Virus record (IMG/VR): IMGVR_UViG_3300028025_001874 | Span: 1 to 28,509 of that record | Length of the DNA: 28,509 nucleotides | Source of the DNA: a virus | Strand: one strand, 5' to 3' | Shown here: positions 1 to 28,509 of the stretch, piece after piece | Layout: the number at the start of each line of letters is the position of its first letter | Numbering within the stretch: the first letter of the stretch is position 1 | The notes under the pieces: model-generated | What the model was told of the DNA's origin: nothing | The model's database searches: none | Seen by the model: only the letters and a program-made list of their open reading frames with translations | Program-made: the position numbers and the translations under genes

Positions 1-1116
1 GTCCTAGACCTAGCTTCTGCCGAGAACCGCGGACTATCATCTGAGGAAAACGAGAAGATTGCTCGTATTGAGGCTGACATTGATCAGCGCGATGCAGCGA
101 TTGACACCGCACGCAAGCTAACCGAGCGCGAGAACCGCGCTAACGAGGCTGCTGCAACACTAAACACTACTCCAGAGGAAAGCCGTCAGTCTGAATCTGA
201 CATTTTCCGCGCAATCGCTATGGGAGAAATCCGTGGCGGACACGAGTTCAAGTCTGAGAAGCGTACACTTACTTCCTCTGACAACACTGTTCCAAAATCC
301 TTCTACGACCAGGTATTCCAGATTGCAAGACTTGCTGGACCAATGCTTGATCTTGGACAAGTTATCTCAACCAGCACTGGTGAGTCACTAACCATCCCAA
401 CCCTAACTGCTCGCTCAACCGCGACCATCAAGGGACAGGGTGTTCAGATTTCTGACTCTGACCCAGTATTCAGTTCGATTGTTCTAGGGGCTTTCAAATA
501 TAGCTTCATGGTCCCTGTGGCAAACGAACTACTAAACGATGCAGGATTCGACCTATCAGCACTTATCGCTGAGCAGGCTGGAAACTCAATCGGATTCGCA
601 GTAAACACTGGTCTAACCACTGGAACTGGAACCGTTGAGCCTACTGGTGTTATGACTGCTGCTGCTTCTGCTGTAACTGGTGGAACTGGAGTATCTGGTG
701 TTGCTTCATACGAGAACATCATTGACCTAATTTACGCGCTAGACGGACAGGCTCGTCTACTTCCTGGTGTTGGATTCATCACTGGAAAGTCTGGCCTAGC
801 TGCTATGCGTAAGCTAAAGGATGGTGCAGGAAACTACATCTGGACCGACTCTGCCGTTCCTGGACAGCCAGCAACCATGCTTGGCTACCCAGTTTATGAA
901 AATCCTGCCGTGAGTGCTACTGCCGTCAATGCATTTAGCCTGGGCTTCGGACATTTGCCATCGTACAAAATCCGTACTGCTGGTGGAATCCAAGTTGCAC
1001 AGTCATCCGACTTTGCATTTGACAAGGATGTTACAACTTTCCGTGTGACCATGCGCGTTGATGGAAATTTGACGCACTCGAGCCACCTGGTAAAGTTCCG
1101 CGGCGGCGCAAGCTAA
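1..1116 (+). CDS. HK97-fold major capsid protein (5' end outside window)
   Basis: The reading frame is open from base 1, so the start codon and N-terminus lie upstream. The first ~60 visible residues are charged and helical (SSEENEKIARIEADIDQRD), like the scaffold-like delta domain of HK97-type capsid proteins. The rest fits the HK97 coat fold: an extended N-arm (DNTVPKSFYDQVFQ), the ESLTIPT strand, then FMVPVANELLNDAGFDLSAL and a glycine-rich loop ending in EPTGVM. These are the usual landmarks of the P-domain spine helix and E-loop region. The protein assembles the icosahedral head. The gene ends at a strong terminator, so transcription of this most abundant product is separated from what follows. 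The family call is confident; cleavage of the N-terminal domain is inferred from the family. Confidence 0.93.
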   Translation, partial: VLDLASAENRGLSSEENEKIARIEADIDQRDAAIDTARKLTERENRANEAAATLNTTPEESRQSESDIFRAIAMGEIRGGHEFKSEKRTLTSSDNTVPKSFYDQVFQIARLAGPMLDLGQVISTSTGESLTIPTLTARSTATIKGQGVQISDSDPVFSSIVLGAFKYSFMVPVANELLNDAGFDLSALIAEQAGNSIGFAVNTGLTTGTGTVEPTGVMTAAASAVTGGTGVSGVASYENIIDLIYALDGQARLLPGVGFITGKSGLAAMRKLKDGAGNYIWTDSAVPGQPATMLGYPVYENPAVSATAVNAFSLGFGHLPSYKIRTAGGIQVAQSSDFAFDKDVTTFRVTMRVDGNLTHSSHLVKFRGGAS

Positions 1117-1134
1117 TCCGTAGCTAAAAAGCTG

Positions 1135-1175
1135 AAAGACCCCAAGCGTGTAGGTTCGCTTGGGGTCTTTCTTTT
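1135..1175 (+). terminator. Rho-independent terminator after capsid gene
   Basis: A perfect 14-bp inverted repeat (1135-1148 with 1157-1170, AAAGACCCCAAGCG and its complement) closes an 8-base loop and runs into a T-rich tract at 1168-1175. It lies 18 bases after the capsid stop codon and would insulate the sugar cassette downstream. Confidence 0.93.
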
Positions 1176-1183
1176 GCTATGCT
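1155..1183 (+). promoter_or_regulatory. possible extended -10 promoter for the sugar cassette
   Basis: TGCTATGCT at 1175-1183 has the extended -10 form (TG-n-TATGCT). The hexamer 17 bases upstream, TTCGCT at 1155-1160, is a poor -35. The element sits directly after the terminator and 23 bases before the glycosyltransferase ATG, so a new transcript could start here. The evidence is pattern only. Confidence 0.3.
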
Positions 1184-1206
1184 GGGGACAAAGAAAGGCA
1201 ACCTAC

Positions 1207-2382
1207 ATGTCAAAAATAAAAGGGACTGTTTCCGTATTCTCAAATTCACCTGGACAACCTACGGGCTACGGCATTGCTGCTGAAGCACTAATACAAAGAC
1301 TAAAAAGAGACGGCGCAGATGTGGCTGCTATTTCTAACTACGGAAACGAAGGAATAAAGACTCAGTTCGCCACAGAGTACGGCGATGTTCCTGTCTATCC
1401 CCGTGGATCAGATGTCTATTCAAACGACTCAGCCATCTTGGGCCACAAGCATTGGCGAGCGCTAAACAAAAAGCAACCTGATTTGCTTATTACGCTTTAC
1501 GATGTGTGGGTGTTTCAAGGCAAGGCTTGGGATGGCTTGAATGTAGCATCTTGGACCCCGATTGACCACAGCCCAGTTCCACCAGGCGTAGCCAAGTGGA
1601 GTGCAAAAGAAAATGTCACGCCTCTTGCAATGTCAAAATTCGGTCAGAAAGAGCTGCAAGCTAAGGGCATAGATTCCATCTACATTCCGCACTCTATAGA
1701 TACCAAGGTTTTCAATCGCAGAGAAAAGATTGCAGGTCAGTCAATCGAGGATTACATGGGCTTTGGCAAGGACCGCTTTGTAGTTGGCATGAACGCAGCT
1801 AATAAGTCTGGTGGCATTATTCACCGCAAAGCTTTTGGTGAAAACCTTATGGCGTTCTCCATCTTTTGCAAAAAGCATCCAGACGCAATTCTTTACATCC
1901 ACACAGACCCAGTTAGCGGTCACGGTTGGAACCTGATGACTCTTGGAGAAATTCTAGGTATTCCAAAGGACAACATGGCCTTTGTAGATCCAGTCAGCTA
2001 CAGATTCGGTATTAGCCAAGAAGACCTAGCAGGAATCTATAGTTCGTGGGATGTAATGCTTGCCACAAGCTATGGCGAAGGATTCGGTATTCCAACAGTA
2101 GAGGCTCAAGCCTGTGGAGTTCCAGTTATCGTGTCTGACTTTGCTGCTTCGGCTGAGTTAGTTGGCGATGGATGGACAGTAGGCGGTCAGCCTTTGTACG
2201 ACAACTCTCAAAGCTCGTTTTTTACCATACCTTCGGTTCCCCTAATCGTGCAGGCATTGGAAGAAGCCTACGAAAGAGGAAAAGGCAAATCGGATAAAGC
2301 TGTTGAGTTTGCCCAGCAATACGACCACGATGTTGTTTGGAATAAGTATTGGACACCAGCCCTAAAGAAGCTGCTCAAGTGA
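1207..2382 (+). CDS. GT-B fold glycosyltransferase (family 4-like)
   Basis: A 391-residue protein with the two-domain layout of GT4 retaining glycosyltransferases. Residues 1-25 hold the first beta strand and glycine loop (SNSPGQPTGYG). The C-terminal domain holds EGFGIPTVEAQACGVPVI around residues 291-308, with the E-x7-E motif (E291, E299) that contacts the nucleotide-sugar donor. The ATG at 1207 is preferred over in-frame TTG 1174 because AAAGG lies just upstream and the TTG would put codons into the promoter region. It is the first gene of a three-gene cassette between capsid and connector genes, separated from the capsid by a terminator. It probably transfers a sugar to a virion protein or another glycan; substrate and acceptor cannot be read from the sequence. 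Confidence 0.88.
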   Translation: MSKIKGTVSVFSNSPGQPTGYGIAAEALIQRLKRDGADVAAISNYGNEGIKTQFATEYGDVPVYPRGSDVYSNDSAILGHKHWRALNKKQPDLLITLYDVWVFQGKAWDGLNVASWTPIDHSPVPPGVAKWSAKENVTPLAMSKFGQKELQAKGIDSIYIPHSIDTKVFNRREKIAGQSIEDYMGFGKDRFVVGMNAANKSGGIIHRKAFGENLMAFSIFCKKHPDAILYIHTDPVSGHGWNLMTLGEILGIPKDNMAFVDPVSYRFGISQEDLAGIYSSWDVMLATSYGEGFGIPTVEAQACGVPVIVSDFAASAELVGDGWTVGGQPLYDNSQSSFFTIPSVPLIVQALEEAYERGKGKSDKAVEFAQQYDHDVVWNKYWTPALKKLLK

Positions 2383-3026
2383 TTCCAGTCTTAGGCTTCT
2401 GCACGCTAAAGCGCTTTGACTTAGCAGAGCGTCTGATGCTTTCTATTGACTATCCAGTTGAACATTTGGTTGTCATTGACAATTCAGGCACGCAAAACTG
2501 GATGCCACCACGAGTAGCCATGGCTAAGAACCAGTGGGACATCCAAGTACCTCATGGACTCGGTTTGGTTGGTGCTTGGAACTTAATTGTCAAGACCACA
2601 CCATTTGCGCCTTACTGGTTGCTTGTAAATGATGATGCTTGGTTTGAACCAGGCGCACTAGCCAAGATTGCAGAAGAAGCAGACCCTAAAGCGCTTTCTT
2701 TTCCAGACATTGTGCCAGATTGGTCATGTATCGTGCTTGGAGAGCGCGTTGTAGACAAGGTAGGGCTTTATGACGAGCGTTTCTACCCTCTTTACTTTGA
2801 TGACAACGATTATGAGCGCCGAATTGACAAAAAAGGCATTGAAATCAAACGAATTGAAGCCAAAGTACATCACGACAACAGTTCGACTATCAAAAGTGGC
2901 TTTGAAAGCCAAAATTCGGTCAGTTTTAGGGCAAATCAGGCCCTTTTAGACACAAAAATAGCCGAAAATGACTATTCAGAGGGCCAATGGAGCCTAAAAG
3001 TAAGAAGAAGCAACTCTTGGGAGTAG
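2379..3026 (+). CDS. GT-A fold glycosyltransferase (family 2-like)
   Basis: A 215-residue protein with a GT2-type Rossmann start (VIPVLGFCTLKRFDLAERLM), a donor-binding strand VVIDNSG (~31-37) and a D-x-D-like metal site NDDAWFEPG (~84-92). An acidic acceptor-side segment, FYPLYFDDNDYERR, follows, as in rhamnosyl/galactofuranosyl-type GT2 enzymes. The start chosen is GTG 2379, which overlaps the upstream TGA as GTGA and has AAAGAAG 8-15 bases upstream. TTG 2349 in the same frame lacks such a site. Tight coupling to the GT-B gene suggests the two enzymes act on the same glycan. The final 40 bases overlap the cytidylyltransferase gene. Confidence 0.85.
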   Translation: MIPVLGFCTLKRFDLAERLMLSIDYPVEHLVVIDNSGTQNWMPPRVAMAKNQWDIQVPHGLGLVGAWNLIVKTTPFAPYWLLVNDDAWFEPGALAKIAEEADPKALSFPDIVPDWSCIVLGERVVDKVGLYDERFYPLYFDDNDYERRIDKKGIEIKRIEAKVHHDNSSTIKSGFESQNSVSFRANQALLDTKIAENDYSEGQWSLKVRRSNSWE

Positions 3027-3439
3027 TTTATACAGGCGGAACCTTTGATTTGTTCCATGCAGGACATGTCGAGTTTTTAAGACGCTGTTCTGAACTAGGT
3101 AGCGTAGTTGTATCACTAAACACCGATGAGTTTATAGAGGAATACAAAGGCAAGCCACCAGTAATCAGCTACGCAGATCGTAGAGATGTTTTGCTTGCTT
3201 GTCGGTATGTAGATTCGGTTGTACCTAACATTGGTGGTTCAGACAGCCGTATTGCGATTGAAAGCGTCATGCCTGATTTAGTAGTTATCGGTTCAGACTG
3301 GGCTAGGCGTGATTACTATACGCAAATGGCTTTTGACCAAGACTGGCTAGATGAGCGAGGCATTGGGCTTTGCTACATTCCATACACACAAGGAATCAGC
3401 TCTACAGCCATCAAGGAGCGTATGCTGTTTAGGCGATAG
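2987..3439 (+). CDS. cytidylyltransferase-family nucleotidyltransferase (TagD-like)
   Basis: A 150-residue protein with both signatures of the small cytidylyltransferase family: GTFDLFHAGH (residues 18-27, the H-x-G-H nucleotide-binding motif) and ISSTAIKER near the C-terminus. The length is close to glycerol-3-phosphate cytidylyltransferase. It would activate a sugar- or polyol-phosphate with CTP, giving a CDP-linked donor for the adjacent transferases. The substrate is not determined; related enzymes act on glycerol-, ribitol-, ethanolamine- or heptose-phosphates. The gene overlaps the GT-A gene by 40 bases. AGAGGG ends only 3 bases before ATG 2987, so in-frame TTG 3017, preceded by AAGAAGAAG, is a possible alternative start. 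Confidence 0.88.
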   Translation: MEPKSKKKQLLGVVYTGGTFDLFHAGHVEFLRRCSELGSVVVSLNTDEFIEEYKGKPPVISYADRRDVLLACRYVDSVVPNIGGSDSRIAIESVMPDLVVIGSDWARRDYYTQMAFDQDWLDERGIGLCYIPYTQGISSTAIKERMLFRR

Positions 3440-3468
3440 ACTAGACCTAGATTTAGCAAAGGACCCCC

Positions 3469-4068
3469 ATGGCAATAACAAATGGTTACGCTTCACTTGC
3501 TGATGTCAAAGCCGCACTAAGAATCACAGATTCGGTAGATGACTCACTTCTTGAAATGGCTATCGAATCAGCATCTCGCCTGATTGATGGATATACCTAC
3601 AGATACTTCTATAACGCAGGAACGGCAACCAGAGACTTTGTTGCATCCGATTCTTACCTAACAATCATTGACGATTTGATTAGCCTTTCTGAGCTAAAGA
3701 CAACTGACGAAATCGGTAGTGAGTATGTCACTTGGGGGTCAGCAGATTACCAGCTACGCCCAGTAAACGGAAAACAAGATGGACTAAATGTTCCATACAC
3801 AAGCATCCTTTCGACTGATGACTTGTTGTTCAACATCCTTGGTGAGCAAGCTCTTGTTCGTGTGACTGGCGTGTGGGGTTGGACAGCAGTTCCAATCGCA
3901 ATCAAGCAAGCCACAGTGATTCAGTCTTCAAGAATTTACAAGCGCCTTGACTCACCTCTTGGTGTTGCAGGCTTTGGTGATCTTGGTGCTATCCGTGTTG
4001 GTCGTGCGCTTGACCCAGATGTTGAGCAGCTAGTAATGCCTTACCGCATTATGAGGAACTTCGCCTAA
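3469..4068 (+). CDS. head-tail connector (gp6-like adaptor)
   Basis: A 199-residue protein. The start is well supported by AAAGGA at 3458-3463. The N-terminal half (YASLADVKAALRIT...DDSLLEMAIESASRLIDGYTYR) is the helical signature of phage head-tail adaptor proteins that dock below the portal (HK97 gp6 / phage_connect type). The C-terminal half is beta-rich with conserved tryptophans (GVWGW). It would form the ring joining the filled head to the tail. The gene returns to the usual head-completion order after the sugar cassette and overlaps the next start by one base (TAATG). Confidence 0.8.
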   Translation: MAITNGYASLADVKAALRITDSVDDSLLEMAIESASRLIDGYTYRYFYNAGTATRDFVASDSYLTIIDDLISLSELKTTDEIGSEYVTWGSADYQLRPVNGKQDGLNVPYTSILSTDDLLFNILGEQALVRVTGVWGWTAVPIAIKQATVIQSSRIYKRLDSPLGVAGFGDLGAIRVGRALDPDVEQLVMPYRIMRNFA

Positions 4069-4472
4069 TGGCCTCTATCTCAGACATCCGCGCTGGGATT
4101 GCCGCTAACCTTGCGACCATCCCAGGTCTTCGCACATCGGCAGAAATCCCTGATAACCCAAACCCACCTGTCGCTATTGTGTCTTTGGATTCGGTCAGCT
4201 ATGACAAGGCTTACGCAGGTGGCATGGTGGACTACAACTTTACTGTCACGGTTATTGTGGGCCGTTCAGCCGAGCGTATTGCTCAGAGGACACTAGACAT
4301 GTACATCTCGACAGGGCAAAACTCTATCAAAAGTGCGATAGAGTTAGACAAGAGCCTTGGCGGAACAGCCTACGACTGTCGAGTGACTTCATTGAACTCC
4401 ATTGGTTCAATTCAGTTAAATGACAACACATACCTGGCTGCCGACTTCACGGTCACAGTCATAGCAAACTAG
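4068..4472 (+). CDS. probable tail terminator / tail completion protein
   Basis: A 134-residue protein beginning ISDIRAGIAANLATIPGLR, a pattern common in siphovirus tail-terminator proteins, followed by a beta-rich body ending in FTVTVIAN. Position between the connector and tail tube genes and the size (~130 residues) fit the ring that caps the tail tube and joins it to the head. Start and upstream stop share one base (TAATG), indicating coupled translation. The functional call rests mainly on order and size. Confidence 0.65.
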   Translation: MASISDIRAGIAANLATIPGLRTSAEIPDNPNPPVAIVSLDSVSYDKAYAGGMVDYNFTVTVIVGRSAERIAQRTLDMYISTGQNSIKSAIELDKSLGGTAYDCRVTSLNSIGSIQLNDNTYLAADFTVTVIAN

Positions 4473-4481
4473 GAGAAATAA

Positions 4482-4895
4482 ATGGCAAAGTTTTTTGCAA
4501 AAGACTACAAGATTACAGTAGGCACTACCGTCATCAGTGATGACATCGCTTCTGTAACTCTTGACATTACAGCAGACGAGGTTGAGACAACAGCTTTCGG
4601 AAGCACTTACAGATCACGCATCGGTGGCCTAAAAGACGCTTCTGTATCACTAGACTTCCACCAGGACTTTGGAGCTGGCTCTGTAGACGCTCTATTGTTC
4701 CCACTACTGGGTTCAACTGTAGCTGTAAAGATTGCGCCTACTACTGGCACAGTCACCGCTACCAACCCTGAGTACCAGTTCACAGCTCTAGTAACCCAGT
4801 ACCAGCCTTTCGCTGGTGCAGTTGGTGACTTGGCTACACTTTCGGTTACATGGCCTGTATCTGGTGAAGTCACCAGAGCAACAGCCGCAGCGTAA
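4482..4895 (+). CDS. major tail tube protein
   Basis: A 137-residue, beta-rich protein (FFAKDYKITVGTTVISDDI...VETTAFGSTYRSRIGGLKDASVSLDF). The alternating strands and the ETTAFGS...RIGGLKDAS pattern are typical of siphovirus tail tube subunits. AGGAGA at 4471-4476 is the strongest ribosome binding site nearby, fitting a highly expressed product. It sits directly before the tail assembly chaperone pair, the standard location. Hexameric rings of this subunit would stack to form the non-contractile tail. Confidence 0.88.
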   Translation: MAKFFAKDYKITVGTTVISDDIASVTLDITADEVETTAFGSTYRSRIGGLKDASVSLDFHQDFGAGSVDALLFPLLGSTVAVKIAPTTGTVTATNPEYQFTALVTQYQPFAGAVGDLATLSVTWPVSGEVTRATAAA

Positions 4896-4912
4896 TCCGC
4901 TAGGATAAAACA

Positions 4913-5167
4913 ATGAGACTAAACCTACAAGTTGCTTACTCTGCTACACCAGATGAGCTAAAAGAAATCATTTGCAATCCGTCTGACATGGTAAAGCTTG
5001 AAACTAAGTTTGACATGTCAATAGCCAGTCTTGAGAACAACATCAAGATTACTCACTTGCTTTTCCTAGCTTGGGCAAGCGAGTCCCGCACTAAAGCAAC
5101 TACTCTTTCGTTTGAGGAGTGGGTGGACACCGTAGAAAGTGTTAGCCCGTCTGAACAAAAAAAATAG
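4913..5167 (+). CDS. tail assembly chaperone, short (G-type) product
   Basis: An 84-residue protein (MRLNLQVAYSATPDELKE...) in the fixed position between tail tube and tape measure. AGGA lies 7 bases before the ATG. The frame ends CAA AAA AAA TAG, with eight consecutive A at 5157-5164, which is the slippery site used to make the longer fusion product. By analogy with lambda gpG, the short form binds the tape measure protein during tail assembly and is absent from the finished virion. Confidence 0.83.
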   Translation: MRLNLQVAYSATPDELKEIICNPSDMVKLETKFDMSIASLENNIKITHLLFLAWASESRTKATTLSFEEWVDTVESVSPSEQKK

Positions 5168-5325
5168 TTGGGCTTGGTGAATCGTCAGCTCATTGGTACA
5201 TAGCCACATTAGCTGTCGAGACAGGCATCAGTCCCAGAGAGCTTATGAAGCTCGATGATCGGATGCTCTGGACCATTGGTCGCTATCTTGTATGGCGAGC
5301 TACGCACCAAGCACCTAAGCGTTGA
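4913..5325 (+). CDS. tail assembly chaperone, -1 frameshift (GT-type) fusion
   Basis: At the A-run 5157-5164 the heptamer A-AAA-AAA sits in the zero frame right before TAG. A -1 slip there opens a second frame from ATA 5164 to TGA 5323-5325 and adds about 53 residues (IVGLGESSAHWYIATLAVE... LMKLDDRMLWTIGRYLVW). This extension has the look of a real chaperone domain, has no usable start of its own and fills an otherwise empty 158-base gap. The +1 frame closes within a few codons. This is the lambda G/GT arrangement known across siphoviruses. Only shift efficiency is unknown. Confidence 0.85.
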
Positions 5326-5326
5326 G

Positions 5327-5356
5327 AAGAAGCACCCTTCGGGGTGCTTCTTTTTT
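5327..5356 (+). terminator. Rho-independent terminator with UUCG tetraloop
   Basis: An 11-bp stem (5327-5337 with 5342-5352) closes a C(UUCG)G tetraloop and is followed by T6. It starts two bases after the frameshift product's stop. It probably reduces transcription into the tape measure region so that tube protein exceeds tape measure. Confidence 0.92.
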
Positions 5357-5389
5357 GTTCGGTAGACTTGGGGTAGATAGGCGGACTAA

Positions 5390-6049
5390 ATGGCATTGAA
5401 ACTTTACTCAGGGCGTGCAAGCGCTCTAAAGGTTTACGCTTCCGATTGGAAGGTATTTGCTAAGGCGCTGTACGAAGTGGACAAAGAACAATCGTTTGCG
5501 CTAAAAAAGCGATTCAAAGAAATTGCTGGTCCAGTGCAAACATCCGTACAACAATCACTAAAAAACCTGACATCATCAGGACCTATGCGCGGTATGCGAC
5601 ATGGTGGTAGAACTGGTTGGGGTAGAGACTACGGCTCCACAGGCGGACCTGTTTCTGGAGCCAAGCGGTATCCATTCAACTCTGTACTTATTGATGCTTT
5701 CAAGCAAGCGAAGCGTGGTCAAACTGGTATTGCCAGGCTACGAGTTAGATCAGCAGCTACAACAATTTCTGATGTAGCTCAAAAATTCAGTGGTCGAGCT
5801 TATACACGCATGTATAGGATTAGAGAGTTTGGTGGCGAAGAAATCATGCGTAACCATCAGCTCAAAGAGAGCGCTGTCAAGCAAATGATTACAAATCTTG
5901 GTCCTATTTCAAAGCCGAGTAAGCGAAAGAAGTCCAGAAATGTTTACCCTGGTTTTGACGCAGCGTATCCAGAAGCCAAAAGACAAGCAGAAGTAGCTAT
6001 CAGGGCAGCCATAAAGGTTACTGAAGCAAAGATTGATAGGAAGAACTAA
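5390..6049 (+). CDS. basic minor structural protein, function unknown
   Basis: A 219-residue, strongly basic protein (ALKLYSGRASALKVYASDW ... KPSKRKKSRNVYPGF). Helical ends flank a glycine-rich, basic middle (PMRGMRHGGRTGWGRDYG). It lies between the chaperones and the tape measure gene and overlaps the latter by one base, so it is almost certainly a tail or neck component. The size and basic character recall HK97 gp10-like joining proteins, but the position after the chaperones is not typical for those and no diagnostic motif is visible. AGGCGG at 5379-5384 is a reasonable ribosome site. Confidence 0.7.
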   Translation: MALKLYSGRASALKVYASDWKVFAKALYEVDKEQSFALKKRFKEIAGPVQTSVQQSLKNLTSSGPMRGMRHGGRTGWGRDYGSTGGPVSGAKRYPFNSVLIDAFKQAKRGQTGIARLRVRSAATTISDVAQKFSGRAYTRMYRIREFGGEEIMRNHQLKESAVKQMITNLGPISKPSKRKKSRNVYPGFDAAYPEAKRQAEVAIRAAIKVTEAKIDRKN

Positions 6050-8358
6050 TGAGTCAGATGTTCCTGAATGTCGTCAGCACATTCAAAGGAGACGGGCTTG
6101 CGGCTGCTACACGCCAGCTAGGAAGCTTCGGTAAAGCTACTGATGGTTTTGGTTCTACTCTTGGAAAAGTTGGTGCTGCACTTGCTTCGTTTGGTCTTGC
6201 TACTAAGGCCATCAGGTTTACACAAGATTCCATTGACTCTGCTCGTGACTTAGAGCGAAATCTATTTTCTGTTGGAACTATTTTTGACGAGTTTGCTCCA
6301 AAGATTCTTCAGTTTACTAAAAACGCTGAGCAGCTCGGTCTAAGCCAAAAAGATGCCGCTAAAGCATCTACATTCTTGGGATCTGTTCTAAAGCAGTCTG
6401 GCTTCAGCATGGAGTTTGTAACTGCTGAAACTCAGAAGCTTGTAACACTTGGTGTGGACCTAGCCGCAACCTATGGCTACGATGTTCAAGAAGCTTTGTT
6501 GGGTATGACCGCGCTGTTCCGCGGTGAGTATGACCCAATCGAGAAGTTCGGTGTTGCTATGAAGCAATCCGAAATCAATGCCGAGCTTGCTGCTAGAAAA
6601 CTTACTCATCTGACTGGAGCTGAGCGCCGTAATGCCGAGCAGACAATTCGGTTGGAACTTCTTTACCAGCGTGCTGCCGATGCCTCAGGCGCTTTTACTG
6701 CTCAGTCTGGCAACTTGTATGTAGAGCAAAAGAAACTTACTGCTGCCTTTGAAAACATGCAGGCAAAAGTCGGTACAGAGCTTCTACCAGCTATGGGTGG
6801 TTTAGTTGAAGTTCTAAAGCCACTGGTAGATGAGCTAACGCCAAGACTTGTTCAAATCGTAACTGATGCCCAACCAGCTATTGAAACATTGACGCAGCTT
6901 ATCAAGGACATGGGCGATAAGACGACCACTACTGGAGCAGCGGTAGGTGGATTTGCTGACATACTTGGCACAGCTTTCAGACTAATTGCTGAAAACTTTG
7001 GAGTGCTACTTCAACTTACAGCTTTGTTGTTAGGTGTTAGAACTGCTGTAGGGCTTGTTACTGCGGCATTATGGCTTTTGAAAAATCAGCCTATTGTCAC
7101 AGCATTGACACTAATTGCTGCTGGAGTCATTCTTATAAATGACGGAATGAAAAATCTAAAATACACAGTAGACACTACTGGTAGATCAGTTACAAGCTTC
7201 AAAACAGCCCTAAAGGATTCTGGTAAAGAAAGCGACTATGTAAACAAGAAGTATGGTGTAGTCGGCGTTACTTTCCAAGAAGCAACTGCTGAGGCAAAGC
7301 GCCTGGGTGACGAAGTAGCAAATGCAGACAAAGGCAAACTAGACAATCTAAAAGCACAAGTTATTGGCATAAGAATTTCAGCTGGAGAAGCTGCCAACGA
7401 GCTTCGTAGAATGGCTGAGCAAGCTGGTGTAAAGCTTGGTGGTGATGGAAAACCTACTCCTGATACTGGAACTACTACTGCCACAACTACTGGTGGTGGC
7501 GCTAAGCCATCTCTAACAGGACTTCCCGCCCTTATTGCAGAAGCTAAAAAGGATGCCAGAGTTGCTAAAAAGGAAACTAGGCTTATTGCTGGCGGTTTGT
7601 CGCAAGCAGTAGCAGAGTGGGTTACAAGCAGCTCAACACCAATCAAAACAGCAAACCAAGCACTAAAGGGCCTAGAAAAGAACCAAACTAAGACTGTCAA
7701 AAGGCTTACTAATCTTTACAACGGATCGGCTGCTGGTCAGCAAGCTGCGGCTCAGGCGGCAGCAGAAGCTTCTCAAGCTGCGGCTCAGGCGGCTGCCGAA
7801 TTTGCACGAGTTCAGGCAGAAACAGCAGCAGCAGAGGCAGCCGCACTAGCTGAACGAGAGCGCATCTATACCTCTTTCCTAGATTCAGTCAAAAGCACAT
7901 TTGCTGGAATCAAGAACGCAATACTTGGAGCCTTTGACATCACAGCTCTTGGCAGCTCTACAAACTCCATTCTTCGCAACATGGAAAAGATGTTAGTCAA
8001 GCTTCGCTCTTTCTCAGCCAGCATCAAGCAACTAGCCACCATGGGACTTGACCCAGCTCTGCTACAGCAGATTATCTCTATGGGTCCTATGGCTGGGGCA
8101 ACATTAGCCGCAAGGCTTGTTCAGGGGGGAGCAGGCGCTCTAGGGGCCATCAATGCAGGCTTTGGAGAGTTTGGTTCTCTTGCTGGCGAAATAGCCACAA
8201 CAGGCACTAACGCTATGTTCAATAGGGAAGCGCAGCAAAATGTTTACAACATCAATGTAAGCGGTGGAGTAGGTTCTGGAGCCACAATCGGTAAAGCAAT
8301 CGTGGATGCAATCAAGGACTATGAGCGCACCTCTGGTGCTGTTTGGCAGGGCGCATAA
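6049..8358 (+). CDS. tail tape measure protein
   Basis: A 769-residue protein and the longest gene in the window. It has an alpha-helical N-terminal region with the usual tape-measure pattern (SQKDAAKASTFLG... ALLGMTALFRGEYDPIEKFG), hydrophobic segments at about 313-362, a low-complexity linker rich in T/G/P near 470, and an Ala/Gln-rich coiled coil near 560-610. At about 0.15 nm per residue it predicts a tail of roughly 115 nm. It fixes tail length and is expelled into the cell envelope at infection; the hydrophobic segments may help cross the membrane. The start shares a base with the previous stop (TAATG). Confidence 0.92.
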   Translation: MSQMFLNVVSTFKGDGLAAATRQLGSFGKATDGFGSTLGKVGAALASFGLATKAIRFTQDSIDSARDLERNLFSVGTIFDEFAPKILQFTKNAEQLGLSQKDAAKASTFLGSVLKQSGFSMEFVTAETQKLVTLGVDLAATYGYDVQEALLGMTALFRGEYDPIEKFGVAMKQSEINAELAARKLTHLTGAERRNAEQTIRLELLYQRAADASGAFTAQSGNLYVEQKKLTAAFENMQAKVGTELLPAMGGLVEVLKPLVDELTPRLVQIVTDAQPAIETLTQLIKDMGDKTTTTGAAVGGFADILGTAFRLIAENFGVLLQLTALLLGVRTAVGLVTAALWLLKNQPIVTALTLIAAGVILINDGMKNLKYTVDTTGRSVTSFKTALKDSGKESDYVNKKYGVVGVTFQEATAEAKRLGDEVANADKGKLDNLKAQVIGIRISAGEAANELRRMAEQAGVKLGGDGKPTPDTGTTTATTTGGGAKPSLTGLPALIAEAKKDARVAKKETRLIAGGLSQAVAEWVTSSSTPIKTANQALKGLEKNQTKTVKRLTNLYNGSAAGQQAAAQAAAEASQAAAQAAAEFARVQAETAAAEAAALAERERIYTSFLDSVKSTFAGIKNAILGAFDITALGSSTNSILRNMEKMLVKLRSFSASIKQLATMGLDPALLQQIISMGPMAGATLAARLVQGGAGALGAINAGFGEFGSLAGEIATTGTNAMFNREAQQNVYNINVSGGVGSGATIGKAIVDAIKDYERTSGAVWQGA
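7741..7793 (+). repeat. 20-bp direct repeat inside tape measure gene
   Basis: The 20 bases at 7741-7760 recur exactly at 7774-7793, a period of 33 bases (11 codons). They encode repeated QAAAQAA segments of the Ala/Gln coiled coil. The repeat could mediate in-frame length change of the tape measure protein. Confidence 0.85.
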
Positions 8359-9605
8359 TGCCAGCCCCAAGCGTCAAGGTAGAGCTTGGTCTGAACCTAG
8401 GTCAAAGCGACCCTTTTGGCTTCAAGCTTGATGATGCTATTAGAGGTGTTCTTGATAACACTGACTACACACTTGGTGGCGAGCGCTACTTTGACATTAC
8501 AGATCGTCTAGTTGCAGCTCAGGTTCGCCGTGGTAAATCTCAAGCCCTAGACCGCATTGATGCTGGTGTAGTTTCCATTACGGTAGATAACTCAGATAGA
8601 GAGTTTGACCCGCTATACGAAAATGGCCCATATTTCGGTCAGCTTGTGCCTAGGCGTTCGGTTCGAGTAAGCAGCAACGGACTTCCTGTATTTATTGGCT
8701 TTATTGATGACTTCGACATTCAGTACGAACCAGGCGTGCAGTCTGTTGTTCGCATTGATGTATCTGACGCTCTTTCGGTTTTGACTAACGCAGGTCTTGA
8801 AGCATTTACTCCTGACTCAGAGCTATCAGGCGCAAGAATCAATACTGTTCTAAACCTGCCAGAAGTAGACTGGCCTGCTGACCTAAGAGACATTGACACA
8901 GGAAACTCGCTAATGCTTGATGCGGATGTTGCAGAAGGCACAGCAGCTCTAACCTACTTGCAACTTGTTGCTAACTCAGAGTTCGGTACTTTGTTCTTGT
9001 CCAAAGACGGAAAGATTACCTTTAGGGAAAGAAACTCAGTGCCAAACACCCCTGACCTGGTGTTCTCAGATGAAATAGTTGCAGGAGCCTACACGGGTAT
9101 TCAGTTCGCCGATGTAAACATTGTCTACGGATCAGAGAACCTTTACAACCGAATTATCCTAGACAACGCAGACATTTTCCCTGAAGAGGCTTTTGCCGAA
9201 GATGCAACTTCTCAAGCTGTCTACGGTCCTAGAACCTTGACTCAAACAGGGCTACTTATTCAAGAGCCTGACCAACTACAGTTCCTAGCGGACTTCTTCC
9301 TGGCTCGCTATAAAGAGCCTCAGTACCGCTTTGAGACTGTTACTGTAGTCCTAGACACCCTAAGCACCATAAACCAGAACAAGGTGCTGGGCCTAGAAAT
9401 CGGTGACATCGTACAGGTTCGGTTTGAGCCTTCCGACATTCCACCAGCCATCGAGCAATACTGCCGAATCATCGGCATAAACCACGACTGGTCCCCAGGC
9501 AGCAAGAACATCAGCTTTAGCCTAGAGCGCCTAGACTTTGCGGTCTTCATCCTTGATGACCTAGTGCTTGGTGAGCTGGACAATGACCGCCTTGCCTACG
9601 AGTAG
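8358..9605 (+). CDS. minor tail / tail-tip hub protein
   Basis: A 415-residue protein directly after the tape measure gene, where siphoviruses encode the distal tail/hub proteins. It has a beta-rich N-terminal half (DITDRLVAAQVRRGKSQALDRIDAG, SVRVSSNGLPVFIGFIDD) and a mixed C-terminal part (LGLEIGDIVQVRF, CRIIGINHDW) that resembles actinophage minor tail proteins related to gp27-type hubs. ATG 8358 is chosen because it overlaps the upstream TAA (TAATG, as in several neighbours) and has AGGG 7 bases before it. TTG 8343 has no ribosome site. The exact role in the tip is inferred from order. Confidence 0.75.
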   Translation: MPAPSVKVELGLNLGQSDPFGFKLDDAIRGVLDNTDYTLGGERYFDITDRLVAAQVRRGKSQALDRIDAGVVSITVDNSDREFDPLYENGPYFGQLVPRRSVRVSSNGLPVFIGFIDDFDIQYEPGVQSVVRIDVSDALSVLTNAGLEAFTPDSELSGARINTVLNLPEVDWPADLRDIDTGNSLMLDADVAEGTAALTYLQLVANSEFGTLFLSKDGKITFRERNSVPNTPDLVFSDEIVAGAYTGIQFADVNIVYGSENLYNRIILDNADIFPEEAFAEDATSQAVYGPRTLTQTGLLIQEPDQLQFLADFFLARYKEPQYRFETVTVVLDTLSTINQNKVLGLEIGDIVQVRFEPSDIPPAIEQYCRIIGINHDWSPGSKNISFSLERLDFAVFILDDLVLGELDNDRLAYE

Positions 9606-9633
9606 TAAACTAAACTAAGAACAAAGGAACCCA

Positions 9634-10023
9634 ATGCCAAGAAAAACCTTTACCGCTGGTGAAGTCCTAGCTGCTGCTGATGTAAACCTGTACCTCTCTA
9701 ACGAGGCTGTTTTTGCTTCCAGCACCGCAACCACTTACACCGTTACCGCTTCTGACCGCTATGAGACTCTAGTGTTCACCGCAGGATCAGCAGTGACCGT
9801 GACCGTTGGAACTGCCACAGCTTTCCAGGCTGGCGAGCGTATTGACATTCTTCAGGATGGCGCTGGCACAGTTACTATCCAGCGTGACGGAACTGCTACC
9901 ACTTTGGCAGGTCGAGGAACCGCAGGAACCGCTTACAGAATTGGTCAGCGTTATGACGCAGTATCGGTAGTGTGTGTGGGTACTAACTCATACAGGGTGA
10001 TCGGGAACGCGACTGCCGTCTGA
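9634..10023 (+). CDS. tail fibre / minor tail protein
   Basis: A 129-residue protein starting PRKTFTAGEVLAAADVNLYL, a start seen in many phage tail fibre proteins (TAGEVLTAxDVN-type segments), followed by a repetitive beta domain rich in T, V, G and A. AAAGGA is present 5 bases before the ATG, and this gene begins a new fibre block after a 28-base gap. It is probably a structural fibre or tip-attachment subunit that carries the following, more variable proteins. The domain type is recognised; the role is inferred. Confidence 0.6.
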   Translation: MPRKTFTAGEVLAAADVNLYLSNEAVFASSTATTYTVTASDRYETLVFTAGSAVTVTVGTATAFQAGERIDILQDGAGTVTIQRDGTATTLAGRGTAGTAYRIGQRYDAVSVVCVGTNSYRVIGNATAV

Positions 10024-10592
10024 TGACTCTTTCAGCGTTAGGTATTTTTAGTGCTGCTGGGGCTGGTGGGGCTGCGGTTGCTGGGGCTTATGAACTAATT
10101 AGTACAACGACCTTAGGAACTGCTGCTTCTTTTGTGACTTTTAGCAACTTAGGCGATTACGCTTCAACTTACAAACATTTACAAATTAGAGCAGTCGCTA
10201 GGTCTACAAGAGCAAGCAACGCTGACTCAGCTATCGGACTTCAATTCAACGCCACTACTTCAGGTTATTTTTGGCACGAACTTCAAGGTAGCGGGAGTGC
10301 TGTTTCTTCTAGCGCTAACACTTCGCAAACTTCTATGCGGGTGGGAATGCTTACAGCAGCTACTTCAGCTGCCAATGCTTATGGTGCTACGGTTATTGAC
10401 CTTCTTGATGCTTATTCAACTACAAAAAATAAAACTTTTAGATCTTTGACTGGCGCAACTGACCTTAATAGAATTAGGCTTACCAGCGGTAGCTTGGCTT
10501 TGACTAACAGCGTGACTGAAATCAAACTGCTCGACTTATTTGCCAACTTTACTGTTGGTTCACGATTCTCACTTTACGGAATAAAGGGATAA
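10023..10592 (+). CDS. tail fibre domain protein, paralogue 1
   Basis: A 189-residue protein with an Ala/Gly-rich hydrophobic N-terminus (GIFSAAGAGGAAVAGAYEL) and a beta-rich domain. That domain opens with a V-T-F-S-N-L strand, followed by YASTYKHLQIRA, and closes with GSRFSLYGIKG. The same opening and closing signatures recur in the two following genes, so the three are paralogues arising by duplication. The domain is one I associate with fibres of marine and freshwater phages. It starts on the base that ends the previous gene (TGATG). Likely a host-contact protein. Confidence 0.6.
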   Translation: MTLSALGIFSAAGAGGAAVAGAYELISTTTLGTAASFVTFSNLGDYASTYKHLQIRAVARSTRASNADSAIGLQFNATTSGYFWHELQGSGSAVSSSANTSQTSMRVGMLTAATSAANAYGATVIDLLDAYSTTKNKTFRSLTGATDLNRIRLTSGSLALTNSVTEIKLLDLFANFTVGSRFSLYGIKG

Positions 10593-10594
10593 AA

Positions 10595-11074
10595 ATGCCA
10601 ACACCTACTTATACACCTCTAGCTAATGTGACTCTAGCCTCAACAACTTCATCAGTCACATTCGGTTCTATCCCTGCTACTTACCGAGATTTGATTCTTG
10701 TATTTGAGGGGACTGTATCAACAACAACAAATGTTCTGACTTCTCTAAATGGAGATACCTCAACTGTTTATACCAGAGTCCAGATGACAGGCTCAGGCTC
10801 AAGTGCTAGTTCAAGCTCTGGCACGCACGAAGGTTTATACACTGTCTATGGACAGTCTGGAGAGCGTGTCTTTGCACAGTTGCAAATTTTTGATTACTCG
10901 GCTACCGACAAGCATAAAACGGCTCTTTCTAGGGGCCACACGAGCGGTGCTGAAGTGGCTGCAAGAGCTTTACGATGGCCTTCTACTGCTGCTGTTGTAT
11001 CACTTGCAGCTAGTTCAACCTCTGGAACATTTAATACTGGCTGTACCTTCTCACTTTACGGAGTAATCGCCTAA
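10595..11074 (+). CDS. tail fibre domain protein, paralogue 2
   Basis: A 159-residue protein consisting of the shared fibre domain only: SSVTFGSIPATYRDLILVF near the start, a hypervariable Ser/Thr-rich middle and GCTFSLYGVIA at the end. The start lies 2 bases after the previous stop, and the stop overlaps the next ATG (TAATG). Compared with its neighbours the framework strands are kept while the middle differs, as expected for receptor-contact surfaces. Confidence 0.6.
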   Translation: MPTPTYTPLANVTLASTTSSVTFGSIPATYRDLILVFEGTVSTTTNVLTSLNGDTSTVYTRVQMTGSGSSASSSSGTHEGLYTVYGQSGERVFAQLQIFDYSATDKHKTALSRGHTSGAEVAARALRWPSTAAVVSLAASSTSGTFNTGCTFSLYGVIA

Positions 11075-12309
11075 TGACAATGACTCTTATTGAAACAAAG
11101 ACGCTGAGTACTGCTCAAGCTTCGATTGAGTTCACCTCTATACCACAAGACGGCACCGATCTTTATGCTTTGACTTCACTTAGGGATGTTTCTGGAACCG
11201 TTGGTTGGGCCACTTGTGAAGTTAGACCAAACGGCAGTAGCACTAGCATTACTTCTCGCGCGCTTTATGGATTCGGCACAACTGTAGGCTCTAATGCTCC
11301 GACTGAGATTTATCACCAAGCAACGCAAGGTGGAAATACCGCCAACACCTTTAGCAATTCTTCTATTTATATACCTAATTACACAGGCTCGACAAATAAG
11401 TCTTTCTCTGTAGATACGAGTACTGAGGGCAATACAACTAATACACTTAACGCAATAACCGCAGGCTTATGGAGCAATTCAGCTCCTATTACAAGCTTGA
11501 CATTCATTATTTCTGGGGTAAATCTCGCGGCAGGTTCCACCGTTTCTCTTTACAAAATCAACAGATTTATTACCCCCGCTGCTAAGGCTACTGGTGGCAC
11601 TATTACTTACGGAGTAGACGGCTACTACTACCACACCTTTACTGCTTCAGGAACATTTACCCCGACTACTACTCTTACTGGCGCGCAAATCTTGATGATT
11701 GGTGGTGGTGGTGGTAAAACACAATTTCATAGCGGTGGTGGTGGTGCTGGTGGTTTACTAACTCAGACGGCAACCCTTACTTCTGGCACAGCCTATACAG
11801 CTGCTATTGGTGCTGGTAGTAGCGGAACTGGTTCCGACACGATCTTTACTGGACTCACTACTGCTAAAGGTGGTGGTGCTGGTGCTTCTTCTGGTGGTGG
11901 TGGCACTGGTGGATCTGGTGGTGGTGGCGGTGGTGGTTCAGGCGCTGGTGGCGGTGGTGCTGGAACAGTAGGTCAAGGAAATAATGGTGGTGGCACGACT
12001 GCTGCCCAAGCTGGTGGTGGTGGTGGTGGTTCTGCTGGTGGCGGTGGTGGTGGATACTTCAATGGTTCGATTCAAGTGGGTGGAGACGGTGGAGCAGCCA
12101 CAACTCTAGCTGATTGGGCTGGTGTAACTGGAACTGGTGTTAGCAATCAATACGCTGGTGGTGGTGGTGGTTCTAGCACAGGAAACGGTGGATCTGGTGG
12201 TGGTGGTGCTGGTGCCACTCCGCCAGCAAATACTGGAAGCGGTGGTGGTAGCACGAACAATACTGCTACTGGTGGCTCTGGTTTGATTATTGTAAGGTAT
12301 CTAGCATGA
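11074..12309 (+). CDS. receptor-binding candidate: fibre domain plus glycine-rich domain
   Basis: A 411-residue protein. Residues 1-165 are the third copy of the fibre domain (ASIEFTSIPQDGTDLYALT ... GSTVSLYKINRF). Residues ~170-411 form a domain opening YYYHTFTASGTFTPT, then AQILMIGGGGG, with many poly-Gly stretches separated by short variable segments, and closing GGSGLIIVRYLA. This is the phage glycine-rich domain pattern. By analogy with the glycine-rich adhesins of T-even-like phages it may pack as polyglycine II helices that present variable loops to the receptor. Both fold and role are inferred. The coding DNA is dominated by GGT repeats. Confidence 0.68.
   Translation: MTMTLIETKTLSTAQASIEFTSIPQDGTDLYALTSLRDVSGTVGWATCEVRPNGSSTSITSRALYGFGTTVGSNAPTEIYHQATQGGNTANTFSNSSIYIPNYTGSTNKSFSVDTSTEGNTTNTLNAITAGLWSNSAPITSLTFIISGVNLAAGSTVSLYKINRFITPAAKATGGTITYGVDGYYYHTFTASGTFTPTTTLTGAQILMIGGGGGKTQFHSGGGGAGGLLTQTATLTSGTAYTAAIGAGSSGTGSDTIFTGLTTAKGGGAGASSGGGGTGGSGGGGGGGSGAGGGGAGTVGQGNNGGGTTAAQAGGGGGGSAGGGGGGYFNGSIQVGGDGGAATTLADWAGVTGTGVSNQYAGGGGGSSTGNGGSGGGGAGATPPANTGSGGGSTNNTATGGSGLIIVRYLA
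11699..12275 (+). repeat. GGT-rich microsatellite-like tracts in the fibre gene
   Basis: Multiple short runs of GGT/GGC triplets (for example near 11700, 11930, 12014, 12160 and 12240) encode the poly-Gly segments. Identical triplet runs allow slippage or recombination that lengthens or shortens loops without breaking frame. Confidence 0.7.
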
Positions 12310-12641
12310 GTCACTTCGCAGAACTAGACGAAAATAATGTCGTCAAAAGAGTACTTGTTGGCAACAATAACTATCCGAACGAAGGCTACGACTGGTTTGT
12401 AGAAACTTTTGGTGGTCGTTGGGTTCAAACTTCATACAATGCCAACTTCCGCAAGAACTACGCTAATACTGGTTTTACTTATGATGAAGAATTAGATGCT
12501 TTCATCGCACCTCAGCCTTTCGAGTCTTGGACATTAGACGAAGAAACTTGTCAATGGCAGCCACCAGTCGCGTACCCGCAAGACGGTAAAATCTATAACT
12601 GGAATGAAGAAATAACTAGCTGGGAAGAAGTAGGAAACTAA
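12306..12641 (+). CDS. conserved phage fibre-associated protein, function unknown
   Basis: A 111-residue protein: SHFAELDENNVVKRVLVG, WVQTSYNANFRKNYA, GFTYDEELDAFIAPQPFESW, then DGKIYNWNEE near the end. I recognise this layout from a family common in cyanophages and other aquatic phages, usually next to tail fibre genes, with no established function that I know of. It has many Trp and Tyr residues and no signal peptide. It overlaps the glycine-rich fibre gene as ATGA, so the two are translationally coupled, which fits a structural or assembly role in the fibre. Confidence 0.7.
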   Translation: MSHFAELDENNVVKRVLVGNNNYPNEGYDWFVETFGGRWVQTSYNANFRKNYANTGFTYDEELDAFIAPQPFESWTLDEETCQWQPPVAYPQDGKIYNWNEEITSWEEVGN

Positions 12642-12874
12642 TGACTGATACACCGACTAAAGTTGTCGTAAACTGCGCTGATGGAAGTTCGCAATACATT
12701 CCGCTAAGTGCTGAAGAAATCGCTCAGCGTGACGCCGACAGACTAGCTTGGGAAGCACAAGAAGCAGATCGCCTAGCTGCTGAGGCAGCCGAGTCGGCAG
12801 CACAGGCAACCGCTGTTGCTAAACTAAAGGCACTCGGTTTAACTGATGATGAGATTGCTGCCCTCAAAAACTAA
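12641..12874 (+). CDS. small helical virion-associated protein
   Basis: A 77-residue protein. A short beta start (KVVVNCADGSSQYIPL) is followed by a long Ala/Glu helix (IAQRDADRLAWEAQEA...) and a small C-terminal helix-turn (KALGLTDDEIAALKN). The LGLTDDEIAAL ending is frequent in small phage proteins located after fibre genes. Coupled to both neighbours by TAATG overlaps. Function unknown. Confidence 0.6.
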   Translation: MTDTPTKVVVNCADGSSQYIPLSAEEIAQRDADRLAWEAQEADRLAAEAAESAAQATAVAKLKALGLTDDEIAALKN

Positions 12875-13119
12875 TGGCTGAGGAAACAACTGGGGTACGC
12901 ATCACCCAGCAAGCAATTTACGCCAAGCAACTTGAGCATGGGGAAACCCTAGTCAAGATCCTTGAGAAGCTGGACCACCTAGACGAGGTCCCTGCACGCT
13001 TGAGAGAGGTAGAGCTAACCCTTGCTCGGCTGGCTTGGATTGAGAAGATTGCTTACACAGGTTTAGCGGCTTCCGTTGTTGCTCTTGTTAGCTTGATTTT
13101 TACAATGATTGGAAACTAA
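12874..13119 (+). CDS. coiled-coil protein with C-terminal membrane anchor (holin/XhlA-like)
   Basis: An 81-residue protein with a soluble helical N-terminal part (LVKILEKLDHLDEVPARLREVELTLARL) and one C-terminal membrane segment (IAYTGLAASVVALVSLIFTMI, ~59-79). This layout is that of XhlA-type lysis accessory proteins. It lies immediately before the endopeptidase and overlaps it by one base, so a role in lysis, placing or releasing the enzyme, is likely. No sequence motif proves it is a holin. Confidence 0.6.
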   Translation: MAEETTGVRITQQAIYAKQLEHGETLVKILEKLDHLDEVPARLREVELTLARLAWIEKIAYTGLAASVVALVSLIFTMIGN

Positions 13120-13742
13120 TGAAAACCAAACCACAATGGCCGATTGACGGCAAAAAGGGCAAAGACTGGAAAATTACCAGTCCTTTCGGAATCCGTATTC
13201 ATCCGATTGAGAAAATCCGTAAGAGCCATAACGGAAATGATATTTGGGGACCCAAGGCAAAAATCTGGGTTGAAGCCTGGCACGATGGCACAGTCATCGC
13301 CGCAGGAACATCAAAGCTCAAGAACGCAGACGGCTCTCTCGGCGGTGTCGGCTGGTATGTAGACATTCGGTCCAAGATAAATGGCGAATGGTTTGTAGCT
13401 CGCTACGCTCACATGGTTGAGAACAGCTTGCTGGTCACTAAAGGCGAAAAGGTCAAGGCTGGAACTCGGTTGGGCATCATGGGAAACACAGGAGCCTCAG
13501 CAGGTAGACACCTTCACTTTGAAATCTGCAAGGGCAAGGTTCACCGTTGGACACTTGATGGAACAGGCTTCGTAGATCCGATGAAGTTTGTTTTCAACAC
13601 AATCGAAAAATGGGAGCTTGCTCAGACTATTCCATTGCCTACTCCAGACACAGGTGAAGTCCTACCTGCACCAGTTCACGAACCAGAGCCTAAGTTGCCG
13701 AAGGTAAAAGAAGAAAAGGTTAAACCCAAACTTGCTAAATAG
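13119..13742 (+). CDS. M23-family peptidoglycan endopeptidase (endolysin)
   Basis: A 207-residue protein with an M23/LytM domain: H37-x3-D41 (SHNGND), H98 in RYAHM and the H-x-H pair H131/H133 (GRHLHFEI). These are the zinc ligands and catalytic histidine of the family. It would cut peptide cross-links in the host wall. No signal peptide is present, so export would need a holin. Residues ~170-207 are a Pro/Lys/Glu-rich tail (EPEPKLPKVKEEKVKP) that may bind the wall electrostatically; no known wall-binding domain is seen. The start overlaps the preceding stop by one base. Confidence 0.9.
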   Translation: MKTKPQWPIDGKKGKDWKITSPFGIRIHPIEKIRKSHNGNDIWGPKAKIWVEAWHDGTVIAAGTSKLKNADGSLGGVGWYVDIRSKINGEWFVARYAHMVENSLLVTKGEKVKAGTRLGIMGNTGASAGRHLHFEICKGKVHRWTLDGTGFVDPMKFVFNTIEKWELAQTIPLPTPDTGEVLPAPVHEPEPKLPKVKEEKVKPKLAK

Positions 13743-14586
13743 ATTAGCTAAGAACAAAAGCCTACGACTACTGTTTGTAGGCTTTTTTCTTTTCTTTATG
13801 GCCTGGCAGCCTACCCCCGCCTACGCTGCACAAGCTTGGGCCTCAATTACCTGTGCCGACTCGATTGGCAATCAAAGAACATTTCAGACAGGATGGAACA
13901 ATGAAAATAACTACTTCTTGGACAAGGGAAACATTGCTCAGCACTTTTGCGAAGGTGGGTATGCTGGTCCTCTCACCAGCTTTGTTGGCGTTGTTTCTAA
14001 TGACGGCGGGGAGCTGGATAGTTCTTTGCTTTACCATCCTGGTTACAGTCCTACTCCCACTCCTAGTCCTACTCCTATGCCTGAACCTAGTCCTGTGGAT
14101 CAAACAACGGACACAACAGTAAGGACAGAAGATGTCGAACGCACAGAAGATGTTGCTCGCACTGAGGAAGTTGTCAGAGAGCCTGAGCCAGTGGCTACGG
14201 TGGCTCCCGTAGAGCCAGCACCAGAGCCACAGCCCGAACCAACGCCTGAACCAACCCCTGAACCCACCCCAGAACCAGAACCTATTCCAGAACGTCCTGA
14301 GAAGCCCGTAGAGACTCCGAAGCCCGTAGAAAGCCCGACACCTACCCCTGAACCTTCTGAGCCTTCTACGCCGATTACAGAGCCTGAAATTCCATCCGAA
14401 CCTGCTCCAGAATTGGTAGAAGAACCAATCAGCATCGAACTAGCGTTAGAAGCGGTTGGTAAACTTGTAGACAACCTACGCTCAATCGGGTCGGACCTAA
14501 CTCCAGAAGTACGAGAGCAGGCACAGCAAGTAATTGTTGCGTCTGTTATCGTCACCCAGGTCGCATTAGCAGGTAGGAAACCTTGA
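13732..14586 (+). CDS. secreted Pro/Glu-rich protein with signal peptide
   Basis: A 284-residue protein from a TTG start overlapping the endolysin stop by 11 bases. An in-frame stop at 13705-13707 leaves no other upstream start. Residues 1-33 are a textbook signal peptide: basic MLNRLAKNKSLR, hydrophobic LLFVGFFLFFMAW, and cleavage after PTPAYA. A small domain with two cysteines follows (ITCADSIGN...HFCEGGYAG), then ~120 residues of PEPTPEP-type repeats as a wall-spanning linker, then a C-terminal helix (LTPEVREQAQQVIVASVIVTQ). It could be an envelope protein for lysis or superinfection exclusion; the role is not known. The signal-peptide codons coincide with a terminator hairpin. Confidence 0.72.
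   Translation: MLNRLAKNKSLRLLFVGFFLFFMAWQPTPAYAAQAWASITCADSIGNQRTFQTGWNNENNYFLDKGNIAQHFCEGGYAGPLTSFVGVVSNDGGELDSSLLYHPGYSPTPTPSPTPMPEPSPVDQTTDTTVRTEDVERTEDVARTEEVVREPEPVATVAPVEPAPEPQPEPTPEPTPEPTPEPEPIPERPEKPVETPKPVESPTPTPEPSEPSTPITEPEIPSEPAPELVEEPISIELALEAVGKLVDNLRSIGSDLTPEVREQAQQVIVASVIVTQVALAGRKP
13756..13797 (+). terminator. Rho-independent terminator inside signal-peptide coding sequence
   Basis: A perfect 10-bp stem (13756-13765 AAAAGCCTAC with 13777-13786 GTAGGCTTTT), an 11-base loop and a long T-rich tract (TTTTTTCTTTTCTTT to 13797). It follows the endolysin stop by 13 bases but lies within the next gene, where the T-tract encodes the Phe/Leu core of the signal peptide. Confidence 0.88.
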
Positions 14587-14741
14587 AGTTCATCAAAGAC
14601 CAACTAGATCAAGCTTGGACAATTCTTGGCTTAGGAATCGCCTGGGTCGTACTTGAAGGCACAGCTAAGGACTTTGTAGGTTGGGCTATTCTCATCACCA
14701 TTGCTATTTGGGCAGCAACTTACCCTCTAAGGAAAGACTAA
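14583..14741 (+). CDS. 52-residue two-span membrane protein (holin candidate)
   Basis: A TTG start overlaps the upstream TGA as TTGA, with AGGTAGGA just before it. The product MKFIKDQLDQAWTIL... has two hydrophobic segments (AWTILGLGIAWVVLEG and FVGWAILITIAIWAATY) joined by a short charged loop (TAKD) and ends LRKD. The frame fills the gap between the secreted protein and the next holin-like gene. Small size, two spans and charged ends fit a phage holin or antiholin. No homology is recognised, so the role is inferred from topology and place. Confidence 0.62.
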   Translation: MKFIKDQLDQAWTILGLGIAWVVLEGTAKDFVGWAILITIAIWAATYPLRKD

Positions 14742-14743
14742 TT

Positions 14744-14986
14744 ATGTGGTTAGACATCGCACGCAGAACACTAGCTGTAATCATCCTCAAGGTCACAGGA
14801 ATCTTTGTAGGTGGTTCGGTTATCGGACTTGAAGTTATGCAGGCTGTAGCCATGGCTGCTTTTGCTGGAGTTATAGATGTTGCTCAGGAGCTTTCAAGAG
14901 CTTACCTGTCAGACGGCGAAATTGACCCAGAAGAAATAAACAAGACCTTTGGAAAGATTGGCAGCAAAGAAGTCAAGAAGGACTAA
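14744..14986 (+). CDS. putative holin (r1t-type)
   Basis: An 80-residue protein (MWLDIARRTLAVIILKV...). Two hydrophobic stretches (~9-28 and ~31-46) are followed by an acidic tail with DGEIDPEEINKTFG. I recognise the pattern from r1t-like phage holins, where a hydrophobic hairpin is followed by a helix starting near a D-G-x-I/L-x-x-x-E-I segment. ATG 14744 has AAGGA ~10 bases upstream; an in-frame TTG at 14681 would replace this with a histidine-rich stretch and is less likely. It would permeabilise the membrane for the endolysin. The gene ends tail-to-tail with whiB, sharing stop-codon bases. Confidence 0.65.
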   Translation: MWLDIARRTLAVIILKVTGIFVGGSVIGLEVMQAVAMAAFAGVIDVAQELSRAYLSDGEIDPEEINKTFGKIGSKEVKKD

Positions 14987-15255
14987 CTTCTTCTTCTCTC
15001 GCTATCTGTAGTTCCACCCCAGATACCGTGCATACCCGCTGACACAGCGTAGTCAAGACATCTAATCTTTACTGGGCATACCGAGCAAATCGCCTTAGCC
15101 TCATTAGCGACCAGTTTTCGGTCATGGGAACTTCCCACAAGATCATCTGGAAAAAAAAGATTCGGGTCTACGGCACACCCTACTCCCCCTGGTACATCCC
15201 TAATAGCTTCTTGAAGTTCGATGTATTTGCGTTCTAATTGTCGGTGGCTAAGCAT
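14983..15255 (-). CDS. WhiB-family iron-sulfur transcription factor
   Basis: A 90-residue protein and the only minus-strand gene in the window. It has the complete WhiB signature: C27, C57-x2-C60-x5-C66 to bind a [4Fe-4S] cluster, then the G-I-W-G-G turn (77-81) and a basic tail ERRRS for DNA contact. WhiB proteins act with the host sigma factor in actinobacteria, and phage copies are known to alter host gene control. ATG 15255 has no Shine-Dalgarno sequence. A -10 hexamer (TAATGT, 15267-15262 on the minus strand) ends 7 bases before it, so the transcript is probably leaderless. It may control the late/early switch through the adjacent divergent promoters. Confidence 0.93.
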   Translation of the reverse strand: MLSHRQLERKYIELQEAIRDVPGGVGCAVDPNLFFPDDLVGSSHDRKLVANEAKAICSVCPVKIRCLDYAVSAGMHGIWGGTTDSERRRS

Positions 15256-15258
15256 AGG

Positions 15259-15287
15259 TTTACATTACAGAAAAAACCCGCTAATGT
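15259..15287 (+). promoter_or_regulatory. rightward early promoter overlapping the whiB promoter
   Basis: TTTACA (15259-15264), a 17-base spacer and TAATGT (15282-15287) form a good sigma70-type promoter facing the YqaJ operon. Each promoter's -35 overlaps the other's -10, because the two boxes form an inverted repeat (TTTACATTA / TAATGTGAA, 8 of 9 matching). Confidence 0.55.
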
Positions 15288-15290
15288 GAA
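15262..15290 (-). promoter_or_regulatory. whiB promoter, leaderless
   Basis: On the minus strand, TTCACA (15290-15285), a 17-base spacer and TAATGT (15267-15262) fit a sigma70-type promoter. The expected start of transcription is at or within a base or two of the ATG at 15255. Confidence 0.55.
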
Positions 15291-15316
15291 ATCCCACACC
15301 GAGTAGATGTGGGATT
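15290..15316 (+). promoter_or_regulatory. inverted repeat AATCCCACA/TGTGGGATT in early leader
   Basis: A perfect 9-bp inverted repeat (15290-15298 and 15308-15316) around a 9-base centre. It lies at the expected 5' end of the rightward transcript. No T-tract follows, so it is not a terminator. Candidate operator or 5'-UTR hairpin. Nothing else is apparent between 15256 and 15343 apart from AGAGGG before the TTG start. Confidence 0.6.
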
Positions 15317-15343
15317 CACGCCAAATGAAAGAGAGGGAAACAC

Positions 15344-16237
15344 TTGGCCTTACTAAAGCTACCAAGCGTAATAAACGAGATACAGGATGCCGTACTCCTA
15401 GGAGACTTTGAGAACGGCTCCCCAGAGTGGCACGAGCTACGAAACGAACCTGGTGCTATCGGTGGTTCGGACATCGCAGCTATCGCAGGTTTGTCACAAT
15501 GGGAAAGCGCCTATACAAAGTGGGCAAAAAAGACAAAACAAATTCCAGACAGCATTGAGCCATCTATGTCAATGCGACTTGGAACAAAACTAGAAACACC
15601 AATCGCAGAAATCTTTGCCGAAGAACATCCTGAGCTGGAACTTTACACAACAGGAACTTGGGCAAACAAAGAAGAACCTTGGATGCGTGCAAACCCTGAC
15701 GCAATCTACGCAGACTCAACTGGCGAGTTCGGAATCCTAGAAGTCAAGTTTTCACGCGACTATTGGACAGCCGTGCCTCAGTCCTACCGCGCACAAGTTC
15801 TTTGGTACATGCGAGTATTCGGTTTGAAACAAGCAAAGCTTGTTGCACTTGCAGGTTCTAGTTATCAAGAGTTTGACATCGAATGGGATCAGTTTGAAGC
15901 TGACGCTTTGTTTGCTGCTGCCATTCGGTTCCGCAATCATGTTGTGCAAATGCGAGCGCCACAGTGGGATGGTTCCAACTCAACACTTGAGACAGTAAAG
16001 AAACTAAATCCAAACATCGCAGATGGCGAAGTAGACCTAGACGATTTGGGTATGCACTACTTCAACAAGTTGGATGAGTTCGAGCGTGTTGAGAAGGAAC
16101 TTACCGAGCTAAAGAGTAGAGTCCTATCTGCTATGAACGGCAACAAGAGGGGCTTGATTTACGGAGAACACAGAATCAGCCTCAGAGCTAGGGGTGCGGG
16201 ATTGCCGTACCTACATCACGAAAAGATAGGGAAATAA
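15344..16237 (+). CDS. YqaJ-family viral recombinase (lambda-exonuclease fold)
   Basis: A 297-residue protein with the YqaJ motifs in order: SPEWHELR and GAIGGSDIAAI (~26-47), E84 in GTKLETPIAEIF, the catalytic NPDA (D119) and LEVK (E133, K135), and YRAQVLWYM (Q151). It would resect DNA ends 5' to 3' to make single strands for annealing. The C-terminal ~90 residues form a helical region (LDEFERVEKELTELKSRVL). The start is TTG with AGAGGG ~7 bases upstream; no ATG exists until about residue 75. It is the first gene of the rightward early operon, directly abutting the probable annealing partner. Confidence 0.88.
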   Translation: MALLKLPSVINEIQDAVLLGDFENGSPEWHELRNEPGAIGGSDIAAIAGLSQWESAYTKWAKKTKQIPDSIEPSMSMRLGTKLETPIAEIFAEEHPELELYTTGTWANKEEPWMRANPDAIYADSTGEFGILEVKFSRDYWTAVPQSYRAQVLWYMRVFGLKQAKLVALAGSSYQEFDIEWDQFEADALFAAAIRFRNHVVQMRAPQWDGSNSTLETVKKLNPNIADGEVDLDDLGMHYFNKLDEFERVEKELTELKSRVLSAMNGNKRGLIYGEHRISLRARGAGLPYLHHEKIGK

Positions 16238-16786
16238 ATGGCACACTTCAATCTCAATGAATATCAGACCGTACAAGAACGCATAGATTTGTTTTGGAAA
16301 AAGTTTCCTGCGGGTCGGTTCAAGCTGGACATCGTTAGTCAGTCAGATACACAGGTCATCATCAGGGCTTCGGTTTGGACCGATAAGGCTGACAAGCACC
16401 CAACTACTGTGGACTTTGCTGAGGAGCGAGTCGGCACTTCACCTGTAAACAAAATCAGCCATGTCGAGAACTGCGCTACATCAGCTCTCGGTAGAGCTAT
16501 CAGTGCTTTAGGTGGAGAGTTTAGCCCAAAAGGTAAAAGACCATCCCGTGAGGAGATGGCAAAGGTAGAGCGCTCTAAGCAATCAGTTGCACAGCTAAAG
16601 GATTGGCTCGTAATGGCTCAGTCAATGGGCGATGACCTTGACGGTCTTAGACTGTTATACAGCGAAGCCAAAACTGCCAACGCTCCAAAAGAAACCCTAG
16701 ATAGGATTGCCGAAATTGCCAATGGATCATCTGGAAATGAACATCCTGATAGCAAGCCTGCGGGAAGTGCAGGAGTGTCTGAATGA
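16238..16786 (+). CDS. probable single-strand annealing / ERF-like protein
   Basis: A 182-residue protein beginning AHFNLNEYQTVQERIDLFW, with a beta-rich centre (VIIRASVW) and the hallmark HVENCATSALGRAISALGG (~75-93). That segment resembles the A-E/N-T-S-A-x-G-R-A-L-x-x-L-G signature of ERF/Rad52-type phage annealing proteins. The C-terminus is a helical segment and a polar tail. The ATG follows the nuclease TAA without a gap. Pairing with a YqaJ nuclease supports a two-component recombination system. The fold is inferred from the signature and context. Confidence 0.65.
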   Translation: MAHFNLNEYQTVQERIDLFWKKFPAGRFKLDIVSQSDTQVIIRASVWTDKADKHPTTVDFAEERVGTSPVNKISHVENCATSALGRAISALGGEFSPKGKRPSREEMAKVERSKQSVAQLKDWLVMAQSMGDDLDGLRLLYSEAKTANAPKETLDRIAEIANGSSGNEHPDSKPAGSAGVSE

Positions 16787-16937
16787 GCAATGGGCTAGGG
16801 GCAACTACCCCGATGTGGACAAGATGTGGCAATTACAAAGAGAAAAGTCAGAGAGGCTAAAAAATGGAGATTATTTCACCAGGACACATCATCCAGGAGC
16901 TTCAGAGACTAACAGCGGAGATGGACAAGGGCAGTAA
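16737..16937 (+). CDS. small polar protein, function unknown
   Basis: About 66 residues if ATG 16737 is used (MNILIASLREVQECL...). The core, EQWARGNYPDVDKMWQLQRE, reads like a genuine helical protein and fills the 77-base gap between the annealing gene and the next coiled-coil gene. It overlaps both, by 50 and 74 bases, and no convincing ribosome site precedes any of its possible starts (16707 TTG, 16722 ATG, 16737 ATG). The boundaries are uncertain. Confidence 0.45.
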   Translation: MNILIASLREVQECLNEQWARGNYPDVDKMWQLQREKSERLKNGDYFTRTHHPGASETNSGDGQGQ

Positions 16938-17202
16938 CGCCCTCTATGACGCTGAGTGCAAGATGGCTGATGCCGAGGCTGCTTACGACAAAGCTGTATC
17001 ACTAGCTTTCATAAACAACCAAGGAACCGTGGCTGACAGGCAGGCTGTGGCTAAGTTGCAGTCAGTAGATCAAAAGCTACAAGCTGACCTAGCCAGAGCT
17101 GAGTTCAATAGAGTCAAAACCAAGATGAAAACCCTGTCAGACCAGGCAACAATGATGGCTGTAATGTCCAAAAATGTTGAGCTTCAGTGGCGGACACCCT
17201 AG
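16864..17202 (+). CDS. coiled-coil protein, function unknown
   Basis: A 112-residue, almost wholly helical protein (IIQELQRLTAEMDKGSNALYDAECKMADAEAAYDK ... ADLARAEFNRVKTKMKTLSD, shown in parts). GAGAGG lies 7 bases before the ATG. Proteins with this heptad layout, carrying a conserved AEAAYDKAxxxAF segment, are common in actinophage recombination/replication blocks, but I know of no assigned function. The product is probably oligomeric. Confidence 0.7.
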   Translation: MEIISPGHIIQELQRLTAEMDKGSNALYDAECKMADAEAAYDKAVSLAFINNQGTVADRQAVAKLQSVDQKLQADLARAEFNRVKTKMKTLSDQATMMAVMSKNVELQWRTP

Positions 17203-17218
17203 CTGGTAGCCTTGAAAG

Positions 17219-17437
17219 GTGATTGCTGAAAGCTGCTCATGTGGGGCAAAGTTCAAAACTGACGATGCCAAGGCGATAGCCCTAGTCAGAGAATGGCGCA
17301 GGAAACACAACTGTCAGGAAGCTGCATCCGAAACACGAGACTATGAAATTAGCTCGACTATCGGTTTTTCGGCTGATTACACTGGCACAGGACTAGACCT
17401 ACCCGCAAAGAAATACGACCCTTGGGAAGATGAATAG
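17219..17437 (+). CDS. small zinc-ribbon-like protein
   Basis: A 72-residue protein from a GTG start (IAESCSCGAKFKTDD ... WRRKHNCQEA). The C-x-C and H-x-C pairs about 22 residues apart look like a single zinc site. The acidic C-terminus ends YDPWEDE. The ribosome site is poor. The gene overlaps the downstream HNH gene by 8 bases. The same zinc arrangement occurs in small phage proteins of unknown function, possibly DNA-binding. Confidence 0.6.
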   Translation: MIAESCSCGAKFKTDDAKAIALVREWRRKHNCQEAASETRDYEISSTIGFSADYTGTGLDLPAKKYDPWEDE

Positions 17438-17771
17438 CAAAGAGTTTCAAAAATACATCAGACGCGATGAAGGAATTTGTTGTCATTGTGGAACTGATGA
17501 CGATACACTCGTGCCACAACACAGACTGGGAAGGGGAATGGGCGGATCTAAAGAACGGGATGTTGCATCAAACATCATTGTCATTTGCTCATTAGCAAAC
17601 GGACAGCTAGAGTCAAATGCAACCTTCGCTCAAATGGGTAGAGATTTCGGTTGGAAGCTGACACAGGGACAAGACCCAAAGAAGGTTCCTGTTTGGTTGG
17701 CAGACGGCTGGTATTTGTTAGACGATGAGTTTAGAAAGAAAAAAGTAAACCCGCATAAAGAAGCGGACTAG
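17430..17771 (+). CDS. HNH-like nuclease domain protein
   Basis: A 113-residue protein with CCHCG (~17-21), then LVPQHRLGRGMGGS (the first catalytic His region), then SNIIVICSLANGQLES. This is the HNH layout in a form common in actinophages, with an unusual LANG in place of the usual second Cys/His. The C-terminal part (FGWKLTQGQDPKKVPVW ... WYLLDDEF) matches the conserved tail of that type. It may be a nicking nuclease or a degenerate DNA-binding derivative. ATG 17430 overlaps the upstream gene. Confidence 0.65.
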   Translation: MNSKEFQKYIRRDEGICCHCGTDDDTLVPQHRLGRGMGGSKERDVASNIIVICSLANGQLESNATFAQMGRDFGWKLTQGQDPKKVPVWLADGWYLLDDEFRKKKVNPHKEAD

Positions 17772-17788
17772 AAAGAGGGAAAAGAGAG

Positions 17789-18427
17789 ATGAGCATTGAG
17801 GCAGTTGCTACTGTTCTAAATCACAGCAAAGCCAAGGGGCGTGCGAAGCTTGTCCTAATTGGAATTGCCAATCACCTTGGAGACCAGGGTGCTTGGCCTT
17901 CAATCAGCACCCTAGCTCGATACGCTAACGCATCAGAACGCTCAGTCAAGCGAGACCTACAAGAACTTATGATTCTAGGTGAGCTGCAAGTGGACCTTCA
18001 GTCTGCTCCAATGCACGGTCAATACAAAACCAATCTTTACTGGATCACAATTCAGCCAGGGGTGACAGGTGAGGTAAGCAGGGGTGACAGCTCAGGTAAA
18101 TCAGGGGTGACACCTGTTGGCACGCAAAACATCAATATTAACCATAAAGAACCAAAGAGATACGCAACAAAAATTCCAGATGATTTTTGGCCTACAAAAG
18201 AGCTTTTAGATTGGCAGGGTGAACACTTCCCAGAAGTGGATTGGAAACTTGAGACACACAAGTTTATTGACTACTGGAACTCGGTCAGCGGGAGCAAAGG
18301 CAACAAGACGGACTGGGGAGCCACCTGGCGCAACTGGATACGAAACAACAAGAAACCAAAGCGAGCCAGCCGAGAAGAAGAAAACAAGAAAGCAATGAGG
18401 GAGTTTCTAAAAAATGCAAAAGACTGA
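17789..18427 (+). CDS. replication initiator / replisome organiser with winged helix
   Basis: A 212-residue protein. Residues ~18-70 form a helix-turn-helix (WPSISTLARYANASERSVKR) of the type found in phage replication initiators. A Thr/Ser/Gly-rich hinge follows, and then a C-terminal domain with FIDYWNSVSG and WGATWRNWIRN, the aromatic pattern of DnaT/replisome-organiser C-terminal regions. It would bind the phage origin and recruit the loader encoded next. Two purine-rich ribosome sites (AAAGAGGG and AGAGAG) precede the ATG. The last 14 bases overlap the loader gene. Confidence 0.75.
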   Translation: MSIEAVATVLNHSKAKGRAKLVLIGIANHLGDQGAWPSISTLARYANASERSVKRDLQELMILGELQVDLQSAPMHGQYKTNLYWITIQPGVTGEVSRGDSSGKSGVTPVGTQNININHKEPKRYATKIPDDFWPTKELLDWQGEHFPEVDWKLETHKFIDYWNSVSGSKGNKTDWGATWRNWIRNNKKPKRASREEENKKAMREFLKNAKD

Positions 18428-18779
18428 GACAGCAGAACTAATCGAGTTTCTGAGCCTTGTAGACGGGCGCAAAATCTCTGGCGAAAAGATTATGGCTTGG
18501 CACGAAGTTCTAGGCTTCTTGGACTACCCTGTGGCTAAACAGGCGGTCATTGAAGCTCAGCGAGATGCAGCAATTCAGTACATCGAGCCAAAGCACATCT
18601 TAGGCAAGGCAAAGTCAATTCAAGAAAGGACAAAAGCCGAGGCTGTCAGAGCTGAGCAGTTCAAGCAAAAGCCTTTCACATTCGGTTCAAGGATGCCAAA
18701 ATGTCAGCACGGCATAGGACTATTGCTCTGTGATCCGTGTTGTAAAACAGCGGCTCAACAAGCTGGCTTGGTAAAGTAG
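18414..18779 (+). CDS. probable replicative helicase loader
   Basis: A 121-residue protein. The helical N-terminal domain (LIEFLSLVDGRKISGEKIMAWHEVLGFLDYPVAKQAV, shown in two parts: LIEFLSLVDGRKI, AWHEVLGFLDYPVAKQAV) and the YIEPKHIL segment match the pattern of small phage helicase loaders (G39P-like), which are regularly encoded directly after the initiator. The C-terminus carries an added zinc-type motif: C-x-H near MPKCQHGIG, then LLCDPCCKTA. It would deliver the host replicative helicase to the origin. No polymerase or helicase gene is present in this window, which fits reliance on the host replisome. Confidence 0.65.
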   Translation: MQKTETAELIEFLSLVDGRKISGEKIMAWHEVLGFLDYPVAKQAVIEAQRDAAIQYIEPKHILGKAKSIQERTKAEAVRAEQFKQKPFTFGSRMPKCQHGIGLLLCDPCCKTAAQQAGLVK

Positions 18780-18783
18780 GTGG

Positions 18784-19062
18784 GTGGATGAGAACAAAGC
18801 TATCTGTTCGCGTTGCGGTTCAACTTGGACTGTCAATGCTCAGAAGCGCGAGCGCACCGACCTTCGGTGCTTCTCCTGCCGTATGCGAAAATCTCTGGTC
18901 ATCAAGTACGGTAGCCAGAAGTGCGTCACTTGGCAGGGTGAGTTTGACCGTGAGACGCTAACAGTTCCAATGTACGAAGGACACCCAGTATTGCCAGGAT
19001 TACGCAGGTGTGGTCACATAGACTGCGTAAATGCTGAGCATGTTATCCAAGCGGATGACTAA
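18784..19062 (+). CDS. zinc-binding HNH-type small protein
   Basis: A 92-residue protein from GTG 18784 with GTAGG just upstream. Two zinc sites are visible: CSRCG...CFSCR near the N-terminus and CGHIDCVNAEHVIQ near the C-terminus. The latter is the C-x4-C-V-x-x-x-H element of HNH_3-type nucleases. The gene lies between the helicase loader and SSB. It may be a DNA-binding or nicking protein; catalytic competence is unclear because the first histidine is not obvious. Confidence 0.6.
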   Translation: MDENKAICSRCGSTWTVNAQKRERTDLRCFSCRMRKSLVIKYGSQKCVTWQGEFDRETLTVPMYEGHPVLPGLRRCGHIDCVNAEHVIQADD

Positions 19063-19088
19063 AATGGAAGAAAGAAAGAGAGGCTGAG

Positions 19089-19400
19089 ATGGCTATCATC
19101 GAAGTAAAAGGGAAAATCGGCAGGATTTTCTGGGAGAACAAGGGTCTTGAAGTAATCGAGACTTTCACAACCAAAGCGGGTAAAGAAATAAACGCTTACT
19201 ACTCTGTTTGGCTAACTTCGCCAACAACCACGCTAAGCGTTGGTGACGAGGTAAAGGTCAAGGGCTTAGTATCCCATGAGATTTCAGAATGGGAATCAGA
19301 GGGTCAGACTAAGCGCAAGGTCAAGGTGGACATAAACAATCCAGTCGTGACAACCTCAGAGCCTAGCTTTGCCCCGACACACGGAGACACACCCTTTTGA
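19089..19400 (+). CDS. ssb: single-stranded DNA-binding protein (short SSB-like)
   Basis: A 103-residue protein with an OB-fold-like series of strands (IIEVKGKIGRIFWENKG, INAYYSVWLTS, VGDEVKVKGLVSHEI). Its C-terminal tip is HGDTPF, closely resembling the acidic D-x-P-F tip by which SSB recruits partner proteins. It is shorter than cellular SSB. It would coat single strands made by the YqaJ nuclease and at the fork. Start supported by AGAGAGG. It overlaps the next small gene at TTGA. Confidence 0.75.
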   Translation: MAIIEVKGKIGRIFWENKGLEVIETFTTKAGKEINAYYSVWLTSPTTTLSVGDEVKVKGLVSHEISEWESEGQTKRKVKVDINNPVVTTSEPSFAPTHGDTPF

Positions 19401-19558
19401 GAATCATCCAATGGCTTCTCCCGTCATCTACTGGACTACTTTTGCTAAACCTATCTAAGACAGCAGAAGGACTCTGGAATGTGGCGGGAGTCGCTGTTGG
19501 AGTTTTTTACATCTGGGCTGGCCTCAGTGCCGCCTGGATGATTTATGTCAGAAACTGA
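19397..19558 (+). CDS. 53-residue membrane protein between ssb and rusA
   Basis: A TTG start overlaps the SSB stop as TTGA; GGAG lies 10 bases upstream. The product MRIIQWLLPSSTGLLLL... has one weaker and one strong hydrophobic segment (VAGVAVGVFYIWAGLSAAWM) and ends YVRN. It fills the 144-base gap before the resolvase gene and overlaps that gene by 14 bases. Small membrane proteins in early operons often mediate superinfection exclusion or host interference; here that is only a possibility. Confidence 0.55.
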   Translation: MRIIQWLLPSSTGLLLLNLSKTAEGLWNVAGVAVGVFYIWAGLSAAWMIYVRN

Positions 19559-19967
19559 ATTTACAATCTCCGTAGTCGGAGACCCTGCCTCTCAGGGATC
19601 ACACGCCATTATGAACGGGCGAATCGTTCAGGTCAATTCTAAAAAACACAAGGCTTGGCGCTCAGCTATTGTCAGTGCCTGTATTGACAACCTGCCTGAC
19701 GGCTGGGAACCGCTAGACGAGCCAGTAAAGCTGAGTGTAAATTTCTACATGCCGAAAGGAAAATCCGTGAGTCGGGGGTTGCCAACTGTAGCCCCTGACC
19801 TTTGACTTGACAAACTAATCAGGGCAGTCGGAGACGCTCTAGCCATAGCTGGCGTTTATGCAGATGACTCCCGCATAGTCCGCATAAGCGCTCGCAAGCT
19901 GTATGCCATAGGCATAGAACCAGGCGCAACTATCTCGGTAAAAACTATGCGACACGCCGAAGAATAA
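19545..19967 (+). CDS. rusA: RusA-type Holliday junction resolvase, interrupted by in-frame TGA
   Basis: The first part, 19545-19805 (86 residues, FTISVVGDPASQGSH ... GLPTVAPDL), ends at TGA 19803-19805. The same frame then continues open to TAA 19965-19967 with LDKLIRAVGDALAIAGVYADDSR and a normal RusA C-terminus. The stop falls inside the catalytic D-x-D motif (PDL-stop-LDKL). Skipping the six bases TGACTT between two CTT codons restores PDLDKL, and the next catalytic Asp (YADD) is then 19 residues on, as between D72 and D91 of E. coli RusA. The gene is therefore either a very fresh knockout, a recoded gene, or a sequence error. RusA cuts Holliday junctions in phage recombination. Confidence 0.75.
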
Positions 19968-19990
19968 AAATACCTAAATCTTGCTTTTTC

Positions 19991-20019
19991 TTTGAATTTT
20001 TGCTAATTTCAGTTTATTA
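19991..20019 (+). promoter_or_regulatory. AT-rich promoter candidate for the small-gene operon
   Basis: TTTGAA (19991-19996), 17 bases, then TTATTA (20014-20019) in a very AT-rich 83-base gap. An inverted repeat GCTAAT/ATTAGC (20002-20007, 20016-20021) overlaps the -10, as an operator would. AAGAGGG at 20041-20047 precedes ATG 20051. Confidence 0.45.
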
Positions 20020-20050
20020 GCTAAATAGCTGACATAAAGAAAGAGGGAAC

Positions 20051-20293
20051 ATGCCAACAAATTCACCAATGCAGATTGAGTTCGATTCGAGCGACTACAA
20101 CCCACACCAGTACAACCACGGGGTTGCACAAGCCGAAGGAATCACAATCGGCAGAAGCCTAATGAAAGAGGAAGTGCTGCGACTGATAAATGCCGCATAT
20201 CCGACTCCGACTAAGGCCACCAAGATTATTACTGACTTGATTGAGGGGATACAAATTGAGACGGATTCTGTCCTTTCTTTATCCAGCAGATAA
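20051..20293 (+). CDS. small protein of the Y/F-x2-G family, member 1
   Basis: An 80-residue protein (MPTNSPMQIEFDSSDYN...). The centre, YNHGVAQAEGITIGRSLM, followed by a helix KEEVLRLINAAYP, matches in outline the four related small genes downstream. It is the first gene after the AT-rich promoter region. No known domain is recognised. The stop is followed two bases later by a possible TTG start of the next gene, though a better start lies upstream. Confidence 0.62.
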   Translation: MPTNSPMQIEFDSSDYNPHQYNHGVAQAEGITIGRSLMKEEVLRLINAAYPTPTKATKIITDLIEGIQIETDSVLSLSSR

Positions 20294-20450
20294 ATTGACT
20301 GCCTACAACCAGGGCAGGCGCGATGAACAAATGGCTGTTGAATCACTGATTGACGCGTTTCGGCTCAGCAGATGGCTAGACATCGCAACATGCAACATCA
20401 TCCTTGACCACTTGAATCACATAGATCGCAGACCGAAGGGAAAACTATGA
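20256..20450 (+). CDS. small protein of the Y/F-x2-G family, member 2
   Basis: 64 residues if TTG 20256 is used. GAGGGG at 20243-20248 is placed well for that codon, and no ATG is available early in the frame. TTG 20295 would give a shorter protein starting at the motif. The core LTAYNQGRRDEQMAVESLIDAF has the shared A-Y-x-x-G layout, and a helix follows (CNIILDHLNHI). The gene overlaps its neighbours on both sides, ending as ATGA with the next. Confidence 0.55.
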   Translation: MRRILSFLYPADKLTAYNQGRRDEQMAVESLIDAFRLSRWLDIATCNIILDHLNHIDRRPKGKL

Positions 20451-20656
20451 GTGACCTACAAGACATCATCGTAAACAGCTCCATCAAGGCTTTCAAGAAC
20501 GGCTATCACTTTGGCAAGACCGAAGAACTAAACCGTGTAGTCGGCTTGCTACAACAGCACGAACAGGAAACCAAATGTGAGTGCGAAGGATGCAACTCTT
20601 GGACTAACGCCTTTGAGTTCATCATCAAAGAAATAAAGGGCGAGGTCAATGACTGA
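20447..20656 (+). CDS. small protein of the Y/F-x2-G family, member 3
   Basis: A 69-residue protein (MSDLQDIIVNSSIKAFKNG...). The shared motif is AFKNGYHFGKTEELNRVV, followed by CECEGCNSW, a three-cysteine cluster that may bind metal and is not present in its relatives, and an acidic helical end. The start overlaps the preceding stop as ATGA. Confidence 0.6.
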   Translation: MSDLQDIIVNSSIKAFKNGYHFGKTEELNRVVGLLQQHEQETKCECEGCNSWTNAFEFIIKEIKGEVND

Positions 20657-20825
20657 CAGTCAATACACAAGCGGGTTTGAGGCAGGCAAAGACTATGCCC
20701 GTAAACAAATCCTTGATTACATCCAGCACCATTTAGAAGAACAAGTAGACATCACTTCAGAAGACATTGCGAGTGAGATTGAATACCTACAAAGACAAGA
20801 CATAAGGGAGAAAAACAATGGATGA
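20649..20825 (+). CDS. small protein of the Y/F-x2-G family, member 4
   Basis: A 58-residue protein (MTDSQYTSGFEAGKDYARKQ...). SGFEAGKDYARKQILDYI matches the family motif, and an acidic helical tail follows (EDIASEIEYLQRQD). GGGCGAGG lies just before the ATG, which overlaps the preceding gene by 8 bases. The next gene overlaps its end by 8 bases. Confidence 0.62.
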   Translation: MTDSQYTSGFEAGKDYARKQILDYIQHHLEEQVDITSEDIASEIEYLQRQDIREKNNG

Positions 20826-20970
20826 GGACTTTACGACAGAAACAAAGCTTGACCTTCTCAGCATTGAGCTAGATGCACTAGCCAACGAGATTCAGGCGAT
20901 TGAGGATGGCTTGATTGCCATACAGAAGAAATACGGAAGGGAAAACGATGAGGCTGTTCAATCCAACTGA
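20818..20970 (+). CDS. 50-residue acidic helical protein
   Basis: MDEDFTTETKLDLLSIEL... is acidic and probably one long helix. The ATG has AGGGAG 8 bases upstream and overlaps the preceding gene by 8 bases. Its segment ELDALANEIQAIEDG resembles ELDSLANSITNEG in the gene at 21260, so the two may be related. Function unknown. Confidence 0.58.
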   Translation: MDEDFTTETKLDLLSIELDALANEIQAIEDGLIAIQKKYGRENDEAVQSN

Positions 20971-21142
20971 GACCGACCAAAAGCTCAAAGCCTACGCAAA
21001 AGGCTACGAGCGCGGCTCAAAGGAAATGGCAGAGCATCTGCGGGAAATGATTATCTACAACTTGCTCAACGATGCCGTGCTTAGTACCTGCATGGGTACA
21101 GAGACTATGGAAAAGATTGTCCAGATTGTCGAGGAATCCTAA
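20948..21142 (+). CDS. small protein of the Y/F-x2-G family, member 5
   Basis: A 64-residue protein (MRLFNPTETDQKLKAYAKG...). It carries the clearest copy of the motif, AYAKGYERGSKEMAEHLREM, followed by a second helix (MEKIVQIVEES). GGAAGGG lies ~6 bases before ATG 20948; in-frame TTG 20915 lies inside the previous gene and lacks a site. The stop overlaps the next ATG (TAATG). Confidence 0.62.
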   Translation: MRLFNPTETDQKLKAYAKGYERGSKEMAEHLREMIIYNLLNDAVLSTCMGTETMEKIVQIVEES

Positions 21143-21267
21143 TGGGCAAGCATGTAGGAATCAGAAAGAGAACCACAGTCTTTGAATACCGCTACTACTA
21201 CCGCCGAGTCATGGCTGCGTGGATCAAGATTAGAAGACTAATCAAAGCCAGGCTAAATCATGGATGA
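21142..21267 (+). CDS. 41-residue highly basic protein
   Basis: MGKHVGIRKRTTVFEYRYYY... has about one third Arg/Lys/His and a YRYYYRR cluster, followed by a basic amphipathic helix (WIKIRRLIKARL). Start and stop overlap the neighbours (TAATG and ATGGATGA), so it is part of the same coupled run. Likely to bind nucleic acid or membrane; no family is recognised. Confidence 0.55.
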   Translation: MGKHVGIRKRTTVFEYRYYYRRVMAAWIKIRRLIKARLNHG

Positions 21268-21451
21268 GCTAGAAAAAGCACTGAAACTGCTAGATGACAA
21301 GAACTTGGTCTGGTCTCAAGATTTCGACACGATTCGGTTAGAATTGTCTCAGCTAATGCGAAAGGCTGCCGAAGTGCGATACCGTGAACTTGAAGCTGAA
21401 CTTGACAGCTTAGCTAACAGCATTACAAACGAAGGGAAGAACGATGCTTGA
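21260..21451 (+). CDS. 63-residue acidic coiled-coil protein
   Basis: MDELEKALKLLDDKNLVWSQ... is predicted to be helical throughout, with LRKAAEVRYRELEAEL-type heptads in the second half. It overlaps both neighbours by 8 bases. Its ELDSLANSI segment resembles the 50-residue protein at 20818. Function unknown. Confidence 0.6.
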   Translation: MDELEKALKLLDDKNLVWSQDFDTIRLELSQLMRKAAEVRYRELEAELDSLANSITNEGKNDA

Positions 21452-21662
21452 AGGACTACAGCCACCGAGCAAGACTCCAGCGTGCAAAGTAAGAAGCGTG
21501 CTTGAGTCTCTTGAGGCGAAAGATAAAGAAATACTAAAAACTGCATTAGCTGATGCAAACTGGCCTCACTCAACATTGACACTAGAACTAAACAAACGAG
21601 GCTTAGTAATAAGCGAGCAACCAGTTCGCAAACACCGAATCGGAAGATGTAGCTGTGCTTGA
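21444..21662 (+). CDS. small helix-turn-helix protein
   Basis: A 72-residue protein (CKVRSVLESLEAKDKEILK, then WPHSTLTLELNKRGLVIS, ending HRIGRCSCA). The layout - a DxEIL helix, a second helix, then S-E-Q-x-V-x-K-H-R-x-G-x-C-x-C - is one I recognise from many actinophages, where it is called a helix-turn-helix DNA-binding protein. The partner and target are unknown. It overlaps the next gene by 8 bases and may be co-expressed with the phosphoesterase. Confidence 0.66.
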   Translation: MLEGLQPPSKTPACKVRSVLESLEAKDKEILKTALADANWPHSTLTLELNKRGLVISEQPVRKHRIGRCSCA

Positions 21663-22809
21663 GAATTTAGAGCCAACCCCTAAGATTACGGCCCCTAGGG
21701 ATTGGCGGCCTGCGGTTGAGTTTGATGGCACGAACGGACTTGCCACCACTCCACCGACCACAGGAGACCAGCCAGACTTCACCCAGTTTCTAATAGACCA
21801 AGGCTTTGACCCTGAGAGAGTAGAGATCTACGGTCCTGTTAGAACTTCACGCTGGCAACAGCGCGAGGGTGGAGCCTGGTTGGTTTCTTGGCGGTTCAAC
21901 TTTAGAATGAAAGCTGAATTAGAGCTTGACCTACCGACACTTTATGCTCAGGCAAAAAAGACAAAGTTGCCAGCCGTAAAAGAAACAAAGCAAGGCAAAG
22001 CCCTTGTCATTGTTCCAGCCGACTTTCAGGTAGGCAAGACAGGATCACGAGGAAACACTCAAGACCTAATCGCCAGAGTCTTTGCAAGCTACGAGCGCAT
22101 CGAGCAGAAGCTAAAGAAGGGTGGCTACGAAAAAGTTATCATCCTTGATGCAGGAGACATGATTGAGTCAGTCTCCAACTCAGCTCAGTTCGCTCAGCTA
22201 GATTCAAACGACCTTAGCCCAATGCAACAAGTAGACATGGCTGCTGCCTTGTTGTGGGATTTAGTCAAGCTTGCTCACAAGTACGCACCAGTGACCTATG
22301 CTTCGGTTGCTTCCAATCACTGCCAGTGGCGCTTCAACGGACAGACTGTTGGCAAGCCTGGTCAAGATGACTGGGGCATCGTTATTTTGCAACAGCTTCG
22401 CAGACTAAGCACCGAGCTTGGTATGAATGTCACTTACCTAATTCCCGACCCATACGATGAATCGCTGGCGTTTGATGTATTTGATGACAAGTTTCATGTC
22501 ATCGGTCTAGCTCATGGACATCAGGCAAAACGACCTAACGGCATGGAAGGCTGGCTACAGAAGCAAGGGTTCTCCAATGCGCCGATTGCCGCCTGGACTA
22601 CATTTGTCAGCGGTCATTTCCATCATCTTCGGGTAGAGGAACTCGGTCAGTCACACAATGGCGGATCACGCTACTGGATTCAGGCAAGCACAATGGACAA
22701 CGGGTCTGACTGGTTCAGACTTCAATCTGGAACTGATAGCGCAACTGGAATAGTTTGCTTTGAACTAGAGCGACAGGTTCACTTTCAAGGCACGGTCTAT
22801 AAGCTGTAG
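21655..22809 (+). CDS. calcineurin-like metallophosphoesterase
   Basis: A 384-residue protein from GTG 21655 with GGAAG 8 bases upstream. Metal-binding motifs appear in order: D123-x-Q125 (VPADFQVG), G-D168 (LDAGDMIE), N221-H222 (ASNHCQW, the GNHD/E-type motif), H288 (LAHGHQ) and G-H321-x-H323 (SGHFHH). The first motif has Gln where most family members have His. The N-terminal ~110 residues are a separate domain with a Trp-rich stretch (SRWQQREGGAWLVSW). Such enzymes are common in actinophage early regions and may be DNA nucleases or nucleotide phosphodiesterases; the substrate is not known. Confidence 0.85.
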   Translation: MLENLEPTPKITAPRDWRPAVEFDGTNGLATTPPTTGDQPDFTQFLIDQGFDPERVEIYGPVRTSRWQQREGGAWLVSWRFNFRMKAELELDLPTLYAQAKKTKLPAVKETKQGKALVIVPADFQVGKTGSRGNTQDLIARVFASYERIEQKLKKGGYEKVIILDAGDMIESVSNSAQFAQLDSNDLSPMQQVDMAAALLWDLVKLAHKYAPVTYASVASNHCQWRFNGQTVGKPGQDDWGIVILQQLRRLSTELGMNVTYLIPDPYDESLAFDVFDDKFHVIGLAHGHQAKRPNGMEGWLQKQGFSNAPIAAWTTFVSGHFHHLRVEELGQSHNGGSRYWIQASTMDNGSDWFRLQSGTDSATGIVCFELERQVHFQGTVYKL

Positions 22810-22812
22810 ATC

Positions 22813-23031
22813 ATGGTAAGAGAGGAAACCAGAAATCGTAAAAACTACTGCTGGAACGAACCAGACGCAAAAAACACTCTTGGCGCTCGTACTTGCGACA
22901 ATCCTAACTGCGTTCGGCCTGCTCATGTCATTTCTGCTATTGAGATGGAGTGGTGGGACATCAGCTATCGAACAGGCAAAAAGCTTACGCATCAAGAAAT
23001 CTACGAAAAGATAGTGAGTGAGTCATGGTAG
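22813..23031 (+). CDS. small zinc protein with HNH-like C-x4-C-x4-H element
   Basis: A 72-residue protein (MVREETRNRKNYCWNEPD...). RTCDNPNCVRPAHVIS matches the zinc element of the protein at 18784 (C-x4-C-V-x-x-x-H-V-I), suggesting they are distantly related. The C-terminal half (KKLTHQEIYEKIVSESW) is helical. The ribosome site is weak. It overlaps the next gene by 7 bases. Confidence 0.6.
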   Translation: MVREETRNRKNYCWNEPDAKNTLGARTCDNPNCVRPAHVISAIEMEWWDISYRTGKKLTHQEIYEKIVSESW

Positions 23032-23141
23032 CGATACTTTTGATTTGTCCTAATGGACACATGCTTGAAATGATTATCGGACCCAAAAGCTCTTTGCCTT
23101 CGGTCTGCCTAACCTGCAACACACCATTCAATAGGAAGTAA
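23025..23141 (+). CDS. 38-residue zinc-finger-like protein
   Basis: MVAILLICPNGHMLEMIIGP... followed by VCLTCN. C8 and H12 with the later C-x-x-C could form one zinc site in a minimal ribbon. It is fully coupled to its neighbours (7-base overlap before, TAATG after). Very short, so confidence rests on the metal-site spacing and gap-free packing. Confidence 0.5.
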   Translation: MVAILLICPNGHMLEMIIGPKSSLPSVCLTCNTPFNRK

Positions 23142-23317
23142 TGCCAACCTACGAATACCAATGTCAGTGTGGGGACACAACTACAATCGTTCGGTCAATC
23201 ACAGCCGAGGAAAACAAACCTATCTGTGCTAAATGTGCTGTTGAGATGACAAGAGTTTACGATAAGCCTGCCATTGAGTTCAAAGGGGATGGTTGGGCTG
23301 GTAAAGACTCCAAGTAA
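23141..23317 (+). CDS. FmdB-type zinc ribbon protein
   Basis: A 58-residue protein beginning MPTYEYQCQCG, then CAKCAVEMTRVYDKPAI, then EFKGDGWAGKD. Both the MPTYEYxC start and the F-K-G-x-G-W ending are hallmarks of the FmdB/zinc-ribbon regulatory family, known in bacteria and many phages. It coordinates one zinc with C8/C10 and the C-x-x-C at 29-32. AGGA is present before the ATG. Possibly a transcription or sigma-interacting factor; the phage role is unknown. Confidence 0.8.
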   Translation: MPTYEYQCQCGDTTTIVRSITAEENKPICAKCAVEMTRVYDKPAIEFKGDGWAGKDSK

Positions 23318-23322
23318 AACAA

Positions 23323-23377
23323 GGGGGGCCTTTTCTGTGGGGAAAGTTTCCAGAAAAAACAAAAACAACGGGGGGCC
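23323..23377 (+). repeat. two GGGGGGCC repeats around a GGAAAGTTTCC palindrome
   Basis: GGGGGGCC occurs at 23323-23330 and 23370-23377, 47 bases apart. Between them are the palindrome GGAAAGTTTCC (23341-23351), flanked by TTTTCTG and CAGAAAA, and an A-rich stretch. The second copy also serves as the ribosome site of the HNH gene. It could be an operator or part of a packaging site. Confidence 0.5.
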
Positions 23378-23380
23378 GTC

Positions 23381-23704
23381 ATGTACGCAAAACCTTGCCT
23401 AGATTGTGGAAGGCTGACCAAAGGCGCATCCCGCTGTGAGATTCACCAGACAATGATTGAGCAAAGGCTAGAAGCCAAGCGTGCCGAAAGAAAAAGAGAA
23501 ACAGGTCAGTACGCAGGAGATTACAGAAAGCGTGCCAAGCAGGTTCGAGACTCAGCGCTTTACTGCCACCTATGCAACGAGGGCATGAGAATAGATGACC
23601 CATTCCAAGCTGACCACTTGATACCAGGAGACCCGAACAGTCCATTAGCTCCAGCTCACAGATCCTGCAACGCACGCCGAGGCAACAAGCCACTAACAAA
23701 ATAA
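23381..23704 (+). CDS. HNH endonuclease
   Basis: A 107-residue protein. An N-terminal zinc knuckle (CLDCGRLTKGASRCEIH) leads into a basic helix (KRAERKRETGQYAGDYRKR) and the HNH domain: CHLCNEG, ADHLIPGDPNSPLAPAHRSCN. The His (D-H), Asn and second His (A-H-R-S-C-N) are in the right order with both C-x2-C type zinc ligands. In many actinophages and Gram-positive phages such an HNH protein acts with terminase and is encoded next to the cos site. Here a long non-coding region follows it. GGGGGG precedes the ATG. Confidence 0.87.
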   Translation: MYAKPCLDCGRLTKGASRCEIHQTMIEQRLEAKRAERKRETGQYAGDYRKRAKQVRDSALYCHLCNEGMRIDDPFQADHLIPGDPNSPLAPAHRSCNARRGNKPLTK

Positions 23705-23722
23705 AATCCTGACTGACTCCAG

Positions 23723-23830
23723 ATTCGGTTCGGATTCGGTTGAACAGTCAGCGACACAGATTCCGAGATTCGGTCAGGATTCGGTTGAGATTCGGTTCGA
23801 GATTCGGTCAATATTCGGTCAGGATTCGGT
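23723..23830 (+). repeat. iteron array, eight ATTCGGT copies with ~11-bp phase
   Basis: ATTCGGT starts at 23723, 23734, 23768, 23779, 23790, 23802, 23813 and 23824. Steps are 11, 34, 11, 11, 12, 11 and 11 bases, with a degenerate ATTCCGA at 23760 inside the long gap. All copies have the same orientation and would lie on roughly one face of the helix, as binding sites for a cooperative DNA-binding protein. Confidence 0.85.
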
Positions 23831-23863
23831 TGGAAATTCTGCCAGACAGGGCCAAAAAGCCAC

Positions 23864-23921
23864 TCGAACAAGTGTTTCGAAAATTTGTTCGAATGGCCCT
23901 AATAGAACATTTGTTCGAATG
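23864..23921 (+). repeat. TTGTTCGA sites: inverted repeat and direct repeat
   Basis: TCGAACAA (23864-23871) faces TTGTTCGA (23885-23892) across a 13-base centre that itself contains TTTCGAAA. TTTGTTCGAATG is repeated exactly at 23884-23895 and 23910-23921. They are probably protein-binding sites next to the iterons. Confidence 0.75.
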
Positions 23922-23927
23922 ACTGAG

Positions 23928-24100
23928 GGCCCGACACTGGCACGGCCCGACACTGCCAGGATCACCGCGGGAGCGCCTGGAGCTGAGACACGGGCGGCGG
24001 GAGCTAGAGCGCGACAAGGGCCGCGCCCTAATCTTTGAGACACTGGCAGACACTAGCCGCGGAAGACTGCAAGGCAACCCGACAAGGCCCGACACTGGCA
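23928..24100 (+). repeat. GGCCCGACACTGGCA repeats
   Basis: The 15-base word occurs at 23928-23942 and 24086-24100, with one mismatch at 23944-23958. Partial copies (GACACTGGCAGACACT) lie near 24038-24053. The surrounding sequence is GC-rich, in contrast to the flanking AT-rich parts. Confidence 0.75.
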
Positions 24101-24196
24101 GCGCATAAGTAAGAAGTAAGGCCGCCATGACTAGGCCAGGCATGCAACCTAGGGCCTGAGATCGGCGCGGCAGGATAGGCGCGACACGCCCAAAAA

Positions 24197-24239
24197 CAAA
24201 AAAAGCAAAAAACTTGCAAAAAAAGCAAAAAAGTGCAAG
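24197..24239 (+). repeat. A-tract direct repeat and small hairpin
   Basis: A 16-base unit (C, A7, GC, A6) occurs at 24197-24212 and again at 24217-24232, a period of 20 bases. CTTGCA (24213-24218) and TGCAAG (24234-24239) form an inverted repeat around the second unit. Phased A-tracts bend DNA and are frequent at origins and strong promoters. Confidence 0.75.
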
Positions 24240-24281
24240 AATTTGAACAAGGCAAAGACAAGGCCTTAGAAGAAGGGAATG

Positions 24282-24518
24282 ATGAAAACACTAGAAGCGC
24301 CTAAAGGTTATGAACTACTTGAGGGCCGCGATTACTATGCCTATTACCTAAGCCATGAAGACCGCGGAATTATCGGCGGCTTGAATGAACTAGAGTCTGG
24401 CAAGATCGCGCTGGACTTGTTTAAGAATGGCGAGATCGTGCCAATAGTTAGCAAGTCAATAAGTGCCGCGCTGGAATTCTCCGGTGATCTTGACCGCATG
24501 AATGAATTGGGGCGATGA
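24282..24518 (+). CDS. right-arm protein of unknown function
   Basis: A 78-residue protein (MKTLEAPKGYELLEGRDYYA...). It has a mixed alpha/beta appearance with an aromatic cluster DYYAYYLSHEDRG and no cysteines. AAGAAGGGAAT immediately precedes it; ATG 24282 is better spaced from the GGG than ATG 24279. It is the first gene after the non-coding region and overlaps the next as ATGA. Confidence 0.65.
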   Translation: MKTLEAPKGYELLEGRDYYAYYLSHEDRGIIGGLNELESGKIALDLFKNGEIVPIVSKSISAALEFSGDLDRMNELGR

Positions 24519-24865
24519 TGGCCTTACACTTGGATATCTACCGTAGCGACTGGAACGATAGTGCAAATATCTTTCACGGGCGCGAGTATATAACGGTTGT
24601 CAATATTCCTGGACCCTCTGAACCGCAACCTAACGACGCTGTAGCCTTACTGGAGCAACATGCGCCAGGCGCTTGTCGCTTAGTGCCCGCGGAACTAATT
24701 GGCAGCGAATGGAAACCGCTAGAAGGCATGACTAACGGCGGCACTTATGCCGCTACAAGTGATAGCCGCTTTAACGAAACTATGCGCGAACTATTAGGCA
24801 GCAACTTTTATGGTGCTGTTGCTGTTCATGATCGGCTTCACTGGAATTTTGAGGCGGCTAACTAA
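24515..24865 (+). CDS. conserved actinophage protein, function unknown
   Basis: A 116-residue protein. ITVVNIPGPSEPQPND, then GGTYAATSDSRFNE, then YGAVAVHDRLH follow the order of a family widespread in mycobacteriophages and other actinophages (P-G-P-x-E-P ... T-S-D-S-R ... V-H-D-R). I recognise the family from memory and know of no assigned function. The start is ATG 24515 or 24518. The start overlaps the preceding stop, and the stop overlaps the next start. Confidence 0.7.
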   Translation: MMALHLDIYRSDWNDSANIFHGREYITVVNIPGPSEPQPNDAVALLEQHAPGACRLVPAELIGSEWKPLEGMTNGGTYAATSDSRFNETMRELLGSNFYGAVAVHDRLHWNFEAAN

Positions 24866-24993
24866 TGAATGAGCGCTACTGGCGTGCAGTGAATCGCAAC
24901 CTGCTAATTCTTACGCTGATCTTAGGCGGCGGCCTAATTCTTGCATTATGGCAACCCGTGGCAGCGGGTATTGAATTCTTAACAACTAACTAA
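24865..24993 (+). CDS. 42-residue single-span membrane protein
   Basis: A short basic N-terminus (MNERYWRAVNRN), one hydrophobic span (LLILTLILGGGLILALW) and a short outer tail (EFLTTN). The ATG lies on the last base of the preceding stop codon (TAATG) and the frame fills the gap before the next leader. Function unknown; membrane location is clear from the span. Confidence 0.58.
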   Translation: MNERYWRAVNRNLLILTLILGGGLILALWQPVAAGIEFLTTN

Positions 24994-25016
24994 ACAACAT
25001 GAAGGGAATAAAAAAC

Positions 25017-25736
25017 ATGCAAACAATAACAGACAACACTCAAGAAGTAATCTTTAACATGCTCACTGAAAACACGGGCACTCACTTCTTGGATAGCGGC
25101 GGCAGCGATGGCAGAAGGTGGCAGCGCAATGCCATGAAGACACTAGAAGACTTCCGCGCTGAACCTGAAGCCTATTTTGAAGGCGGCGAATATCCTGAAG
25201 TTGGTAAGTCTACATTCTGGCTATTGGCTAATAACTTAGAACATGATCAAGGCCTAACCGCGGCCTATCATGAATTCGCCAAGGCTTATCCTGATGAATC
25301 ATGGCTTGAGATCAATGAATTATGGCTTGACAAGCTAGGCGTGCCAGGTGAAGGCGGGGACTTTTACAGTGATTCACGCTTTACATTCAACACCTATAAC
25401 TGGAGCGATAACTGGCTAGGTGATCAAACACTGCAAGGCACTGGCTTTGGAATGGGTGGCAGACCTTACCTAATTCTTCAAGTTCACGGCGGCGCGGATG
25501 TTCGCGGCGGCTATACAAGGCCCCAAGTCTTTGAGCTAGTTGAAGGCTTGGATGGCTTTATTATGAACGGCCAGGATGCCAACTTTAGTTGCAGCGCTGA
25601 AGACTGTAGCAACCGCTTGAGCATGCGCGGATATTATGAGCTGGAGCTAATTGATGAAAATTGGGACCGCTTAGAAACTTTTACCAACCTAGAAGAAGTA
25701 AAGGCGTGCCCTTGTGGCGGCGCTTGGATTAACTAA
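25017..25736 (+). CDS. conserved actinophage protein with C-terminal cysteine cluster
   Basis: A 239-residue protein. Near the start, LTENTGTHFLDSGGSDGRRW is a signature I recognise from many actinophage and plasmid right-arm proteins (E-N-T-G-x-H-x-L-D-S-G-G). The middle (FTFNTYNWSDNWL, then PYLILQVHGGADVRGGY) is conserved with it. The C-terminus holds CSAEDC and ACPCGGAW, probably a zinc site. The start is ATG 25017, placed ~10 bases after GAAGGGAAT as in neighbouring genes; ATG 24999 lies before that element. No enzymatic motif is known to me. Confidence 0.75.
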   Translation: MQTITDNTQEVIFNMLTENTGTHFLDSGGSDGRRWQRNAMKTLEDFRAEPEAYFEGGEYPEVGKSTFWLLANNLEHDQGLTAAYHEFAKAYPDESWLEINELWLDKLGVPGEGGDFYSDSRFTFNTYNWSDNWLGDQTLQGTGFGMGGRPYLILQVHGGADVRGGYTRPQVFELVEGLDGFIMNGQDANFSCSAEDCSNRLSMRGYYELELIDENWDRLETFTNLEEVKACPCGGAWIN

Positions 25737-25762
25737 CTAAAAAACAAGAAGGGAATAAAAGA

Positions 25763-26266
25763 ATGAAACTACTGGAAGACTGGAGCGCTTTAGTCTCAAC
25801 TAATTGCGAATGCAGCTTTACTGATGAAGAAGGCAATGAAATACCTGAGATATCGCCTGATTACTGCAACGGATGCGGCGAATGGATGCAAGAAGATGCA
25901 ACCGCGCTACTAGAAGAATGGCTTGAGCGTAATGATCACCCTAGCGCCGTAATTATCCGCGGCGTGGCAATGGGATGGCAGCGGCTAAGCGGCTATGCAC
26001 TGATTAGAGAATCAGGGGACAAGATAGCAAGCGAGACACTGAAGAAGCTAACGCTGGATGCAGACTTTACCTTAGAGCTGAAGCTAACGGGCCGCGCGTG
26101 CCATATTGTCCGCTATAGCCATGATGAACCAACTGGAGCAAGCTTTGAACTAGAAGCGTTCACCGCATGCGATGGATGGAGCGAGTGCCAGGCTACTGAA
26201 GGCATTAGGGAATATGAAGGCGTGAACTTATGCGCTTATTGCCATGAGATCGAACTAGAAAACTAA
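25763..26266 (+). CDS. conserved actinophage protein, cysteine-rich ends
   Basis: A 167-residue protein. The core segments IIRGVAMGWQRLSGYA and VRYSHDEPTGASFEL match the G-x-G/A-M-G-W-x-x-x-S-G-Y and S-H-D-E-P motifs that I recall from a family common in mycobacteriophages. The N-terminal CECS...CNGCGEW and C-terminal CDGWSEC...CAYCH suggest zinc sites at both ends. AAGAAGGGAAT stands before the ATG. No function is known to me. Confidence 0.7.
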   Translation: MKLLEDWSALVSTNCECSFTDEEGNEIPEISPDYCNGCGEWMQEDATALLEEWLERNDHPSAVIIRGVAMGWQRLSGYALIRESGDKIASETLKKLTLDADFTLELKLTGRACHIVRYSHDEPTGASFELEAFTACDGWSECQATEGIREYEGVNLCAYCHEIELEN

Positions 26267-26281
26267 GAAGGGAATAGAAGG

Positions 26282-26434
26282 ATGCTAAAGAAGCAAGACT
26301 TAAGCGTGTCAATAACTATTCATGGCGCTATTGAAGTGAGCGCCCTAGTGAATGGCTATTACAAGACCATGGTCTATTACGGCTACCCTAAGCGGGAAGC
26401 CATGCAGCGCTTTATTGAAGAAGCAAACAACTAA
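26282..26434 (+). CDS. 50-residue conserved right-arm protein
   Basis: MLKKQDLSVSITIHGAIEVS... continues with LVNGYYKTMVYYGYPKREAM. The HGAIEVSALVNGY and YYGYxKREA segments recall a small domain repeatedly found in actinophage right arms. AAGAAGGGAAT precedes the ATG by the standard distance. Too short for strong inference on role; probably a compact beta-beta-alpha fold. Confidence 0.63.
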   Translation: MLKKQDLSVSITIHGAIEVSALVNGYYKTMVYYGYPKREAMQRFIEEANN

Positions 26435-26462
26435 CTAAACAACTAAGAAGGGAATAAGCAAC

Positions 26463-26723
26463 ATGAACAAAGACAAGAATGAAACTATTGAGATCACTGT
26501 TAAAAGCGCTTGGGCGCTACTGATCCGCATAGAAGAATGGCTACAGTGGACTGATCGCCTGGATGCTCAAACACGCCTGGATATTGCGGCGATGGATGAA
26601 TTAGTTAAGCTACTGGATGCTGAAGATTACCTAGATAAGCAATGGTATGCGCGACAAGCTGAACATGAGAAGCACATGGCAGCTTACAAGGCTAAGCAAG
26701 AAGAAGAAGCGGGTGAAAACTAA
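26463..26723 (+). CDS. acidic helical protein, function unknown
   Basis: An 86-residue protein (MNKDKNETIEITVKSAWALL...). Its N-terminal part carries several tryptophans (WALLIRIEEWLQW), and a charged helical tail follows (AEHEKHMAAYKAKQEEEAGEN in part). AAGAAGGGAAT is present ~8 bases upstream. It overlaps the following gene by one base. Confidence 0.65.
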   Translation: MNKDKNETIEITVKSAWALLIRIEEWLQWTDRLDAQTRLDIAAMDELVKLLDAEDYLDKQWYARQAEHEKHMAAYKAKQEEEAGEN

Positions 26724-27067
26724 TGGCAACCGCTGGAAAATTACGCGAGACACTTGCAGAATATAAGGATGATGAACCGCTAGTGTGGCAATTTTACACT
26801 GGAGATCATGCGGATATTCCCGAATGGCACTTTGGGGAAGTAGCTAGCTACTTGCAAGATTCTGAAGTATTCCTAGAAGAATTGCATGAGCTAATGAGCG
26901 AATGGATGGATATTACTTACAAGCGCCTAGTTCGTGATGGAATAATTGAATTCTCATATGGTGAACTTGCAGACTTCACTCATGCTAAACAAGTTGAATT
27001 CTATGAATTCTGCACTTGTGAAGATGGCCCTAAAGTCTATGATGACTGCACTCAGGATGGCAGCTAA
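26723..27067 (+). CDS. conserved acidic right-arm protein
   Basis: A 114-residue protein starting TAGKLRETLAEYKDDEPLVW. This L-R-x-x-L-x-x-Y-x-D-D-E-x-L-V start is common among phage proteins of unknown function. It is strongly acidic, which might suggest mimicry of DNA or interaction with basic proteins. The C-terminus has CTCEDGPKVYDDC. Coupled to both neighbours by TAATG overlaps. Confidence 0.62.
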   Translation: MATAGKLRETLAEYKDDEPLVWQFYTGDHADIPEWHFGEVASYLQDSEVFLEELHELMSEWMDITYKRLVRDGIIEFSYGELADFTHAKQVEFYEFCTCEDGPKVYDDCTQDGS

Positions 27068-27321
27068 TGGAGCGGATACATATCAAGCGCCTTATGCCTG
27101 GAGTCTATTATGGGAGCAACCGCCGCGGGTTTATAGGCGGATGGCTAATGCTGATTAAGCTAGGGCGCTATGGCCTGAACTTAGGCAGCGGCTTTACTGG
27201 CAGAATAAGCCTTAGAAGTTGGGAATGGGCGCGCTATGACTTCGCTGATCACTTTAGCTTTGACTTCACGCCAGGCGGCTTATTAGCTAGTTGGCATGTC
27301 TACCCTGAAGGCGGCAACTAA
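27067..27321 (+). CDS. right-arm protein of unknown function
   Basis: An 84-residue protein (MERIHIKRLMPGVYYGSNRR...). It is beta-rich and aromatic, with a hydrophobic segment IGGWLMLIKLGRYGLNLG that is too interrupted by charge to be a clear membrane span. It overlaps both neighbours by one base. No family is recognised. Confidence 0.6.
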   Translation: MERIHIKRLMPGVYYGSNRRGFIGGWLMLIKLGRYGLNLGSGFTGRISLRSWEWARYDFADHFSFDFTPGGLLASWHVYPEGGN

Positions 27322-27509
27322 TGAGCGGAATAAAGCGCATGCTGGAAGAAGTGGCGTGCCTAGTGCATGATGCTAAGCGCGATGAACTAGAAGCCATGCT
27401 AAAGCCTTGGGATGAGTGCGAGAAGGTTGCGATACTTCTTGAAGCTATAAGCATGAACCGCGCAATATGCAGCGGATATTGTCCATGCTATGAAGTTGAT
27501 GGAATATGA
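27321..27509 (+). CDS. 62-residue cysteine-containing protein
   Basis: MSGIKRMLEEVACLVHDAKR... is helical, with ICSGYCPCYEVDGI at the end; the three close cysteines may bind metal. It overlaps the next gene by 4 bases (ATGA). Function unknown. Confidence 0.58.
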   Translation: MSGIKRMLEEVACLVHDAKRDELEAMLKPWDECEKVAILLEAISMNRAICSGYCPCYEVDGI

Positions 27510-27784
27510 ACCCTGCAAGGCAACGCGCAATTATGGCAGCTCAAAAGGTTAAGCGGGTGGATGATCCTAAAGCTATTGAGCAGGCCTTAAAGCTAACCGC
27601 GCAACAGCGTAAGGAATTATTCGCGCCTAAGCCTGCAAGCGCCGCGCCTGCTCACTTACAGGGCAGCGAATGGGTGAGAGCCTGGAAGACACTGGAGCGG
27701 ATAACTTACGGCCTTACCGCGTTCAGCGCTTTGATCTTTGGCGGCCTTATAGCTGGAGAATCAAAGAAGGCAATAAAGAAGTGA
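27506..27784 (+). CDS. protein with C-terminal membrane segment
   Basis: A 92-residue protein with a basic helical N-terminal region (ARQRAIMAAQKVKRVDD), an Ala/Pro linker (APKPASAAPAHLQG) and one hydrophobic span near the end (ITYGLTAFSALIFGGLIAG) followed by a basic ESKKAIKK tail. It would be a membrane-anchored protein with its main domain in the cytoplasm. The role is unknown. Confidence 0.62.
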   Translation: MNPARQRAIMAAQKVKRVDDPKAIEQALKLTAQQRKELFAPKPASAAPAHLQGSEWVRAWKTLERITYGLTAFSALIFGGLIAGESKKAIKK

Positions 27785-27804
27785 ATAAGAAGGGAATGAG
27801 AACC

Positions 27805-28065
27805 ATGGAAGATTACAAGCTAAACACTTATGCGGATGGGTTTGGAGTCTGGCACTGCCAGATTACTTACCCTGGCGGAATTGGCAACACTTGGGAAGCT
27901 GAAGCGATAGCTGATAAGTCTATGCGAGCGGCTAAGCGTGCCATAAGGCGCGAGATCGTAGAGCGTAGTGAACCCCTGAAGGTTAAGCGCTTGAGCTACA
28001 AGGTGGCAGCTAATGACCTAGCCGCGTCAAACTTACTGTATAGCTTGACAATAGCTGAAGCATAA
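27805..28065 (+). CDS. conserved actinophage protein, last gene of right arm
   Basis: An 86-residue protein (MEDYKLNTYADGFGVWHCQI...). YPGGIGNTWEAEAIA and RAAKRAIRREIVERSE match a pattern common in actinophages (P-x-G-I-G-N-T ... A-x-R-A-I-R-x-E). AAGAAGGGAAT lies ~8 bases before ATG 27805, while an in-frame ATG at 27796 would overlap that element. A terminator hairpin follows closely. Function unknown. Confidence 0.7.
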   Translation: MEDYKLNTYADGFGVWHCQITYPGGIGNTWEAEAIADKSMRAAKRAIRREIVERSEPLKVKRLSYKVAANDLAASNLLYSLTIAEA

Positions 28066-28509
28066 GCCAACACTGCAACACCCTAAAGCCCTAGGCCTAA
28101 CCGCTTAGGGCTTTAGCTTTACCCTAGGCCCCCGCGCCCCGTGCCGCTGGAGCTGGGAGAAGAAGCAACTAACTAACTAAGACAAGGGCGGCCCTAGGCC
28201 ACGCCCTAGCCCCTGCATGCCAGGCTAAAGATCAAGCAAGGCAAAAGAATAAGAAGAAGGCCGCGGCTTTGATTATGACGGGGACCCGTGCCGCTTGGAG
28301 AGATCACAACCTAGGCCCTAGGCACTGGCCCTAGTAGTGCCAACCCGTGCAGACCTAAACAATAGGAAGCAAGCGCCTAACTAAAACACGCCTAGACAAC
28401 AGGCCAACAGGCTATGCACTGCATAAGGCTACAAGCGCCCGATACAAGCCATGAGATAGCTAGGAAGCTAAACACTATGCCGCCAAAATAGCGGCACGGG
28501 GCGCGGGGG
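28066..28509 (+). other. 444-base non-coding right end
   Basis: No convincing gene on either strand. Besides the terminator it contains many CTAG words, often as CCTAGG (28091, 28122, 28192, 28310 and 28316 regions). There is a repeated CCCGTGCCGCT...GGAG word near 28138 and 28285, an inverted repeat TGCCGC/GCGGCA (28478-28483, 28491-28496), and a G-rich run at the window edge. It could be close to a genome end or packaging site; that is not shown. Confidence 0.5.
28083..28118 (+). terminator. terminator hairpin after right arm
   Basis: A perfect 11-bp stem CTAAAGCCCTA/TAGGGCTTTAG (28083-28093 and 28106-28116) with a 12-base loop, starting 17 bases after the last stop. The T-tract is short (CTTTA), so termination may be partial. 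Confidence 0.7.

Follow-up and report, generated by a model that had tools for sequence, protein, structure and literature searches.

The rusA gene and its interruption

The locus described here raises the question of how a phage gene can encode a Holliday-junction resolvase when a stop codon lies in the middle of its catalytic motif. The window, that is the whole stretch of 28,509 nt analysed (IMG/VR virus record IMGVR_UViG_3300028025_001874), carries rusA at 19545-19967, and apart from a TGA at 19803-19805 the frame is open from the ATG at 19545 to the TAA at 19965-19967. The preliminary description placed this TGA inside the RusA catalytic motif PDLDKL and between identical CTT codons, and the sequence at 19788-19814 bears this out (GTA GCC CCT GAC CTT TGA CTT GAC AAA, with the two CTT codons at 19800-19802 and 19806-19808 and the GAC at 19809-19811). 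The first part of the gene (19545-19802, plus strand) consists of 86 codons, ends in ...VAPDL and encodes the N-terminal part of the resolvase, as judged from Pfam PF05866 and from relatives. The second part (19809-19967, plus strand) runs from DKL to RHAEE in 52 codons plus the TAA, and encodes the C-terminal part, including a catalytic Asp and the DDSRI motif. As had been claimed, the downstream frame is intact and has no usable start, with no in-frame ATG, GTG or TTG found within ~25 codons 3′ of the TGA.

When the six bases TGACTT are left out, PDLDKL is restored in the window protein, in agreement with the skip suggested earlier, and the joined protein covers the whole Pfam RusA domain (PF05866, profile positions 4-123 of 124, E 5.7e-15). 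PDLDK (P84, D85, L86, D87 and K88), D105, D106 and K116 are invariant among 24 diverse uninterrupted relatives, in none of which is there an insertion within the PDLDK block. In an AlphaFold2 model of one uninterrupted relative, L003 (mean pLDDT 88), the block forms the start of a helix spanning residues 86-100, and the fold of the model matches that of E. coli RusA (1q8r, E 2e-8). By profile, fold and catalytic residues the window gene is thus a RusA Holliday-junction resolvase with predicted resolvase activity, and the enzyme would probably suffer from any extra residues where the helix begins.

Interrupted alleles in other viral contigs

Searched with the joined protein, IMG/VR yielded 64 close relatives, most of them uninterrupted (...PDLDKL...) and a minority interrupted at exactly the same codon boundary. 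Combining this protein scan with two DNA-pattern scans and an alignment scan of IMG/VR, we counted interrupted rusA genes in 21 contigs in addition to the window, making 22 contigs and 18 distinct alleles. In all 18, a stop codon directly follows PDL (TGA in 13, TAA in 4 and TAG in 1), a C directly follows the stop, and the gap, 6, 9 or 10 nt in length, ends exactly before DKL. The 6-nt gaps are TGACTT (19803-19808 in the window) and TAGCTG, the 9-nt gaps TGACCGCTG, TGACCGCTA, TGACCGGTT, TAACGGCCC and TGACCATTT, and the 10-nt gaps, which occur in five alleles and displace the downstream frame there, TAACCGGCTT, TGACCGGCTT and TGACAGGCTC. Besides the C after the stop, the interrupted alleles have an upstream hairpin in common (see below). 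An AGR codon bias after DKLx was also considered as a shared feature and was rejected, being non-universal, as one relative (L214) has CGC.

The comparison with relatives therefore shows the interruption to be conserved at one codon boundary. A sequencing error is rejected because 21 other contigs are interrupted alike, and so is the very recent insertion initially named as the main alternative, which is also ruled out by the occurrence of the interruption in several separate rusA lineages, with three stop codons, three gap lengths and strong purifying selection downstream. It had been reasoned that uninterrupted relatives combined with decay of the downstream frame would speak against a functional interruption; uninterrupted relatives do exist, but the decay is absent. 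Stop codon reassignment was likewise rejected, since TGA, TAA and TAG all occur as the interrupting stop and other genes are uninterrupted: in a gene-by-gene comparison of the window and nine related contigs, rusA was the sole gene to be consistently interrupted, and each stop-allele record searched encodes one RusA, namely the interrupted one.

Two observations concern stop codons elsewhere. In a group of relatives with a MAEVSF-type protein (L013, L014, L015, L016 and L061-L063), the 3′ end of rusA reads ...KSLE, a stop and then in-frame RHAEK, which is suggestive of a relic or of another interruption close to the C-terminus; in the window's group this place has ...KTMRHAEE and no stop. In contig L173 (position 11845, minus strand), a TGA stands in frame in place of one codon, without any insert (AQA*ATITC versus AQAMATITC). 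The site is close to the signal-peptide-like beginning of a gene whose five related query genes are open, and the TGA may reflect a nonsense allele, an error or a start further downstream.

Which decoding rule restores RusA

Four ways of decoding the interruption can be compared over the 18 alleles. A hop over the gap keeps the downstream frame in 18/18 and always yields PDLDKL; readthrough in the zero frame keeps it in 13/18, including the window, and fails in all five 10-nt alleles; a +1 shift keeps it in these 5/18 and fails in the window and in 13/18 overall; a -1 shift never does (0/18). Since the gaps measure 6, 9 and 10 nt, no common readthrough or frameshift exists, and bypassing is, as far as the allele sequences go, the sole single rule that restores RusA in all of them. 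The translational bypassing proposed in the preliminary description is supported in this respect. The T4 gene 60 layout that it invoked is found in part: the stop stands right after the take-off codon in 18/18 alleles, but a matching landing codon is less general, the triplet before DKL being CTN in 13/18 alleles and 7/10 distinct gaps, and GTT, CCC or TTT in the rest. The resemblance to an RF2 shift site did not prove to be a general feature, as the 7-mer CTTTGAC is private to the window allele (the others carry CTCTGAC, CTCTAAC or CTCTAGC at this site). An RF2-like +1 shift was itself rejected, the +1 frame of the window reaching a stop after four codons.

Selection on the downstream part points to its translation. 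Over 45 codons 3′ of the gap, read in the resumed frame, dN/dS is 0.11 for all 18 alleles, and it is 0.15 downstream when the five 10-nt alleles, with their displaced frame, are taken by themselves. No further stop, frameshift or other lesion was found downstream of the gap in any of the 18 alleles. The pattern across alleles is thus of the kind expected of a translated sequence, from which we infer that the downstream part is translated.

A hairpin directly upstream of the stop

The decisive element, missed in the preliminary description, is an RNA hairpin directly 5′ of the proposed take-off codon. In the window this stem-loop occupies 19769-19802 (plus strand), with arms at 19769-19782 and 19788-19802 and a loop at 19783-19787. 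Its core consists of 12 pairs, 19771-19782 with 19788-19799, and an outer GAG (19769-19771) can form three pairs with the take-off codon (19800-19802) if the outermost core pair is given up. Over 14 pairs and the 18 interrupted alleles, 98.8% of the pair cells are formed. The sequence common to these alleles is GTG AGT CGG GGG ... GCY CCY GAY CTY; the codons GTG AGT CGG GGG are invariant in 17 interrupted alleles, whereas the V63 codon varies freely in uninterrupted ones.

When codons were redrawn synonymously with the protein held fixed (1000 randomisations per allele), the hairpin was found in 17/17 interrupted alleles tested, with z from -5.0 to -6.6 (about -6 on average, and -5.5 in the window) and, to three decimals, 0 of 1000 randomisations as low in any allele. 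It was absent from all 34 uninterrupted alleles tested, for which the mean z was +0.8, and the 18th interrupted allele keeps it as well. Substitutions in the stem are mostly pairing-preserving (GC to GU, UG to CG); double compensatory changes were not found among the interrupted alleles, because the hairpin is nearly invariant. A peptide, P[RK]GK[ST]VSRGLP, accompanies the stop allele, and since its codons also form the hairpin, any stimulation by the nascent peptide would be inseparable from that by the hairpin. We also considered a take-off loop downstream, as in gene 60. A hairpin starting from the take-off codon is attractive in some folds, with 79% of cells paired, but with gap and protein fixed it is no better than synonymous codon choice (mean z -0.4), and having failed this test a second hairpin is not claimed.

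The RNA element had no Rfam match at E up to 1. By the patterns tried, no hairpin-stop module was found in other genes in IMG/VR: apart from rusA, a looser scan returned nothing but chance matches, a good many of which look like opposite-strand tRNA genes, and a tighter one returned 21 contigs, all with rusA alleles.

A model for stop hopping

We propose that rusA is expressed via programmed translational bypassing, or stop hopping, of 6-10 nt driven by the upstream hairpin, and we assign this reading a probability of about 75%. Ribosomes would translate the 86 codons of the first part until the Leu codon (CTT 19800-19802 in the window, CTC in the other 17 distinct alleles) reaches the P site, while the A site is occupied by a TRR-C stop, at which termination would be weak. 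Peptidyl-tRNA-Leu would then detach, the mRNA would move by 6 nt in the window and by 9 or 10 nt in the relatives, and the peptidyl-tRNA would land just 5′ of GAY AAR, in the window presumably on CTT 19806-19808, so that translation would resume at GAC AAA and give a normal PDLDKL active site. A ribosome positioned on the take-off codon would keep the hairpin unfolded, with the right arm inside the ribosome or at its exit. Movement of the mRNA would free this arm, and the hairpin could re-zip behind the ribosome and pull the mRNA forward; a forward-driving role of this kind has been suggested for the 5′ stem-loop of T4 gene 60 (PMC5009743, PMC11194080). Sliding on gene 60 loses only ~1% of ribosomes per nucleotide, with gaps of up to 56 nt (PMC11194080), from which it follows that a slide of 6-10 nt should in principle pose little difficulty. 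The bypassing model is weakest at the landing step, as a Leu tRNA that reads CTC makes poor pairs with GTT, CCC or TTT. The efficiency of the hop and any regulatory benefit, like the hop itself, its take-off and landing triplets and the motor role of the hairpin, are what we infer from the allele comparison.

Alternative explanations

A combination of readthrough in alleles with 6-nt and 9-nt gaps, where two or three residues would be added between PDL and DKL, with +1 frameshifting at the CTC-stop in the 10-nt alleles would dispense with hopping altogether. Both mechanisms are far commoner than hopping, each keeps the downstream frame in its own subset of alleles (13/18 and 5/18), and stops followed by a C are leaky. 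One would have to accept, however, two mechanisms for one conserved element in which all three stop codons are used, a +1 slip in which the P-site CUC re-pairs poorly on UCU, and products (PDLDRLDKL or PDLNRLDKL for the +1 shift) with added residues at what the model places as the start of the active-site helix, where the 24 diverse relatives have PDLDK without insertion. We regard this combination as improbable. It is also rather improbable that the interrupted alleles are dead and yield only the 86-residue N-terminal product, the downstream part being conserved through recombination with intact alleles. The scattering of the interrupted allele among lineages implies that recombination is common, and the interrupted state is polymorphic in the phage group, as such an explanation would have it. 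Yet a dead allele would need neither a near-invariant hairpin, with z near -6, nor a stop at one codon in three spellings, and one would not expect it to be free of a second lesion in 18/18 cases or to show the low downstream dN/dS, even in the frame-displaced group.

Much less credit still can be given to two further explanations. Termination followed by re-initiation just downstream could give two RusA pieces that assemble, and coupled termination and re-initiation is common in phages. In nine alleles, including that of the window, the first 25 codons of the resumed frame nevertheless contain neither ATG nor GTG nor TTG, the position of the start codon differs between alleles where one exists, and the second piece would be missing a catalytic Asp. 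A removal of the gap at the RNA level, by a tiny intron, RNA editing or polymerase skipping, is just as doubtful: RNA processing could conceivably be guided by a hairpin beside a gap of variable length, but Rfam offers no match within the range searched, the gap ends share no sequence beyond TRRC, and we know of no spliced intron of this kind of 6-10 nt. Stop hopping thus remains our preferred reading.

Origin, spread and host

Distant relatives are uninterrupted, and the interruption is thus derived. The two states are polymorphic within the phage group, and the interrupted one is scattered over the trees of both the upstream part of rusA and the downstream part, with 11 and 4 changes, respectively, of which well-supported branches force at least 2 in the upstream tree and at least 3 in the downstream tree. 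The interruption has probably been spread by recombination or lost repeatedly, as far as these trees indicate, and part of the conservation described above may reflect descent and recombination of one element and not many independent tests. A homing endonuclease adjoining rusA as the cause of the insert was unsupported, with one HNH protein among 76 neighbouring proteins. The chances seem to us evenly balanced that hairpin, Leu codon and leaky stop form a transferable natural stop-hop module, which would carry ribosomes over gaps of 6, 9 or 10 nt even where the landing codon is not strictly matched, and would have spread between rusA lineages by recombination while leaving the protein unchanged.

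The phage host is probably an actinobacterium, to go by sequence similarity: of the named relatives of the window exonuclease, the nearest, with 46% identity, comes from Pontimonas phage phiPsal1, and most of the tape-measure matches belong to phages of Arthrobacter and Microbacterium. Among prokaryote genomes the sole find was a distant, intact RusA in Microbacterium kunmingense, and no stop was seen in the 14 RusA genes found in 13 of 395 genomes of the bacterial class of this species. The window also encodes a glycosyltransferase adjoining the capsid gene (1174-2382; PHROG 2170, E 3.6e-43) and, elsewhere, cytidylyltransferase-like and M23 peptidase proteins, and in contig L179 a fragment of a cytosine-specific DNA methylase (16856-17254) lies ~3 kb from the interrupted rusA.

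Comparison with known bypassing systems

Natural bypassing is well established in yeast mitochondria and, among phage genes, in T4 gene 60 alone, and no report of bypassing for RusA was found in the open-access literature searched. Like gene 60, rusA is a phage gene with a stop right after the take-off codon and a 5′ stem-loop upstream, take-off and landing codons are matched (in most alleles of rusA), and translation would resume in the same or in another frame (PMC5009743, PMC11194080). The two differ in that the gap is 50 nt in gene 60 as opposed to 6, 9 or 10 nt in rusA, and in that the take-off codon is Gly GGA in the former and Leu CTC or CTT in the latter, where the landing codon is not strictly matched. 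Furthermore, neither a take-off nor a 3′ stem-loop is supported in rusA, and gene 60 encodes a topoisomerase subunit whose sequence is unrelated to that of the RusA resolvase. The 7-mer CTTTGAC of the RF2 (prfB) +1 site is present in the window as in prfB, but other alleles carry CTC instead.

In the synthetic stop-hops studied in E. coli, matched codons flank a stop and 9 nt are decoded as one amino acid, exactly the arrangement of CTT TGA CTT in the window. Unlike these, the rusA interruption is natural and conserved, has an upstream hairpin and occurs with 9- and 10-nt gaps too. According to a 2016 review, no natural occurrence of in-frame stop hopping was known (PMC5009743). The byps of Magnusiomyces capitatus mitochondria resemble the rusA gaps in being short untranslated blocks within coding sequences, several with imperfect take-off and landing matches (PMC5009743), but they are mitochondrial, number 81 sites in many genes and are said to be independent of mRNA context, whereas rusA is a single gene with a strong hairpin. 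Bypassing has also been suggested for two actinophage genes, the terminase gene of Streptomyces phage Hau3 and the tape-measure gene of Corndog (PMC5009743; PMC4351075); these are other genes with other layouts, and no allele series with several gap lengths is known to us for them.

The interrupted rusA is therefore best called a candidate for natural stop hopping, a short-gap and variable-gap bypassing of a very rare kind. The 18 alleles of this family form a natural series in which three gap lengths and three stops occur, with uninterrupted sister alleles as controls, so that take-off, hop distance and landing are directly testable on short rusA-derived constructs. More generally, stops that interrupt genes in metagenomes may have a function and need not be errors.
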